From assembly GCF_002813775.1 (NCBI RefSeq), contig NZ_CP020370.1:3497501-3561500 (forward strand): a stretch of DNA of 64,000 nucleotides. Direction: 5' to 3'. Made by a program: the position numbers and the translations under genes. Below, one piece after another: positions 1 to 64,000 of the stretch. The first letter of the stretch is position 1. Each line of letters opens with the position of its first letter. The notes beneath the pieces were generated by a model, which worked only from the letters and a program-made list of their open reading frames with translations, was not told the DNA's origin and searched no databases. Source of the DNA: Candidatus Thiodictyon syntrophicum (GTDB lineage: Bacteria; Pseudomonadota; Gammaproteobacteria; Chromatiales; Chromatiaceae).

Positions 1-271
1 GCTGCTGTTCGTGCTCGAAAACCTGGTGGACGCGACCTATTCCCGCGACAAGCGCGAGGCCCTGGCCCGCGCCAACCGGCGCTTGGCCGTTACGCGGCAC
101 CTGTGGCGTCTGTGTCTGGAACTGGAGGTCATCGGGCTCAAGCGCTACGAGTACGGGGCCAAGCTGATGTTGGCGCTGGGCGGGGAGATCGGCGCCTGGC
201 TGCGCGCGCGCAGCGCGCCGCCGCCGCCCGCGGAGTCCGGTCCGGCCGGCGCACCGACGGCACCGGCATGA
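1..271 (+). CDS. avd: DGR accessory variability determinant (Avd-like four-helix protein), 3' part
   Basis: The open frame enters from the left edge, so the true start is outside the window and only about 89 C-terminal residues are present. The visible part is helical and basic. It has the residues YSRDKREALARANRRLAVT and ends with KRYEYGAKLMLALGGEIGAW, the type of C-terminus seen in four-helix-bundle Avd proteins that accompany DGR reverse transcriptases. Known role of the family: a pentameric nucleic-acid-binding partner of the RT, needed for mutagenic cDNA synthesis from the template RNA. The stop overlaps the RT start as ATGA, so the two are translationally coupled. A low-complexity Pro/Ala tail follows the conserved part. 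The assignment rests on the short homologous segment plus its position directly before a DGR-type RT. Confidence 0.75.
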   Translation, partial: LLFVLENLVDATYSRDKREALARANRRLAVTRHLWRLCLELEVIGLKRYEYGAKLMLALGGEIGAWLRARSAPPPPAESGPAGAPTAPA

Positions 272-1335
272 AGCGTCTCGGGGACCTGTGGCCGCGGCTC
301 GTGGCCTTCGAGAACCTCTGGTTCGCCTGGCGGCGCGCCCGCCGCGGCAAGTCGCGCTCCCAGGGCACCGCGCTCTTCGAACTGGATCTGGAGCACAACC
401 TGGTCGGGCTGCAGCGCGAACTCACGCAGGGCACCTGGACCCCGGGTCCCTTTCGGCTCTTCACCATCTACGAGCAGAAGGCGCGGCTGATCGCGGCGGC
501 GCCCTTCCGCGACCGCGTGGTCCATCACGCGGTGATGCGGGTCATCGAGCCGCCGCTGGACGCCCGCTTCATCTCCGACAGCTATGCCTGCCGCCGCGGC
601 AAGGGTACCCATCGGGCGGTGGCGCGCTACCAGGAATGGGCGCGCCGCTACCGCTACGCGATGAAGCTCGATGTCCGGCGCTACTTTCCGTCCATCGACC
701 GGCTACTGCTGCGGGATTGTCTGGCGCGCCGAATCAAGGATCGGCGGGTCCTGGCCCTGCTCGAGCAGATCATCGATTCGGGACCTGACTACAGCGAGCG
801 GCCCGCGCCCTTTCCCGGCGATGACCTGTTGACCCCGCTGGAGCGCCCGCTCGGCATCCCGATCGGGAATCTCACCAGCCAGTTTTTCGCCAACCTGTAC
901 CTGGATGATTTCGACCACTGGGTCAAGGAGTCCCTGCGCTGTCCCGCCTATCTGCGCTATGTCGATGACATGGTGCTGCTGGCCGATGACAAGCAGCAAC
1001 TGGCGGACTGGCGCGCGGCCATCGGTGAGCGGATGGCGGCGCTGCGCCTGCGTCTGCATCCCGAGCGCGGGCAGATCGAGCGCACCGCCGACGGCTTCAC
1101 CCTCTTGGGTTACCGGGTGTTCCCCGGCTTTTGCCGACTGCGCAGCGAAAACCCCATTCGCTGCGGGCGCCGCCTGCGGGGTCTGGCCGCGGCCCTGGCC
1201 GCGGGGCGGATCGGCTGGGAGCCGATCGACGCCTCGATCCACGCCTGGGTCGGTCATGCCTGCCAGGCCGATACGCTCGGACTGCGCACGGCGGTGCTGG
1301 GTAGGCTAGTATTCAGTCGTGGGGGCGGCGCCTGA
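268..1335 (+). CDS. Diversity-generating retroelement reverse transcriptase
   Basis: 355-residue RT. The first catalytic Asp is in KLDVRRYFPSID (D135) and the active-site box is YVDD at residues 231-234. Between them lies GIPIGNLTSQFFANLYL (from residue 196), whose SQ replaces the SP of group II intron RTs, a hallmark of DGR RTs. There is no maturase or endonuclease domain and the length fits the family. Role: copies the template RNA with errors at adenines, giving mutagenised cDNA that replaces the variable repeat of a target gene. The ATG at 268 is chosen because it overlaps the avd stop (ATGA). An adenine-rich template repeat lies directly downstream, completing an avd-RT-TR order. The target gene is not visible here. 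Confidence 0.9.
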   Translation: MKRLGDLWPRLVAFENLWFAWRRARRGKSRSQGTALFELDLEHNLVGLQRELTQGTWTPGPFRLFTIYEQKARLIAAAPFRDRVVHHAVMRVIEPPLDARFISDSYACRRGKGTHRAVARYQEWARRYRYAMKLDVRRYFPSIDRLLLRDCLARRIKDRRVLALLEQIIDSGPDYSERPAPFPGDDLLTPLERPLGIPIGNLTSQFFANLYLDDFDHWVKESLRCPAYLRYVDDMVLLADDKQQLADWRAAIGERMAALRLRLHPERGQIERTADGFTLLGYRVFPGFCRLRSENPIRCGRRLRGLAAALAAGRIGWEPIDASIHAWVGHACQADTLGLRTAVLGRLVFSRGGGA

Positions 1336-1337
1336 GC

Positions 1338-1462
1338 GCACCCGGGTGTTGCGCGGCGGGTCTTGGAACAACGACGGCCGTAACCTGCGCGCCGCGGTCC
1401 GTAACAGGAACGCGCCGGACAACCGGAACAACAATCTCGGTCTGCGTCTCGCCAGCCCGCCC
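1338..1462 (+). other. DGR template repeat (TR)
   Basis: Directly after the RT stop is a stretch that, if translated, reads like the end of a formylglycine-generating-enzyme/C-type-lectin fold: VLRGGSWNNDGRNLRAA, then NRNAPDNRNNNLGLRLA. In this GC-rich setting it has a conspicuous run of AAC codons (eight AAC plus one AAT between about 1368 and 1437). This is the design that lets adenine mutagenesis change residues without making stop codons. There is no domain before it, so it is not a protein gene but the noncoding template for a CLec-fold variable protein encoded elsewhere. Boundaries are approximate because the matching variable repeat is not in the window. Confidence 0.82.
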
Positions 1463-1589
1463 GTGCGTCCCAGGGCCGCCATGTCTCAGTCGAGGGAGCG
1501 CGGATATGGCGGGTGCGGCGACGGGTGATCATGAGCGCCGTTCCGGGTTCGGCAGGGTCGCCGGGCCGAACAGCTTGCCAAGGTCGGCG

Positions 1590-1630
1590 GAAACGGGGGT
1601 GAGTAGCCCACGCGCGAAAGTCCCCGTTTC
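1590..1630 (+). ncRNA. Hairpin downstream of the TR, possible part of the DGR RNA
   Basis: GAAACGGGG at 1590-1598 pairs perfectly with CCCCGTTTC at 1622-1630, and two G-T wobbles can extend the stem inward. In characterised DGRs a structured spacer beside the TR is required for cDNA priming and RT-Avd binding. The position here, about 130 nt after the TR and with no ORF, suggests a similar role. No poly-T follows, so a simple intrinsic terminator is less likely. Function is inferred. Confidence 0.35.
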
Positions 1631-1744
1631 ACTTCTGCAACCGGTCGCTCGCCGACTCCCGCGACTGCCGTGCCCGGGACCGGGCTGGTGTCCATTCACC
1701 CCGCGTCCGCTGTAAGCCTCGACCGCCGGTCGCGCAGCGACGCT

Positions 1745-1870
1745 GTGGGAGCGGCTTCAGCCGCGACGAGTCCGCGGGAACTTGCGCGGTCCCGCGCTAA
1801 CCCGCGCGTGGCCTTCACGCGAAGGGCACGGCAGTGTGCGAGGTCGCGTCGCGGCTGAAGCCGCTCCCAC
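1745..1870. repeat. REP-like inverted repeat pair
   Basis: A 24-base arm at 1745-1768 (begins GTGGGAGCGGCTTCAGCCGC) is repeated in exact inverse at 1847-1870, with a 78-base GC-rich centre. Each arm is itself partly palindromic (GCGGCTTCAGCCGC). The same core recurs at 8431 beside the Uma2 gene. It fits a REP/BIME-type dispersed element and lies in the roughly 1-kb gene-poor stretch after the DGR. Confidence 0.7.
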
Positions 1871-1884
1871 GGGGGGTCAAACGG

Positions 1885-1942
1885 CCGGAGTCCAAGGCTT
1901 CAGCCTTGGCGCCCGCTCCAAGGCGTAAGCCTGGGACTCCGG
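1885..1942. repeat. Palindromic repeat, AAGGCTTCAGCCTT family
   Basis: Outer arms CCGGAGTCC (1885-1893) and GGACTCCGG (1934-1942) enclose the core CCAAGGCTTCAGCCTTGG. The same family occurs as a perfect 23-bp inverted repeat at 43061-43117. REP-like element; no coding content. Confidence 0.65.
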
Positions 1943-1965
1943 CAAGGAACCCGAGCGGCGCGGCC

Positions 1966-2148
1966 TCAGCCGGTCATGCCGAAGAACCAGGCCCGATGGT
2001 CCATGCGGGCGGTCTGCTTGGCACGGCTGTGGGCGATGCGGCCCCGGTCGAGTGCGTGCAGGCAGGGGCCTACCGGGTGCTTGAGTGAGCGGAAACCGCG
2101 CAGATCCGCGCTGGTGCGGATACCGGCTGAGGTCTGTACCCTGATCAT
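1966..2148 (-). CDS. Possible small protein, 60 aa, unknown
   Basis: A short frame starting MIRVQTSAGIRTSADLRGF with mostly G/C third codon positions, like nearby genes, and AGAGGT about 8 bases before the ATG as a possible ribosome site. It is rich in Arg and His and has no recognisable domain, membrane segment or signal peptide. It lies between a REP cluster and the first hexamer repeat. It may be a genuine small gene or the end of a decayed one. Confidence 0.3.
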   Translation of the reverse strand: MIRVQTSAGIRTSADLRGFRSLKHPVGPCLHALDRGRIAHSRAKQTARMDHRAWFFGMTG

Positions 2149-2286
2149 GTTGTGATACCTCTAACGATGAAGAACGGCCTTGGATACGGCCGGGACCGGG
2201 GGAGGGCATACCACACCCCGCGGCGTCCGACCACACCCGATAGCATACGCCATCGGGGCGCGAATGCTGTGATCCGATGCCGGGCA

Positions 2287-2436
2287 GGGGTGCGATCAGA
2301 ACTGATGCCGTGACCGAGATCCCGGGCACGCCGTCCGGGTCGTTGTCGTTGTCGTTGTCGTTGTCGTGATCGGATTGTTCGATTTCGACAACGACAACGA
2401 CAACGATGCCCGGTTCCTGAGAAGCTCCGGTCGCTG
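2287..2436. repeat. Hexamer inverted-repeat element, copy 1
   Basis: Four to five tandem GTCGTT units (about 2340-2368) are followed by an AT-richer centre and the inverse array of ACAACG units (about 2386-2406), forming a long hairpin. Flanks on both sides (GGGGTGCGATC..., then GCCCGGTTCCTGAGAA...) match copy 5 at 50597-50741, so the repeated unit is about 150 bp and not only the hexamers. Four further copies are at 34144, 48260, 49293 and 50597. Confidence 0.75.
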
Positions 2437-2519
2437 TAGGGTACGCATCGCGTGCCCGGCCCCAGAGGCTGCCGTGGCTCGGTGGGTAAGCGTCGCTGCG
2501 CGACCTTTACCGTAGCGGC

Positions 2520-4316
<1,797 letters not shown>

Positions 4317-4386
4317 TAAGTTCTCGGCTTAACCTCAGGAAAAGAATCTGTCCGCAAATGAACGCAAATAAGAAATAAATCTGAAA

Positions 4387-4536
4387 TCCACAGATGAACA
4401 CAGATGAACACAGATGTTCTTCAAATTGTCATACGCTTATCGCTGATGCCGCAATCACCGGCAAGATGAGTTCCGGCCACGCGTAAGTCAATGAATAATT
4501 TGTTTTCATCTGTGTTCATCTGTGTTCATCTGTGGA
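4387..4536. repeat. 30-bp perfect inverted repeat, ATCTGTGTTC type
   Basis: 4387-4416 and 4507-4536 are exact inverse copies made of TGTTCATCTG units. The left arm is preceded at about 4352 by CCGCAAATGAACGCAAATAA, which resembles the arms of the separate repeat at 50940-51066. The block is AT-richer than its surroundings and fills the gap between the ABC exporter and the FtsW-like gene. The centre (4417-4506) has no gene. Confidence 0.7.
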
Positions 4537-4555
4537 CAAATCTTCTTTATCTGCC

Positions 4556-5968
4556 TCAGATATCCGACGCCGCCGCGGGCTCCCGCGGTACCGCCTTACG
4601 CCGCACCTTGCGGGGCTTGAGATCCGCCGGCGGCCCGCCCGCAGCGCGGCCCCGCGGCGGCTTGGCGGGACGCCCCGGCGCGCCGTCCGAGATCGCCAGC
4701 AACAGCCCGCTGGCCGCAAAGGCGGTGAGCAGGCTGGCGCCGCCGTGGCTGATGAAGGGCAGGGTGGTGCCGGTCAACGGGATCGACTTGGTGACGCCGC
4801 CGATATTGAGCAGCGTCTGCACGGCCAGCACGGTGGTGAGCCCGGCCGCGAGCAGCCGGCCGAAGAGGGGGCGCCCCGGACCGGCGAGCGCGATCCCGCG
4901 GCTCAACAGGATCAGGAAGAAGAGCACCAGCACCACGCAGCCGAGAAACCCCAGTTCCTCCCCGATCACCGAATAGATGAAGTCGGCGGCGGCGATCGGC
5001 GTGTACTCGGGGCTGCCGATGCCGAAGCCCTCGCCCCAGAGCCCCCCGGCGTACATGCCGGAGAGGCCCTGGAGGATCTGCCAGCCCTCGCCGGTCGGGT
5101 CCTGGAAGGGGTCCAGCCAGGCGTCGAGGCGGCGCTGTCCGTGCTCGAAGACGGTCAGCAGCAGGGCCCCCAGCCCGGCCCCGGCCAGGAGTCCGTACAC
5201 CAGATAGCCGATCCGCCCGGTGCCGCTCGCCAGCACCACCAGGCCGGCCAGGCCCAGGATCAGCATCATCCCCAGGTCCCGTTGCAGCGCCAGGAGCCCG
5301 ATCAGCACCGCAAAGAAGGCGAGCAGCGGCCAGAGGGCGCGCCAGGGCGGCAGCGGCAGGCGCGGGTGCCAGCGCGCCAGCGCCTGTCCCTGACGTTCCA
5401 GGTAGGCGGCCAGGGCCAGGGGGATCGTGACCTTCAGCACCTCGGTCGGTGTCGTGAAGCCCAGGGCGTAGACGGCGCCGCGAAAGCGCTGTCCGGTCAG
5501 GAGCAACACGACGACCAGGACCAGCGAGAGCCCGGCCCAGACCCACAGGCCCCGGGCCAGCACCCGGTAACGCCCGTTGGCGAAGGCCAGGGCGCCGACC
5601 GTCATGACGAGGAATCCCGCCGGTACCAGTCCCAAGGTCAGGGCCCCGGGGCCATTATGAAAGTCCCCCATCCGATATTGGGCCAGCAGGCCGAAGCCGG
5701 AGAGGAAGGCGACCGTCGCCGTCAGGACCTGGTCGCCGCGAAAACCAGCGGCGACCAGGGACAGATGCACCCCGGCCAGCGCGAGCGCGTAGAGCGCCAG
5801 CGGCAGCAGGTCCAGGGCGCCGAGTTGCCGCCCCGACGCCGCGTCCGCCCCCAGGATCAGCACGAACCCCAGGGCCATGCAGCCCAGACAGCCCAGCAGC
5901 AGTTCACGCTCGGCCCGGCGCCGGAGCCAGGCCGCGGCGAAGCCGGTGTCGGCGGACGCGGCGCTCAA
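4556..5968 (-). CDS. FtsW/RodA/SpoVE-family glycosyltransferase
   Basis: 470 residues with about ten hydrophobic helices. Conserved SEDS-family stretches are present: LQRDLGMMLI, DPFQDPTGEGWQILQ, FIYSVIGEELGFLG and near the C-terminus GTTLPFISHGGASLL. SEDS proteins polymerise lipid II into glycan strands in the inner membrane and work with a class B PBP, and exactly such a PBP is the upstream gene with an ATGA overlap. The tail after about residue 445 is basic and Pro-rich. The usual ftsQAZ or mreBCD neighbours are absent, so this is a stand-alone SEDS-PBP pair, possibly for a special stage or shape. It could equally be called FtsW-like or RodA-like. Confidence 0.85.
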   Translation of the reverse strand: MSAASADTGFAAAWLRRRAERELLLGCLGCMALGFVLILGADAASGRQLGALDLLPLALYALALAGVHLSLVAAGFRGDQVLTATVAFLSGFGLLAQYRMGDFHNGPGALTLGLVPAGFLVMTVGALAFANGRYRVLARGLWVWAGLSLVLVVVLLLTGQRFRGAVYALGFTTPTEVLKVTIPLALAAYLERQGQALARWHPRLPLPPWRALWPLLAFFAVLIGLLALQRDLGMMLILGLAGLVVLASGTGRIGYLVYGLLAGAGLGALLLTVFEHGQRRLDAWLDPFQDPTGEGWQILQGLSGMYAGGLWGEGFGIGSPEYTPIAAADFIYSVIGEELGFLGCVVLVLFFLILLSRGIALAGPGRPLFGRLLAAGLTTVLAVQTLLNIGGVTKSIPLTGTTLPFISHGGASLLTAFAASGLLLAISDGAPGRPAKPPRGRAAGGPPADLKPRKVRRKAVPREPAAASDI

Positions 5969-7608
5969 GGTCCCGCCCCCAGTTCCAGGGCCTTCACCAG
6001 CAGGTCGCGGGCGATGGGCGCCGCCACGCTCGACCCGAAGCCGCCGTGCTCCACCAGCACCGCCACCGCGAGCTTGGGGTCCGCGGCCGGCGCAAAACCG
6101 ATGAACCAGCTATGGGCCGCCCCGCGCGGGTTCTCCGCGGTGCCGGTCTTGCCGGCGATGGCCAGTCCCGCGTCATTGATGCCGCGGCCGGTCCCCTGCG
6201 TGACCACCTTGCGCATCATTCCCGCCAGACGGGCGGCGGTCGGCGCTGTCATGTATTGGCCCAGGGGTGCGGCGGGTTCCTGCACGAGCAGGCGCGGGCG
6301 CATGGCGAGCCCCCGGTTGGCCACCGCCGCGGCGATGGTCGCCAGGTGCGTGGGGGAGGCGAGCACCCGCCCCTGGCCGATGGACGCCTGGGCCAGCCCG
6401 TACTGATCCGAGGCGGCCAGGCGCGGCAGGCGTCCGGTACTCAGGCTCCCGTACCGGTCGGTCCCCGGATAGAGCCGCACCTGGCGGTCGAAGGCGAAGC
6501 GCTCCCCGGTGCGGGCAAAGGCGTCCCGGCCGTAGCGCACCCCGAGTTGGGCGAAGAACACATTGGACGACTCGGCAAAGGCGGTCGTCAGGTCCAGATT
6601 GCCGAAGCCGGCCCAGGCACGCCCGGCCTTCTGGGCGCTGTAATAGTCGTGGTCGCGGATCGGCGGGTAGCGGCGCGAGGTGGTAAAGCCCCCCGCCGGG
6701 CAGTGCAGGGTGCCGCTGAAGCCGGCCTCGATCGCCTGCGCGGCCATCACTATCTTGAACACCGAGCCGGGCGGATAGAGCCCCTGGGTCGCCCGGTTCA
6801 GGAGCGGCGTGCCCGGCGCCGGCCCGCGGAACAGCTCCGGCCCCAGGCGGTTGGGGTCGAAGGCCGGGCTGGTCGCCAGCACCAGCACCGCGCCGTCCTG
6901 GGGCCGCAGCAGCACCACGGCCCCCCGGCGCTCGCCCAACTGCTGCAAGGCCAGCAGTTGCAGGTCGCTGTCGAGCGTCAGCGTCAGGTCCTGACCGCGC
7001 GGCTGCTTGGTCTTGGTCAGCAGTTGCCGGCCCAGTTCACCCCAGGACGCCAGCGTCTGCGGTGTGGCCCCGTTGAGCTGGGCGTTGGCCGCCGCCTCGG
7101 CCCCGATCGCCCCGAACCGCGGATCACTGTAGCCCACCGTGTGGGCGAAGGCCGGACCGAAGGGATAGACCCGCCGGACCCGCCCCTCGATCTCCCGGCT
7201 CTGCGCCAGCACCCGGCCGCGCCGGTCGAGGATGCGCCCGCGCAGGATGCGGTGGGCCGGGTTGAACTCGCGCCGGTCGTGCGACTGCATGAAGGCGACG
7301 AACCGCGGCCGAAAGAGCCCGGTCAACTGCCAACTCGCCTGGTAGCCCAGCACCGCCAGGAAGGCCGCCGCCAGGACCAGCAGCGGCCACGGGAACCAGC
7401 CGCCCGCGCCCACCGCCGACCGTGGCTCGGTGAGGCGCAGCCAGGCCCAGGCGCGCCACAGGACCACACAGGCGGCGAGAAAAAAGGCCAGGTGCAGGAC
7501 CAGGCGCAGCGCCGGCCAGGCGGCGGAACCGACCAGGGAACCGAAGAGGTGCAGCGGATCGACAGCGGTCACCCTGGGGGCGGTCCTGGTTGGGGAGGAG
7601 ACGGCCAT
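5965..7608 (-). CDS. Class B penicillin-binding protein (transpeptidase)
   Basis: 547 residues. Hydrophobic helices are present near residues 25-55 and 70-90. A dimerisation region follows, then a transpeptidase domain with the three active-site motifs: SVFK (in PPGSVFKIV, near residue 281), SSN (in FAESSNVFFAQLG) and KTGT (in IAGKTGTAENP, near residue 484). It crosslinks peptidoglycan stem peptides in the periplasm and is the target class for beta-lactams. The stop overlaps the start of the SEDS gene, so the two are one operon and probably one complex. Two membrane helices, instead of the usual one, is slightly unusual. Confidence 0.88.
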   Translation of the reverse strand: MAVSSPTRTAPRVTAVDPLHLFGSLVGSAAWPALRLVLHLAFFLAACVVLWRAWAWLRLTEPRSAVGAGGWFPWPLLVLAAAFLAVLGYQASWQLTGLFRPRFVAFMQSHDRREFNPAHRILRGRILDRRGRVLAQSREIEGRVRRVYPFGPAFAHTVGYSDPRFGAIGAEAAANAQLNGATPQTLASWGELGRQLLTKTKQPRGQDLTLTLDSDLQLLALQQLGERRGAVVLLRPQDGAVLVLATSPAFDPNRLGPELFRGPAPGTPLLNRATQGLYPPGSVFKIVMAAQAIEAGFSGTLHCPAGGFTTSRRYPPIRDHDYYSAQKAGRAWAGFGNLDLTTAFAESSNVFFAQLGVRYGRDAFARTGERFAFDRQVRLYPGTDRYGSLSTGRLPRLAASDQYGLAQASIGQGRVLASPTHLATIAAAVANRGLAMRPRLLVQEPAAPLGQYMTAPTAARLAGMMRKVVTQGTGRGINDAGLAIAGKTGTAENPRGAAHSWFIGFAPAADPKLAVAVLVEHGGFGSSVAAPIARDLLVKALELGAGP

Positions 7609-7650
7609 TATCCAGGAAAATGCGGCGGGGCGTCCCGTTCCGACAGGTCG

Positions 7651-7743
7651 GCGGTCCGCGCGGCCCCCGCGCCCGTAGGGTCCGCTGTGCGGACCAGCGA
7701 CCTACCGCCCAGCAGGTGGCCGGAGTTATGATCGAGACCGCCG
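7651..7743. repeat. GGTCCGC-type palindromic repeat with a MITE-like end
   Basis: Contains TAGGGTCCGCTGTGCGGACC and then AGCGACCTACCG, closely matching 8504-8583. At 7719-7743 it carries TGGCCGGAGTTATGATCGAG, nearly the terminal repeat of the 191-bp element at 33917-34107. Together with the copy at 8504 it brackets the Uma2 gene. Confidence 0.6.
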
Positions 7744-7825
7744 CTTGACGTCCGGGGCGCGCCCGACTCCGGCCCACGATATCCAGCACCTTCGCCAACT
7801 GGCGGCCCGACCCTGAGACCAGCCG

Positions 7826-8401
7826 ATGCACGCACCCGCACGTCCCTGCCCCAGCCTCTACGACCAGCTCGAAGCCTTACCCCAAGGGTTGACGGGGGAG
7901 ATCCTCGACGGCCGACTCTATGTCCATCCGCGCCCGAGCGGGCCCCATGGGTTTACCTCCTCGGCGCTCGGCTACGACTTGATCGGACCCTTCCAACGGG
8001 GGCGCGACGGCCCCGGCGGCTGGTGGATCATCGACGAACCGGAACTGCACTTCATCCGCAACGCCGAGGTCGATGTCCCCGACCTGGCCGGTTGGCGACG
8101 CGAACGGATGCCGCTTATTCCGCAGGAACACCGCTATACCGTGGTCCCCGATTGGGTGTGCGAGGTCCTGTCGAAGTCGAGCGCGGACACCGACCGGAAT
8201 GTGAAGATGCCGATCTACGCGCGCTTCGGCGTGGCCTATGCCTGGTTGATCGATCCGCAGGCGCACACCCTGGAGGCCTATGCCCTGGAAGCCGGCGCCT
8301 GGCGCGCGCTCGGGCGCTTCGCCGGCGCCGCGCCGGTCTGCGTCGCACCCTTCAATGCCGTGACCATCCAATTGGACGATCTGTGGGCGCCGACGGCATA
8401 G
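7826..8401 (+). CDS. Uma2-family (DUF820) putative nuclease
   Basis: 191 residues with the family pattern: an early LTGEILDGRLYVHPRPS segment, then EVDVPDLAGWRRERMP, PDWVCEVLSKSSADTDR, KMPIYARFGVAYAWLIDP and a C-terminal beta-rich part. The acidic residues in VPDLAGW and CEVLS and the Lys in NVKMPIYA correspond to the PD-(D/E)XK-like centre assigned to this family. Biological role is unknown; copies are abundant in cyanobacteria and purple sulfur bacteria. No strong ribosome site precedes the ATG. The gene is monocistronic and flanked by related palindromic repeats, suggesting movement or repeat-rich neighbourhood turnover. Confidence 0.85.
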   Translation: MHAPARPCPSLYDQLEALPQGLTGEILDGRLYVHPRPSGPHGFTSSALGYDLIGPFQRGRDGPGGWWIIDEPELHFIRNAEVDVPDLAGWRRERMPLIPQEHRYTVVPDWVCEVLSKSSADTDRNVKMPIYARFGVAYAWLIDPQAHTLEAYALEAGAWRALGRFAGAAPVCVAPFNAVTIQLDDLWAPTA

Positions 8402-8430
8402 CGACTGGGAGTGAGTTTTCACTCAACCTC

Positions 8431-8583
8431 AAGGGTGGGAGCGGCTTTAGCCGCGACCAGCCTCGATCAGAATCCCGGCCTATCAGCCAACGGTGAGGTC
8501 TGCGGTCCGCACAGCGGACCCTAGGGCCCCGCGCCCGTAGGGTCCGCTGTGCGGACCAGCGACCTCCCGTTTAGCAGGATGGC
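8431..8583. repeat. REP core plus 20-bp perfect inverted repeat
   Basis: 8431-8453 carries the GTGGGAGCGGCTTTAGCCGC core seen at 1745. Then 8504-8523 (GGTCCGCACAGCGGACCCTA) is inverted exactly at 8538-8557, followed by AGCGACCTCCCG as in the copy at 7651-7719. No coding content. Confidence 0.7.
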
Positions 8584-8612
8584 CAGCGAGCTTAATGCAT
8601 GTGGCAATTCGG

Positions 8613-9050
8613 ATGAACAATCTTTACGAGGCCGATTTCGCGCAATGGGCACAAGAACAGGCCGAGCTGTGCCGCCAAGGCCGCTATAGCGAATTGGATG
8701 TCGAGCATCTGTCGGAGGAACTGGAAGGCATGAGCGCGCGTGAACGCCGCGAACTCGTCAGCCGCCTGGGCATTCTGCTGGCGCATCTGCTGAAATGGCA
8801 GTACCAGCCGCAGCGACGCGGCAACCGTTGGCGTCTGACCATCAAGATTCAGCGGTTCGATGTTGCAGCGCTGCTACACCAGAACCCCAGTCTGCGGGCA
8901 CGCTTTGAAGAGTTCCTGAGCGATGCCTATGCGCGAGCCATCCTGCAGGCCGCTGGTGAAACCGGCCTGGACGAAAACGTATTTCCTGAGGCTTGTCCCT
9001 TTTCCGCCGGGCAGGTGCTTGGCGATCATTGGCCGGACGCGGTTTCCTAG
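8613..9050 (+). CDS. DUF29 family protein
   Basis: 145 residues from the chosen start MNNLYEADFAQWAQEQAELC, which is the usual N-terminus of this family; an in-frame ATG 18 bases upstream gives a less typical start. Family features: AELCRQGRYSELDVEHLSEE, then a helical LVSRLGILLAHLLKWQYQP and a C-terminal PEACPFSAGQVL. DUF29 proteins are small, soluble, all-helical and of unknown function, common in cyanobacteria and Chromatiales and often next to repeats. No operon partner. Confidence 0.85.
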   Translation: MNNLYEADFAQWAQEQAELCRQGRYSELDVEHLSEELEGMSARERRELVSRLGILLAHLLKWQYQPQRRGNRWRLTIKIQRFDVAALLHQNPSLRARFEEFLSDAYARAILQAAGETGLDENVFPEACPFSAGQVLGDHWPDAVS

Positions 9051-9109
9051 AAGAATCATCGCTTGGGGTTGGATCACCGCCGCCGCGGGGTCGCGGCGGC
9101 GGCTGGGCC

Positions 9110-11986
9110 TTACTCGCAGAGGCCGTGGGGGTTGGAGGCGGTGGCGCCGACCATCAGGCCGACGGGGTTGCCACTGATGTCGGTGCTGGACTGCCAGAAG
9201 GTCGCATTGCCCGGCGACGGTGTGGTGGCGCTCGTGTCGATGGCGGGGCCGCCCAGGTAGTTCGGGATGCAGGCGCAGCCGATGTCGAACTCCGCCCCGT
9301 TGCCGTCGTCGCTCGCGGGTGCCTTGGTCAGCGCGACGATCACGCCGCCGGTGGCCTCAAGGTCGTTGGTACACAGGGAGTAGGGCATCGCGGGCGGCCC
9401 TTGCTCACATCCGAGCACGCCGACGGCCTTCTCGGCGGTCTGCCCCCCCATCGGATACAGGTACAGGTTCGCGGCGGAGCCCTCGGCACAGGTCGTAAGA
9501 TCGAGACTGAGCCCGCTAACGGCATTGCTGAACGTCCGGTTGGTTGGGGCCGCGCTGGTGCCCGAGGAGTTGTCGTAACCCTGGTAGCCGGTCACCGTGA
9601 GCAAGCCCGTGCTGGCGTCGTAGCCGATATGCTCGGCGGCCGGTGGCGCAAAGCCGATACCGTGGTTCGGCGGGATCGCACTCGCCAGCACAAGGTTCAC
9701 CGCTGGTCTGGCCGCCGGGGCGATGCCGCCAGCGCCGCCGACCAGCCTGCCGCCGCCCGTATCGCAGGATAGGGCGCCTTCCATCGTGTCGAAGCCGGTG
9801 GGGGTGGCGGTGATCACTACCGTAGCCCCGGCTAAACACTGCTTGGTGTCAAGGGTTTGCGGGCCATTGTCGAACGCCTGGCCGTAGGCTCCCCAAGTAC
9901 CTCCGTTTGGAGACGGTCCTGACCCGATCCAGATGCCGTTGACGGTGACGACCCCCGTTGTGGCGTTGTAGGCCCATTGGCCGACTGTAGCAGTGCCGCC
10001 CGTAACGTACTGTGGGACTTGGACCGGCGGCTTCGCCCATTCGGTTACGCTCCAGTCACCCGCCTGCTCCAGGTCCAGGTTTGGTGCATAGAGGGACGGC
10101 GTCGATACCCCAGTGCCACTCACTGAATAGCCCGCGACGGCTATCATCCCGGTGTCCTGCGCAAAGCCGGGGTTGACCTGGCCCACGTGGTTTACGCCGA
10201 CCCGGTTTATGATCTGTGTGGGTGGTAGGAAGGCGGAGACCGGGGAGCCTACCTGCGGGTAACCACTCTGTGCGCTGACGTCGGCTCCAGTCAGGATCGC
10301 GCTCCAGATGTTGAGTTGGGAGTTGCTGTAGGATTGCGGATACAGGCTCAGCACGTTGTCGTAGGTCGGTGCCGTCCCGGATTTCGGGCCGCAGCCCAGA
10401 TCCTTGGCGAACAGATTGCTGCTGAGGGTGATGTTGCTGCAGGTGGTTGCAGTGTGGAGCGAGTAGTTCGAGTACAGCGCAAGGCCGCTCGGATTACCCA
10501 GGCCCATTTGGTTGTTGATCTCGGCCTGCAGGAAGCTGTTGTTCAGGAGCATTCCGAACAGGTTCGACGCCGTATAGGTCATGTTGCTCGACGGGGGAGC
10601 GTTCTGGGAGACGGGCGCGGGCTCGCTTACCGTGTTTGTGAAGCCTGTGTCGATGGCAGATACCGCCATCTTGGCGAGGCCGCCAAACGCTTCGTTGGAA
10701 ACGGTGCCGGTAACCACCTTGGCCGCTGCGCCTGTTACGCCATACAAACCTGGGACGGCCATGCCAATTGCCTTGAGCATCGTTCTGTCGATAACGTCAA
10801 ACACGTGGCCCCAAATAGATTCCTTCTCGATCGGCTTGCTCGCCGCTTCGTTCATCGCGTTGATGGCAGTGACCGCATTGGCCGGCGAGTCCATGAGCCA
10901 GCGCGCGTACTTGCTGGAGGTGGAGGAGGCAACGAAGACGCCGTCCGCGCCGGCTGGTGCGATGCGGTCCCTGATGTCATCGAGGTCCTGGGTGCTCAGG
11001 CTGTCGTTGCTCAGGCCGTAACCGATGTCGGTGACCAGATGCCAGAGCATCTTGGCGGCGTAACTGTTGATCAGGAAGGGGTCGCCGATGGCGAGCGTGA
11101 AGTGGCCGCCATAGATCGGCGCCGCGGTCTGACTGCCGGACTTGGGGTTGCTCACGACATACGCGGACAGGTTCACCGGATACATCGGAAGGTTCACGGT
11201 GTCGACTGCGAGTCCTTGGGGGTTGAGGTTATTCAACCCCATCCAAAGTCCCCCGGTCGCGACATAGCCGGAATCAGTATGGCTGATGTTGAAGTTGAGA
11301 GAGTTGGCGGTAAAACCGGGTGCCAGGGGGTTCTTGTCCTGGGTGCTCACACCGCTGACGGGGCTTGTCACCTGATCGCTTGAGACCAATCCCGTCGGCT
11401 CGATGTCGGCGTTGAACCAGAGTCCTTTCTTTGTCCCGCAGTACGGGTAGGCTTCGGCACTGCTGCCATCGCCGTTTACGCCCGAGATGAACATGTTCGA
11501 CGCCGAGGCGAGCGCAGAAAGCACGATTAGGTTTCCGCTGTCCGACGAGTAGAGTTGCCAACTGTCGCCCAGCGCCGCCGGGTTCAAGTGCGAGCTGAAT
11601 GAGCTGCTGTACTCGATCTGAGTGCCGGAGTTGCTGGTGCCAGGTGGCAACGTAAACGCGCTGTTGGGAATGACCGGGTCACCATCCTCGTTGTAGAAGA
11701 CGTAGTTGTCCTTCACCTGGTCGGATGGCTTGTTGCAGCTCCCCCCCGAGATGTTTACGTTGTTGAAGAACCCAACGTAACCGCTTGCGTTTCCCCAACC
11801 GGTAACCTCGGACGGATTCCAGTGCCCGGCAGGATTGGCGTCGCCACCAAAGGGTATCATCTCGTACGAGCTGTCGCTGAGGTTAAAGAATTGATAAGAC
11901 AGGGCGCCGGTCTTCGGCTGATACTCGTAGCCCCAGGCGACCGGGGCCGCGGCGAGCAGGACGAGGGCGGTGATGGTGCGGTTCAT
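9110..11986 (-). CDS. Large exported protein of unknown function, 958 aa
   Basis: Starts MNRTITALVLLAAAPVAWG, a clear Sec signal peptide cleaved near residue 19. The mature protein is rich in Ser, Asn, Gly and Thr with scattered Cys, like a surface or extracellular protein. Two repeats of about 75 residues occur near 669 (YNATTGVVTVNG) and 788 (YDASTGLLTVTG). Each is followed by paired cysteines (DTKQCLAG...LSCDTGG; LTTCAEG...LGCEQG), suggesting disulfide-bonded beta domains. A central part near 330-450 is more helical. I recognise no family. It is the last gene of a three-gene operon with only 2 bases after the preceding stop, and probably shares that operon's regulation. No PEP-CTERM or other sorting tail is visible. 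Confidence 0.7.
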   Translation of the reverse strand: MNRTITALVLLAAAPVAWGYEYQPKTGALSYQFFNLSDSSYEMIPFGGDANPAGHWNPSEVTGWGNASGYVGFFNNVNISGGSCNKPSDQVKDNYVFYNEDGDPVIPNSAFTLPPGTSNSGTQIEYSSSFSSHLNPAALGDSWQLYSSDSGNLIVLSALASASNMFISGVNGDGSSAEAYPYCGTKKGLWFNADIEPTGLVSSDQVTSPVSGVSTQDKNPLAPGFTANSLNFNISHTDSGYVATGGLWMGLNNLNPQGLAVDTVNLPMYPVNLSAYVVSNPKSGSQTAAPIYGGHFTLAIGDPFLINSYAAKMLWHLVTDIGYGLSNDSLSTQDLDDIRDRIAPAGADGVFVASSTSSKYARWLMDSPANAVTAINAMNEAASKPIEKESIWGHVFDVIDRTMLKAIGMAVPGLYGVTGAAAKVVTGTVSNEAFGGLAKMAVSAIDTGFTNTVSEPAPVSQNAPPSSNMTYTASNLFGMLLNNSFLQAEINNQMGLGNPSGLALYSNYSLHTATTCSNITLSSNLFAKDLGCGPKSGTAPTYDNVLSLYPQSYSNSQLNIWSAILTGADVSAQSGYPQVGSPVSAFLPPTQIINRVGVNHVGQVNPGFAQDTGMIAVAGYSVSGTGVSTPSLYAPNLDLEQAGDWSVTEWAKPPVQVPQYVTGGTATVGQWAYNATTGVVTVNGIWIGSGPSPNGGTWGAYGQAFDNGPQTLDTKQCLAGATVVITATPTGFDTMEGALSCDTGGGRLVGGAGGIAPAARPAVNLVLASAIPPNHGIGFAPPAAEHIGYDASTGLLTVTGYQGYDNSSGTSAAPTNRTFSNAVSGLSLDLTTCAEGSAANLYLYPMGGQTAEKAVGVLGCEQGPPAMPYSLCTNDLEATGGVIVALTKAPASDDGNGAEFDIGCACIPNYLGGPAIDTSATTPSPGNATFWQSSTDISGNPVGLMVGATASNPHGLCE

Positions 11987-11988
11987 CG

Positions 11989-13092
11989 TTACTTACCCCG
12001 CAGGTTGAAGCTGGCGTTGCGGACGACGACGGGGCTGTTGATGGCGTGCCCCGCCATGCCGGTCTTGGTGTGGAGGTTGTCGAGCCCGAAGTAGGTGCCG
12101 GCGTTGAGGCGGAAGCCGGTCAGGGTGCCGGCTGGGTCGAATTGACACTGCGACAGCAACAGCCGCGGCGGGATGCCTTCAACGTGGAGCGAGACGCCGC
12201 AGTCGGCGCCGCTGCCGACCTTGAACGGGAACACGAAATGGAAGCCGGGCGGCCCTGAGAGCACCAGCCCGCTGACGCGCGCAGAGCTTGGCATGTGGAT
12301 GCCCTGGTAGGACTGGAAGCGCGGCAAGATGCCGATGGAGGTGACGTTGAAGAGTTGCGGGTCCACGGAGGTCAGCGCGGCCCCGCCGGAGCGATAGGTG
12401 TAGGTGTTGGCGGGGGTCAGTGGGCTTTCGACCGCGGTGCCGGTGCGTAGCGTGAGCCCCTCGCCCGGGCCGGCGAAGAACGCCACGCCGCCGCGCTCGC
12501 AGGTGGGTGGGTCTTCCTCAGCGGAGGCGACCAGGGTGGCCTGGTAGAGGCCGGGCAGCAGGGCATGCACGCCGGCGTTGCCGATCTCGGCCTCGCAGCC
12601 GGCGCCGTCGATGCCATCGGTACTCTGCCAGTGTTGGAGCTTGATCAAGCGACCGGGGCCATTCTGAAACTTGACCGTCGTGGTCTGGACGGTCGTGATC
12701 TTGCCCGCGGTGACGGTGAAATAGTGGGGGCGATAGCGGTCCAGGCCACTCTGCTGGTAGAGGATGTAGTCGCCGGGCGCCAGCGCGATGTTGGTGTTGA
12801 GCGGCACCGGGGGGTCATCCTCGGCGGGGGCGCCGGCACCGACCCGGAAGTCGCCAATGGCCGCGGGCCGGGTGGCGCCGAGCAGGCACAGGCCGGTGAC
12901 GGCCGCGCCCGCGCAGGCGGTCGGATAGGTGGCGAGGAACTGGTCGGCGAAGACGCGGGACTCGGCCGCGGCGCCCGGCGCGAAGCCGGCCAGACCGAGC
13001 GCGACCAGCAACGCGCCGGCGGCCGGCGCGGTTGTCAACGCGGTGTTCGGTTTCATCGGATGATTCTCTTGGCTGAGGTTGCGAGTGTTCAT
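11989..13092 (-). CDS. Exported protein of unknown function, 367 aa
   Basis: The ATG at 13092 overlaps the upstream stop (ATGA) and has AGGGGG before it. An internal ATG at 13056 (MKPNTALTTAPAAGALLVAL) is an alternative; both give a Sec signal ending near GFAPGAAAES. The mature part is beta-rich and has cysteines at similar spacing (YPTACAGAAVTGLCLL, CEAEIG, DPPTCERGG, ADCGVSLH, LSQCQFDP). I recognise no domain. It is the middle gene of the operon and probably acts at the cell surface or in the periplasm with its neighbours. Confidence 0.7.
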   Translation of the reverse strand: MNTRNLSQENHPMKPNTALTTAPAAGALLVALGLAGFAPGAAAESRVFADQFLATYPTACAGAAVTGLCLLGATRPAAIGDFRVGAGAPAEDDPPVPLNTNIALAPGDYILYQQSGLDRYRPHYFTVTAGKITTVQTTTVKFQNGPGRLIKLQHWQSTDGIDGAGCEAEIGNAGVHALLPGLYQATLVASAEEDPPTCERGGVAFFAGPGEGLTLRTGTAVESPLTPANTYTYRSGGAALTSVDPQLFNVTSIGILPRFQSYQGIHMPSSARVSGLVLSGPPGFHFVFPFKVGSGADCGVSLHVEGIPPRLLLSQCQFDPAGTLTGFRLNAGTYFGLDNLHTKTGMAGHAINSPVVVRNASFNLRGK

Positions 13093-13712
13093 GCGGAGCC
13101 CCCTACCCGCTGCCGACGGAGCCCGAGCAGGCCCGCGGCCAGTAGCGCAAGGGTCGCGGGGACGGGCACGTCGCCGTGGTGCACGGCCCAGGCGACGAAG
13201 AGCGAATCGTCCTGATAGGCGAGCTGGCTGCCGTCGTAGAAGTCGAAGCTCCAGGCGTAGCCGGGGTTGGCGTCGTCGGGCGTGGCGGTCCAGTAAAGGA
13301 CGTCGCCGAGGTTCAGGAACAGGTCGAAGGAGGCGTTGTGGCTGGCGGTGATGGGGGTACCATAGGTGCCGCCCAGGCCGGTGTAGAACAGGCTGCCCAG
13401 CTCCGCGGTCGGGCACGCGTCGCCGGCGCAGGTCGGGTCCGCCGTCGGCAGGCGCCAGCCCTCGGCACCGGCAAAGATCAGGGCCTCGGCCCAGGCCTTG
13501 GCGTCGGCCCAGTCGAACAGGCCGCCGTCGGCGCCCGCGCTGCCGCCGCCGGCGCTGTACTGGGTGGCCGCGTAGTTGGCATCGGCGAGCCAGGTGAGGT
13601 TCTGGTCGCTGTCGTAGACGAGGCCGCCGGGGCGGGCGAACAGGCCGGCCTCGGCGGCGCCGGTGAAGCTCAGCGCCGCGAGCAGCACCGCCGGGAGAAC
13701 AGGTTTGTGCAT
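13089..13712 (-). CDS. PEP-CTERM protein with Lcl/DUF1566-type domain
   Basis: Start at 13712 (MHKPVLPAVLLAALS) is supported by GGAGG seven bases upstream; longer frames add an unlikely basic leader. A Sec signal is followed by GLVYDSDQNLTWLADANYA, the opening of Lcl C-terminal-type domains, with GWRLPT and VLYWTATPDDANPGYAWSF further on. The C-terminus is VPVPATLALLAAGLLG plus RRQR, a PEP-CTERM-like exosortase signal: motif, hydrophobic helix, basic end. Predicted to be exported and processed or anchored by an exosortase. First gene of the operon with the two exported proteins downstream; candidate regulator sites lie about 100 bases upstream. Confidence 0.8.
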   Translation of the reverse strand: MHKPVLPAVLLAALSFTGAAEAGLFARPGGLVYDSDQNLTWLADANYAATQYSAGGGSAGADGGLFDWADAKAWAEALIFAGAEGWRLPTADPTCAGDACPTAELGSLFYTGLGGTYGTPITASHNASFDLFLNLGDVLYWTATPDDANPGYAWSFDFYDGSQLAYQDDSLFVAWAVHHGDVPVPATLALLAAGLLGLRRQRVGGSA

Positions 13713-13780
13713 CGAATACCTCCGCTGGTGAACGCGGCGGGCCACGGACCGGGCCGAACCCGCGACAGACCGCAGGTTTG

Positions 13781-13835
13781 AGGATAGGGGAGAAGCCCGC
13801 GGGCGATGCTCTCAAATGCTCTCAAAACGAGAGCA
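13781..13835 (-). promoter_or_regulatory. Candidate OmpR-type operator and promoter of the exported-protein operon
   Basis: ATGCTCTCAA occurs twice in perfect tandem (13806-13815 and 13816-13825), and an inverted GAGAGCA follows at 13829-13835. Head-to-tail 10-bp half-sites are the usual target of OmpR/PhoB-type regulators, and an OmpR-type regulator is encoded at 15259. On the minus strand a TATCCT at 13786-13781 could be a -10 box downstream of these sites, so binding would sit at or just upstream of the -35 position. The link to this regulator is an inference. Confidence 0.45.
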
Positions 13836-13904
13836 AAGGAGCGGCGGGTGCGCACCGGCGCGGTGGGTGGCAGCCTGAGACCGGTCGCGGCGGCGGCCGG
13901 CGGG

Positions 13905-15260
13905 TCAGGGTGCCGTGGCGTCGGGGTCGGCGGGGGGCGGCACGAGGGGCAGGCGCAGCAGGAACACCGCGCCCTGTGGCTGATGGTCCTGCACCAGCAG
14001 ATCGCCGCCGTGCAGACGCGCGATGCGCCGGGCGATGGACAGCCCGAGGCCGCTGCTGCGGCTGCCTGCGCCGTGTTCGAAGCGCTCGAAGATGCGCGCC
14101 TTGTCGGCGTCCGCGACGCCGACGCCGGTATCGGCCACGGCCAGCTCCAGCAGGGCGCCGTCCCGGCGCAGCCGCAGTTGCGGCGGCTGCTCGCCGGCAC
14201 CGTGGACCAGGGCGTTGTCGATCAGGTTCTGCAGCAGGATGCGCAGCAGGTCGGTGTCTGCCGGCAGCGGCGGCAGCCCTGACGGGACCACGCAGGGCAC
14301 CGGCGGGGTGTAGGCGCCGGCGACCTCGGCGGCGAGGGCGCCCAGGTCCAGCGGCAGGCAGCGCAGCGTAAGACTCGGGGCGCTGAGCCGATCCCGACAG
14401 AGCAACACCGTGGCCAGGCGCGACAGGCGGCGGGCGGCCAGCGCGATGTTGTCGAGGCGGGTGGCGACCGCCGGGGGAATGTCGTCGCGCAGATAGCGCA
14501 GCGAGTCGAGCGAGGCCTGGATCATCGCCGCCGGGGTGCGGAACTCGTGCGAGGCCATCGACAGCAGATTGCGCTGCTCGGCCTCGGCGGCGGCGGTGCG
14601 GGCGTGGGCACGCGCCAGGCGCACGTCCTCCTGCTGCAAGGCGATCAGCAGGAAGCCATAGCCATTGAGCACGACGATGACGACGGCGGTGAGCCACAGC
14701 GCGGTGGTCGGCAGCGTCGGCGAGACCGGATCGAGCCCGCCGACCAGGGCGCCCCAGACGGCGCGGGCCAGGAACACCGCGGCGAGGATCAGGTTGGTCG
14801 TGCCGACCAGCCGCAGCAACAGGCTGGGATGGGGCTGGCGCAGCAGCACACCCCCCATCGCCGCGTACAGGCCGCCCATCGCGGACGAAAAGTACACCGG
14901 TGCCAGGCCCGGCGGCAGCCCGAGCGGGTGCCACGCCAGGCGGATCAGCAACAACAGGGCGGTGACCAGTGCCAGTGGGCGGCGCCAGCCCTGCGTCCCG
15001 AGCAACGCGGCGAAGGCGGCGAGTTCCAGCGCGCTGCCGGCGAGCATCAGCAGGTGGGACAGCGTCGGCAGCCCGGTGACCGGCAGCAGCGAACGCGCCC
15101 AGATCAGCAACAGCCCGATGCCGACCAGGGCGCGGCCCCACCACCAGAACGCCAGCGCCGGGTTGGGCTTGGGCGCGGTGGTGAAATACACTGTGGCCGC
15201 CGCGGCCAGCGCCAGGTCGGTCAACCCTAAAACCAGCGCAACCGTTGGGATGTCAATCAT
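13905..15260 (-). CDS. Membrane sensor histidine kinase
   Basis: 451 residues from the start at 15260 (MIDIPTVALVLGL), preferred over 15281 because GGAAGG lies seven bases upstream. About seven hydrophobic helices occupy residues 5-215, forming a membrane sensor with no large periplasmic loop. The DHp domain has the phospho-acceptor box SMASHEFRTPAAMI, and the ATPase domain has ILLQNLIDNALVHG (N box), ADTGVGV (G1) and GLGLSIARRIARLHGG (G2). Divergent to a response regulator whose start codon overlaps its own, so the two promoters must lie inside each other's coding region. Likely partner of that regulator; signal unknown. Confidence 0.88.
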   Translation of the reverse strand: MIDIPTVALVLGLTDLALAAAATVYFTTAPKPNPALAFWWWGRALVGIGLLLIWARSLLPVTGLPTLSHLLMLAGSALELAAFAALLGTQGWRRPLALVTALLLLIRLAWHPLGLPPGLAPVYFSSAMGGLYAAMGGVLLRQPHPSLLLRLVGTTNLILAAVFLARAVWGALVGGLDPVSPTLPTTALWLTAVVIVVLNGYGFLLIALQQEDVRLARAHARTAAAEAEQRNLLSMASHEFRTPAAMIQASLDSLRYLRDDIPPAVATRLDNIALAARRLSRLATVLLCRDRLSAPSLTLRCLPLDLGALAAEVAGAYTPPVPCVVPSGLPPLPADTDLLRILLQNLIDNALVHGAGEQPPQLRLRRDGALLELAVADTGVGVADADKARIFERFEHGAGSRSSGLGLSIARRIARLHGGDLLVQDHQPQGAVFLLRLPLVPPPADPDATAP

Positions 15261-15975
15261 GCACGAACCTTCCACCGACATGTCGCGGGACCCGACCGCG
15301 ACGATTGCGATCGTCGAGGACGAGCCCGTGCTGCGTACCGAGCTGGCGTTCCAGCTCGAACGCCAGGGCTTTGCCGTTGCGACGTTCGAGAACGCGGAGC
15401 AATTCTACCGGCACCTCGCGGTGCAGCCGGTGCAGATCGCGTTGCTCGATATCGGCCTTACCGGCGAGGATGGGTTGTCGATCTGCCGGCACCTGCGGTC
15501 GCACGATCCGCGCTTCGGCATTGTCTTTATGACCGCCCGCGCGATGCGCGATGATCGGCTCGCGGGACTGCAGGCCGGCGGCGACGCCTATCTGGTCAAA
15601 CCGGTGGACCTGGACGAGCTGGTGCTGATCCTAAACCGATTGATCGAGCGCATCATGCCGCCGCCGCAGGCGCGCGTGGAGACCCGCAACGACTGGCGCC
15701 TGGAGCCGGACCGCGGCTTGCTGCTGAGCCCGGCGGGGCAGCGCCTGCACCTGTCCGCCGGTGAAATCCAGGTCCTGGGGGTGTTGCTGCGCGAAGGCGA
15801 CCGGGCCTGTTCTCACGGCACGCTGGCCGTGGCCATGGGGCTGATGCCCCAGGAGTACAACAGGCACCGCGTGGAGGTGATCCTGAGTCGGTTGCGGGCG
15901 CGGGTGCTGCGCGAGACCGGACAGGCACTGCCGATCGTCGCGGTGCGTGGTTACGGCTACCGGTTCGGGTGTTGA
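15259..15975 (+). CDS. OmpR-family response regulator
   Basis: 238 residues. The receiver domain starts TIAIVEDEPVLRTELAF; phospho-acceptor Asp is in ALLDIGLTGEDG, with FMTARAM and LVKPVDL providing the conserved Thr and Lys. The C-terminal winged helix includes LHLSAGEIQVLGVLL, HRVEVILSRLRARV and AVRGYGYRFGC. The ATG at 15259 overlaps the divergent kinase start; an alternative ATG at 15280 gives MSRDPTATIAIVED. Probably activated by the neighbouring kinase and a candidate controller of the exported-protein operon at 9110-13712, where tandem 10-bp sites are present. Confidence 0.9.
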   Translation: MHEPSTDMSRDPTATIAIVEDEPVLRTELAFQLERQGFAVATFENAEQFYRHLAVQPVQIALLDIGLTGEDGLSICRHLRSHDPRFGIVFMTARAMRDDRLAGLQAGGDAYLVKPVDLDELVLILNRLIERIMPPPQARVETRNDWRLEPDRGLLLSPAGQRLHLSAGEIQVLGVLLREGDRACSHGTLAVAMGLMPQEYNRHRVEVILSRLRARVLRETGQALPIVAVRGYGYRFGC

Positions 15976-16063
15976 TGCCGCGTCGGCGTGGGCGCGTGAG
16001 CCGGATCAGACCGGGCGGAAGCCGTCCGCCGTGGAAGTCACCCGCGCGGTGATCGGCCCAACA

Positions 16064-16085
16064 CCGTGCCTACTTGAAGGCACGG
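16064..16085. terminator. Hairpin between convergent genes
   Basis: CCGTGCCT and AGGCACGG form a perfect 8-bp stem around a six-base loop, between the convergent regulator and DUF1501 genes. There is no T-run on either side, so it is a weak candidate for a bidirectional terminator. Confidence 0.3.
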
Positions 16086-16148
16086 GCTCGATCGTCGTGA
16101 TTGTCGCCGGCGGGTCACTGCCATTAAGTCAAACCGCAACGACTACTG

Positions 16149-16182
16149 GGAGCGCCGCACCCCAGTGCGGCGCGGCCTCCGC
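16149..16182. repeat. Solitary GGGAGCGCCGCACCCC repeat
   Basis: GGGAGCGCCGCACCCCAGTG followed by CGGCGCGG is identical to part of the arms of the MITE-like element at 33917-34107. Here it stands alone beside the DUF1501 stop, a likely partial or solo copy. Confidence 0.5.
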
Positions 16183-17583
16183 TCAACCCATGAAACCCAA
16201 ATCGTCCGCGGCAAAGCGGGCGATGTTGGGGGCGACATAGTCGAGGCCGTCGGTACCGACGCCGAACCACAGGGCCAGGGTCGCGGCGACCTGGTCCACC
16301 GCGGTGGTGGGGATGAAGCGGCCCTGGTTGCCCATGTCGTCCGGGCCGCCGAGGGTCTGGTCCGGCATGGTTCCGTAGAGACCGCCCGCGACGGCCCCGC
16401 CGAGCACGAACTGGACGCCGCCCCAGGCGTGGTCGGTCCCCTGGTTGCCGTTCATGGCGAAGGTCCGGGCGAACTCCGAGGCGGTGAAGGTGGTGACCTG
16501 TTCGGCCATCCCGGCCGCCCCGGCGTGCTGGTGGAAGCTGGCCATGGCCTCGGCCAGGGTGCGCAGCAGGCCGGGGTGGCTGTCGTTCTGGTCGGAGTGG
16601 GTGTCGAAGCCGCCCATGGAGCAGAAGAAGGTCTGGCGCCGGATGCCGAGCGTCGGGGCCACCGCCATGACCTGGGCCACGGTCTGGAGCTGGCGCCCCA
16701 GATCGCTGTTCGGGAAACCGGGCGGCGGGGCCGTCCCGGCCAGGGCCTCGGCCAGCGCGGCGTTGCCGGCCAGGGCGCGCTCCTTGGTCTCGCCGTAGGC
16801 GCGGGCCAGGACGTGGGGGGAGGCATAGAGCGCGCGCAGGACCCCGCGGCGCAGCCGGGCCTCCAGATCGCCGCCCGCGTAGCGGCTGACGGGCAGGTCC
16901 AGGTTGCCCTGGTTGTCGACGGTGTAGGGCCGCACGCTTTGGCCGACCTGGATGAAGTTGCCGCCCGCGAGCGAGACGTTGGCGAAGGTGGAGAGCCCGC
17001 CGTTAGCGGCCTCGAAGAGGTCGGCGGCGCGGCCGTGCCAGCCGGTGTAGCCGGGCTCCTGCTCGAAGATGCCGCAGGTCTGGGTCTGGAACTGCTGATC
17101 GGAGTGCGACTCCAGGCTCGGCGGGCGCGGGACCGAGCCGTCGCGCAACTGCGCCTTGGTCAGGGGGGCGACCAGGGGGCCGACGTTGAAGGTGACGGCG
17201 AGTCGCCGTTCGGTCTCGAAGATGCCGTGCAGCGCGGACATTGCCGGATTGAGGCCGAAGCCCCGGCCCAGGGGGTCCTGGTGGGCCGGGTCGGTCAAGG
17301 GCAACAGGGCCGCCCGCGGGACCGCGAGCCCGCGGCGTGCCAGTGCATAGGTGTCGTAGCCGGCCGTATCGGCAGGGATCACACAGTTGTAGGAGTCGTT
17401 GCCGCCGAACAGGAAGATGCACACCATCGCCTTGTAGTCGGACGGCAGTTCGGCGGCGGCCGCGACCCGGCTCCAGTCGAGCAACCCCAGGGTGTAGCCG
17501 GCGCCGCCGAGACCGGCGACACCCCCGATGCTGCCCAGTTGCTCGAGGAAGCGACGCCGCGAGGCATTGATGAGGCTGGTCAT
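16183..17583 (-). CDS. DUF1501 protein with twin-arginine-type leader
   Basis: 466 residues. The N-terminus INASRRRFLEQLGSIGGVAG is a Tat-like signal, so export of a folded protein is expected. Family motifs: VCIFLFGGNDSYNCVIP, an SDQQFQTQTCG stretch, FFCSMGGFDTHSDQN and TTFTASEFARTFAMNGNQGTDHAWGG. DUF1501 proteins belong to the alkaline-phosphatase/sulfatase-like superfamily, but the substrate is unknown. They nearly always pair with DUF1800 proteins, as here: it follows the DUF1800 gene by six bases. Confidence 0.9.
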   Translation of the reverse strand: MTSLINASRRRFLEQLGSIGGVAGLGGAGYTLGLLDWSRVAAAAELPSDYKAMVCIFLFGGNDSYNCVIPADTAGYDTYALARRGLAVPRAALLPLTDPAHQDPLGRGFGLNPAMSALHGIFETERRLAVTFNVGPLVAPLTKAQLRDGSVPRPPSLESHSDQQFQTQTCGIFEQEPGYTGWHGRAADLFEAANGGLSTFANVSLAGGNFIQVGQSVRPYTVDNQGNLDLPVSRYAGGDLEARLRRGVLRALYASPHVLARAYGETKERALAGNAALAEALAGTAPPPGFPNSDLGRQLQTVAQVMAVAPTLGIRRQTFFCSMGGFDTHSDQNDSHPGLLRTLAEAMASFHQHAGAAGMAEQVTTFTASEFARTFAMNGNQGTDHAWGGVQFVLGGAVAGGLYGTMPDQTLGGPDDMGNQGRFIPTTAVDQVAATLALWFGVGTDGLDYVAPNIARFAADDLGFMG

Positions 17584-17589
17584 GGCGCT

Positions 17590-20500
17590 TTACCTCTGGG
17601 TCTGGAATTCGGGTGAGGTGAGGATCAGATAGACCGCGCCCAGGGCGCGCTCCGTCTGCCGCTGGTCGCCGACCGCGCAGGTCCCGCCGCCGCCGCTGCC
17701 GAGGAGTTCGTCCTTGAGGGTCTGACGCAGGATTTCGCTCATGCGCCCGCCGAGGAACAGGAGATTCAGGTGGTCGGCCGCCTTGTCGCCGCCGGCGGCG
17801 GTGAAGGCGAGTTCCATGGTCAGGTCATAGTGCGCGGCGGCGCCCAGGGTCCAGTCGTCGATGACGGTGGCGGCCCCGATCACCTGCTTCTCGTCGATCG
17901 CCTCGAACTCCGGTGAATAGAGCCCCAGGTCCGCGATCTCGCCCGGGTGCTGATGATCGGGCTTGAAGAAGTTGAAGACCGAGGGCGCGGACAGGGGCAC
18001 CTGGCCGAGCGGGGTGAGCTGGTCGAGCCGCAGCCGGATGGCGGCAGGATCAATCCCGAGCCCGCGCCAGAGCGCGGTGAGTGCGAGCAGCGGCTCGCGC
18101 ACCTTGCCGTAGGCGGGGCCGGGCGAGGCCAGTTCGGGGTTGGCGGCGGCCAGGCCGTCGAGCGGGTCCGGCGTGCCGTCGCGGGCCTCCGGGTCCAGCA
18201 GCAGGGTCCGGAGCGTCTCGCCCAGGTTGCCGCCGCTGTCCGCGAAGGCCGCGGCCACCCGTCCGACATAGGCCGGGCTCGGGTTGCTGGTCACCAGCCG
18301 CTGGATCAGTTGGCGGGCGATGAAGGGCGGCAGGTTGGGGTGGGCGGCGATGTTGTCGAGCGCCTGTTCCAGGTCCGCGGCCCCGCCCTGCGCCGCCGGC
18401 AGCGACTCGCCGCCGAGCAGGGTCTTGGGCCCGTCCTCGTGCTGCGCCGGGTCGAGGACCAAGGGCCGCCGGTACTTATCGGCACCAGACTGGACGGCGA
18501 AGTCCCACCCGGTGAAGACCCGGGCGAACTGCATCACCTCGGCCTGGGTGTAGCTCGGGACCGGGTTGCCCTCGGCGTCCAGGACCCGGGTGCCGTCCGG
18601 CCCCAGTTGCCAGAGCCCGAGGGCGAAGAGCTGGAGGATCTCGCGGGCGAAGTTTTCGTCCGGGACCGTGCCCAGGACCGGATCGGCCTTGCGGTTGCCG
18701 GCCATGTTGAGGTACTGGCCCATGACCGGGTGCAGGGTGACCGCACCCAGCAGGTCGCGGTAGGTCCCGAAGGCCCCGCGCACCAGGAGGTCGTAATAAT
18801 CGACCAGGCCGAGCTCGCCCTCGTTGGTGGCGAGCGCGGGCTGGGTGTCGGAGACCACGAGGATCTCCGAGAGCGCGAAGGCGACCCGCTGGCGGAGCTG
18901 GTCGGGCGCCGTCACCGCCCGGTCGAGCCAGGCGCGCACACGCAGTTCGCGGTTGCCGGGGGTTCCAGAGGCACCGCGCACGGTCGCGAGCGCGTCCGCA
19001 TGGGTGGTCGGCGCGGCCCCGAGCTGGGCGTCGATCCAGGCCGTCTGGCCTTGCAGCATCACCTGGGCCAGGTCCGGCTTGGTCGGCCCGAAGGTCGCCT
19101 GGGTCAGCAGCCGCACGGCCTCGGCCGCACTGGTCCGCGGGGCGGCACCGGCGCCCACCTGCACCACCAACTCGCCCTGGCCGACACCGCCGCGGCGGTC
19201 GCTCAGGCTGTAGGTCACCCGGTCCTCGCCGACGAAGCCGAGCGGCGGGACATAGACCAGACGCCCGCCGGCCGCATCCGTGAGCACGGCACCCGTGGCA
19301 CCGGCCGCGCCGGCGCCGGCGAGCACCAGGATGTCTCCATCCGGGTCGGTATCGTTACCCAGGACCGCGACCGCGACCGACTGACCGGCGCCGATGCCGG
19401 TGCCGGCCGTGTCGGTGCCGGCCACCGGGGCCCGATTGGCGGCCGGGTCGGTCGGCCCCTCCGGTGCCCCCGGGTCGCCGGGGTCGCCGTTGCCGGCGGG
19501 ATCGAGCCGGAACAGGACCGCGGGCGTGACCGGGGTGCGGCCGAAGCGCGGACCGGCGTAGTGCACGCTGAGGGTGTCATCGCCGTCGCGCTCGAAGAAG
19601 TCCACCTGGATCTGATGCCGGCCGCGCTCCAGCCCGATGCGCCCGGAACGCTCGCGGGCACTGTGCAGGCCGTCGTTGTCGACCACCACCCGGCCGCCGA
19701 TCGAGAGCCGGCTGCCGTCGTCCGAGGTGGTGTAGAAGCTGTAGTAACCGTACTCGGGGATGTCGATGTAGCCGCTGAAGCGGAAGGCGTAGCGGTCGTT
19801 GCGCCGCCGCGGCTCCAGGGTGAAGCCGGGGAGGGTGCCGGTCGCGACCGGGGTCAGGGACCCGAAGTCAGGCAGCACCTTGAAGGCACCCTCGTAATAG
19901 GCGTACTGGATACCGCCGACCAGGGCGCCGCGGGCGGCATCGGCGGGCTCCAGGGTCGGCAGGACGGCCGGGTCATAGACCAGGGCCGCGGCCGGGACCG
20001 GGACCCGTAGCCCGTCGGGGCCGCGCCAGGTAAGTTCCAGGACGGCGTCGCCCCAGCGTTCAAAATAGTCCACCCGCAGCGGGTGCCAGCCGGCGGCGAG
20101 CCCGATATTGCCGGCCCTGTCCTCGGCGCCGTGCAGCCCGTCGTGGTCCGTCACCAGCCGGTCGCCGATCCAGAGCCGACTGCCGTCGTCCGAACGCAGC
20201 CCCAGGTCGTAGAAGCCGTCGGCCGGGACCTGGACATACCCCTGGAAGGAGAAACCGAAGTTGTCGGCGGCGGCGGCGCGCTCCAGCCCGAGGGCGGTGA
20301 CGGCCCCGAGTCCGACCGGGGTCAGGGCAGGGAAGTCCGGGAGTCGCGACCAGGCGCCCTCGTAGTAGCGGTAGGCGAGCCCGGAGCGGGCCCCGGCGGG
20401 CGGGGTCACGGCGGGCTCCAGGGCCGGCAACTGGCCGGCGGTGTGACTGAGATCGCCCGCCGCGAGCGGGGTACGCCGGCCCTGCGGGTCCTCGATCAGG

Positions 20501-22815
20501 AGTTCGAACGGCTGGTCGCCCCAGCCCTGGAAGTACTCGATGCGGATCGGCTGGGGTCCGGCCGCGAGCCCGAGCGCGCCGAAATAGGTCTGCCAGGAGC
20601 GGCCGGGGTTCTCGACCACCAGGGTGTCGCCGATGTAGAGCCGGGTCGCGCCGCCGGTGCGCAACTGGACGCGGTAGAAGCCGGGCTCACGGATATTCAG
20701 ATAGCCGTCCAGGCGCAGGGCGAACTTGTAGTTGCGCCGGGCCGGGGCCAGGCTGGCCTGCGGCGTCACGCCGTGGGCGAGGGCCGTCAGGGCCCCGAAG
20801 TCCGGGAAGGCGCTGAAGGACCCTTCGTAATAGGCATAGGCGAGCCCCGGGAGCGTCGGCGCACCCGGGTCGGCGGGCGCGGCGAGCGGCGGCAACTGGT
20901 CCTGGGTATGGTGCAGGGCCGCGCTCTGGACCTCGACCTGAGCCCCATCCGGAGAGCGGTAGCCGACGCGCAGGATCTGGTCGCTGCCGCGGTCGAAATA
21001 GGCGACCCGGATGGGGTGCAGACCGGCCTTGAGACCAATGCTCCCGTAGGCGGTCCGCAGGGCGTGCTGGCCGTCGTTATCGACCACCAGGGTGTCGCCG
21101 ATCCAGAGGCGGCTGCCGTCGTCCGAGGCGCTCTGGAAGCGGTAGAGACCGTCCTCGAAGACCTCGATGTAACCGCGATAGTCGAAGCCGAAGCGGTCCT
21201 CGCGCGCCCGCGGGGCCAGGTCGAAGCCGGCCGTCTCGCCATGGGCGCGCGGGGCCGTCGCCAGCATGGCGTCGAGGGTGCCGAAGTCGCCCTCGTGATA
21301 GGCATAGGCGAGCCCGCCTTTGAGCGGGGCCGCGGGCGCCGTCGGCGCACGCAGGGCCGGGAGCTGGTCGGCGGTGTGGAAGAGATCCGCGACCGGGACG
21401 GCGCCGGTCTCACCCGTCGGGGTGCGGTACTCGAGCGCGAGCACCGGGCTGCCCCAGCGCAGGAAATAGTCCGCGCGCACCGCGTGGAGCCCGGCCTTGA
21501 GTGCCACCGCCCCCATGGCCCGCCGCACCCCGCGCTCGCCGTCGTTGTCCACCACCAGGGTATCCCCGATCCACAGGCGGCTGCCGTCGTCCGAAGTGGT
21601 GTAGAAGCGGTAGATGCCGTCGGTCGGGACGCGCAGATACCCCTTGAAGCTGAACCCGAAGCGGTCTCCGCGGATCGCCTGCGTCAGATCGAATCCCGCT
21701 GCAACGCCTTGCGTCGCCGGGGTCAGGGTGTCGAAGTCCGGCAGGGCGCGCCAGTCGCCAAGGTAGTGACGGAAGGCGAGCCCGGGATTGGTCGCACCCG
21801 CGGGGAGGTCCGGCTCCTTGAGCGGCGGGAGCAGGTCGAGCGTATGGGTCAGGCGCTCCGCGGGGATCGCGGTGCGTGCGAGGTCCGGGCCGGACCAGTC
21901 GAGCACCAGCCGGTCCTCGCCGGTCTTCTGGAAGAAGGTCAGCGTGACGCGATGAGTCCCGGCGCGCAGCGCGGCCATGCCGGCGCGCTCACGCATGGCG
22001 TGCAGGCCGTCGTTGTCCACGACCTTGCGGTCACCGATGAAGAGCGCGGCACCGTCGTCCGAGCCCAGATGGAAGGTATAGACCCCGTCCTGCGGGACCT
22101 CCAGATAGCCCTGGAAGCGGAAGGCGTAGCGGTCATCGCGCAGGCGCTCGGTGAGCGTGAAGCCATCCGCGACCCCCTCGAAGAGCGGCGTCAGGCCGTC
22201 GAAGGCGGGGAGGGCGGACCAGTCGCCCTGGTGGTATTCGTAGGCGAGGCCGGCGTAGACGGCCCCGGTGGGTTGGTCCGGGTCGCGCGGCTCCGGGAGC
22301 AGGTCGGGGTCATAGGCGAGCGCGGCGGGCGCAATCGGCCTCAGGGTGCCGGCCGGGTCCCGATACCCGACGTCCAGCAGCCGCGAGCCGCCGCGCTGGA
22401 AGAACTCCACCCGCAGCGCATGGGTCCCGGGCGTCAGGGTGACATTACCCCAGCGGGTGGCGGCGCCGTGCAGCCCGTCGTTCGCCACGACCCGCTGGTC
22501 GTCGACGTAGAGCGCGCTGCCGTCGTCCGAGCGGGTGTAGAACCGGTACTGGCCGCCGACGGGGACCTCGATCCAACCCCGATAGCGCACCGCGAAGTCC
22601 TGCTGCGCGGGCACCGGGTCCAGGACCGGACCGGGGGCGATCCCGGTCCCGGCCGGGATCAGGGTCTCGAAGTCGGGGAGTTGGTTCCACTCACCCGTGT
22701 AAAGATCGAAGACCAGGCCCCCGGGTACCGCCGCCCGTGCGCCGGCCGCCGAGAGCGCCAGGACCAGGGCGAAGCCCAGGCCGCCCAACCACCGAGTCGA
22801 TCCGGATCGCCGCAC
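17590..22815 (-). CDS. Giant exported DUF1800 protein with seven PA14 domains
   Basis: 1741 residues. After a Sec signal (residues about 1-29) come seven PA14-type carbohydrate-binding modules at intervals of about 155 residues, starting near 30, 184, 340, 493, 652, 805 and 962. Each opens like GLAYAYYEGSF and most contain variants of DDGSRLWIGDTLVVDNDG. A Gly/Pro/Asp linker leads to a cadherin-like/Big_9-type domain near 1128 (NRAPVAGTDTAG, VLGNDTDPDGD). The DUF1800 domain follows from about 1225 to the end (VRLLTQATFGPTKPDLAQVM). PA14 modules bind glycans, so this is probably a surface or extracellular glycan-binding enzyme. Operon with DUF1501. Strong sequence similarity among modules 2-4 suggests recent duplication. 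Confidence 0.88.
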   Translation of the reverse strand: MRRSGSTRWLGGLGFALVLALSAAGARAAVPGGLVFDLYTGEWNQLPDFETLIPAGTGIAPGPVLDPVPAQQDFAVRYRGWIEVPVGGQYRFYTRSDDGSALYVDDQRVVANDGLHGAATRWGNVTLTPGTHALRVEFFQRGGSRLLDVGYRDPAGTLRPIAPAALAYDPDLLPEPRDPDQPTGAVYAGLAYEYHQGDWSALPAFDGLTPLFEGVADGFTLTERLRDDRYAFRFQGYLEVPQDGVYTFHLGSDDGAALFIGDRKVVDNDGLHAMRERAGMAALRAGTHRVTLTFFQKTGEDRLVLDWSGPDLARTAIPAERLTHTLDLLPPLKEPDLPAGATNPGLAFRHYLGDWRALPDFDTLTPATQGVAAGFDLTQAIRGDRFGFSFKGYLRVPTDGIYRFYTTSDDGSRLWIGDTLVVDNDGERGVRRAMGAVALKAGLHAVRADYFLRWGSPVLALEYRTPTGETGAVPVADLFHTADQLPALRAPTAPAAPLKGGLAYAYHEGDFGTLDAMLATAPRAHGETAGFDLAPRAREDRFGFDYRGYIEVFEDGLYRFQSASDDGSRLWIGDTLVVDNDGQHALRTAYGSIGLKAGLHPIRVAYFDRGSDQILRVGYRSPDGAQVEVQSAALHHTQDQLPPLAAPADPGAPTLPGLAYAYYEGSFSAFPDFGALTALAHGVTPQASLAPARRNYKFALRLDGYLNIREPGFYRVQLRTGGATRLYIGDTLVVENPGRSWQTYFGALGLAAGPQPIRIEYFQGWGDQPFELLIEDPQGRRTPLAAGDLSHTAGQLPALEPAVTPPAGARSGLAYRYYEGAWSRLPDFPALTPVGLGAVTALGLERAAAADNFGFSFQGYVQVPADGFYDLGLRSDDGSRLWIGDRLVTDHDGLHGAEDRAGNIGLAAGWHPLRVDYFERWGDAVLELTWRGPDGLRVPVPAAALVYDPAVLPTLEPADAARGALVGGIQYAYYEGAFKVLPDFGSLTPVATGTLPGFTLEPRRRNDRYAFRFSGYIDIPEYGYYSFYTTSDDGSRLSIGGRVVVDNDGLHSARERSGRIGLERGRHQIQVDFFERDGDDTLSVHYAGPRFGRTPVTPAVLFRLDPAGNGDPGDPGAPEGPTDPAANRAPVAGTDTAGTGIGAGQSVAVAVLGNDTDPDGDILVLAGAGAAGATGAVLTDAAGGRLVYVPPLGFVGEDRVTYSLSDRRGGVGQGELVVQVGAGAAPRTSAAEAVRLLTQATFGPTKPDLAQVMLQGQTAWIDAQLGAAPTTHADALATVRGASGTPGNRELRVRAWLDRAVTAPDQLRQRVAFALSEILVVSDTQPALATNEGELGLVDYYDLLVRGAFGTYRDLLGAVTLHPVMGQYLNMAGNRKADPVLGTVPDENFAREILQLFALGLWQLGPDGTRVLDAEGNPVPSYTQAEVMQFARVFTGWDFAVQSGADKYRRPLVLDPAQHEDGPKTLLGGESLPAAQGGAADLEQALDNIAAHPNLPPFIARQLIQRLVTSNPSPAYVGRVAAAFADSGGNLGETLRTLLLDPEARDGTPDPLDGLAAANPELASPGPAYGKVREPLLALTALWRGLGIDPAAIRLRLDQLTPLGQVPLSAPSVFNFFKPDHQHPGEIADLGLYSPEFEAIDEKQVIGAATVIDDWTLGAAAHYDLTMELAFTAAGGDKAADHLNLLFLGGRMSEILRQTLKDELLGSGGGGTCAVGDQRQTERALGAVYLILTSPEFQTQR

Positions 22816-22859
22816 TGCCAGCCCTCCCCAAGAGTCTGGATGGAACCTATCGGCGGATT

Positions 22860-23386
22860 ATGACTGAAATCGCGATCCATCGCCTGGCGCACAACTGCCT
22901 TGATCTGGAGCGCAGGCTCAAGGGCCAGGATCCGGACCATCGGCTCCGAGAGCCCCGCGACCTTTCCCAGCGGTCCGGCCAGGGTCGCCACCCGCTCCAT
23001 CGGTCCCGCTAGCGCCCCGAGGCTGACCATCGGTACCTCGAGACTCGCGACCTGCGCCAAGGGCCCTGACAGGTCCGCGACCCGCACCAGCGGACCCGAG
23101 AGCTCCGCGACCTTCGCACGAATCCTTCGCTGCGCAACATGGCCGAGAGCCGACGGCGCTGTCCACGCCGCCGCTTGCAGGTTCTTCCCGGCGCCCGCCG
23201 ACGGCCCCTCCCGCGGCGATGCCCCATCCGTATGCGTATCGGCAGGAAACCGAAGAGCGTATAGACCACAACGCGCCCACGCCACTCCCCGGCCTTCTTC
23301 AACACGACGATCAGGTCGACGGGGATCGCCAGACACAGGATCAGCAGGATCAGCAGGATCAGGAGGGCGGCAATGAGCACCAACAT
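22860..23386 (-). pseudogene. DUF2953-like remnant with decapeptide repeats, frameshifted
   Basis: The start MLVLIAALLILLILLILCLA, then VVVYTLFGFLPIRI, resembles DUF2953 N-termini: a membrane anchor followed by LFG. After about residue 52 this frame becomes Arg-rich nonsense. A different frame continues with sensible codons and six to seven decapeptides of the form VADLSGPLAQ, VATLAGPLGK, VAGLSEPMVR (about 22935-23110), then ALQIKAVVRQAM. The second frame has no stop before it enters the PA14 gene. A single indel near 23230 would join the two. Read as a frameshifted and 3'-damaged gene; a sequencing error is also possible. The decapeptide repeat itself is unusual. Confidence 0.4.
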
Positions 23387-23409
23387 GCCGCCCCGGTCAC
23401 TTGTCGGCG

Positions 23410-23541
23410 TTACTGAGCTTGCTCTCGACCAAGCGTGTATTCACCCAGGGTCACCGGATCGCCGACGACGCTCTTCGCGTGCAGCAGTGTCTCGATCCCG
23501 TCCAGTGCCGACTTGATCATGGCGTCGAGGTCTTGGGTCAT
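23410..23541 (-). pseudogene. GerW/YtfJ-like N-terminal fragment
   Basis: MTQDLDAMIKSALDGIETLL, then HAKSVVGDPVTLGEYTL, resembles the start of GerW-family proteins, which then continue with a glycine-rich beta region for about 100 more residues. Here the frame ends six residues after GEYTL. In Bacillus the homologous ytfI (DUF2953) and ytfJ genes are adjacent, and a DUF2953-like start follows 23 bases downstream here. Both seem to be remains of one locus. Identification is by short similarity only. Confidence 0.4.
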
Positions 23542-23587
23542 AGTCCTGAACCGGTTGTTTACGATCGATGGAAAATTAAGTTCGCAG

Positions 23588-23612
23588 GGTGGATAAGCGT
23601 AGCGCATCCACC
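23588..23612. repeat. Short GGTGGAT palindromic repeat
   Basis: GGTGGAT (23588-23594) and ATCCACC (23606-23612) enclose AAGCGTAGCGC. A solitary REP-like hairpin between the hydrolase 3' end and the GerW-like fragment. Confidence 0.5.
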
Positions 23613-23654
23613 GGAAATTCGCTGCCTTCTCACGACCTCTCAGACGGCCCGCCG

Positions 23655-25163
23655 TCACCGCGGATCAGGCCGCATCGGCAACCCCGCGAGCCCGCGCGCA
23701 TTGAAGCTCCGGGCCGCGAGCACGCCGCAATAGACGAAGCCCAGGTCATGGTCCATGGTCTGCAAGGGCATACCCGGCAGACCGGTAACGGCACCATCGA
23801 AGCCGAGCCAGGCGACCTGCCGGCGGTCGAGCCCGCGCGCACGCATCCGCCGCACCAGGTTCTCGGCATTGCCCGCGCCATAGGGTGGGGGGACGGTGCC
23901 ATAGCCGGCGGGGAGCGGGTAGCCGCGTGAAGCGAAGGGCACCACGGCATCCTGGATGACCCCCAGCACATAGATCGGGGCCTTCGGCGTCCAGTCCAGG
24001 TTGTCGTTGTCGGCCCACAGGCGGATGGTCGGATCGCTGCGGTCGCCGGTCGTGAGCGCGTCGAGGAACGCCGGCTGCATCAGCCGCCGCGGTTGCGGGG
24101 CCAGGTCGGGCAGGCGCAGGTAGTCCATGTCGAGGATGGCCGCACCGAGCAGCTGGGCCTCGACGGCTTCGTCGGAGTCCGGGTTGGCCAGGGCGGCGGT
24201 GGTCTCGTGGGCGAACTCGGGCCGCAGCATGGTCGCGAGCGGCCGGCCGGTGACCCCGGCGGCGCCCACCGCCGCGAAGCCGATGAAGAAGGGTTTGTCG
24301 ATCAGGTTGTCGACATAGGCCGGCTGGGGTTCCAGGAAGGAGTGCGCGGTGGCCCCGGTGATGTCGTAGGGGCCGGACATGGCGGTGATGAGGGTCGGGC
24401 GCAGGGTCGGGTCGCCGGTCTCCTCCAGGAAGCGACCGAGCCAGAGTGCATTGCCGCCGCCCTCGCTGTAGCCGGTCACGTACAGGGCCGGTCCTGCGGT
24501 GCGTCCGAGCCGGGTCAGCAGTTCACGGGTGGCGAGGATCAGGTCCCGCCCCGCCGGGGCATTCAGCCGGCCCAGGGCGAAGGGGTGGGTGTCGCGGTTC
24601 ACGCCGTAGCCGAGATAGTCCGGCATCGCCAGGACCCGGTTGCCGCCCGCGAAGAGGGTCAGGGCGCCCTGGGCCTCGAGCGAGCCGTTGGCACTCGGGG
24701 GGTTGCGGCGCTCCGCGGTGGTCGCGTGCATGTAAACGACGAGGCCACCGGCGGCGTCGGACGCCGGCACCGCCACCAGCCCGCTGACCTGGGTGGGCCG
24801 CCCGGCCGCGTTCACCGAGCGGTAGACGACCCGGTAGAGGTCCGCCCCCTGGGTAGGCGCCGGCAACCCCGCGAGGGTCGACCCGTCCGGCAGGCGAGTG
24901 GGGCTCGCCAGCAGAACGGCGTTGACCAGGTCCCGGGAGGAGGCAAAGCGGTCGCGGTCGACACCCTCGATGAGCGCACTCGATACGAGCACGTGCGTGT
25001 CCGCGTAGGCCTGCGCCGGCTCGGCGTGAACGCGCGCCGCACCGTGCCAGGCCGGCGCCCAAGGGCTTGAGCGCTCCTTCGCCGTGGCGGCGTTGCCGGC
25101 CGCGAGCCCGAGACCGATGACGATGAGACCGAAGAGGAGGGTGTTGGTGCGCGTCAGGACCAT
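23655..25163 (-). CDS. Exported alpha/beta hydrolase (lipase/esterase-like)
   Basis: 502 residues with a Sec leader (MVLTRTNTLLFGLIVIGLGL). Alpha/beta-hydrolase features: GGLVVYMHATTAERRNPP, LAMPDYLGYGVNRD, the nucleophile elbow GYSEGGGNALWLGRFLEETG and a late conserved His in TMDHDLGFVYCG. The layout resembles secretory lipase/tannase-like esterases that act outside the cytoplasm. Monocistronic. Its upstream side abuts the broken end of hsdM, whose open frame runs through this gene on the same strand in a different frame. Confidence 0.8.
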   Translation of the reverse strand: MVLTRTNTLLFGLIVIGLGLAAGNAATAKERSSPWAPAWHGAARVHAEPAQAYADTHVLVSSALIEGVDRDRFASSRDLVNAVLLASPTRLPDGSTLAGLPAPTQGADLYRVVYRSVNAAGRPTQVSGLVAVPASDAAGGLVVYMHATTAERRNPPSANGSLEAQGALTLFAGGNRVLAMPDYLGYGVNRDTHPFALGRLNAPAGRDLILATRELLTRLGRTAGPALYVTGYSEGGGNALWLGRFLEETGDPTLRPTLITAMSGPYDITGATAHSFLEPQPAYVDNLIDKPFFIGFAAVGAAGVTGRPLATMLRPEFAHETTAALANPDSDEAVEAQLLGAAILDMDYLRLPDLAPQPRRLMQPAFLDALTTGDRSDPTIRLWADNDNLDWTPKAPIYVLGVIQDAVVPFASRGYPLPAGYGTVPPPYGAGNAENLVRRMRARGLDRRQVAWLGFDGAVTGLPGMPLQTMDHDLGFVYCGVLAARSFNARGLAGLPMRPDPR

Positions 25164-25494
25164 GGCGTTCTCTCCACGAACAGGCCGGGTGTGCTCGACC
25201 GAAGGCCGCGGGGCGGCGGGACTCTGGGGGGCGCCGATCCACCCGCGGCAGGATCATTGTAGACCGCGCGCTCGGTGCCGTATGCCATCGCCTTAGTCCC
25301 CGACCCTGCACGGGCTGCCGGTGGGCAAGGATAGGGACGGGCGGGCCTTGGTGCAGGCGCCGGCGGCCCCCCATGTGTCGGCGCCGATCCCGTCCTGGGA
25401 CCAGGAACCCGGCGAGGATGGGCGCCACCCCAAGGATGTGCGCATCGCCCCGGTGGATGAAGTGAATCCGCGACCGCGGTTCACGGCAGTGCAG
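25164..25494. other. Junction between hydrolase promoter and broken hsdM, no recognisable gene
   Basis: 331 bases. The hsdM frame continues open here but its translation loses family similarity after FINAA. Another minus-strand frame contains SLGWRPSSPGSWSQDG and stops near 25293; I cannot assign it. The hydrolase promoter must lie in the left half. The segment looks like foreign DNA joined to the truncated hsdM. Confidence 0.4.
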
Positions 25495-26799
25495 GGCGGC
25501 GTTGATGAACAGCACGTCATCGGGCTTCTTGCATTTCTTCAGCACCAGGATGCACACCGGGATGCCGGTGGAGAAAAACAGGTTCGCGGGCAGGCCGATG
25601 ACGGTGTCGATGTTCCCGTCTTTCAGCAGCTTGGTGCGGATGCGCTCCTCCGCGCCGCCGCGGAACAGCACGCCGTGGGGCAGGATGATGGCCATCACGC
25701 CCTCGGACTTCAGGTAATGAAAGCCGTGCAGCAGAAAGGCGAAGTCGGCGGCGGACTTGGGCGCCAAGCCATAGTTCTTGAAGCGCATGTCCTGGCTTAA
25801 GCTTTCGGTCGGCTCCCAGCGGTAGCTGAACGGCGGGTTGGCCACCACGGCATCGAACCTGGGGCTGCGGGCCGGGTTCATCTCGCGCAGCATGTCCCAG
25901 TCGTTGGTCAGGGTGTCGCCGTGATGAATCGCGAACTCGGAGTCCTTCACCCCGTGCAGCAGCATATTCATGCGCGCCAGGTTGTAGGTGGTGATGTTCT
26001 TTTCCTGGCCGTAGATCTTGCCGATGCCGTGCGAACCCATGCGCTGGCGCACATTGAGCAGCAGCGAGCCCGAGCCGCAGGCAAAGTCGAGCACGCTTTC
26101 CAGTTGCCTCTTCCTGCCGGTGGCGGGTTCCTGACTGTCCAGCGTGACCAGACCTGACAAGATGCTGGAAATCTGTTGCGGCGTGTAGAACTCGCCCGCC
26201 TTCTTGCCGCTGCCCGCCGCGAACTGGCCGATCAGGTATTCATAGGCGTCGCCCAGCGTGTCCTTGTCGGTGGAGAACTTCTCCAGTCCCTCGGCAATCG
26301 CCTTGATTACGGTGCAGAGCTTGGCATTGCGCGCCCGGTAGTCCTTGCCCAGTTTGTCCGAATTCAGGTTGATCTCGGAGAAGAGCCCGCCGAAGGTGCT
26401 GGCGAATGATTCATTCTCGATGTAGTCGAAGCCTTTTTGCAGGGTGTGCAGCAATCCCCCGTTCTGGGTCCGCGCCAGCTCCGCGATGCTGCCCCAGAGA
26501 TAGTCCGGCTCGATCACGTAATGCGTCTTGCGGCGCATCTGCTGTTCAAATTCGACAGTGTCGTTCGGGTTCTGCGCGTACCACACCGCCAGCGGCGTGC
26601 GACGGTCGCCCGCGGCCAGCTTCGGGTAATCCGGCCCCAGTTCCTTGTGCGCGGCCGTCTCGTAGTTGTCCGACAGATAGCGCAGGAACAGGAAGGACAG
26701 CATGTAATCGCGGAAGTCGTCCGCGTTCATCGCCCCGCGCAGTTGGTCGGCAATGCCCCAGAGGGTGGTGCCCAGTTGTTTTTGATCTTGTTCGGTCAT
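25495..26799 (-). pseudogene. hsdM: Type I restriction HsdM methyltransferase, 3'-truncated
   Basis: Residues 1-435 are a good HsdM: MTEQDQKQLGTTLWGIADQL start, AGEFYTPQQISSIL, SAM-binding DFACGSGSLLLNV, GQEKNITTYNLARMNM and catalytic NPPF (VVANPPFSYRW). Similarity stops at DDVLFINAA, where intact proteins continue with an AEHFEKG-type segment and about 80 more residues. The frame then stays open for 323 unrelated codons through the hydrolase gene, giving a spurious 758-residue ORF. The missing C-terminus takes part in HsdS contact, so a working methyltransferase is doubtful. Last gene of the restriction operon. Confidence 0.8.
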
Positions 26800-26814
26800 T
26801 TTTGTCTTATTTGC

Positions 26815-27168
26815 TTACATGAACTGCCGAGTGCGCATGATCAGACGCAAGTGGCTCCAGCTTAAATCTCTACACGCTGTGTAGAGAATCGCCTGGTCGG
26901 GGAAGGTCAAGTAGAACTGGCGGCAGTTGTACAGATTGGCATAAGAAAAGCCCTTGCCGAGATCAACCGTCAATGCTGTAGAAAGGTCTTCAATCAGGCG
27001 GACGCCGTATTCCGCTTTGTGCTTCCCGCGCTGCTCTTCTTCAACAATCCGCCGACCAATCAACCAGTAGGCTTCGACCATGGCGGAATTCACCGCTGAA
27101 CGCGCTTTGCTGCGTGCCTGTTCGAGAATGTCTTTAATGTCCGCGTGAAATGAGGTCAATGCGCTCAT
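26815..27168 (-). pseudogene. DUF1016/YhcG N-terminal fragment
   Basis: 117 residues beginning MSALTSFHADIKDILEQARS, with AYWLIGRRIVEEEQRGKHKAEYG and DLGKGFSYANLYNCRQFYL, the helical DUF1016 N-terminal domain. Full-length members are about 340 residues with a C-terminal PD-(D/E)XK nuclease domain. Here it stops right after WSHLRLIMR, so the nuclease part is missing. The ATG overlaps the hsdS stop. Such genes are frequent passengers in type I restriction loci. The fragment might be a stand-alone DNA-binding protein but is more likely decayed. Confidence 0.75.
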
Positions 27169-28391
27169 GCCGACACCTCATCCAGCACGGGGAAAAGCTG
27201 CTGCATCAAGCCTTTCTTTTGGGTTCTTAGGACGGCGAGTTGCTGGGTTTGGGCGGTAATGAGGTTATCAAGGGAAGTGACGCAATCGGCGATGCGCTGT
27301 TGTTCCTCTCTTTTCTGAGGAACGTAAAGTAAACATTCCAGAACACTCCCTTTGCTAAGGTGCGTCTGACTGAGGCCGTCATCAAATGCTAAAAGATGGG
27401 GATTACGGTTGAGTATGTAGAAGAGAAACTTTGCATCGACTCTATCTGCTTTGAGTCTGCAAACCCGCTGATTTACCCCATATCTCTCATTAACTTCAAC
27501 AAAGTAGCATTTCGCCAGAGCTTTGCCTTTCGGCAGGTCACTCAGGACCATTAAAACATCCCCAGCTTCCGCAATAAGATATTCAGCATTTGTATATTTC
27601 CGTACAGAACCATCGGTGGAAATGAATCGCGAATTCACGACAATATATTTTCCGTTATCCGTGATGTCCTGTTCGTAAGCTTTGCCGTTTTCGTAACTGG
27701 AGAGTTTTCCTAAAGGTTCCTCCACCCACTCCCCCGCATCCCGAAACTCGGGGAAGCGCAGTTTGGGCAGGGTTTCGCCTTCGGCGGGGAAAAGCTGCTG
27801 CATCAGCCCTTTTTTATGGGTCTTGAGCGTGTCGAGCTTTTGCGACTCCAGGGCGATCAGTTCATCAAGGGAAGCAAGGCAGTCGGCAATTTTATGTTGT
27901 TCAGCGGAATTTGGGATGGCAATTGGTATATCAGCCAAGTCTGACGAGTTGATTGCGGGGTAGTTTGAACCCGTGCACTTTGCAATGACGCGCTCGACAA
28001 AATCGTCAGTGTGAACTATTTGAAACAGAAAATCCGCTGATTCATTTGCTCTAAGTTGCGCATAGCCGGTCGATGCGACGTAGTAAACGTCCCCGTCGAT
28101 TTTGAAGTGAAAATTATTGCGTTGGTATGGACGAACAATCTGAAAAATCACGTCACCATGACGCAATAACCTTTGCGCTCTACTCGGCGCCTCGTCTCGA
28201 TTGATGATCTTGCGCGCCTTTAGCTCCCCAGCTTCGACTGACTCCAAATCGATATACGCAAATTTCTCCGGGAGCTCAGAGTTCAATGGATTTACGTCGC
28301 AACCATCATTCAGCTTCATCGCAATCCACTCGCCCGCCTCCCGAAACTCAGGAAAGCGCAGCTTGGGCGCCAACTTCTGCTTTTCCCTCAT
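27165..28391 (-). CDS. hsdS: Type I restriction specificity subunit HsdS
   Basis: 408 residues with the two-repeat architecture. Each half opens with PKLRFPEFR.AGEW, followed by a variable target-recognition domain and closed by a conserved helix ending THKKGLMQQLFP or TQKKGLMQQLFP (near residues 200 and 400). These spacer helices hold two HsdM subunits, and the recognition domains read the two halves of a split DNA target. Start and stop overlap the neighbouring genes by four bases. Codon use is AT-richer than in flanking genes, a sign of transfer. It looks intact, while its hsdM partner is not. Confidence 0.9.
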   Translation of the reverse strand: MREKQKLAPKLRFPEFREAGEWIAMKLNDGCDVNPLNSELPEKFAYIDLESVEAGELKARKIINRDEAPSRAQRLLRHGDVIFQIVRPYQRNNFHFKIDGDVYYVASTGYAQLRANESADFLFQIVHTDDFVERVIAKCTGSNYPAINSSDLADIPIAIPNSAEQHKIADCLASLDELIALESQKLDTLKTHKKGLMQQLFPAEGETLPKLRFPEFRDAGEWVEEPLGKLSSYENGKAYEQDITDNGKYIVVNSRFISTDGSVRKYTNAEYLIAEAGDVLMVLSDLPKGKALAKCYFVEVNERYGVNQRVCRLKADRVDAKFLFYILNRNPHLLAFDDGLSQTHLSKGSVLECLLYVPQKREEQQRIADCVTSLDNLITAQTQQLAVLRTQKKGLMQQLFPVLDEVSA

Positions 28392-29872
28392 TTCAACAAG
28401 CTCCTTCCCTTGTCAGTCAGCCGGTATTGCTGCAAGCGGCTGTTGGGTTTATCGGGGATAGTTGGCTCAATCCATCCTTGCTCCAAGGCGGGCAGCAAGT
28501 AGGCTTTGCGGAAGTGCTCGCGATCGGCAAGACCCAGCAGGGCTTGCAGCTCTTGCCGTGCGTGCTCCCCTGACATGGCGCGCAGCAGTTGCCTAACTTG
28601 CGGGGTAACTTGCGGGATGACTTGCGGGGTGACTTGCGGGGTGACTTGCCCTGTGACTGGCGCCTCGACTTGCCCTGTGACCGGATCGGTGACACCTTCC
28701 CACTGCGGCGCTGGCCGCCACACCTGGGCGGTAAACTGATTGCCGCGAACGTCGTCGATAAATTCAATCTGCGGCCATTCCTCCAGCGCACGCGGTATGC
28801 CGCTGCCAAGCCCACGGTAGGGCAGCACCTTGAAAGCGTGCTCGGTCAACGTGGGGTTGCGTCGGTTGGTCTTGCCCTGCCGCACATCCTCGACGCTCAG
28901 GCTGTCCGGCAGATGGCCGGGGCTGATGATCTCGATGCGGTCGGTAAAAATCAGGATGCGAATGGAGGCGCTGGTGAAGTAATCGCGGTGTATCAGGGCG
29001 TTGACCAGCAACTCCTGCAAGACCACTTCGGGCACTTCCAGCACGCCGAGCGAGTTGAACCCCTGGTCGCCCTGCACCCGGTGCAGGTTGCGCTTGAGAA
29101 AGGCCAGCGCTTCGGTGTATTGGCTGGGCAGGGGGCCGCTGATGTCCTGACTGTCCAGATAGCGGCTGTCGGCAATGCTGGTGCCGGGAAAGGCCACGGC
29201 CTTGATCGAAAACGCGGGCCGCCAGCGCTGCGGGTTACGGCCAAAGAGCATGAGACCGGCAAGATTAAGTTCGCGCCCGTCACCTAGCCCCAGGTTTTGC
29301 AAAATCGCGTCCAAAGGACGCTCGGCATAGGGACTGTCGGCGCCGTAACGCTGCTCGAAGTAGCGGCGAAATGCGGCTTCATCCAGATCGTCGCTGGTGG
29401 TATCGGCAACCGGAACGACATCGGCATAGACCAGCCCCGCGCGCTGGAACATGCGCTGCATTTCTTCGCGGGCCGTGACATGGCGCTTGTCGGCTCCCTG
29501 CTTGACCCAGATGCGACCCTGATGATCCAGATAGGGTTTGGAGAGTCCATCCGGAATGCTGACCACGATCACCAACCCATGTTGGGTATGAACATTTTCG
29601 GTGAGCGGATGCACTGGCGGGCGCAGATGCTGGGAGGCGGCGTTGCTCAGCAGTTGGTTGATGCGGCGCACTTCGATGGCATTGAGCCCGGCGATCGAGC
29701 CATCGTCATTGACGCCAATCAAGAGGGTGCCGCCGCCGCTGTTGGAAAAGGCCACCAATTCGGCGGCCAAGGCATCCGGGTGGTTGACGGTGCGCTTGAA
29801 TTGGTGGCGGCTGTCTTCGCCCAGGGCAATTTGCTGCAAAAGCTCCGATTCCGTCATGCCTTTATTGCTCAT
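28388..29872 (-). CDS. AlbA_2 (Schlafen-type) domain protein with C-terminal helix-turn-helix
   Basis: 494 residues. The AlbA_2 nucleic-acid-binding domain has EDSRHQFKRTV and ELVAFSNSGGGTLLIGVNDD; the middle is GHKL/ATP-binding-like (VLQELLVNALIHRDYFTSAS, RIEIISPGHLPD, GLGSGIPRAL). A tail of near-identical TPQV and TGQV repeats (about residues 400-425) leads to a winged-helix-like end. Such proteins are often annotated as transcriptional regulators or RecG-like and frequently sit inside type I restriction operons, where a regulatory or defence role is suspected. Overlaps hsdS by four bases and hsdR by 11. Confidence 0.85.
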   Translation of the reverse strand: MSNKGMTESELLQQIALGEDSRHQFKRTVNHPDALAAELVAFSNSGGGTLLIGVNDDGSIAGLNAIEVRRINQLLSNAASQHLRPPVHPLTENVHTQHGLVIVVSIPDGLSKPYLDHQGRIWVKQGADKRHVTAREEMQRMFQRAGLVYADVVPVADTTSDDLDEAAFRRYFEQRYGADSPYAERPLDAILQNLGLGDGRELNLAGLMLFGRNPQRWRPAFSIKAVAFPGTSIADSRYLDSQDISGPLPSQYTEALAFLKRNLHRVQGDQGFNSLGVLEVPEVVLQELLVNALIHRDYFTSASIRILIFTDRIEIISPGHLPDSLSVEDVRQGKTNRRNPTLTEHAFKVLPYRGLGSGIPRALEEWPQIEFIDDVRGNQFTAQVWRPAPQWEGVTDPVTGQVEAPVTGQVTPQVTPQVIPQVTPQVRQLLRAMSGEHARQELQALLGLADREHFRKAYLLPALEQGWIEPTIPDKPNSRLQQYRLTDKGRSLLK

Positions 29873-32840
29873 ACGCCCCCAGCCCCGAAATCTCCCGCCC
29901 CTGGGCGAGTTTGTGCAGCAGCGGAATCAGGTCTTCCATCAGCGCCAGTTCCGCCTTGGTACGCGCCTTCCAGCCCAGTTGCAGCGGGGCCAACAGGTCA
30001 TTGAGCAGCTCGCCGTCGAAGATCATGCGGCGCAGGATGGCGTCCACAAAGCCCTGCAGGGCGGCGGCGGACAGGCCGTGCCTCTTGGCCAGGTCAGCGA
30101 TGGCCTGGGCGGTCTTGGCGACCTTGTATTGGGCGTATTGCTCACGCACACCTTCGACGGTGTGGGGCTTGCCGGTGTCGAGGCTATCGATGTAGTCGGT
30201 GAGGGCGTCCCGATCATCGATGAGTTTGGCATCGGAGTGAATCAGGCCTATCAACTCGGCACGGCTCATCCTCTGCTTGCCCGGCGCCTGGCCGGCGTAG
30301 CGGGTAATCAGCGCCATGATGTAGTCGTAGTCGATGAGGCTCGATGCGAACAGCACGAACTCGAAATCGAGCTGTTGGACTGCGGGATCGATCTTCTCGC
30401 CGCCCTTGTCCTGTTTCGCCTTCAGGCGCTGGGCGGTGTCCAGATAGACGCCCTTGAAGCCCAGCAACTGGTCCTTGGGCAGGATCTGTTCGATGGCTTG
30501 GCGGTTGTCGTCGGTGAGGTCGGTGTATTGGTCGAGCTGGGTCTTGAGGCGTTGTACCTCCTTGAACAGGTTGATGAACTGGCCGCGCGCGGCGTCGCCC
30601 TTGAGGTTGGGCACCGCGTCGGGGGTGTTGGCCAGGCCTTGCGACTGCATGAAGTCGCTTAAGTTTTGGACGGCGGCTTGCAGCTTGTCGATGACCACTG
30701 GGGCCTTGTCCACCAGCCAGATTTCGCGGGCCTGCTTGCCGGTCTGGCCGGAGAAGAGGCCGATGGCGGTGTCCACGGCGTCTTGTTGCTGGCGAAAGTC
30801 GAGGATGTTGCCGTAGGGCTTGGTGTCGTTGAGCACGTGGTTGGTGCGCGAAAACGCCTGGATCAGGCCGTGGTGTTTGAGGTTCTTATCGACGTAGAGG
30901 GTGTTCAGATACTTGGAATCGAAGCCGGTGAGCAGCATGTCCACCACCAGGGTGATGTCGATCTTCTGCGCGTGGGGGACGTCGGCATTGGGGTATTGCT
31001 GGTCCTTGATGCGCTTTTGGATGTCCTGATAGTAGAGATCGAACTCGCCGATGCTATGATTGCTGCCGTACTGGGCGTTGTAGTCGGCGATGATAAACTT
31101 GAGGGCCTCCTTCTTCTTGTCGGGTTCCTGTTGATTGTCGGCCTTTTCCTGCGGCAGGTCCTCCTGAATCTGCTGCACGTCCTTGTTGCCCTCGGCTGGC
31201 GGGGAGAAGACGCAGGCGATGTTGAGCGGCTGGAAGTCGGCGTCCGCTGCCTGTTGCTCGCTCAGCTTTTGGGCCTGAACGGCTTTGAACAGCGCGTGGT
31301 ATTCGATGGCGTCGTTGATGGAGGCGGTGGCCAGCAGGGCATTGAACTTGCGCCCGTTGGTCGCGGCCTCGTGTTTGGCCAGAATCGCCTCGATGATGGC
31401 CCTTTTCGCCAGCGCCTCACCCGGCTTGGGCTGCTTCTGGCCATCGGCCTTGTAGTAGTCCACATGGAAGCGCAGCACGTTGCGGTCTTCGATGGCGTGG
31501 GTGATGGTGTAGGCGTGCAATTGCTGCTGGAAGATGTCGGCCGTGGTGCGGTAGGACGCCTGTTGGCCTTGGATCTGCTGGTAGCCGGCGTTCTGCTCGA
31601 AGATGGGCGTGCCGGTGAAGCCGAATAGTTGCGCCTTGGGGAAGAACTCCTTGATGGCCTGGTGGTTCTCACCGAATTGCGAGCGGTGGCATTCGTCGAA
31701 GATGAAGACCATGCGTTGGCGGCGCAGCGGTTCAAGACGTTCTTTGTAGTTACGTTTGTTCGTTCCATCCAGCGCCAGGCCGAGCTTCTGGATGGTGGTG
31801 ACGATGACCTTGTCGGCGTAGTCGTCGGAGAGCAGCCGGCGCACCAGGGTTTCGGTGTTGGTGTTCTCCTCGACGCAGCCTTCCTGGAACTTGTTGAATT
31901 CCTCCCGCGTCTGCCGGTCCAGGTCTTTTCGATCCACCACGAACAGGCACTTGTCGATATCCGGATTGTCCTTGAGCAGGGTGGCTGCCTTGAATGAGGT
32001 GAGCGTCTTGCCGCTGCCGGTGGTATGCCAGACGTAGCCGTTGCCGCAGTGCTGGTGGATGGAATCGACGATCGCCTTGACGGCGTAGATTTGATAGGGC
32101 TGCATCATCAGGAGCTTCTGCTCGCCGGCGACCAGCACCATGTAACGGCTGATCATCTCGGCAAGCTGGCACTTGGCGAGGAAGGCGTCGGCGAAGCTGT
32201 CCAGATGGGTGATCTTGGTGTTGTCGACGTCCGCGAACTGGTACAGCGGCAGGAAGCGCTCGTCGGCGTTGAAGCTGAAGTGGCGGCTGTTGTTGTTGGC
32301 GAAGTACCAGGTGTCGCTGCGGTTGCTGACGATGAAGATCTGCAGGAAACAGAGCAGCGTCCTGGTGTAGCCGTTGCCGGGGTCGTTCTTGTAATCGACG
32401 ATCTGCTGCATGGCCCGGCGTGGGCTTAGGCCCAAGGTCTTCAGCTCGATCTGGACGGCTGGGATGCCGTTGATGACCAGGATCGTGTCGTAACGGTGAT
32501 GGCTGTAATCAGTGCTGATCCGCAACTGATTGACCACCTCGAAACTGTTCTTGCACCAGTCGTTGAGGTTGACCAGGGTGTAGTAGAGCGGGGTGCCGTC
32601 ATCGCGTTCGAAGCTGTTACGGCTGCGCAGGTGGCGGGCGGCGGCGAAGACGTCGGAGGTAATAATCGAGTCCAGCAGGCGGTGGAACTCGCCGTCGGTC
32701 AGATGGACGCGGTTCAGGGTCTCGAACTTCTCGCGGAAGTTCTGCTCCAGTGCGGCACGGTCGCGGATGTCGGGGCGGTAGCTGTATTTCAGATCGCCCA
32801 GTTTCTCGATCAGGGCCTGCTCGATTTCTTTTTCTGTCAT
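29862..32840 (-). CDS. hsdR: Type I restriction endonuclease subunit HsdR
   Basis: 992 residues, full length. The N-terminal nuclease core has YDTILVINGIPAVQIELKT with the acidic-E-x-K pattern. The SF2 translocase follows with Walker A HTTGSGKTLTSF, DECHRSQFGE (motif II), GFTGTPIF (motif III) and later DMLLTGFDSKYLNTLYVD and ALIQAFSRTNHVLND-like motifs V-VI. HsdR only cuts when bound to an HsdM2-HsdS complex after ATP-driven translocation. First gene of the operon. With hsdM truncated the complex may not form, unless another HsdM is supplied from elsewhere. Confidence 0.92.
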   Translation of the reverse strand: MTEKEIEQALIEKLGDLKYSYRPDIRDRAALEQNFREKFETLNRVHLTDGEFHRLLDSIITSDVFAAARHLRSRNSFERDDGTPLYYTLVNLNDWCKNSFEVVNQLRISTDYSHHRYDTILVINGIPAVQIELKTLGLSPRRAMQQIVDYKNDPGNGYTRTLLCFLQIFIVSNRSDTWYFANNNSRHFSFNADERFLPLYQFADVDNTKITHLDSFADAFLAKCQLAEMISRYMVLVAGEQKLLMMQPYQIYAVKAIVDSIHQHCGNGYVWHTTGSGKTLTSFKAATLLKDNPDIDKCLFVVDRKDLDRQTREEFNKFQEGCVEENTNTETLVRRLLSDDYADKVIVTTIQKLGLALDGTNKRNYKERLEPLRRQRMVFIFDECHRSQFGENHQAIKEFFPKAQLFGFTGTPIFEQNAGYQQIQGQQASYRTTADIFQQQLHAYTITHAIEDRNVLRFHVDYYKADGQKQPKPGEALAKRAIIEAILAKHEAATNGRKFNALLATASINDAIEYHALFKAVQAQKLSEQQAADADFQPLNIACVFSPPAEGNKDVQQIQEDLPQEKADNQQEPDKKKEALKFIIADYNAQYGSNHSIGEFDLYYQDIQKRIKDQQYPNADVPHAQKIDITLVVDMLLTGFDSKYLNTLYVDKNLKHHGLIQAFSRTNHVLNDTKPYGNILDFRQQQDAVDTAIGLFSGQTGKQAREIWLVDKAPVVIDKLQAAVQNLSDFMQSQGLANTPDAVPNLKGDAARGQFINLFKEVQRLKTQLDQYTDLTDDNRQAIEQILPKDQLLGFKGVYLDTAQRLKAKQDKGGEKIDPAVQQLDFEFVLFASSLIDYDYIMALITRYAGQAPGKQRMSRAELIGLIHSDAKLIDDRDALTDYIDSLDTGKPHTVEGVREQYAQYKVAKTAQAIADLAKRHGLSAAALQGFVDAILRRMIFDGELLNDLLAPLQLGWKARTKAELALMEDLIPLLHKLAQGREISGLGAYEQ

Positions 32841-32878
32841 CGATGATGCTCGTGCGATTCTGAACTAAGGCTAACTCA

Positions 32879-33453
32879 TCAATGCGGCTCGCCGAAGATA
32901 TCGTCGAGCCTGTCGGCGGTCAGGACGCGCCCGCACCAATGCGACAGGGTCTCGATGTCGGCGGATTCCATCCGCGCGCGCAGTGCCGCGGAAGGTGGGC
33001 CGAGTTTGGCGGAAAGAAGTTGAGCGAGGATCTCGATCGAGGCTTGCCGACGGCCTTCCTCCCGTCCCTCCTCTCGCCCTTCCTCTCGCCCCTCGCCGAA
33101 GACCTCCTGATAAAAGCGGGTCTTCGTAAGCTCTGTTTCGGGCAGGTGCAACATAACTCTAACCTCCTCGCGGGTGAGGGCCGGAAATTTGTAGACCAAG
33201 ATGGTCTCGACCAGGTCCAGGATCTCCAGCCGGTCCTCGGCCGGATCGGGATTGCACACCAGGTCGCGCGCCTCGGCAGGTGTCGCCGCAGGCTCCATGA
33301 CGATCAGGCGCAACAGCCTCAGATCGAGGCTTAGTCCCTTCAAATGCCTTCATCCGGTAGTCCGCGGTCTCGGGCTCTCCGACCCCGGCGAGCGCGAGCG
33401 CGAGCCGCGGGCGCTCTTGGAAGAGCCGATACATCAGGGTATCGGTCTGCATG
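32879..33453 (-). pseudogene. Rpn/DUF2887-type nuclease-transposase pseudogene, internal deletion
   Basis: Start MQTDTLMYRLFQERPRLALA is the normal family N-terminus up to about YRMKAF. A frame change near 33340 then leads straight into LKGLSLDLRLLRLIVMEPAA, normally found some 140 residues later, and on to EEGREEGREEGR and a helical end. The central PD-(D/E)XK core is therefore missing. Intact members are about 270-300 residues and promote recombination or relate to transposases. Sits upstream of hsdR as part of the decayed island. Confidence 0.7.
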
Positions 33454-33916
33454 GATTGGACTCCCGGAGCCGGGGCGACGGCTCCAGTGTAGCGAGGAAA
33501 CCTGAGGAGTTCCGGAGACAGTTCTGGCGATGCTCGAACAGTAGCGGTCGTGGAGGGTAGCCGAGCTCGTCCATGACTGGGCAGGCTAATGCGTCTGCGT
33601 TCGTGGGGCAAGTGCCTCAGGCATCGGCTGCGCGATGCCCGCAGCGTACCGGTGGCCAGTCGCCGCGGCCCGACGCCCTCCGAACCCATGGCCGTATTTG
33701 CCGATAATGTATATTATGTAAAGTCATGCCAGGCGGGACACCTGGTGCACTGGGATTCTTGTTCGTTCGGACACTTTGCACTATCCGAACTGGCCTTCTG
33801 GGGTCAGTCACTCCAAGGGACCCGGCGACGCGCCGCGGACGGCCGCAGTTGCGGACACCAGGTCGCGGACACTGTCCGGTTGGGCTAAGCTACCTGACCG
33901 ACCACCGACCACCGAT
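33454..33916. other. Gene-free stretch upstream of the MITE-like element
   Basis: No ORF here has convincing codon use or similarity. An AT-rich patch at about 33700-33725 (GATAATGTATATTATGTAAA) stands out from the GC-rich surroundings and could hold a promoter, but no gene start is obvious beside it. Confidence 0.3.
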
Positions 33917-34107
33917 GCGGGTCTTGATGATAATTCCGGCCATCGGGAGCGCCGCACCCCAGTGCGGCGCGGCGTATCCGCAGAACGCAACGCTGCGGTC
34001 GCTCGCGAGGCCGCGCCGCACTGGGGTGCGGCGCTCCCATCGTCCGAGCGGGCTTAAGCGCGTGCGCTCGCCGGTGCGGCTTGGCCGGAGTTATGATCAA
34101 GGCCCGC
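33917..34107. mobile_element. MITE-like element, 191 bp
   Basis: Terminal arms 33917-33942 and 34082-34107 are 26-base inverse copies with three mismatches: GCGGG(T/C)CTTGAT(G/C)ATAA(T/C)TCCGGCCA. Inside are further inverse arms GGGAGCGCCGCACCCCAGTG and its complement (about 33945-33973 and 34012-34039). It has no ORF. The outer arm also appears singly at 7719 and the inner arm at 16149, so the family is dispersed. No clear target duplication was seen. Non-autonomous mobile element is the best reading; a large REP cluster is the alternative. Confidence 0.6.
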
Positions 34108-34143
34108 CAAGTCAACCAAGTCCATTCGCGAACGCTGTTGCGC

Positions 34144-34250
34144 CGTTGTCGTGGTCGTGGTCGTAATCGAGGTTATCGTAGTGCCCCGGATTCTCTCGCA
34201 CCCCGGATTGCATCGCTTTTTCGATTACGACAACGACAACGACAACGATT
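34144..34250. repeat. Hexamer inverted-repeat element, copy 2
   Basis: GTTGTCGTGGTCGTGGTCGT on the left pairs with ACGACAACGACAACGACAAC on the right around a centre that matches copy 3 (GAGGTTATCGTAGTGCCCCG). It ends about 30 bases before the large sensor kinase start, so its hairpin could affect that gene's expression. Confidence 0.75.
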
Positions 34251-34280
34251 AGGTTTTTGAGCGACCCCGGGAAACAGGAC

Positions 34281-37200
34281 ATGGCAAAGGCGGACACCAT
34301 GAGGCTCACCGGTCGGCGGGACCCCTGGCGGGCACACCGGCCCGCGGCCGCGGCCTTGGTCCTGGGCCTGCTGGTCAGCATCACGGCCTGGTGGCTGGTC
34401 CGCGGCTGGGAGGCCCGGCAGCGGGCGCCGCAGGTCAGTGAGCAGGTCGCGGTGAGCGCGCACGCGCTGGCGAAGACGCTTGCGCACCTGGTGGACGATG
34501 TGCAGGTGCTGGCCCAGTTCTGTGACGCCGCGGACGCGGTGAGCGCGGACGCCTTCGCCCGTTTCACCCATCCGTTTCTGGCACGGCATCCGGGCCTGCA
34601 GGCACTGGAATGGGTGCCGCGGGTGCAGGAGCGCGAGCGCGACGCCTTCGAGGCCCAGGTGCGGGCCGAGGGGCTCGCGGGGTTCAGGATACTGGAACGG
34701 GTCGGCGGGGAACCGCGGCCGGCGGGCGCGCGCCCCGAGTGGTTCCCGGTGTTGCGGGTCGCACCCCTGCCCGGCAATGCCGCGGCGCTGGGACTCGACC
34801 AGGGCGCGGACCCGCTGCGGCGGCCGGCCTTAGAGCAGGCGCGTGACACCGGGCAGCCGGCGGCCAGCGCGCCCTTGATCCTGGCGCGGGAGACCGCCGG
34901 TCAGCACAGCCTGCTCGTCTATGTGCCCCAGGGTCCGGCGCGCGTCCCGGGCGAGACCCCACAGGCCCGGCGGGACCGGGTGCGCGGCTTTGCCGTAGGC
35001 GTGCTGCGCCTGGGCGACCTCATGGGCGGGGTGATCGCCCAACTGCCGCCGAACACCGTCGATCTGGTCCTGTTGGACCCGCACACCCCCGGCGTCGCCG
35101 GGGTGCTGGAGACCCATCCCGCCCGCGCGCGGCCGGCCGGGGCGCCCACCCTGGACCCGGCGGCCGTCATCCGCGACCCCCTGGGCCAGGAGGTCCCGAT
35201 CAGCGTCGCCGGACGCACCCTGGTGCTGCGCGGCGCTCCCGCGCCCGGGACCACACCCACTCCCCTGCTGTCACTCACCCTGCTGGGCGGCGGACTGATC
35301 ATCAGTCTCGGCCTGGCCTGGCTCGTCGGCTACCGGCGGACGGCGCAGACCCGGTTGCGCAAGAGCGAGAAGCGGCTGCGCTTGGCCCTGGAGGCCGGCC
35401 ATCTGGGCATCTATGACTGGGATACCACGGACAACCGTATCGTCTGGACCCGCGAACACGAGCGCCTCTGGGGCTTCGCGCCCGGCGAATTCGACGGCAC
35501 CTATGCGTCCTTTCAAAGCCGCGTCCATCCGGACGATCTGGCGCAGATCGATGCCGGGCTGGCGCGTGCCATGGCACGACGTGACCCTTATGCCGCTGAA
35601 TTTCGGGTGGTCTGGCCCGACGGCAGCGTCCATTGGGTGGCCGGCCGCGGTGAGTTCATCTTCGACGCAACGGATCGCCAGGCGCGTATGTACGGTACCG
35701 TTACTGAAATCACCGAACGCAAACGGACCGAGGCCGCACTGCGGGAGAGCGAGGCCCGCCTGCGCCTGGTGATCGAACACGCCCCGGCAGCACTGGCCGT
35801 GTTCGACCGGGAGCTGCGCTATATCGCCGCCAGCCGCCGTTGGCTCGCGGACTACGGACTGAGCGGGCGCGAGCTGACCGGCCTGTCCCACTATGCCGTC
35901 TTCCCCGAGATCACGGATGCCTTGAAGGCTGTCCACCGCCGCGCACTGGCCGGCGAGTCGGTGCGCGCGGAGGAGGACCGCTTCGAGCGCGCGGACGGTT
36001 CGGTACAGTGGTTGCGCTGGGAGGTCTGTCCGTGGCACGACGACCAGGACCAGGTGGGCGGCATCGGCATCTTTTCCGAGGACATCACCGCCTACAAAGA
36101 GGCGGAACTCGCCCTGCGCGCCCAGCACGCCCGGCTCGAGGCCGTTTTTGCGGCCATCCCCGATGTCGTCATCGAATACGACGCGCAGTTGCGGCTGGTG
36201 CGCTGTAACGCCGCCGCGCTGCGGATTCTCGGGCAGACGAGCACGGACTTCACCCGGGATCAGGCGAGCAGCGGGTTGAACTTCAGGCCCCTGGAAGGGG
36301 GCGCGCTGCCGACTGAACGCCTGCCGACCAGCCGGGCCCTGCGGGGTGAGCTGGTCACCGGTGAGCTCTTCGTGATGACGACGGCCGCGGGTGAGGAGCG
36401 CGTGGTCTCGGCCTATGCCGTCCCCCTCTGCCACGGCGAGCGGATCGATGGGGTGCTCGCCCTCTCGCACGACATGACGGAACGCTACCGGGCGGAGCGG
36501 GCACTGCGCCGCTATCGGCAGATCGTCGAGACCTCCAGCGAAATGCTGATCTTTCTGGACCGCGAACTGTGCCTGCAGGTGGTCAATCCGGCCTATGCCG
36601 CCTTCTACGGTAAGACCCCCGAGGAACTGCAAGGCCGGCGTGTTCAGGATGTGGTAGGTCCGGCAGTCTGGTCGCGGATCGCCGCGCACCTGCATGCGAG
36701 TCTGGCGGGTGAGATACAGCGCTTGACGCTTGACGGGACCAATCCGCAGGGCCGGCGGTGGTGGCTCGCGGCCGAGCAGCGGCCATTCCACGAGGGCGGC
36801 GCCGTGCAGGGCATCGTGGTGAGTCTCCATGACCTCACCGGCATTCGCGAGGCGCAGGCGGCCCTGGAGGCCGAGCGGGCGCTCCTGGAGGAGCGGGTCA
36901 TGGCACGGACCGCCGATCTGCACGCCTCGCAGGCGAAGCTGCGCACCATCTACGACCTGGTGCCGGTCGGCATCTCCATCACTGACCCCGCGGGCCGCCT
37001 GATCGACTGCAACCGGGCCTCCGAAAGCCTCCTGGGCCTGACGCGGGACGCGCAACTGCAGCGGACCTATGACGACCCGCAATGGCCGCTGGTGCGCCCG
37101 GACGGGACACCCATGCCGCCGGACGAATTCGCCAGCGTGCGCGCCATGCGCGAAGGCCAGCCGGTGCAGGAGGTGGAAATGGGCGTGGTGCGCCCCGACG

Positions 37201-38201
37201 GGACCACCTGGCTCTCGGTCAGTGCCATGCCGGCGCGGCACCCCGATTACGGTGTGGTCATCGCCTTTGTGGACATCACCGAGCGCCGACGGGCCGCGCA
37301 GGCCTTACAGACCCTCACCGACCGGCTGCAACTGGCCACCGAGGCCGGCGGTATCGGGGTCTGGGAGTGGGACTTGGCCGACAGCCGGCTCACCTGGGAC
37401 GAACGGATGTATCGCCTGTATGGGCAGCCGCCACGCGCCGGCGCCCTCTCTTACGCGGATTGGACCGCGGCGATCGCTCCTGCGGACCTGCCCAGGATTC
37501 AGGCGGTCCTCGCAGCGATCATGACCGGGCATGAAACGACTTTTCGCGACAGCTTCCAGGTACTCTGGCCGGGCGGCTCACTGCACTATATCGCCTCTTC
37601 CGGCAGGGTTATCCGGGATGCCGCCGGGGCGGCCCAGCGCCTGATCGGGGTCAATTGGGACATCACGGCCGAACGTCAGGCGCACTTGGCCCTGGAGGCC
37701 AGCGAGGCCCGCGCCCGGGCGGTGATCGACGCCTCGCCGGTACCCCTGGTGCTCGCACATGAAACCGGCACCGTGACCTATATCAATGCCGCCTTTACCG
37801 AGGCCTTCGGCTACACCCTGGCCGATATCCCCACCTGGACGGACTTGGGACTGAAGGCCGCACCGGACCCCGCGTATCGGCAATGGGTGCTGGAGACCCG
37901 CCGGGAACGCCTGGACCAGGCCAGACGCGACGGTGGACTGTTCGAGCCCATGGAGGTCAACATCTGCTGCAAGGACGGCACGACTCGCACCGTCATGGCA
38001 CGCGCTACGCCCCTGGCGGGGGATGAGTGCCTCAACACCGTCTACGACATCACCGACCTCAAGCAGGCGCGGGAACAGGCAGAACAGGCGGCACGCAGCA
38101 AGGCCGAGTTTCTCGCCCACATGAGCCACGAGATCCGCACGCCGATGAACGGGATCATCGGTCTGTCCGAACTGGCGCTGCGGCTAGGATGTTCAATCTG
38201 A
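34281..38201 (+). pseudogene. CHASE-PAS hybrid histidine kinase, 5' part, split by an insertion sequence
   Basis: Start ATG at 34281 ([11 protein letters not shown]) with GGGA upstream is chosen over a TTG at 34257. Domains: a membrane helix near 25-45, a CHASE-type periplasmic sensor (about 50-310), a second helix near 335-355 and seven PAS domains (for example [40 protein letters not shown]). The start of the DHp domain carries phospho-acceptor H1283 in [14 protein letters not shown]. The frame breaks 19 residues after this His, at LSELALR, where the insertion sequence enters and adds LGCSI and a stop. The rest continues at 40153. The truncated product keeps the sensor but has no ATPase domain, so it cannot phosphorylate. 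Confidence 0.88.
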
Positions 38202-40143
38202 CCCAAAAAGGCGCTGAAAAGCCCATGCAAGAAGCGTGTTGCCGGGAAGGCCCGGCTGTCGGTTCTGTGCTCGGGTGGGTACGATGACGGTGCGACACTA
38301 GCTCATGCCCAGCCCTTGACAAACGGCGAACGGTTGGCCAGCCTACTGGCGCGGTGATCTGACCGCCTTGCCGGAGCGCGCACGACGTGATGAACGCATT
38401 CAAGAGCCCAGTGAGCCGTCTGGCCAACCTGTTCCAGCGGTCACGTGATGCCTGGAAGGCGAAAGCGTTGGAGCGGCAGCAGCGCCTGCGGGCCGCGGAG
38501 GTCAAGATTCGGGATCTGGAGCACAGCCGCGCGCAGTGGAAGGCGCGTGCGCTAAAGGCGGAGCGTGGGCGAACGGGCGCCGAAGAGGCCGCGGCGCCGG
38601 CGGCTGACGAACCAGTGGATGAGCCACCACAGCTTGCGCTGTCCCCGCCGGTCGGCCATCACTATTCGGTCATGGTCATGCAGTTGACCATGCGGCTGTA
38701 TCTGCACGCGGGGCTTGGCAGTCGCGGCGTGGCGCGGGTCTTGAATCTGTTCGGCGCGACATTCCCGGTGGCGGCGCCAGCCCACACCACGGTGCTGAAC
38801 TGGATCTATCGCTGCGGTCTCGCGATCCTCAATCGCCAACCGGAATGGCGCACGGATTGGATCTACGTCGCTGATCATACCATCGCCTTGGGGGCATCCA
38901 AGTGCCTGGTAATCCTGGGTATTCCGGTGAATGCACTGGCTCGGAGCGGTTACAGTCCGGGTCACGGCGCCATGCAGGTGCTGGCCGTGGAGATCACCAC
39001 ACACAGCACGGGGGCGTGGGTCGCGAACGTGCTCAGGCGCGTTGCGCAACGCACCGGTCCCCCGGTCCAGATCGTTGCCGACCACGGCAGCGACCTGCGC
39101 AAGGGCATCGCCTTGTTTCAGGAGCACGCCACTGCCTGCGTCTATACTTATGATATTTCTCATCTGATCGCGACGCTGCTCAAGGCCGAGATGGGCCGGG
39201 ACGCGCGCTGGGAGTCCTTGCTGGCGCACTGTCGCAACGCCTGGTCAGCCTTGCAGCAGACCGATCTGGCCTTCTTGCTGCCGCCTCGGCAGCGCCTCAA
39301 GGCGCGTTTCATGAATCTGGATGTCCAGGTGCGGTGGGCACAACGGCTCCTCGCCTACCATGATCGCGGCGACTTCAGCGCGATCCGCGCGCAATACGTC
39401 CTGAAGTGGCCGGCATGGGAGCACCTGTGCGCGCGGTTCGGCGCCGCCCGGGCGCACCCATTGCGGGCCATCGTCGGCATTCGCTATCCCGACCGGGCGG
39501 CTTTTTGCCAGGCACTGCAGACACACTCAGACCTCGAGAGTGATACGCTCGACGATGTGTTCTGGCAGCAAGCGGACGCTGGGTACAGCCGCTTCCTTGA
39601 CGGCTTTGCCTGGCTACTGTCCTACCGGGATGACCTGGTGGATTACGCGCAAATGATGGCGCAATCCAAGCTGATTCAGTCGCACCTCAAATCCAAGGGC
39701 CTCCAGCGGGGCTCCCAGGAATCACTCCAGGCCACGCTGCCACCGCAGTCAACGCTCACCCCACGCACGGCGGCCTTTACCCAACAGATGCTCGCGAAGG
39801 TGGCAGTGGAAGCCGCCAAGATCCCGACTGATAATGTCTGGCTGGCATCCTCCGATATCATCGAATCGGTCTTCGGGAAATACAAATGCTTCACCGCCAG
39901 GGGGCCACTCAAGGAGATCGGCAAGCTGCTGCTTGCGATTCCTGCCTTCATCGCCGACCTGGCGACTCCGTTGATTCGGGAGGCGATGGAATCGGTGCGT
40001 ACGATTGATGTCGAGCACTGGGCGCAAGCGCATATCGGTGCGTCGATGCTGGCCCGGCGTCGGCATGCTCTCATTGATTCGTTATCAAACACTAAAACTG
40101 TATGAAGATAATTTGTGAAATAGGTCCGATATTGAACACCCTA
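38185..40143 (+). mobile_element. Insertion sequence, 1959 bp, with 9-bp target duplication
   Basis: Ends are inverse copies: left TAGGATGTTCAATCTGACCC, right (complement) TAGGGTGTTCAATATCGGAC; the first 13 bases differ at one position. The 9-mer CGCTGCGGC lies immediately outside each end (38176-38184 and 40144-40152), a perfect target-site duplication. Removing the element plus one copy joins CTGCGG to CAATCC in frame and restores the kinase. One transposase gene fills the element. The intact ends and perfect duplication point to a recent insertion. Confidence 0.93.
38390..40105 (+). CDS. DDE-type transposase, family unassigned
   Basis: 571 residues; a GTG one codon earlier is an alternative start. 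The basic N-terminus with heptad-like helices (residues 1-65: WKAKALERQQRLRAAEVKIR) suggests a coiled coil or DNA-binding part, then LGSRGVARVLNLFGATFPV, helix-turn-helix-like. Candidate catalytic triad: D162 (YVADHTIALG), D231 (IVADHGSDLRKG) and E492 (SDIIESVFGKYK). The 260-residue gap between the second Asp and the Glu implies a large insertion domain, as in IS4- or hAT-like enzymes. I cannot place it confidently in a named IS family. Confidence 0.8.
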   Translation: MNAFKSPVSRLANLFQRSRDAWKAKALERQQRLRAAEVKIRDLEHSRAQWKARALKAERGRTGAEEAAAPAADEPVDEPPQLALSPPVGHHYSVMVMQLTMRLYLHAGLGSRGVARVLNLFGATFPVAAPAHTTVLNWIYRCGLAILNRQPEWRTDWIYVADHTIALGASKCLVILGIPVNALARSGYSPGHGAMQVLAVEITTHSTGAWVANVLRRVAQRTGPPVQIVADHGSDLRKGIALFQEHATACVYTYDISHLIATLLKAEMGRDARWESLLAHCRNAWSALQQTDLAFLLPPRQRLKARFMNLDVQVRWAQRLLAYHDRGDFSAIRAQYVLKWPAWEHLCARFGAARAHPLRAIVGIRYPDRAAFCQALQTHSDLESDTLDDVFWQQADAGYSRFLDGFAWLLSYRDDLVDYAQMMAQSKLIQSHLKSKGLQRGSQESLQATLPPQSTLTPRTAAFTQQMLAKVAVEAAKIPTDNVWLASSDIIESVFGKYKCFTARGPLKEIGKLLLAIPAFIADLATPLIREAMESVRTIDVEHWAQAHIGASMLARRRHALIDSLSNTKTV

Positions 40144-40152
40144 CGCTGCGGC

Positions 40153-41867
40153 AATCCCTGGACCCGCAGTCGCGCGATTACCTGGAGAAGCTCAATCAGT
40201 CCGGCCGCAGCCTGCTGCGGATATTGAACGACATCCTGGACCACTCCCGGATCGAAGCGGGACACCTGAGCCTCAACATCGCCCCCTTTGAACTGGCCGA
40301 CCTGCTGGCGACCATGCACACCCTGTTCGCCCACGCCGCGCAGATCCAGGGGCTCGGGTTTACGATCGAGACCGGCGCGCAGGTGCCCCGCTACCTGCTG
40401 GGGGATGCGCTGCGGCTGCAGCAGGTCTTGTCCAACCTGCTGGGCAACGCACTCAAATTCACCCACCAGGGCCAGGTCCGGCTGCAAGTCGATTGTCTCG
40501 GGTACGAAGGGTCCTGGGCACGGCTGCGCTGGACGGTGCAGGACACCGGGATCGGGATGGATGCGGCGACCCGCGCCCGCCTGTTCGAGCCCTTCGTCCA
40601 GGGTGACGCCTCGATTGCCCGGCGCTATGGGGGCTCGGGGCTGGGGCTGGCCATCAGCCGGAACCTGGCGCAGTTGATGGGCGGGCACCTGGACGTGGAG
40701 AGCACCGCGGGGGCGGGGAGCACCTTCACCCTCGACCTGCGCCTGCAGGTGGCGGCAACCGCGCCCGAGGCGAGCGGGACGGCCCCGCGGCCCGGCGCCC
40801 GCCTGGTTGGGGCCCGGGTCCTGGTCGCGGAGGACCAGCCGATCAACCGGCAGGTGATCGGCGACATGCTGCGCCTGCTGGGGGTGCGCGTCACCTTGGC
40901 AGCCGACGGCCGCGAGGCACTGGGGCACCTGGCCGAGGCGGACTTCGACGCCGTGCTGATGGATATCCAGATGCCCGAGATGGACGGCCTGACCGCCACC
41001 CGGCTGATCCGCGAAAACCCGGCCTGGGTGGACCTGCCGGTCATCGCCCTGACCGCCGGGGTGACCGTGGACGAGCGCGCCCGGATCACGGACAGCGGGA
41101 TGACCGACCTGCTGCCCAAGCCGGTGACCCTGGAGACCCTCGGGGCCACGTTGGGGCGCTGGATCGACCTGCCGGGCGCGGATACCCTGCCCGCCCCGCC
41201 GGGGCCGGCCCCCGATAACTGGGAGCGCGGCGCCGCGCCGGTGGAGTCCCTGACGGTCCCCGGTTTCGACTTGGGTTCGCTCCTGCAAACCGGGGGCGGC
41301 CAGGCCGAGGTGATCGAACTGCTGCACCGGTTCGCCGTCGCGGTCCGCAACGATGCCCAGGTCATCGCCGCCGCCCTGGCCGGCGGCGACCGCGCCCAGG
41401 CGGACCGGGCGATCCACCGCCTTAAAGGGATTGCGGGTAATCTCGGGGCCGTCGACCTGCACCGGGCCGCCGCCCGGCTGGAGGCCGAGCTGCGGGCCGG
41501 ACATGATCCGGCACCGGCCCTGGAGTTGTTGTCGGAGGCCCACGGCCGCGCCCTGGACCGGATCGCGGAACTCCCGCCGACTGCCGCCGCGCGGCCCGTG
41601 ACCGCCGCCGACCCCGCGGCCGTGCGCGAGCTGCTGACCGAGATCCAGGCCCTGCTCGTCAAGGGACTGGTGGTTCCGCGCAGCCTGTCGGACGACTTGC
41701 AGGCGGCGCTGTCCGCCGCCGATCAGGCACTGTATCTCGCCCTGAAAGACCGGCTCGACCGCTTCGACTACCCGGCCGCCGCACGTTTGCTGGAACCGTA
41801 CCTGTCCGCATCCCCTGCCCCTCCCCTACTCCCACCACCCACCCAGGTATCTGACGATGAACGATGA
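40153..41867 (+). pseudogene. CHASE-PAS hybrid histidine kinase, 3' part
   Basis: Continues the split kinase: QSLDPQSRDYLEKLNQSGRS (rest of DHp), ATPase domain with LSNLLGNALKFTH, QDTGIGMDAATRARLFEPF and GGSGLGLAISRNLAQLMGG. A receiver domain follows (VLVAEDQPINRQVIGDML, phospho-Asp in VLMDIQMPEMDG, LLPKPVTL), then an Hpt domain with phospho-His in RAIHRLKGIAGNLG. An internal ATG at 40224 could start a protein lacking half of the DHp domain. Undisturbed, the kinase would be about 1872 residues. The stop overlaps the next hybrid gene by 11 bases, so the two were co-transcribed; the insertion may be polar on it. Confidence 0.87.
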
Positions 41868-43041
41868 TCGCCCTGTCGTATTGATCGTGGACGATGAGCC
41901 GCTCAATCTCCAGGTCCTGGCCGACGCCCTGCAGGCCGACTACCGGATCAAGGTGGCCACCAAGGGGCCGGCCGCGCTGGAACTGGCGCGCCGGGACCCC
42001 TATCCCGACCTGATTCTGCTCGACGTCATGATGCCGGGCATGGACGGCTATGCGGTCTGTGCCGCCCTGAAGCGCGAGGCACTCACGGCCGCGATCCCGG
42101 TCATCTTCATCACCGCGCGCACCGACCCGGAGAGCGAGGCACTGGCCCTGACCGGCGGCGCGGTGGATTTCATCCACAAGCCGGTCAATCCGCCGGTGGT
42201 CCGCTCCCGGGTGCGCCTGCACCACGAACTGGCGCAGCACCGCAACCGCCTGGAAGACCTGGTGCAGTCCCGGACGCTGGAACTGGCCCAGGCGCGCGAT
42301 GCGGCGGAGAGCGCCAACCGCGCCAAGGACGCCTTTCTAGCCAATATCAGCCACGAATTTCGCACCCCGCTCAACGGCATCACGGGGATGGCCTATCTGC
42401 TGCACAAGGAGGTCCAAGGTGAGCGGGGCCGCGGTTTTCTCGCCAGGATCGACGAGTCGGCGCGGCGCCTGCTGGACCTCGTCAACGATGTCATCGACCT
42501 CTCCCGGCTGGAGGCGGGTTCAATCGAGATCGCGATGCAGGAGTTCGACCTGGGGCAGATGCTCCAGCAGTTCGTGCAGGACAGTGGAAGCCTCGCCACC
42601 GCCAAGGGGCTGACCCTGGTCCCGGAGATCGCCGCGGGTCTGCCCGCCGTCGTCGCCGCAGACCCCGCCCGCCTGCGCCAGGTCCTGGGCCAACTCCTGA
42701 GCAATGCGCTCAAGTTCTCCGAGCGGGGGTCAGTGACGCTGCGGGTCCAACCCGTCGCGACTCAGGGCGGGCAACGCTGGGTGCGCTTCGAGGTGCAGGA
42801 CCAGGGGATCGGTATCACCCCCGAGGTCCAGTCCGGGCTCTTTGCCTTGTTCAACCAGGGCGACAACTCGCCCGCCCGCCGCTACGGCGGCACCGGCCTG
42901 GGGCTGGCGCTCTGCCTCCGCCTGGTGGCCGCGATGGGAGGCGAGATCGATCTCAAAAGCACCCCGGGCCAGGGCACCACCATCGGCTTCCAGGTGCCCA
43001 TGAGCGTTCGCCCGGCACCGCAGACCGGCGCTTTACCCTGA
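41857..43041 (+). CDS. Receiver-histidine kinase hybrid
   Basis: 394 residues. The N-terminal receiver domain starts [19 protein letters not shown], phospho-Asp in [16 protein letters not shown], Lys in [12 protein letters not shown] short coiled coil (residues about 125-165) leads to the DHp box [15 protein letters not shown] and an ATPase domain with [19 protein letters not shown] and [19 protein letters not shown]. No membrane helix, so cytoplasmic. Such receiver-kinase proteins commonly take phosphate from an upstream hybrid kinase; its partner is probably the split kinase whose 3' end overlaps it. Expression may now depend on promoters inside or after the insertion sequence. Confidence 0.88.
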
Positions 43042-43060
43042 GAGTCGCGCAGCGACGCTG

Positions 43061-43117
43061 CCTGGAGTCCAAGGCTTCAGCCTGGCACGCTCCAAGGCTG
43101 AAGCCTTGGACTCCAGG
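43061..43117. repeat. 23-bp perfect inverted repeat, AAGGCTTCAGCCT family
   Basis: 43061-43083 (CCTGGAGTCCAAGGCTTCAG then CCT) is exactly inverted at 43095-43117 around an 11-base loop. Related to 1885-1942. It lies 20 bases after the receiver-kinase stop and could act as an mRNA 3' stabiliser. Confidence 0.7.
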
Positions 43118-43189
43118 CGCTTGGGCTGCCGCGCTTAACCTCACGGCAGTAACCTCCGGGCTGCGGCGACGTGACAGGTGCGAACGGCG

Positions 43190-43372
43190 CACCAGAAGCG
43201 CCAGAGCCCCGAAGGGGCGTGACATACCAGCCCAGGGCAACGCCCTGGGACAGGTCCGTTCAACCGGTTAGCCCTGAAAGGGCGTGACATGAGGTGCCCC
43301 GCGATATGTCATGCCCTTTCAGGGCCGGGCTATACTAACCCAAGGCGTTGCCCTGGGCTGGTCTGTCCGACC
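43190..43372. repeat. GCCCTGAAAGGGCGTGACAT repeat cluster
   Basis: The unit GGGGCGTGACATACCAGCCC at about 43212 recurs as GCCCTGAAAGGGCGTGACAT at 43271, and inverted as ATGTCATGCCCTTTCAGGGC at about 43305-43324. Flanking AGCCCAGGGCAACGCCCTGG pairs with the inverse at about 43341-43361. Nested REP-like element; no gene. Confidence 0.6.
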
Positions 43373-43570
43373 CCGTTGGGGTCAGAATGCATGACCAAGG
43401 CGGAACTGGGGGGCGGAATGACACCCGGGCGCGGCGGTACGCGACGGGTGCGATCCAGACCGATGTGGTCACGCGCACGCCGTGGATGGGCAAAGCCCGC
43501 GCGCAATGGTCCGGATCTGTCGTCGCGTCGCTCGGGCGTGCCCATCCGGGCCGCGTCGAGGTCTGGGGGG

Positions 43571-43650
43571 TGGGCACGCTGTGCTTTGCCGATCCTACGC
43601 TCGACGATCACGTCTGGAGGATGGGCACGCTGCGCTTTGCCCATCCTACC
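43571..43650. repeat. Two direct copies of TGGGCACGCTG.GCTTTGCC
   Basis: 43571-43599 and 43622-43650 share TGGGCACGCTG, GCTTTGCC and ATCCTAC with two or three differences. The unit is of the GGATGGGCAAAGCGCAGCGT dispersed repeat type. 43373-43570 and 43651-43771 show no supported gene apart from the promoter region of the protease gene. Confidence 0.6.
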
Positions 43651-43771
43651 CTCTGCTCAGCGCACGTTTCGACACCGCCCTGGCGTCAGGCGCGGGCCTG
43701 TCGGCCTACTGCAAAAATGGCCAAAGTCGAATGTTACTGATATCCTCATTATTTCGCTATGGTGTGACCTC

Positions 43772-45229
43772 ATGACAACTCGCCTCAGCACCCTGGCTCT
43801 GACCTCCTGCCTCGTGTCGATGTTATTCGCTCCAGGCGCGAATGCATCCCGCTTCGGCATGATGCATATGAGCGACGCTCAGGAGCGGGAACTCGCCACC
43901 TGGGTGGAAAGCCTGGAGCTTTACGCTGCCCCGACTGCCTATGCTCCGGTTACTGGTTCGGTCTCGGTGCTCGATCATTTTCATTACACGCCGGAGCTGC
44001 GCGATCAGACCCCGACCGGCACCTGTTGGATCTGGGCCAGTACTGCCATAATGTCGATGTATTTCGACAAGCAGTTCAGCGGCAACCCGGTACTGCAAGA
44101 CGGCCTGTCGGTTCAATTCCTGGCATCAAACGCCTGGATGGTCGGTTCGAACCTGAACGCCGGCGGTCATTTCGGAATGACCAAGGCATTTTACGACATG
44201 ATCGGGTATGCCATTCCTTACTCGAATATCGGCGCGGCCTGGGATACGACCTTCAGCGTCGGCGAGGTACGCCCATCGCTGATTGCATCCGGAACCTCGT
44301 GGAGCGCCTCCGGCAACACGGCATTTCCTATCGCCGGCATTGACATATCCAAGGTAGACACATGGGACATCAGTCAGGCCGATGCAATCCGTAACCTCAA
44401 GAGCGTGCTCGATGCCGGGTATCCAGTCGGCCTGCTCTACTTCCTGCCGACAACAGCGGACTGGGATATCTTCGACGCCTTTTGGGCGAATGAACCGGCG
44501 ACCAGCATCATCAACATGGACTATGCCAAGGACCATACCTGGGATAAAGGCGGATGCGGTCACTGGACAGTACTCGTGGGTTACAACGATACGGACAGCG
44601 ATCCGGCCAAGCATTATTGGACCATGCTCAATACCCACGGCACGGTGGACGGCACGCGGCCGGACGTCACGTTCCGGATGGCGATGAATATCGACTACAG
44701 CGCCCAGTTCACGGGAAACCCCGATCCGATTCCCTACCTGTATTCTTGGTTCGTCATGGACACCACCTTCGCCCCGAAGAACAGTCCACTTCCAGCCAAG
44801 GGACTGGAGAGTGTGGCGCTGACCGTCGATAACTCGCTGTCCTCGGCCATGAGCAGCGCAGTCGTCAGCGGCGTGGGTTTCTCCGCGGTGCCTGCCGCGA
44901 TTGTGTTGGGTAAGCTCACGCTGAATCTCCTTGAGATACCTGTTAATGCAGACACCGGGTCCTGGGGCCAGACCTCATCCGAGTTCCGCTTCGTCTCAAA
45001 GAGCGGGGCGGACCCCTACGTCACCCTCTCGATCAACAGGCTCACCAGGAAGTGGTCGGCATCGGTGCGGGGCACAACCCTTGCACGCAAGATCAACTCC
45101 TCCGACGGATTGGTCGCCAAGTTCGAGTATGCGGTCGCCCCTGGGGGCGACTTTACCCTGCTCAGCCAGAGCGCGGCTGTCGCCGATCAGGTGAAGACCA
45201 AGGCGAGCGCCGCCGTCAAGGGTCCCTAG
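43772..45229 (+). CDS. Exported papain-like (C1-type) cysteine peptidase
   Basis: 485 residues from the chosen ATG (MTTRLSTLALTSCLVSMLF), which supplies a Sec signal cleaved near ANA-S. The catalytic Cys region is RDQTPTGTCWIWASTAIMSM (Gln oxyanion residue and nucleophile), the His region is KGGCGHWTVLVGYND and the Asn-equivalent position is YWTMLNTHGTVDGT. The order Gln-Cys-His-Asn matches papain-fold enzymes. No propeptide motif is obvious. The C-terminal 150 residues form a separate beta-rich part. The next gene is a PEP-CTERM protein, so the two may act together outside the cell. GC content is lower than in flanking genes. Confidence 0.75.
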   Translation: MTTRLSTLALTSCLVSMLFAPGANASRFGMMHMSDAQERELATWVESLELYAAPTAYAPVTGSVSVLDHFHYTPELRDQTPTGTCWIWASTAIMSMYFDKQFSGNPVLQDGLSVQFLASNAWMVGSNLNAGGHFGMTKAFYDMIGYAIPYSNIGAAWDTTFSVGEVRPSLIASGTSWSASGNTAFPIAGIDISKVDTWDISQADAIRNLKSVLDAGYPVGLLYFLPTTADWDIFDAFWANEPATSIINMDYAKDHTWDKGGCGHWTVLVGYNDTDSDPAKHYWTMLNTHGTVDGTRPDVTFRMAMNIDYSAQFTGNPDPIPYLYSWFVMDTTFAPKNSPLPAKGLESVALTVDNSLSSAMSSAVVSGVGFSAVPAAIVLGKLTLNLLEIPVNADTGSWGQTSSEFRFVSKSGADPYVTLSINRLTRKWSASVRGTTLARKINSSDGLVAKFEYAVAPGGDFTLLSQSAAVADQVKTKASAAVKGP

Positions 45230-45308
45230 AGGCTCTCAGGCCCTCTACGAATTATCGCGAAGGCCGGGCGACCCCCACGACCCCTGATATCCCGAGCATT
45301 GCCGATCC

Positions 45309-46130
45309 ATGAGCAAGACGCACTATTACCTCCTCGCCTCGGTGCTCGCCATCGCACCGGGCGTCCGCGCCGCGCAAACCACCTGGCAGGGCGACGTGTT
45401 TGCCACCGACTGGAGCACGCCGGCAAATTGGTCGAACGGCGTGCCCGACAGCACCACGGATGTGATCATCCCAGATGTTCCCAGCGGCATCCTGGTGATC
45501 GGGTCAGATACAAATGCACTTTCGATCACGGTGCAGCCTGACGCCTCACCACTTTCGATTATGGCATCCAGCGACGCGCTGAATCTCTACGGAGACTTCA
45601 CCAACTCCGCCACAACTGGCATCGATGTTTCAGCAGACGTGAACTTCAAGCACTCGATGACGCTTAATGGGCAGGGGGCACCAATCACTTTCCGCGGGGT
45701 CTCAAGTACGGTACTCAACACCGTTATCATCCAAGGATTGATCAATTTCGGAAACACGATCGTCTTGGGATTGGACTCCGCCGCCGCTTACGGCCGCTTT
45801 CTTGTGGATTCCGCCGCGTCATTGGACCTGTCCGGAGTCACCACGATTGCCTTCTCGGCCTCACCTTATACTGGGGCAAACAACAATCGATTCCAGCTTT
45901 TTGACCTCACCGACGGCTTCTGGACCGGCGCATCGGTATTGAGTATCGACCAGAACACCCTGCCAACCCTCACCGGAGGGCTTGCCTGGGACCTGACGCG
46001 GTTTGAAATCGACGGTTCGATTTCCGTAGTCCCCGGACCTTCGACGATCACCTTACTTTCGATAGGTGCCGCGCTGGCTAGCCTGGTCCGGCGCAGAAAC
46101 AGACGCGGTACGCTCCCCGTCGCGCCTTGA
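45309..46130 (+). CDS. PEP-CTERM exported protein
   Basis: 273 residues with signal MSKTHYYLLASVLAIAPGVRA. The N-terminal part (TTWQGDVFATDWSTPANWSN, GVPDSTTDVIIP) is of the type found in autotransporter-like or PEP-CTERM proteins with parallel beta-helices. The tail has VVPGPSTITLLSIGAALAS then RRRNRR: the Pro-containing motif, membrane helix and basic end of an exosortase substrate. Predicted to be exported and processed at the C-terminus. Lies 79 bases after the cysteine peptidase gene, same strand. No ligand can be inferred. Confidence 0.78.
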   Translation: MSKTHYYLLASVLAIAPGVRAAQTTWQGDVFATDWSTPANWSNGVPDSTTDVIIPDVPSGILVIGSDTNALSITVQPDASPLSIMASSDALNLYGDFTNSATTGIDVSADVNFKHSMTLNGQGAPITFRGVSSTVLNTVIIQGLINFGNTIVLGLDSAAAYGRFLVDSAASLDLSGVTTIAFSASPYTGANNNRFQLFDLTDGFWTGASVLSIDQNTLPTLTGGLAWDLTRFEIDGSISVVPGPSTITLLSIGAALASLVRRRNRRGTLPVAP

Positions 46131-46223
46131 GCGTGTAGCCAGACATGTGTACGACAAGTTTCTGAAAAGATGACGAGAATTCATTGTCGGTCGCTATCGC
46201 CCACCTCCGCCAACGACGGACCT

Positions 46224-46751
46224 TCAGTCCCGCACCCCCCGCGCCATCGACCCGAAGAACAACACCGTCAGGACCAGCAAGGCCGCGAGCGCGGTCGTGA
46301 CACTGCTGCGATAGACCAGGCGCCAGCCGGTGTTGGCCTTGCGCGTGATCTCGAAGGCCTCAAGGTAGACGGTCTCGCAGGCGCCGTTGCCCTGATCGGT
46401 GCGGCTGGTGCTGGTGCCGCGCTGGAAGCCGCCGGCATGGGAGTAGCGCGCCAGTTTGCCGCGCAAGCGCACCTGGTCGCCGAGCTCGGCGGACTTGAGC
46501 GCCCGCCGGATCAGTGGGTCCTGCGTCAGCAGGTGGTTGTTGGAGAGTTGATCCGTGGCGAAGGCCGCCGCGGACCCGGTGCCGCGGCTCGCGACCCAGC
46601 AGGTCCAGGTGGTGTTGTGGTAGGACATGGCACGGAAGGCCCCGGCCTGCGCCTCGGACAGCTTGAGTGCCGCGGCCAGCGCCGCAACTGCGGCCGTCCG
46701 CTCGGCGCCCGGCAGCAGGTCACCGGTGAGCGTCAGGCAGTAATGCTTCAT
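46224..46751 (-). CDS. Hypothetical tail-anchored membrane protein, 175 aa
   Basis: Begins MKHYCLTLTGDLLPGAERTA without a signal peptide. Basic and beta-rich middle (QVRLRGKLARYSHAGGFQRG, CETVYLEAFEIT). One hydrophobic helix near the C-terminus (TTALAALLVLTVLFFGSM) suggests a C-terminal membrane anchor with a cytoplasmic body. I do not recognise the family with certainty. The start lies 32 bases inside the 3' end of the upstream hydrolase gene, so the two are coupled. Confidence 0.65.
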   Translation of the reverse strand: MKHYCLTLTGDLLPGAERTAAVAALAAALKLSEAQAGAFRAMSYHNTTWTCWVASRGTGSAAAFATDQLSNNHLLTQDPLIRRALKSAELGDQVRLRGKLARYSHAGGFQRGTSTSRTDQGNGACETVYLEAFEITRKANTGWRLVYRSSVTTALAALLVLTVLFFGSMARGVRD

Positions 46752-48207
46752 CGGACCTGGCGTCCATCTGCCCCATGATGCGGTCCAATAGATAGGGAAA
46801 GAACGGATTGGACGACATCCGGATCAGCGCGTCGAGGCTGACGATCAGGATGCCCCGCTCGCCGCGCACCGCCATAGCGCCCAGGTGAACGCCGAAGTCT
46901 TCGGAGCGGTCAGGCTCCATCCCGTAGAGCGAATCGGTCACGGGGAATGGCAGCGCCACATGGGAGAGTGAAAACACATCGCTGGGATAGGTCAATCCCA
47001 GGGGGCGCACCACCTCGGTCGTCGCCCCCGCCGCGATCGTGCGTTCCACCACGTCCGCGGAGCGGTCATCGCGGTTGGTGATGATCGTGGTGCGATAGTT
47101 GCGCGGGGGCTGCGGCAGCAGCCGGGCGAGCATGGTCTCGGTACTGGGGCGCAGCAAGGGACCGAATTCGGTGTGACGATTGAGGTCGAAGAGGACCAGT
47201 TCGCTGCCGTTCGCCGGCAACCGGGCATAGAGGGCGTTGACGATCGCCGCGGTGCTGACGGTGAAATCGGTGAGCGATTGGAAGGTGAGGATGGGCGGCA
47301 GGGTGCCCAGCCGACCCTCGCGCGCAAAGCGGGCCAGCCGCGGCTGCAGGGCGCGGGTCAAGAGCGAGGATTGGCGCGCGGCGTTGACGGGGAAGGAATT
47401 GTACTTGAATGGATTGAATTCCGGCAGAATCGAGAGCCAGGCGGCCTTGGCGAAACGGGGGAAGAGGGCCGGCAGACCGGCGAACCCGGCGAAGCGCGCC
47501 AAATCCGTGACGCCGATCATGGGCGAGATCAGGATGATCCGTTCGGCGCGCGGCAGCCCGGGGTCGTCGATGGCATCCAGGGCATATTTCATCGCGAGTG
47601 CCCCGCCGTTGGAGTATCCCACGATGTGCAGGGGCAGGTCCGGGCCGACCCGCCGCCGCGCCTCGCGCACCGCCAGGCGGGTGGCGGCGGTCCAGTCCTC
47701 CCAATGGACCGCCGCGAGCCCGGCGGGCACGCTGCCGTGACCCGGCAACCGCGGTGCGACGGCCACAAAGCCGCGCTCCTGATAGCGTTGGGCGATATGG
47801 CGCATGCTATAGGGTGAATCGGTCAGGCCGTGGAGCAGGACGACGACGCCGACCGGGGGGCCGGCGGGCTCCAGGGTATAGGAACGATTCCAGTCCTTGA
47901 CGAAGCGCCCGGGGTAGACCGGGCTGCCCTCGAAATAGCGGTTGGCGGGGATTCGCTCATCCGCGTCCAGGCGCCGCGTGACGTGCTCGCGGATCTCCTC
48001 GAAGATGGCCTTTTCCGCCTCGAGATACCGGCCCCAGTCGGCGCGCTCCAGTTCATCGGCCGACAATTCATGGGGAACGAAGGTATGCCAGGGCTCCAGC
48101 GGCGCACCGCGTTGCGACTCGAAGGCCCGTACGCCGAGGAAGGTCACGGCGCCGCCCAGGATCAGCAGGGCGGCGACTTTCAATAACTTGATCAATTTGG
48201 AACCCAT
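46720..48207 (-). CDS. Membrane-anchored alpha/beta hydrolase (lysophospholipase/S33-like)
   Basis: 495 residues with one N-terminal membrane helix (LLKVAALLILGGAVTFLGV). Hydrolase core: VGVVVLLHGLTDSPYSMRHI (oxyanion strand), APRLPGHGSVP and nucleophile GYSNGGALAMKYALD; the candidate acid is in VTDSLYGMEPD and the His in FSLSHVALPF. The fold and motifs match serine aminopeptidase/monoglyceride-lipase-type enzymes; substrate unknown. Operon with the small tail-anchored protein downstream. A hexamer repeat lies in the promoter-side gap. Confidence 0.82.
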   Translation of the reverse strand: MGSKLIKLLKVAALLILGGAVTFLGVRAFESQRGAPLEPWHTFVPHELSADELERADWGRYLEAEKAIFEEIREHVTRRLDADERIPANRYFEGSPVYPGRFVKDWNRSYTLEPAGPPVGVVVLLHGLTDSPYSMRHIAQRYQERGFVAVAPRLPGHGSVPAGLAAVHWEDWTAATRLAVREARRRVGPDLPLHIVGYSNGGALAMKYALDAIDDPGLPRAERIILISPMIGVTDLARFAGFAGLPALFPRFAKAAWLSILPEFNPFKYNSFPVNAARQSSLLTRALQPRLARFAREGRLGTLPPILTFQSLTDFTVSTAAIVNALYARLPANGSELVLFDLNRHTEFGPLLRPSTETMLARLLPQPPRNYRTTIITNRDDRSADVVERTIAAGATTEVVRPLGLTYPSDVFSLSHVALPFPVTDSLYGMEPDRSEDFGVHLGAMAVRGERGILIVSLDALIRMSSNPFFPYLLDRIMGQMDARSDEALLPDAHR

Positions 48208-48259
48208 TGCACCGCCCTCCCCTGTTGCCCTGGTCTACAGTCACCGCTACCGACACAAT

Positions 48260-48370
48260 CGTTGTCGTTGTCGTGGTCGTAATCGAGGTTATCGTCGCGC
48301 CCCGGAGTCTCTCGCACCCCACAGTGCATCGCTGCTCCGACTACGATCACGACAACGATAACGACAACGA
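48260..48370. repeat. Hexamer inverted-repeat element, copy 3
   Basis: GTTGTCGTTGTCGTGGTCGT pairs with the downstream ACGATCACGACAACGATAAC across a centre that matches copy 2 base for base over long stretches (TAATCGAGGTTATCGT, TCTCTCGCACCCC). Lies between the DUF3611 gene's 3' end and the hydrolase promoter. Confidence 0.75.
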
Positions 48371-48404
48371 GGTGGACCGGCGTAGCCCAGTCCTTTCTAC
48401 GCGG

Positions 48405-49019
48405 CTACGCGGACTCGGGGAACTCGCCCGCGCACTGCGAGGTACGGAACATGAGCCAGAGACCGAGCACCAGGGTGATCACCTCGGCGGCGAGCGTCAG
48501 CAGCAGGGCCATCAGGCTGACCAGATCGACCGCGGAGACCCAACTGGCGGTGGTGCCGACGGTCGTCGTCTGCAGGGTCGGGATGCCCGCCTGGGGCGCG
48601 GAGAGGAAATAGAACAGGAGTTGCGCCACGTCCAACAGCATGACCAGCATAGCAAACAGGATGCCCAGACTGCTTGCGACCAGACCGGTCCAGACGGTCG
48701 CGATGACCGCCGACTCGGTCGGGCGCGTCTGGGGGTCGGCGATCCGCTTGCCGAGACCGACGTAGCGATAAAACCAGACGATGGTGAACAGGAGCACCAG
48801 CAGATTGGCCGTGCTCAGGAACTCCACGATCGGCAGGCCGTTGCGCGGGCCTGATAAACTGCCAGAAAAGACAAAGATATAGAACATCAGCACGACCGGA
48901 ATCGACCCCAGCAGCAACTGGAGCCAAAAACCGCTCCACCCCAGGCGGGTGAAGGTCCTGGCCAGCCCCTCGATCTTGGACCCATGCAGGCCGTCAACAA
49001 TATTCTTTAGTATACTCAT
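48405..49019 (-). CDS. DUF3611 membrane protein
   Basis: 204 residues with four predicted membrane helices (about 28-52, 70-88, 108-140, 165-190). Family start: KIEGLARTFTRLGWSGFWLQ. DUF3611 proteins are widespread in cyanobacteria and some proteobacteria and have no established function. AGAGG lies ten bases before the ATG. Bracketed by hexamer repeats on both sides; no operon partner. Confidence 0.85.
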   Translation of the reverse strand: MSILKNIVDGLHGSKIEGLARTFTRLGWSGFWLQLLLGSIPVVLMFYIFVFSGSLSGPRNGLPIVEFLSTANLLVLLFTIVWFYRYVGLGKRIADPQTRPTESAVIATVWTGLVASSLGILFAMLVMLLDVAQLLFYFLSAPQAGIPTLQTTTVGTTASWVSAVDLVSLMALLLTLAAEVITLVLGLWLMFRTSQCAGEFPESA

Positions 49020-49292
49020 CTACTTAACCTCTATAGCACGGTGCGGTCAGGCGGGCGGGGTGGGCGCAGCGGGGCCGGGAGGCACCGCTGCGGGTGACGG
49101 CAGGGCCATGGTCGAGCGCTCGTCGCGCGGGCAACAACCATGATATGACATGGGGTTAAGGATAGCCCAGTCACCGGCCGACGGCAAGGACTCCCGCAGT
49201 CGCCATCGGCATGGTGATCGGCAGCCTGCTCGCACTGCCGGCGGTCATCGGCCTGGGGTTCGCCTTCGGGTCCTTCCAGACAACGAGTACCA
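49020..49292. other. Gap upstream of DUF3611, no supported gene
   Basis: Holds the DUF3611 promoter side. A plus-strand frame from 49211 (MVIGSLLALPAVIGLGFAFG) looks like one membrane helix but then runs into hexamer copy 4, reading as polyvaline and Asp-Asn repeats. It may be the remnant of a small membrane gene disrupted by the repeat. Confidence 0.3.
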
Positions 49293-49361
49293 TCGTTGTC
49301 GTTGTCGTTGTCGTTGTCGTAATCGGATACGATAATCTCGACAACGACAACGACCACGACG
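49293..49361. repeat. Hexamer inverted-repeat element, copy 4
   Basis: The shortest and most regular copy: five GTCGTT units, a short centre (AATCGGATACGATAATCTCG), then AACGAC units. Only the hexamer core is conserved with the other copies, suggesting the hexamer hairpin is the functional or mobile part. Confidence 0.75.
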
Positions 49362-49450
49362 CTGACACCAGTCCCCGATGGACTTGCTTAACCTATTAGC
49401 GAACCCGCGTTTATGTGCGGCCGAACTGCCCTTTCCGGAATACCGGCATC

Positions 49451-50572
49451 TCAGATGGCATACCGCAGAATCGCGGCCAGCGGCTGGCCCCGGGGGATGT
49501 CCCCCTGGCGCACGCTCAGCACCTGGCCGCCGGACAGGAGCACCCGGCGGGCGATCTCGTCCACTACGCCATAGGTGCTCGCGCCGGCACCATCTGCCAG
49601 GGTAAGGGTCCCGTCGGTCTCGTCGATCGTGCCGGGTATCACCTGGTCCATGTCCACCAGCAGGCTCTGCACGGCGCCGAAGGTCGCCGCCCGCGCCACC
49701 TGGGCGAGGTCGGTGCCGGCGCGGCCCTCGTTGGCGCGTTGGTTGAAGAGCGCGGTCCACTTGGCGATCTGATCGCGGTAGAGACCATCGAGCACCGTGC
49801 GTGCGGCCGTCGCCAGTTCCGCCTCGCTCTGTTCCTCCGGACTGCCGGTGATCCCCTGGTCGGCCAGGTGCGGATAGGTGTTGACCGAGCGGTAGATGGC
49901 GGCCAGGCCCTGGACCGCGGCCAGCACCAGCGGGATATCGCTGCCCGCGAGCAGACCGCGCAGGGCGCTGTCGACCTGGCGGGCATACTGCCGCAGCAGG
50001 ACCTTCTGCCCCTCGCTGCCGACCAGCCGCCCGCTGTGGGAGCGATCCGCGATGCTCGCCTTGCCGACCGCGGAGGCGACATCCTTCGGCATCCCGATCA
50101 CCTTCACCTCGCCCGCCGGCAGATCGGCCGAGACCTCGATCAGACGCACGCCGCCCTCGGCCAGCGCCAGCACATAGCAGGCGTTGCAGAAGGTGATCGA
50201 GCGCAGCAGGGGCTTGAGATGAAAGCGGTCGGACACCTCCACCAACGGCTCCAGGGCGTTGGGCACCCGGAAGGTCCGCAGGTTGTCCGGGGTGGCGTAG
50301 ATGGCCAGACCATGGGCCTGATAGCGCCAGAACTCGCCGTCGTCGATCAGGTCGTCCAGTTCCTCGGCCAGGGCGCCGATCCGGCGCTTGTCCGCACCCG
50401 CCGCCTCCAACTGCGCCACGGCCTCCTTGGCCAGGTTTTTCAGCGCAATCCGGTCTGCATCGGTCTCGGTGCTGATGGGCGTCGTCGGCAGAAAAATCGA
50501 TACGGCGATGTCCGTGCGCGCGGTGGCGAGGTCGAGGAGTTCGGCGCTGGTGGGGAGGTCGAGATGGAGCAT
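49451..50572 (-). CDS. Bacterial archaeo-eukaryotic release factor family 11 protein (baeRF11)
   Basis: 373 residues, soluble. Typical family stretches: TDIAVSIFLPTTPISTETDADRI-type start, LEELDDLIDDGEFWRYQAHG, LAIYATPDNLRTFRVPN and a C-terminal L7Ae/eRF1-like fold segment (GAVQSLLVDMDQVIPG). baeRF proteins resemble eRF1 domains and are proposed to act at ribosomes under stress, often near hibernation or chaperone genes; the exact role is unknown. Monocistronic, flanked by hexamer repeats 4 and 5. Confidence 0.8.
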   Translation of the reverse strand: MLHLDLPTSAELLDLATARTDIAVSIFLPTTPISTETDADRIALKNLAKEAVAQLEAAGADKRRIGALAEELDDLIDDGEFWRYQAHGLAIYATPDNLRTFRVPNALEPLVEVSDRFHLKPLLRSITFCNACYVLALAEGGVRLIEVSADLPAGEVKVIGMPKDVASAVGKASIADRSHSGRLVGSEGQKVLLRQYARQVDSALRGLLAGSDIPLVLAAVQGLAAIYRSVNTYPHLADQGITGSPEEQSEAELATAARTVLDGLYRDQIAKWTALFNQRANEGRAGTDLAQVARAATFGAVQSLLVDMDQVIPGTIDETDGTLTLADGAGASTYGVVDEIARRVLLSGGQVLSVRQGDIPRGQPLAAILRYAI

Positions 50573-50596
50573 GGATGGACTCGCTGCGATGGTTGT

Positions 50597-50741
50597 GGGG
50601 TGCGATCGGAACTGATGTAGTGACCGGGATCCCGGGTACGCTGTCGTTGTCGTTGTCGCTGTCGTTGTCGTAATCGAATAATCCGACCACGATTACGACA
50701 ACCACAACGACGCCCGGTCCGTGAGAACTTCCGGTAGCTGT
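50597..50741. repeat. Hexamer inverted-repeat element, copy 5
   Basis: GTCGTT-type array at about 50642-50672, inverse array at about 50689-50711. Both outer flanks match copy 1 (GGGGTGCGATC.GAACTGATG, CCGGGATCCCGGG). It sits just upstream of the baeRF11 start. 50742-50939 shows no gene. Confidence 0.75.
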
Positions 50742-50939
50742 CGCTGGTGGAAACCGGGTTCTGCGGCCCGGACGATCAGGCGCGGGGTGCCACGATTGTA
50801 GCGGACCCGGCCGGCGCAGAGCCGCAAGAGATGGGGTTCAGGCTCGAGAAATACCAAACCGGCCGTCGCCGTGACGCGGAATTCGGGTGCGTTTGCGAAC
50901 AAGATATCTTCTGCGGATGGTCCAAAGAGGAGTATTTGG

Positions 50940-51066
50940 CCGCAAATGAACGCTAATAAGCGCAAATAATTCTCTGGTTAACGTCGTCGCGAACGTCACC
51001 CGGACGGTGAACATGCAGGAAAGGCCAGGTCTCTGATTATTTGCGTTAATTTGCGTTCATTTGCGG
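50940..51066. repeat. Inverted repeat, GCAAATGAACGC type
   Basis: 31-base arms 50940-50970 (CCGCAAATGAACGCTAATAA...) and 51036-51066 are inverse copies with a few mismatches and enclose 65 bases. AT-rich against the background and related to the block at 4352. It ends 35 bases before the methyltransferase start. Confidence 0.7.
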
Positions 51067-51100
51067 CTAAACTTCTGTTTCCAGATGATCGGTTGACGCC

Positions 51101-52129
51101 ATGCCCACACTGAAGATTACGCGGATCGAAGCGATCCGCCAACGCCTGCGTGACCACGGCGCCAAGCCCTGTCACGAACAGCGCGTGCTGCAGGCTTGGG
51201 CGCGGGTGCAGTCCGTGGACACGCGCCGCCGCCGGGCCGAGGACTTCCTGCCCCTGCGGGTGCGCGCACTGCTGCCGGCCCTGACCGCGGAGCTTGGCGC
51301 ACTGGCGCGCCTGCGCGCCGAACACCCCGGCGCGGATGGCTCCGCGCGCCTCCTGGTCGAGCTGGCCGACGGCCAGACGGTGGAGAGCGTGCTGCTGCCC
51401 CAAGGCGGACTCTGCGTCTCCACCCAGGTCGGCTGCGCGGTGGGCTGCGTCTTCTGCATGACCGGGCGCACCGGCCTGCGGCGCCAACTCGGCAGCGCCG
51501 AGATCGTCGCCCAGGTGGTGTTGGCCCGTGGCCTGCGCGCCGTCGCGCGGGTGGTGTTCATGGGAATGGGCGAGCCGGCCCATAATCTAACAAACGTGCT
51601 CGCGGCCATCGAACTGCTCGGCACCAGCGGCGCCATCGGGCACAAGGACCTGGTCGTCTCCACCGTCGGCGACCGCCGGGTCTTCGAGCGCCTGCCGCTC
51701 GGCCCCGTCAAGCCGGCGCTCGCCATCTCCCTGCACAGCACCAGGGCGCAACTGCGCGCCCAGTTGCTGCCCCGGGCGCCGCGCATCGACCCCGCGGAAC
51801 TGGTCGAACTGGGCGAGCGCTACGCCCGCGCCACCGGCTATCCGATCCAATACCAATGGACCCTGCTGGCCGGCATCAACGACACCGATGCCGAATTGGA
51901 CGGCATCGCGAGCCTCCTTGCCGGCAAATACGCGATGATGAATTTCATCCCCTACAACAGCAATGACGGGCTCCCCTTCACCCGCACCGCCCGGGAGCGC
52001 GCCGCCGCGCTGGCCGGCGCCTTGCAGCGGCGCGGCATCGTCACCCGGCTGCGCAACTCCGCCGGGCAGGACATCGACGGCGGCTGCGGTCAGTTGCGGG
52101 CGCGCGCGCTGCCGCCGGACGCCGCTTGA
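51101..52129 (+). CDS. RlmN/Cfr-family radical SAM RNA methyltransferase
   Basis: 342 residues. The iron-sulfur cluster motif is CAVGCVFCMTG (CxxxCxxC), then the SAM-binding VVFMGMGEPAHNLTNV. The second conserved Cys is in GQDIDGGCGQLRA, matching the C-terminal methyl-carrying Cys of RlmN. Such enzymes methylate A2503 of 23S rRNA (C2, or C8 in Cfr) and, for RlmN, some tRNAs. It is shorter and more diverged than housekeeping RlmN (about 370-390 residues) and lacks the usual ispG/ndk context, so it is probably a second paralogue. No clear ribosome site. Confidence 0.85.
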   Translation: MPTLKITRIEAIRQRLRDHGAKPCHEQRVLQAWARVQSVDTRRRRAEDFLPLRVRALLPALTAELGALARLRAEHPGADGSARLLVELADGQTVESVLLPQGGLCVSTQVGCAVGCVFCMTGRTGLRRQLGSAEIVAQVVLARGLRAVARVVFMGMGEPAHNLTNVLAAIELLGTSGAIGHKDLVVSTVGDRRVFERLPLGPVKPALAISLHSTRAQLRAQLLPRAPRIDPAELVELGERYARATGYPIQYQWTLLAGINDTDAELDGIASLLAGKYAMMNFIPYNSNDGLPFTRTARERAAALAGALQRRGIVTRLRNSAGQDIDGGCGQLRARALPPDAA

Positions 52130-52344
52130 GTCCGTCGGCCCACCGCGGCGCTTTACAGTCGCGTCGCCACGGGGTAGTTTTCCATCGCCCCGGGGCTGCG
52201 TTACGGCCGCACGCGGGCAGTTCACCGACTGCGCTGCCCACGCTGGGCAGACACCGGTGCCGGGGGCCCGCCGCGGCGTTCCGGTGCGCTGAGGTCGACC
52301 CGCGGCCGCTGCGCTACTTCAACACCCATTACCGAGGTCACCCC

Positions 52345-55137
52345 ATGGCTGTCCTGCGTAACAAACCGATCCTGCAAGGCTTAGGGTCCGCCGTGGCCTC
52401 GGCCCTGGCCGTGTTGGTCCTCACCGCCGGGTCCGCTGCCGCCGCCGATGCGGCGCTCGAGCAGGCGCGTGCGGATTGGCAGGCGGGGCGCCTTATTCCC
52501 GCCGCCACGGCACTCAAGGGCCTGCTCCAGCGGGACCCGTCCGCGGGCGAGGCGCGCGCCTTGCTCGCCCAGGTCTATCTGGACGGCAACGACCCTGTCG
52601 CGGCCGAGCAGGAGGCCGATCGGGCGCTCCGGCAGGGCGTGGCGCGGCTGGCGCTGCTGGAGGTCCGGGGACGGGCGCTGGTGGCTGAAGGCAAGTTCGA
52701 TCGGGTCATCGCCGAACTGATCCCGGACGCCGACCAGCCGGCCGAGCTCCGGGCCGAGGTGCTGGCCCTGCGCGGGGACGCCTACCTGGGGCGCGATGAG
52801 CCGCAGGCCGCCGATGAGGCTTACACCCAAGCCCTGGAGGCGAGCCCAACCAACAGCCGCGCCCTGATCGGCCAGGCCAGGCGCGCGACGGCGCGCGGCG
52901 ATCTTGCTGCCGCGCGGCAACTCCTGACCAGCGCCGCCACTGCGGGCAGCGACCCGGGCGCAGCCTGGCTGGCCTTGGGGTTCCTGGAGTACCGGCAACA
53001 CCGCTATGCCGAGGCGCAGGCCGCGTATACGCGCGCGGCCGAGTCCTCCGCGGGCCGCTGGCAGGCCTACCTGCGGCGTGCCGAGGCCCGGCTCGACGGC
53101 GGCGACCCGCAGGGCGCCCGGGCCGACGTCGCGGCTGCCCGCGAGCTGTTTCCCGCGAGTGCGGAACTCGACTATCTGGAGGGCCTCATCGCCTTCCAGG
53201 CCGGCGACTACCCTAAGGCCAAGGACCTCCTGGAGGCCTATGTGCACCGCCAGCCCACCCAGGGCCGGGCGCTGTACTGCCTGGGGGCCATCTCCTACCA
53301 GTTGGGCGAGTACCAACGGGCCGAGGAGTACCTCGACGCCTATCTCAAATCCGATCCGCAGGCCTTGATGGCGGTCAAGGTCCTGGCCGCGGCCCGGCTC
53401 GCGCGCGGCAGTAACCAGGCGGCCGCGGACCTGCTGGCGCCCTGGGTGGGGCCCGAGCAGCAGGACCGCGAGGTGCTCGAGCTGCAGGCCCGCGCCCTCA
53501 TCGGGCTGGATCAGCAGGCCGCCGCCCTCGAGCAGTTGCGCATCGCCGCGCGGCTCGCGGGGACGGACGTGCCGACGGCGATGCGGTTGGCCGCGCTGAT
53601 GATCCAGGCACAGGGGCCGGCGGCGGCACAGGAGACCCTGCGCCAGACCCTGGCCGCCGCGCCCGACCGGCTGGAGGTCCGGTTGCAGCTGATCGACGCC
53701 TATCTCACCGATGGGCAGGCCGCGGCCGCACTGCGCGAGGCGCAGGAGGCGGTGACCCAGGCCCCGCGGGACCCGCGGGCCGCCGCGGCGCAGGGGCTCG
53801 CACACCTGGCGGCCAAGCAGCCGGAGGCGGCCCAGGCCGCCTTCCGCAAGGCACTGGAGTTGCAGCCCGGGTTCCCGGGCGCTGCCCTGAACCTCGGCCG
53901 GTTGATCGCGGCGGGAGGCGATCCGGCGGGGGCGCGTCGGCTGTATGAGCAGGCGCTCGTGGCCGAGCCCGGCAACACCCAGGCGCTTCTGCTCCTGGCC
54001 CAACTCGACGCCGATGCCGGTGCGACCGCGGCGGCGCTTGAGCGCCTGCGGGCGGGGCTGGCCGCCGCCCCGGCCAATGCGGCGCTGCGCGCGGCACTGG
54101 CGCGGCTCCTGATCCTCACCAAAGACCCCGGTGCGGCGCTCCACCTGTTGCAGGAGGCCCCGCCGGGGGGCAACGCGGACCCCAACCTGCTCTTGGTCCG
54201 CGGCCAGGCGGAGCTGGCCTCCGGGCAGGCCTATACCGCCGTGGAGACGCTCCAGGACCTGGTCGCTGCGCAACCCCAGTCCGCGGCGGCGCACCTACTG
54301 TTGGCGCAGGCGGCACTGGCGGCGAAGGACACCAGCACCATGGTGGAACATGCGGCGCGGGGCCTGGAGCTCGAGCCTGGGCGTCCGCAGGCCCTGGCGA
54401 CCGCCCTGCTGGTCCTGGCGGCCGTCTCGGACCCAACCACCAAAGCGACCCTCGTGGCCAGGCTCCAGGCGGTGGCGCCGGACAACGTGGAACTCGCCGT
54501 GGCCGCGGCGCAGACCCTGGGTGTCGGCGGCGATCCGGAGGCCGAACGGCGGCGCCTGGTGGACCTGCATCGGGACCTCCCGACCAACCAAGCCGCCTAC
54601 CGTGCCCTCGTGTTGGCCGAAGAGAAGGTGGGGAACCTGCCGGAGGCGACGCGCATCATCCGGGAATGGTTGGTCGCACACCCGGACGAGGTCGAGTCGA
54701 TGATGATGCTGGCGCAGCTCTACCGGCAAGCGTCACGCCCGGACGAGGAGCGCCAAGCCTACGTCGAGGTCCTCGCCAGGCAGCCACAGCACCGCGCGGC
54801 GCTCAACAATCTGGCCTGGCTGCTGCGCCAGAGCGACCCGGCGACGGCGCTGCGCTATGCGGAGCAGGCGCTTGCCCTGGACCCGCAGGATGCGGCGGCA
54901 ACCGACACCCTGGGCGTCTTGCTGCTCGCCAAGGGCGAGCGCGCACGGGCACTGGAACTGCTCGGTAAGGCAAGCGCCGCCCTGCCGGACGACGCGAGCA
55001 TCGCCTTCCACTACGCCTCGGCCCAGGCCGCCGCCGGGGACCGGGGCGCGGCGCGGGGCACGCTACGCCCGCTCCTGCAGCGATCCTTCCCCGAGCAAAA
55101 CGAGGCGTGGGCGTTGTTCCAGTCCCTTGCGCCCTGA
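52345..55137 (+). CDS. prsT: PEP-CTERM system TPR protein, PrsT-like
   Basis: 930 residues from the ATG with GAGGT upstream; the open frame extends 5' without a start of similar quality. The signal MAVLRNKPILQGLGSAVASA is followed by about twenty TPR units (for example AEYLDAYLKSDPQALMAVKV, ALNNLAWLLRQSDPATALRY). Length and architecture match the PrsT-type TPR protein of exosortase/PEP-CTERM loci, thought to help polysaccharide or protein export in the periplasm. Two PEP-CTERM substrates are in this window, but no exosortase or PrsK/PrsR is adjacent. Could also be a generic TPR protein. Confidence 0.72.
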   Translation: MAVLRNKPILQGLGSAVASALAVLVLTAGSAAAADAALEQARADWQAGRLIPAATALKGLLQRDPSAGEARALLAQVYLDGNDPVAAEQEADRALRQGVARLALLEVRGRALVAEGKFDRVIAELIPDADQPAELRAEVLALRGDAYLGRDEPQAADEAYTQALEASPTNSRALIGQARRATARGDLAAARQLLTSAATAGSDPGAAWLALGFLEYRQHRYAEAQAAYTRAAESSAGRWQAYLRRAEARLDGGDPQGARADVAAARELFPASAELDYLEGLIAFQAGDYPKAKDLLEAYVHRQPTQGRALYCLGAISYQLGEYQRAEEYLDAYLKSDPQALMAVKVLAAARLARGSNQAAADLLAPWVGPEQQDREVLELQARALIGLDQQAAALEQLRIAARLAGTDVPTAMRLAALMIQAQGPAAAQETLRQTLAAAPDRLEVRLQLIDAYLTDGQAAAALREAQEAVTQAPRDPRAAAAQGLAHLAAKQPEAAQAAFRKALELQPGFPGAALNLGRLIAAGGDPAGARRLYEQALVAEPGNTQALLLLAQLDADAGATAAALERLRAGLAAAPANAALRAALARLLILTKDPGAALHLLQEAPPGGNADPNLLLVRGQAELASGQAYTAVETLQDLVAAQPQSAAAHLLLAQAALAAKDTSTMVEHAARGLELEPGRPQALATALLVLAAVSDPTTKATLVARLQAVAPDNVELAVAAAQTLGVGGDPEAERRRLVDLHRDLPTNQAAYRALVLAEEKVGNLPEATRIIREWLVAHPDEVESMMMLAQLYRQASRPDEERQAYVEVLARQPQHRAALNNLAWLLRQSDPATALRYAEQALALDPQDAAATDTLGVLLLAKGERARALELLGKASAALPDDASIAFHYASAQAAAGDRGAARGTLRPLLQRSFPEQNEAWALFQSLAP

Positions 55138-55176
55138 AGCGGGAGGCGGCGGATCAGTCGCCGCCCCGACCCACGC

Positions 55177-56232
55177 TCACCCCATCAGCGCCCGCATCTT
55201 CTCCAGCGTCGGCGCCAGCACCACCCCCCGCTCGGTGACGATGGCATCGACCAGGGCGGCGGGGGTCACGTCGAACACCGGGTTACGGGCGGCGCAGCCG
55301 GCCGGGGCCAGGCGCCGGCCGCCGCAGGACAGCAGTTCCTCCGGGTCGCGCTCCTCGATGGGGATGTCGCCACCGCAGCTCAGGTCCATGTCCACCGTCG
55401 AGGTGGGTGCGGCGACCATCACCTTGACCCCGTGATAGCGGGCCAGGATCGCGAGCCCATAGGTACCGATCTTGTTGGCCACGTCCCCGTTGGCGGCGAT
55501 GCGGTCCGAGCCGACGATCACCCACCCTACCCCGCCGCCCGCCATCAGGCTGGCCGCGGCGCCGTCCGCCTGCAGGGTCACAGGAATCCCTGAGTCCATC
55601 AGCTCCCAGGCGGTGAGGCGCGCACCCTGCATCCAGGGGCGGGTCTCGTCGGCGTAGACGCGGCGGACCTTCCCGACGGCGTAGGCACTGCGGATCACCC
55701 CCAGGGCGGTCCCGTAGCCGCCGGTCGCGATGGCGCCGGCGTTACAGTGGGTAATGACATCGGTCGGCCCGGTGATCAACCCGGCGCCGAGATCGCCCAT
55801 GCGGCGGTTGGCGGCCCGATCTTCCGCGTGGATCGACAGGGCCTCTGCCAGCAGGGCCGGTTCCGGGTCGGCGGCGTCCAGACGCGCGATGAGCCCCGCC
55901 ATCCGCCGCACCGCCCAGGCCAGATTGACGGCGGTGGGCCGCGCCTGGGCGAGCAGGTCCAGGTCGGGGGTGATCGCGTCGTGCCAGGCCGGGCCGGCCG
56001 CACGGTAGGCGGTCCGGGCGGCCAAGACCACCCCGTAGGCGGCGGCGACCCCGATGGCCGGGGCCCCGCGTACCACCATGGCGCGGATCGCCTCGGCCAC
56101 TCCCGGCGCGTCATCCAGGGCCAGGAACTCGGCCCGGTCGGGCAGCAGCCGTTGATCGGCCAGATAGAGTCGGCCACCGTGCCACAGGGCGGCGTCGTCC
56201 GGGGTAGGGACAGCGGGAAGCGTGGTTTGCAT
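55177..56232 (-). CDS. mtnA: S-methyl-5-thioribose-1-phosphate isomerase
   Basis: 351 residues, full length. Motifs: [14 protein letters not shown] near the N-terminus, catalytic Cys in [40 protein letters not shown], catalytic Asp in [20 protein letters not shown] and PTSTVDMDL. Catalyses the aldose-ketose isomerisation of methylthioribose-1-phosphate in methionine salvage. No other salvage gene is adjacent. Divergent from the HicAB operon, 62 bases apart. Close homologues include the eIF2B-like fold, but the catalytic residues support MtnA. Confidence 0.93.
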
Positions 56233-56247
56233 GGGGGGCTCCGGGTG

Positions 56248-56291
56248 GGAAAATGGCCATCCAATGATATCATTTTATGATACCATTTTCC
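56248..56291. promoter_or_regulatory. Candidate HicB operator between mtnA and hicA
   Basis: GGAAAATGG (56248-56256) and CCATTTTCC (56283-56291) form a perfect 9-bp inverse pair around the palindrome ATGATATCAT (56264-56273). HicB antitoxins autoregulate through such palindromes. The site ends four bases before the preferred hicA start. Confidence 0.5.
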
Positions 56292-56294
56292 TTG

Positions 56295-56549
56295 ATGAAA
56301 GCGAAGCACACGAAAACCTTGCACGCCATCTTTGCCTTGCCGACAGGGGCATCCATCCCTTTTGGCGAGATCGAAGCCCTGCTGACTGCGCTGGGCGTGG
56401 ACAGGACCGAGCGCGAGGGTTCGCGAGTGAAGTTCACCCTGCGCGGCGTGGAGTGGCACGCCCATCGTCCGCACCCTGCCAAGGAGGCGAAAAAGTATCA
56501 AGTCGAACAGGTGCGCGAGTTCCTGCTCAAGCTGGAGATCAAGCCATGA
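56295..56549 (+). CDS. hicA: HicA-family toxin
   Basis: 84 residues from MKAKHTKTLHAIFALPTGAS; an in-frame ATG at 56277 lies inside the operator palindrome and is less likely. HicA features: double-stranded RNA-binding-like fold with SRVKFTLRGVEWHAHRPHP, including the His-Pro segment, and a KKYQVEQVREFLLKLEI tail. HicA is an mRNA interferase that stops translation unless bound by HicB. Overlaps hicB by ATGA. The N-terminus is a little longer than in minimal HicA proteins. Confidence 0.88.
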   Translation: MKAKHTKTLHAIFALPTGASIPFGEIEALLTALGVDRTEREGSRVKFTLRGVEWHAHRPHPAKEAKKYQVEQVREFLLKLEIKP

Positions 56550-56872
56550 ACATCATGACCTACAAAGGCTATACGGCCCGTATCGAATTCGACGAGCGCG
56601 ACAATCTCTTTGTGGGGCGCGTACTGGGGGTAAAGGCCATTATCGGCTTTCACGGCGAAACCGTGGCCGAATTGCGCACCGACTTTGAAGCCGCCATCGA
56701 CTTCATGATCGAGGATTGCAGAATCCGTGGCGAAACGCCCGCCAGACCCTATTCCGGAAAGCTGATGTTGCGCCTGCCGCCGGACGTCCATGCCCATGCC
56801 GCGATGATGGCCGAAGTCCATGGCAAGAGTTTGAACCAGTGGGCGGCAGAGGTGCTGGAAAGTGCCCGTTGA
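56546..56872 (+). CDS. hicB: HicB-family antitoxin
   Basis: 108 residues. The partial RNase-H-like N-domain is YKGYTARIEFDERDNLFVGR; the C-domain has LMLRLPPDVHAHAAMMAEVH and SLNQWAAEVLESA, a ribbon-helix-helix DNA-binding motif. It neutralises HicA and probably represses the operon through the palindrome upstream of hicA. Translationally coupled to hicA. Confidence 0.9.
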   Translation: MNIMTYKGYTARIEFDERDNLFVGRVLGVKAIIGFHGETVAELRTDFEAAIDFMIEDCRIRGETPARPYSGKLMLRLPPDVHAHAAMMAEVHGKSLNQWAAEVLESAR

Positions 56873-56971
56873 CAGCGTGGCCCTACCCTGGCCGTGAGCG
56901 GGACGGCCTGGACGATGATCTTAACCGTTCGGCCGTCCGCCCAACCTCATGAAACGCGCAGATGGCGGAGA

Positions 56972-57637
56972 CTATGATCGACGCCGATCACTTCCGGCAC
57001 CACCCACGACCGGTTGCTCCATCTCTGTCAGGCGCGTGATCGATTGTTCCAATCGCTGGTCTTCATGCTGCAGCGCGTTGAGGGTCTGTTCGTATTGCGC
57101 CCGCTGCGGCGCGGCCAGCTTGCCCGCAAGCTCCCGGCGATCCGCCATGGCGCGCTGTACCGCCTGACGGTTCTGTCTGGCCTCCTTCAACTTGGCGCTC
57201 GCGATCTGTCCACGCATGGCCTTATCCTTGCTTTTCAAACCCGCAATCTCCCGCTCGAGCTGCTGGTTGTATTGAGCCACCGCCTGGTTGCGTTGCTGGG
57301 CAGTCTGCAACAGGGCCGCGAGGCGCCGATTGTCCATCTGGTAGTCATGGAGAGTCCGGACCTGCGCCTCGGCCGTCATCCGCCCAATGATAGCCCCAGC
57401 AACTGCACCGGCGAGCCCACCAACCAGCGCCCCCGTCGCACGACGCCCTTTTCCAGCCACGGCGTATCCGGCGGCAGCACCGACCCCGGCACCCACCGCA
57501 GCCCCGGCCATCATTGCCTGAATAAAGATCTCGCGCTCCGGGTTGTTTCTACCTCCCGCCGGTAGCGTAGCGCAACCCGTGAGGATCGCGGCAACCAGGA
57601 CGGCAGTGACGACAGGACGAATGCGATTCATCATCAT
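56972..57637 (-). CDS. Glycine-zipper coiled-coil lipoprotein, TagQ candidate
   Basis: 221 residues; AGGAGG lies before a run of three ATGs. Signal with lipobox ILTGCATL (Cys near 21). A glycine-zipper hydrophobic region (GAAVGAGVGAAAGYAVAG, GALVGGLAGAVAGAIIG; about 45-90) could insert in a membrane. A long coiled coil (about 95-205) follows. Last gene of a six-gene minus-strand cluster. In Pseudomonas the outer-membrane lipoprotein TagQ occupies this position after TagR, so this or the preceding small lipoprotein may serve that role; sequence similarity to TagQ was not tested. Confidence 0.6.
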   Translation of the reverse strand: MMMNRIRPVVTAVLVAAILTGCATLPAGGRNNPEREIFIQAMMAGAAVGAGVGAAAGYAVAGKGRRATGALVGGLAGAVAGAIIGRMTAEAQVRTLHDYQMDNRRLAALLQTAQQRNQAVAQYNQQLEREIAGLKSKDKAMRGQIASAKLKEARQNRQAVQRAMADRRELAGKLAAPQRAQYEQTLNALQHEDQRLEQSITRLTEMEQPVVGGAGSDRRRS

Positions 57638-57647
57638 GTTCCCCTCC

Positions 57648-58049
57648 TCAAAGCTTCTCGTTAAGATATTTCAGGCGATTCTCCTTCTCGTCGATCTGGC
57701 GTCGCGCCTGGTCGATCTTGGATTGAATCCGTGTCAACTTCACTTGCTCGCCGGAGGTGCGGTGAGCCGCCGGAACCATGGCGATTTTCGCGCGCCTCAC
57801 CTCCAGCGAGGACAGCGTCCGCTTGTGCGCTGCGAGCGTGCGGCGCAGACCGTCCCGCTCATCCTGCAAAGCGGGCGTCTTGCTCTGTTCACTTTGTACC
57901 GCGGCGTTCGTCAACGCCAACTCTTGGTTCATCGCCGAACGATTTGCCTCGGCCTTCGCCATTTCCCTGGTATAGGCACAACCGTTGACATTGATGGCGG
58001 CGACCAGCACACTGGTCGCGATGTTTAGCAGAGAACCTGGGGTGCGCAT
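57648..58049 (-). CDS. Small coiled-coil lipoprotein
   Basis: 133 residues from the ATG with GGAGG eight bases upstream (MRTPGSLLNIATSVLVAAIN). The lipobox-like NVNGCAY gives a lipid-anchored Cys near residue 24. The rest is predicted coiled coil (about 30-133: LRRTLAAHKRTLSSLEVRRA). Ten bases before the next lipoprotein gene. It may form a coiled-coil partner for that protein or for the SUMF1-domain protein upstream. Confidence 0.65.
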   Translation of the reverse strand: MRTPGSLLNIATSVLVAAINVNGCAYTREMAKAEANRSAMNQELALTNAAVQSEQSKTPALQDERDGLRRTLAAHKRTLSSLEVRRAKIAMVPAAHRTSGEQVKLTRIQSKIDQARRQIDEKENRLKYLNEKL

Positions 58050-58089
58050 GGCTTGAGCCTCCAAGGCTTAGGTCGAAAAAATGGCGGGT

Positions 58090-60108
58090 CTAATTCATCT
58101 CGGGAGCGTTGGAAAAGGACTTGACCAGCTCCTCCAGGCGCAGCGGGCGGCCGGTGCGGAGCTCATGCAGATGACGCTCCAAAAGGTCCAGGGTCTTGCG
58201 CTGCTGGGGCTTGTCGCGAGCTAGGAGCCAGGCGGATAATTCTGCCTTCACTTCCGGAAAGAGCTCGGGCATCGTCTCGTCGGCGAGCTGTTGGACCAGC
58301 GTCAGATAATCGGCGACATAGCGTTCCCCGGCGTCGAAAACCTGCCGCTTCAGTACGGGATCACGGCGGTCGCTCGCGGTATATTCATGATTCCAGCGAG
58401 CAAGCCTTTCCCAACCAAAGGACGCGTTCGCGCTGGCCTGACGCATCAGGGCCTCGATATAGCGCTTCTCGACAGCCCGGACCCGTCCCGCGTTTTTCGC
58501 GAGCTCGTGGTCGAATTGCAGGATGCGCCGCCGCAGATCGGCGATTTCTTCCTCCTTGCGGTTGGCATCACCCTCGGAAACCGGGCACTTGGCGGGTGGG
58601 ATGTCCCGGGCTTCAAGCACCGCGACCCGCGCCATAAGCGTCTGTCGTTCGGCCGTGGCGCGATCCAGATCGAGGCGCGCGTTGCGCTCACGATCATTGA
58701 TACTCGTCAAGTCGAGCTGACAGCGCGTCAGACCCTCTGCGCATTGGCGACCGGTCGCACTGCTATCAACAAACCTTTTCTGGTCGGAAACACAGCGGTC
58801 GGTCTCGGCCCGCAGTTCCTTCGCTCTGACCGCGAGCGCAATCCCGCTGACTTCCAACTCACGGTTACGTGCCTCCAGCCCCGCGAGGCGCTGCGCCGAC
58901 TCGGTGCTGACCCGGGTATCGTCGGCCGCGAGTGATTTCAGTTCAGCCGTGCAGCGCTCAAAGTCCGATTCCAGGCGACGGCCCTGGTCGCTCAGAAATT
59001 GGCACTTGTCCTGCTCGGCCTGGGTCGCTGGACTGTTCTGTCCGACGAGGCCGGGGCGGGTCAAGGCGCTGCGCCCCTGATAGTCGCTGAACTCCCGGTC
59101 CAACTCATCCGGGGTCGCCCGCACCGAGGAGATGCGCGTGGTCAAGGCGAGTCGTAGCCCAACCTTCGCGGGACGCACCAGGTGCCCCTGATCATCGTGG
59201 GAGATGGCCTCGGTGCGCAGTGCGGCGGAGAGATCGGACGCTTTGACGCTGAAATTGCCGCCGCAGATAGCCAACTGTCCGAAGCGCCCCTGTTGGTACT
59301 CCGGACCGAACAGGCTCAAGGTGAGTTCCTCGGCATTGCCGATGAGGTCATAGAGCCCTAAGGCGTTCGGCTTAAGGCTGCCGGCGTCCTGCAGGCGATT
59401 GCCCGCGGTCTCGCGGTACCATTCATGATTGCTCAGGGTGTCGGCATAGGGGTGGGGGCGGTCGAAGACATCAGGGTTGTTCTCCAGGGTGGGCAGACCG
59501 CCCCTGGCCGCAAAGACCCACTCCGCCTCGGTGGGGAGGCGGGCGAATGCGTCAGCGCCGCGCCAGCGTGGCAGTTGCGCCCGCTCATTGGTCAGCATCC
59601 AGGTGTTGAGGGCCTCAATGAACTGCTGGACCTCGGCCAGGGTGACGGCGGTCTTGGGCAGCTTGGATATCACCGCGGGTCGCGGGGGCCTTTGCTCCTG
59701 CTGATCCAGCCAGCGCATCACGACGCTCCACTGCCCTTCGGTCACCTCGGTTTCGGCCAGATAATAGAACCAATCCGGCTTAGCGTTCCGGCTGCCGACG
59801 AACCCCCCGGAGAGCAGGGTCTCGACCAGACGCTCCTTGTATTTCGGACTCGGCTCCCGCGAACCGAGTTTGATCGTGCGAGCGGCGAACAGATGGCCGC
59901 CGTCAATCCCGAGCCAAACGGCGCGAAACGCCATCGCCTGACCCTCGGGCAGGCGCAGTTCAAACCGTTCCGGGACCTGGTCTGGTGCGGGCGCGGCAGC
60001 GACTGCACCGCCGCAGATGGCCGCCAGGCAAAGCAGGCACCGCGACAACCATCCCGCACGCCGGCTCGCGCGCGGCAATGAAGACTTGGCAACGCTGGGG
60101 ATTTTCAT
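58090..60108 (-). CDS. tagR: SUMF1/FGE-fold periplasmic protein with coiled-coil extension, TagR-like
   Basis: 672 residues. Sec signal (SRCLLCLAAICGGAVAAAP). SUMF1/FGE-type domain about 50-350: YYLAETEVTEGQWSVVMRWL, RLPTEAEWVFAARGG, NALGLYDLIGNAEELTLS, CGGNFSVKASDLSAALRT and VGLRLALTT. Then a long coiled coil (about 370-560) and a helical end. The catalytic cysteine pair of true formylglycine generators is not evident, as in TagR, a periplasmic signalling protein of the type VI Tag-PpkA pathway. The ATG overlaps the permease stop. The coiled-coil extension makes it much longer than a plain SUMF1-domain protein and may link to the coiled-coil lipoproteins downstream. Confidence 0.7.
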   Translation of the reverse strand: MKIPSVAKSSLPRASRRAGWLSRCLLCLAAICGGAVAAAPAPDQVPERFELRLPEGQAMAFRAVWLGIDGGHLFAARTIKLGSREPSPKYKERLVETLLSGGFVGSRNAKPDWFYYLAETEVTEGQWSVVMRWLDQQEQRPPRPAVISKLPKTAVTLAEVQQFIEALNTWMLTNERAQLPRWRGADAFARLPTEAEWVFAARGGLPTLENNPDVFDRPHPYADTLSNHEWYRETAGNRLQDAGSLKPNALGLYDLIGNAEELTLSLFGPEYQQGRFGQLAICGGNFSVKASDLSAALRTEAISHDDQGHLVRPAKVGLRLALTTRISSVRATPDELDREFSDYQGRSALTRPGLVGQNSPATQAEQDKCQFLSDQGRRLESDFERCTAELKSLAADDTRVSTESAQRLAGLEARNRELEVSGIALAVRAKELRAETDRCVSDQKRFVDSSATGRQCAEGLTRCQLDLTSINDRERNARLDLDRATAERQTLMARVAVLEARDIPPAKCPVSEGDANRKEEEIADLRRRILQFDHELAKNAGRVRAVEKRYIEALMRQASANASFGWERLARWNHEYTASDRRDPVLKRQVFDAGERYVADYLTLVQQLADETMPELFPEVKAELSAWLLARDKPQQRKTLDLLERHLHELRTGRPLRLEELVKSFSNAPEMN

Positions 60109-61922
60109 TCGCGCAGGTACTCCGCCGGATCAATCCGGGCAATCGCCGCCGCCGCGAGCACGGAGGCCGCCGCGGCGGCACCAAGGATGCCGGACACCAG
60201 CCACAGGGCGTCGTAAACGCCAAGCCGGGTGAGCGCACCAGCGGTGCCCCCCCCCAGACCAGCGAACAGAGACCCTGAGGCAAAGGCGAAGGCGGCATAG
60301 GCGCACAGCGCCGCGACCAAGCCGCCGGCCACCAGGATCAGACTCTTGAGCGTGGTAATGAACAACAGGGTCCCGCGGCGCAGACCAAGGAGTTGGAGAT
60401 AGGCAAGGTCGCGGCGCTTGCGCTGCACGCCGGCATAGACATTCGCGGCGATGGCGAAGAAGCCTGATACCCCGGTGACGGCAACGATCAGGACATACAG
60501 GGTCTGCATGTGCCGGCTCAAGGTGCGAACTTGACGGACCTCGGCCTCCCGCGACACCGGTTCCTTCAGGCCCGGATCGCCGGTGGCCTCCCCGCGCTGC
60601 CGCAGCCAGGTCGCAAGCCCCTCGACGGCGTCGATCGAGGGGGCATAGGCGCGGAAGAAGCGGTCGCCGTCGGGGGCGGGGAAGACCTCGCCGGTTGCGG
60701 GATCGAAGACCGCGGCCTGTCGGCGGGCGGCGTTCATCTTCCCTGCCAGGACTTTGGGAACCGCTGCAAATCCGGCGTGCAACGCCTTCGTGGGGACCGG
60801 CCTCACGGGAATCTCGATCGCGCTGCCGCTGACTGAAGTGAAGCTGAGCTTCGCAGGTTCCGCGGTGGAGACTGCCTCGTCGGTGGATACCCAGACCGGC
60901 GGCAGGCCATCCGACCCGGCCTCGCCGGGGCCTGCAATCGGCTCCTCGGGCAGCACCACGAGGTTGAGCGCCACAGAGTGTTGCCCGGACTCCAGGCTCA
61001 AGCGGAAGCGGTCGAGGTAGGGGATGACCTCGGCTTCGTATCCGCGTTCGAGGTGACGATTACGCAGCTTGGGTCGATCGTCCTCAAAGACCCTGCTGTT
61101 GACGGGCGACCAGAGCCGCGCCCTCAGGCCAGTTGGCAAGTCCCAGCCGAGGGCGTCGATTGCTTGAGGCATTTGGCTGAAGCCGCCTCTGCCGGTCAGC
61201 ATCCGGCGATAATCCCCATCCGACGGAACCCGCGCGAGAAGGGTCACGAACCCGTCGTATTCCGGCACGAGGCCGCCCCCCGCCCCGGCCAACCCCAGCG
61301 CCGGGACCGGCAGGCCCCGCCGCCAATCGCTGAACCACCGGAAGACGCTGTCGGGTATCCAGAGCTTCGGCTCGACACCGATCGACTGCGGCAGGACCCC
61401 GGCGACCGGCAATCCCACCGCAACCTCCTGCCCTTGAGGCGTCGAGCGCTTGAGCACGACCGACAGGACATCCCCCGGGCCCTTGCCGGTGTCCTGTGCC
61501 AGGCGCGCAGAGAGCACGACCCAAGGCCCCGCGGTTGGCAGGGTCAAGCCGTGACCGCGCAGCAGTGGGTCCGCAACGGCGGTGGGAAGCGCGTTGAGCG
61601 GCTCTTTCAGGCCCTCGATGTCCAAGAGCAAGAAGGGGACCGGCGATTGGATCAAGACCTCTGATCGCGCCTTGAGCGCGGCCACAAATGCATGGTCGAG
61701 GGGCGCCTGTAAGGGGTATTTGGGCATGATCAAACGGCTCAAGGGGTCCTGGTCGAGCCGATCGAGCATGGTCCCGATGATCCCCACCCGCAGTCCGAGC
61801 AGGATGAAGAGGGGGGCGAAGACGGCCCCCAACGCCAAGACCATGCACAGGGACAGGATCCATTCATAGCGCAGATCCGCCCAGGCCAGGTCCACCGTAT
61901 GCCGCCAGTCGCCGATCGGCAT
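60105..61922 (-). CDS. tagS: FtsX-like ABC permease, TagS-like
   Basis: 605 residues with MacB/FtsX-type topology. One N-terminal helix (WILSLCMVLALGAVFAPLFI), a large periplasmic domain (about 45-465), then three C-terminal helices (LYVLIVAVTGVSGFFAIAAN, LKSLILVAGGLVAALCAYAA, LWLVSGILGAAAAASVLAAA). Motif KRRDLAYLQLLGLRRGTLLF is typical of FtsX-like domains. Mechanotransmission rather than transport is expected: cytoplasmic ATP use drives periplasmic changes. Preceded by its ATPase (15-base gap) and overlapping the TagR-like gene, it fits the TagS position. Confidence 0.75.
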   Translation of the reverse strand: MPIGDWRHTVDLAWADLRYEWILSLCMVLALGAVFAPLFILLGLRVGIIGTMLDRLDQDPLSRLIMPKYPLQAPLDHAFVAALKARSEVLIQSPVPFLLLDIEGLKEPLNALPTAVADPLLRGHGLTLPTAGPWVVLSARLAQDTGKGPGDVLSVVLKRSTPQGQEVAVGLPVAGVLPQSIGVEPKLWIPDSVFRWFSDWRRGLPVPALGLAGAGGGLVPEYDGFVTLLARVPSDGDYRRMLTGRGGFSQMPQAIDALGWDLPTGLRARLWSPVNSRVFEDDRPKLRNRHLERGYEAEVIPYLDRFRLSLESGQHSVALNLVVLPEEPIAGPGEAGSDGLPPVWVSTDEAVSTAEPAKLSFTSVSGSAIEIPVRPVPTKALHAGFAAVPKVLAGKMNAARRQAAVFDPATGEVFPAPDGDRFFRAYAPSIDAVEGLATWLRQRGEATGDPGLKEPVSREAEVRQVRTLSRHMQTLYVLIVAVTGVSGFFAIAANVYAGVQRKRRDLAYLQLLGLRRGTLLFITTLKSLILVAGGLVAALCAYAAFAFASGSLFAGLGGGTAGALTRLGVYDALWLVSGILGAAAAASVLAAAAIARIDPAEYLRE

Positions 61923-61937
61923 CAGGGGGCTCTACCA

Positions 61938-62816
61938 TCAGCTCAGAACGGACGCGAACCCAGGATGGGGTATCATCGCCGCTACGTCGTACTGTGGTAC
62001 AGGCTCCTGATGAACCGCAATGCCTGTGGTAATGTCGGTCGCAGACCGCTTGGGCGTGCGGTCCGCATGGGGCGATCTCGACTCCAGCGTGGAAACGGAA
62101 ACCCCATGACCAGCTGGTCGGCTTACAAAGCGATAAATCGCATCCGCCCGGCCATGCACCAATGCCTCGTCATGGGTCACCATGAGTACACTGGTGGCAT
62201 AGCTCCGCGCCAGTTCCCGAAAGGCATCCAGCACAATGCGAGCGCTTGCGGAATCGAGGTCCGCGGTAGGCTCGTCGGCGAGTAGAATCCGTGGCTCCTG
62301 TACCAGTGCCCGGGCCAGGGCGGCGCGCCGCCGCTGCCCACCGGAGACCTGTCCCGGATGCATGGCGAGCAGGCCCTGGAGGCCCAGGCTGGCCGTCACC
62401 TCGTCAATCCGGCGCGGCGACTTGCCGCTCAAACGGGCGGCGAAGCGGATGTTCTCGCCAACGGTGAGAAAGTCCAGGAGACCGCCGGTCTGCAGGACAT
62501 AGGCAAAGTAACGCCGCCGGATCAGTGCCCCCTGCTGGCGGGAAACCGCGCACAGATTGAGCGTACGCTCGCCGTCATAGAGGTCGAAGCGGTCCACGCG
62601 ATCCGATGACAGGATCAGCGCCAGCATGTCGAACAGGGTGCTCTTGCCGCTGCCGTTGGGACCAAGAACGACCGCCAGGCTGCCGTGCTGGAGACGAAGC
62701 TCCGGGACCCGGATCTGGACCTCCTGCCCGAGCCCCTTACGTCGCAGATGCATTTCCTGCACCCACAGCCGCAGACCACCAGTCCCCAATCCATTCGCAA
62801 TGCCCTCGGTTGTCAT
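61938..62816 (-). CDS. tagT: ABC transporter ATP-binding protein, TagT-like
   Basis: 292 residues. Walker A GPNGSGKSTLF near 53-60, Q-loop region VLQTGGLL, signature VSGGQRRRAALARALV, Walker B RILLADEPTADLD and switch His in VLMVTHDEAL. LolD/MacB-like subfamily, which pairs with FtsX-type permeases. A C-terminal tail of about 65 residues after the ATPase core lacks a recognised domain. The ATG overlaps the stop of the vWA gene. In the T6SS threonine-phosphorylation pathway TagT-TagS form the inner-membrane ABC complex upstream of the kinase PpkA. Confidence 0.78.
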   Translation of the reverse strand: MTTEGIANGLGTGGLRLWVQEMHLRRKGLGQEVQIRVPELRLQHGSLAVVLGPNGSGKSTLFDMLALILSSDRVDRFDLYDGERTLNLCAVSRQQGALIRRRYFAYVLQTGGLLDFLTVGENIRFAARLSGKSPRRIDEVTASLGLQGLLAMHPGQVSGGQRRRAALARALVQEPRILLADEPTADLDSASARIVLDAFRELARSYATSVLMVTHDEALVHGRADAIYRFVSRPAGHGVSVSTLESRSPHADRTPKRSATDITTGIAVHQEPVPQYDVAAMIPHPGFASVLS

Positions 62817-64000
62817 GGGAGGTGATTGAGTTCAACGCCGACCACGCGCTCCTTGGCGCCAGTGCTCAAGCGCCGCCAGACCTGCGGATCGCCGCGGGCG
62901 CGGCGCAAGTCTTCATAGGTGGCGAGCTTGGTCTTCAGTGATGCCACGAAGCCTTGGACCCGGTCCGGGTTCTGGAACTCGTCCCGGGTCATGGACATGA
63001 TGTCACTGTCGTAGGGGAGTTGGTCGATGCCGAGGGGAATGGCAAAGGCATCGCGGAAGTTGACCGCCGTCGGGTCGACCATGGTGATACGGGTGTTGCG
63101 CGCCACCAAGTCGAAAAAGTCCAGGGTCGTGCCACTCTCGCCGCGCAGGGCGATCTCCCCGACGTCCTTTAACTCCCGCACCCGCGCTTCGAGTTCGTCG
63201 AGTTCGGCCTCGGTGAATAGCACCATCGGTGCCAGTGCCTCCTGACCCGGATTCGTGAGCACCTTGTCCGAAACCCAGCCGCGTACTTCGTTACGAGGCA
63301 TGTTCGGACCCGCGAGGGTTAGGGCTGCATGCTGAAAAATCAGTTCAGACAGGGTGCCGGACTGAACGCTCTGGAGGCATTCGGACCCCTGACCACCCGC
63401 GGCGCAACGCCGGGCCTGCGCAATGGCCGTCTCCCCCTCATGTAAGCGATCAAGGACGAGTTGTTTGAATCCCTTGGACTCCGCATCGACGGCGTAGACA
63501 TAGCTGGTCTCGCCGCTCGTCCCAAAGGAGCCCTGGTAGGCCGAGGCGAGTTCGCGGTACTGCCGTTCCGTGACCTGATCTAATCCCTTGGATATTTTTG
63601 AGTTCTTGATGGGGAAGGCAACCAGTTTCACCCGAGCGACATCGGCCTTGCGGCGCAGCGCCTCGATCGTATACAGGGTGTCCTTGCCCGGGGCATCCCC
63701 CACCAGAAATAGCAGCTTCAGGGCCTCGGGGCGCCACTGCTCGCTCTTGATCGCGAGTTGCAGACCCTCGAACACGGACTCAGGGATGTCGTCGCCGCTC
63801 ACCGCGACCGGCTGTGCTCGGATTCCCTTAAGCGTGCGGACGAAGTCCCTCGCCGACTGCATTGCGCTGGTAAACTCGCGCGCCTGATACTCGAAGCGCG
63901 GGTCCAGGTCCCGATAACCGACGAAGCCAAACCGCAGGCTGTCGTCGGGACTGGAGACGGCGAACGCTTCCACTGCCGCCAGGACCTCGCGCAGATAGGG
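62813..64000 (-). CDS. vWA-domain protein, C-terminal part (PpkA-like candidate), runs off the window
   Basis: About 395 residues visible. The frame is open to the right edge (PYLREVLAAVEAFAVSSPDD), so the start is outside. A von Willebrand A-type domain occupies the beginning: SLRFGFVGYRDLD, DFVRTLKGI, DDIPESVFEGLQLAI and KLLFLVGDAPGKD. A helical C-terminus of about 200 residues follows. Position directly before tagT, tagS and tagR-like genes matches ppkA, whose product is a Ser/Thr kinase with a C-terminal vWA region. No kinase motif is in the visible part, so a stand-alone vWA protein remains possible. Confidence 0.6.
   Translation of the reverse strand, partial: PYLREVLAAVEAFAVSSPDDSLRFGFVGYRDLDPRFEYQAREFTSAMQSARDFVRTLKGIRAQPVAVSGDDIPESVFEGLQLAIKSEQWRPEALKLLFLVGDAPGKDTLYTIEALRRKADVARVKLVAFPIKNSKISKGLDQVTERQYRELASAYQGSFGTSGETSYVYAVDAESKGFKQLVLDRLHEGETAIAQARRCAAGGQGSECLQSVQSGTLSELIFQHAALTLAGPNMPRNEVRGWVSDKVLTNPGQEALAPMVLFTEAELDELEARVRELKDVGEIALRGESGTTLDFFDLVARNTRITMVDPTAVNFRDAFAIPLGIDQLPYDSDIMSMTRDEFQNPDRVQGFVASLKTKLATYEDLRRARGDPQVWRRLSTGAKERVVGVELNHLP

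What the first reader, a model, noticed from the sequence alone, without database searches (positions are those of the whole stretch)
1..1462. Diversity-generating retroelement: avd, RT and adenine-rich template repeat
Seen: an RT with YVDD and GIPIGNLTSQ, coupled by ATGA to an Avd-like C-terminus, followed by a non-gene stretch whose translation imitates the end of a CLec/FGE-fold protein and is packed with AAC codons. Known: this set defines DGRs, which hypermutate a target gene by adenine-specific reverse transcription. Inference: the target is a FGE/C-type-lectin-fold protein gene, probably just left of the window.
Basis: partly seen in the sequence, partly recalled or inferred. Interest (0 to 1): 0.85.

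Follow-up and report, generated by a model that had tools for sequence, protein, structure and literature searches.

The report
Retroelement that hypermutates a sensor gene
A purple sulfur bacterium carries a genetic element that appears to copy a short template with errors at its A positions and to write the result into the sensor end of a large immune-like protein; this kind of system is already known, but here the protein comes with a specific, testable guess about what it does.

Summary
The finding is real. The window's first 1.46 kb hold the 3' part of an avd gene, a reverse transcriptase gene and a 117-base template repeat (TR, window 1339-1455) of Thiodictyon syntrophicum Cad16. The variable repeat (VR) lies about 0.5 kb left of the window, at the 3' end of a 1000-codon gene. 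The diversified protein has an nSTAND1 ATPase, a hydrophobic segment and a C-terminal FGE/C-type-lectin domain holding the VR. Its N-terminus resembles DUF4062 (below the Pfam cut-off), which a 2026 preprint reports to be a TIR-like NADase. Loci with avd, RT, TR/VR and a full-length homologue of the target occur in three other genomes of the family; the RT of one looks broken. Two same-genus drafts keep orthologues of the target without detectable retroelement, and both orthologues look broken. The genome has at least three more DGRs. DGRs diversifying STAND-type sensors in purple sulfur bacteria were described in 2024 (PMC10907252), so this is a new member of a known kind. Activity and defence function are untested.

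The parts
2..271 (+). avd, 3' part (full gene C1:3,497,370-3,497,771 begins 131 bases left of the window; 133 aa, computed pI 9.8)
268..1335 (+). DGR reverse transcriptase, 355 aa, YVDD and IGNLTSQ motifs, start codon overlapping the avd stop (ATGA)
1339..1455 (+). template repeat (TR), 117 bases, 23 adenines, all in codon positions 1 or 2 in the target's frame; begins 3 bases after the RT stop. Its VR (C1:3,496,862-3,496,978) and target gene (C1:3,493,986-3,496,988) lie left of the window

Best explanation
It is a complete diversity-generating retroelement. The TR is transcribed (probably with avd-RT), the RT-Avd complex copies it with errors at adenines, and the mutated cDNA replaces the VR at the 3' end of the target gene (mutagenic retrohoming). 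Shown here: all parts and the adenine-only, one-way TR-to-VR difference pattern. Inferred from the family: the biochemical steps. The target is an NLR-like protein: DUF4062-like N-terminus, nSTAND1 ATPase, one hydrophobic segment, hypervariable FGE/CLec C-terminus. Most likely the variable domain senses a ligand, the ATPase oligomerises, and the N-terminal domain acts as effector, probably by NAD+ cleavage, in an abortive defence. These last steps are inference, at about 0.4; the confidence below is for the DGR and its target.
For: TR/VR: 12 of 12 differences at template A, 0 of 94 non-A sites. One copy at 90% in the genome, the next at 69-72%. Between species the TR adenines are conserved (Cad16 vs L071 TR: 2/23 A, 19/94 non-A differ; vs L072 TR: 4/23 and 20/94), while within the L071 and L072 loci TR and VR differ at 6/23 A, 0/94 non-A and 10/21 A, 4/96 non-A. 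Avd over curated cut-offs. RT's best solved-structure match is 8ub7, E 3.9e-47 (that 8ub7 is the Bordetella phage DGR RT is recalled). The target's C-terminus matches the Treponema denticola variable protein 2y3c, E 1e-9, over residues 909-997, behind several FGE enzymes. Target domains: nSTAND1 305 bits, FGE-sulfatase 190 bits. Syntenic loci with full-length target homologues in L071, L072, L158.
Against: No activity was measured and no two strains of this species could be compared. No inverted repeat of 7 or more bases was found just downstream of the VR, unlike the hairpin recalled for BPP-1. The N-terminal domain scores below the Pfam cut-off in Cad16 (14.3 vs 24.7 bits), G001 (17.1) and L071 (18.0) and is not reported for L072 or L158; a profile of it found nothing in PDB sequences, and its structure model (pLDDT 54) gave no usable fold match. 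L072 lacks one of the two conserved glutamates. The hydrophobic segment is borderline in Cad16 (mean 1.51) and L071 (1.37, where two other stretches score higher).
Confidence: 0.93

Rival explanations
1. A fossil DGR: the VR was diversified in the past but the element no longer works.
For: DGR-less, apparently broken orthologues of the target exist in two same-genus drafts, and the L158 locus has its RT matched in three frames, so loci of this family seem to decay.
Against: In Cad16 all 94 non-A sites of TR and VR are identical, including every third codon position, so no drift is visible since the last copying event; RT, Avd and target frames are open.
Confidence: 0.1
2. The DGR is real but the target is not a defence sensor; it serves recognition of neighbours, surfaces or nutrients in aggregates.
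For: PMC10907252 states that CLec domains on STAND proteins had not been experimentally characterised (section 11 part 1); Cad16 forms aggregates, also with Desulfocapsa (passages of PMC5944118).
Against: A STAND ATPase with an N-terminal domain and a variable C-terminal sensor is the layout of known antiviral STAND proteins (PMC10907252 section 11), and DUF4062 is reported to act in abortive infection (PMC13174449 section 4 part 1).
Confidence: 0.3
3. Not a DGR: a group II-type or defence RT beside an ordinary duplicated FGE gene fragment.
For: The RT also scores against the NCBIfam group II RT (129 bits, cut-off 300) and 77 PADLOC models at E up to 1 (25 shown, many of them defence RTs).
Against: None of the 8 NCBIfam models matched by the RT reaches its cut-off; Avd reaches its own. 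Two ordinary FGE homologues in the genome differ from the TR at 21 of 91 and 20 of 80 non-A sites, unlike the VR (0 of 94).
Confidence: 0.01

Closest known systems
DGR-diversified STAND NTPase conflict systems of Thiohalocapsa PB-PSB1 (DGR 3 and DGR 6; PMC10907252; abstract, section 4 part 1, section 11 part 1, section 14 and passages read)
   Same: Aggregate-forming purple sulfur bacterium with several DGRs; target with STAND ATPase (nSTAND1 in DGR 6) and C-terminal FGE/CLec domain carrying the VR; some targets predicted with a periplasmic CLec domain.
   Different: DGR 6 targets carry an EAD8 adaptor thought to recruit a trypsin-like protease; here the N-terminus is a DUF4062-like domain in the same protein, and one target rather than two was found. 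DUF4062 does not occur in that paper's main text; its supplement was not read.
Treponema denticola variable protein 1 (PDB 2y3c; that it is the DGR protein TvpA is recalled and supported by passages of PMC7159879)
   Same: VR-type C-terminus in an FGE-type C-type-lectin fold.
   Different: Matched only over residues 909-997; chain length 294, so no room for the ATPase and N-terminal domain.
Bordetella phage BPP-1 DGR (prototype; recalled, with RT structure 8ub7)
   Same: RT, Avd, TR, VR, adenine-specific differences.
   Different: Bacterial chromosome instead of phage; TR lies directly after the RT gene; target is not a tail fibre; no hairpin found after the VR.
Swarozyc and other DUF4062 NADases (preprint PMC13174449; abstract, section 4 part 1 and passages read)
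   Same: DUF4062-like domain with a conserved Glu-containing motif; in human TEP1, NWD1, NWD2 and NPHP3 the domain lies next to a NACHT ATPase (passages), a layout like the one here.
   Different: The Klebsiella protein has an HTH/winged auxiliary domain as its sensor; 'FGE' and 'nSTAND1' do not occur in the main text; the Cad16 domain is under the Pfam cut-off.

Membership tests
Diversity-generating retroelement | Reverse transcriptase of the DGR type | tested here: met
   Best solved-structure match 8ub7 at E 3.9e-47, next best 4.2e-18 (identity of 8ub7 recalled); IGNLTSQ motif (its status as a DGR signature is recalled)
Diversity-generating retroelement | Accessory protein Avd | tested here: met
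   87.5 bits vs cut-off 80; 49.3 vs 40
Diversity-generating retroelement | TR near the RT with a near-identical VR in a target gene | tested here: met
   117 bases, 90% identical, about 1.9 kb apart
Diversity-generating retroelement | Differences confined to template adenines | tested here: met
   12 of 12 at A, 0 of 94 at non-A
Diversity-generating retroelement | VR at the 3' end of a ligand-binding (often CLec-fold) gene | tested here: met
   VR covers residues 960-997 of 1000, within FGE-sulfatase 737-998; ligand binding itself not tested
Diversity-generating retroelement | Mutagenic retrohoming activity | not testable with these tools
   needs culture or population reads
DGR-diversified STAND conflict system (PMC10907252) | Target with STAND ATPase and C-terminal CLec domain | tested here: met
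   nSTAND1 242-645 and FGE 737-998
DGR-diversified STAND conflict system (PMC10907252) | RT in DGR clade 5 (5D) | not tested
   no reference tree was built
DGR-diversified STAND conflict system (PMC10907252) | Several DGR loci in an aggregate-forming host | tested here: met
   four loci with adenine-biased TR/VR; single cells or aggregates of up to 100 cells (passages of PMC5944118)
DGR-diversified STAND conflict system (PMC10907252) | Protects against invaders | not testable with these tools
   the abstract of that paper says this remains to be tested there too
DUF4062 NADase (PMC13174449) | Pfam DUF4062 above cut-off | tested here: not met
   14.3 vs 24.7 bits in Cad16. Of six homologues tested, three pass (L095, L100, L116; 27.4-32.3 bits; E to Cad16 1.2e-25, 1.9e-23, 1.3e-18) and three do not (L092, L093, L111)
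DUF4062 NADase (PMC13174449) | Conserved glutamate at the active site | tested here: inconclusive
   Glu119 and Glu121 of Cad16 (GSEWEY) are each kept in 18 of 19 rows; L095 lacks the first, L072 the second. Not aligned to the residue named in the preprint
DUF4062 NADase (PMC13174449) | NAD+ cleavage | not testable with these tools
   biochemistry

The most novel reading that the evidence does not exclude
A single-protein, membrane-spanning bacterial NLR whose periplasmic lectin-fold sensor is hypermutated by its own retroelement and whose cytoplasmic DUF4062 domain destroys NAD+ on recognition: an adaptive-like repertoire of suicide receptors spread over the cells of an aggregate, with the target gene decaying once the retroelement is lost.
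Probability: 0.25. Interest if true: 0.8.

Novelty: new member of a known kind. Interest (0 to 1): 0.42.

Why it matters
What DGRs do for free-living bacteria is, by the 2024 paper's own account, still unproven. Here a cultured, fully sequenced strain carries a compact, apparently recently used locus whose target has a predicted enzymatic effector. That makes the proposal that DGR targets are antigen sensors directly testable by NAD+ assay, phage challenge and VR sequencing.

Tried and rejected
Other targets in trans: the two next-best TR matches in the genome (C1:1,493,026 and C1:3,264,762) differ from the TR at 21 of 91 and 20 of 80 non-A sites. They were rejected as VRs of this element, although the first shows some A excess (14 of 21, p = 2e-4; the second 8 of 19, p = 0.12).

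A viral origin was looked for: one scan of viral contigs, which reaches close relatives only, gave one pattern match and no relative of the RT.

Structure of the N-terminal domain: an AlphaFold model of the L072 homologue from two sequences had pLDDT 54, and Foldseek gave no PDB match at E <= 0.001; no conclusion drawn. A profile of 19 rows found no PDB sequence at E <= 1. Avd found no PDB sequence at E <= 0.1.

Post-VR hairpin: none found.

The ungapped TR/VR scan found adenine-biased pairs in 19 of 22 loci; the misses were L055, L073 and L082. It prints only pairs with at least 60% of differences at A and p < 1e-4, so it selects for the pattern and is no unbiased control; no shuffled control was run. 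L055 gave a pair once gaps were allowed. Of eight more loci, three gave pairs (L156, L157, L158; in L157 only 12 of 20 differences are at A). L075-L078 were not scanned.

For alignment A1, 17 of the 30 genome-search loci L091-L120 plus L071 and L072 were used. Of the 13 left out, 11 had their match on the minus strand and were not turned (L094, also minus, was), L119 held a stop, and L115 was left out without a reason. The only row of 19 without a DUF4062 hit was L072 (E up to 10).

Same-genus drafts: absence of RT, Avd and TR in G001 and G006 rests on draft assemblies. The RT search listed only matches at E <= 1e-50; Avd gave none at E <= 0.01 in either. The TR search of G001 gave 19 matches at E <= 1, the best being the target's own VR and the next 72% over 85 bases, not examined; that of G006 scored 4 of 73 candidates and gave three other matches at 72-80%, one of them (C856) fetched: an FGE homologue without a TR/VR pair.

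Full report
Where it is. The window is C1:3,497,501-3,561,500 of a 7.74-Mb genome in three contigs. Contig lengths 6,837,296 and 484,824 equal the chromosome and plasmid pTs485 of Thiodictyon syntrophicum Cad16T as printed in PMC5944118 (passages read). The first-stage reader saw only the right-hand part of the locus because the window cuts through avd.

The parts. Left to right: target gene C1:3,493,986-3,496,988 (1000 aa), avd C1:3,497,370-3,497,771 (133 aa), RT C1:3,497,768-3,498,835 (355 aa, window 268-1335), TR window 1339-1455. The avd stop and RT start overlap (ATGA). The TR begins three bases after the RT stop. It also lies just after the RT in L071, L072, L080, L081 and the G052 contig L124, but between avd and RT in L079. 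Avd passes the curated cut-offs for bAvd and DivGenRetAVD. The RT passes RVT_1; its best solved relative is 8ub7 at E 3.9e-47, against 4.2e-18 for the next.

The decisive test. Searching the whole genome with the template gives one copy at 90%. It aligns without gaps over 117 bases. Twelve positions differ and all twelve are A in the TR (5 to C, 7 to T); none of the 94 non-A positions differs (p = 1.8e-10). All 23 template adenines fall in codon position 1 or 2 of the target frame. Thirteen complete codons hold an A; none of them can become a stop by changing A, and they allow about 7e12 protein variants (a fourteenth codon, cut by the end of the repeat, was not counted). The identity of all other sites, third codon positions included, suggests a recent copying event (inference).

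Controls. Two ordinary FGE homologues elsewhere in the genome differ from the TR at 21 of 91 and 20 of 80 non-A sites. Between species, TR adenines are conserved (Cad16 vs L071: 2 of 23 A and 19 of 94 non-A differ; vs L072: 4 of 23 and 20 of 94; vs G052: 1 of 23 and 28 of 94), while within loci the VR departs from its own TR mainly at A (L071 6/23 A, 0/94 non-A; L072 10/21 A, 4/96 non-A). A scan filtered for adenine bias found TR/VR pairs in 19 of 22 loci around related RTs.

The target. Pfam gives nSTAND1 at 242-645 and FGE-sulfatase at 737-998. The VR covers residues 960-997. The FGE part matches PvdO and formylglycine-generating enzymes and, over 909-997, the Treponema denticola variable protein 2y3c at E 1e-9. 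Between ATPase and FGE lies a hydrophobic stretch (683-701) at the same place in all six proteins examined (Cad16 and five homologues), with a net charge of +3 to +6 in the 15 residues on its N-side and 0 or +1 on its C-side. If it spans the membrane, this predicts a cytoplasmic ATPase and a periplasmic sensor. Its mean hydropathy is borderline in Cad16 (1.51) and L071 (1.37, where two other stretches score higher), 1.75-2.15 in the other four; no topology program was available.

The N-terminus. Residues 18-125 resemble DUF4062, below the Pfam cut-off (14.3 vs 24.7 bits). A search with this domain found homologues in 31 of 141 other genomes (32 of 142 with the own genome, E <= 1e-10). Of six homologues tested, three pass the cut-off (27.4-32.3 bits) and three do not. 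Eighteen of 19 aligned members hit DUF4062 at E up to 10, best 4.2e-9. Each of the two glutamates of the GTEWE-like motif is kept in 18 of 19 rows. PMC13174449 (a May 2026 preprint; abstract, section 4 part 1 and passages read) reports that DUF4062 is a TIR-like NADase with a catalytic Glu, that tested bacterial members protect against phages by abortive infection, and that in some human proteins the domain lies beside a NACHT ATPase. The link to the Cad16 protein is an inference by homology. A structure model was too poor to help.

Relatives. An RT search at E <= 1e-50 found matches in 10 of 141 other genomes (11 of 142 with the own genome), and a pattern scan gave eight loci in genome contigs. 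Three loci have the same order with a full-length homologue of the target carrying nSTAND1 and FGE: L071 (Thiohalocapsa MAG; RT 73%, target 56%), L072 (Chromatiaceae MAG; RT 74%, target 54%) and L158 (target 51% and open; RT matched in three frames, so apparently broken unless the assembly is wrong). Pfam DUF4062 is seen below cut-off in L071 and not in L072 or L158, though the N-termini of L071 and L072 align with that of Cad16 (48% Cad16-L072). Two same-genus drafts keep the target but no detectable RT, Avd or TR (limits under Tried and rejected). In G001 the target matches in two frames; its VR differs from the Cad16 TR at 11/23 A and 10/94 non-A sites (p = 1.8e-4). In G006 only residues 651-1000 match in the 12,000 bases read, and no close copy of the N-terminal domain was found elsewhere in that genome; 10/23 A and 7/93 non-A sites differ (p = 1.2e-4). 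Past diversification followed by loss of the element and decay of the target would explain both, but both are drafts and two cases are few.

More DGRs in this genome. The RT search gave nine matches at E <= 0.001. Besides the window's locus, three have adenine-biased TR/VR pairs: C1:2.97 Mb (two VRs, 14 of 16 and 22 of 24 differences at A), C1:2.23 Mb (two VRs, 13 of 16 and 14 of 17), and C1:5.51 Mb (15 of 17). The other five RTs were not examined. FGE-sulfatase matches number 68.

Placement in the literature. PMC10907252 (parts named in Closest known systems) describes nine DGRs in Thiohalocapsa PB-PSB1, including STAND targets with FGE/CLec sensors, and proposes that they are antigen sensors; its reference 45 is a paper on aggregate-forming bacteria of Lake Cadagno, so Cad16 may be in its tree, which I could not check. 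It says many targets have N-terminal extensions without characterised domains, some with TIR or peptidase domains. PMC7159879 (passages) linked DGRs to FGE-type domains in VMAP-ternary systems in 2020. A full-text search for 'diversity-generating retroelement' with 'Thiodictyon' found no paper, and PMC5944118 does not use 'retroelement' or 'reverse transcriptase' in its main text; the held library lacks most subscription journals.

Verdict. A genuine, probably functional DGR and a new member of a known kind. The specific additions are a likely effector, a possible topology, and a comparison with DGR-less relatives. Whether the target is a defence receptor is open.

Noticed in passing
L055 (C1:5,503,000-5,516,000), gene 7943-8743 minus strand: A fourth DGR in the genome whose VR aligns to its TR with a one-base gap, so that the reading frame at the end of the target differs from that of the template.
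   Followed up: partly
L053 (C1:2,958,000-2,977,000): A DGR with two FGE targets beside kinase, AAA ATPase and Hsp70-like genes (domains judged by eye), plus two further FGE genes nearby for which the filtered scan gave no TR pair.
   Followed up: partly
L054 (C1:2,222,000-2,234,000): A DGR with two FGE targets next to trypsin-like and MoxR-like genes (by eye), resembling the published ternary conflict systems.
   Followed up: partly
L009 3470-3859: A ParD-like antitoxin gene followed by a short, apparently truncated ParE-like frame directly upstream of the DGR target (by eye, no family search).
   Followed up: no
window 1745-1768, 1847-1870 and 8435-8458: A 24-base repeat (GTGGGAGCGGCTTCAGCCGCGACG) in inverted copies just right of the TR and once more; none expected in shuffles. 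By eye, similar copies lie upstream of the target and between target and avd. Possibly MITE-like, as reported around other DGRs.
   Followed up: partly
window 59146-59766: Another FGE-sulfatase domain on the minus strand in a 679-aa open frame.
   Followed up: no
window 2340-2407 and 4390-4540: Short GTCGTT / ACAACG runs forming an inverted repeat, and ACACAGATGA repeats in inverted arrangement (by eye).
   Followed up: no
L085, L086, L090: DGRs of relatives in which one of two VRs lies on the strand opposite to the TR.
   Followed up: no
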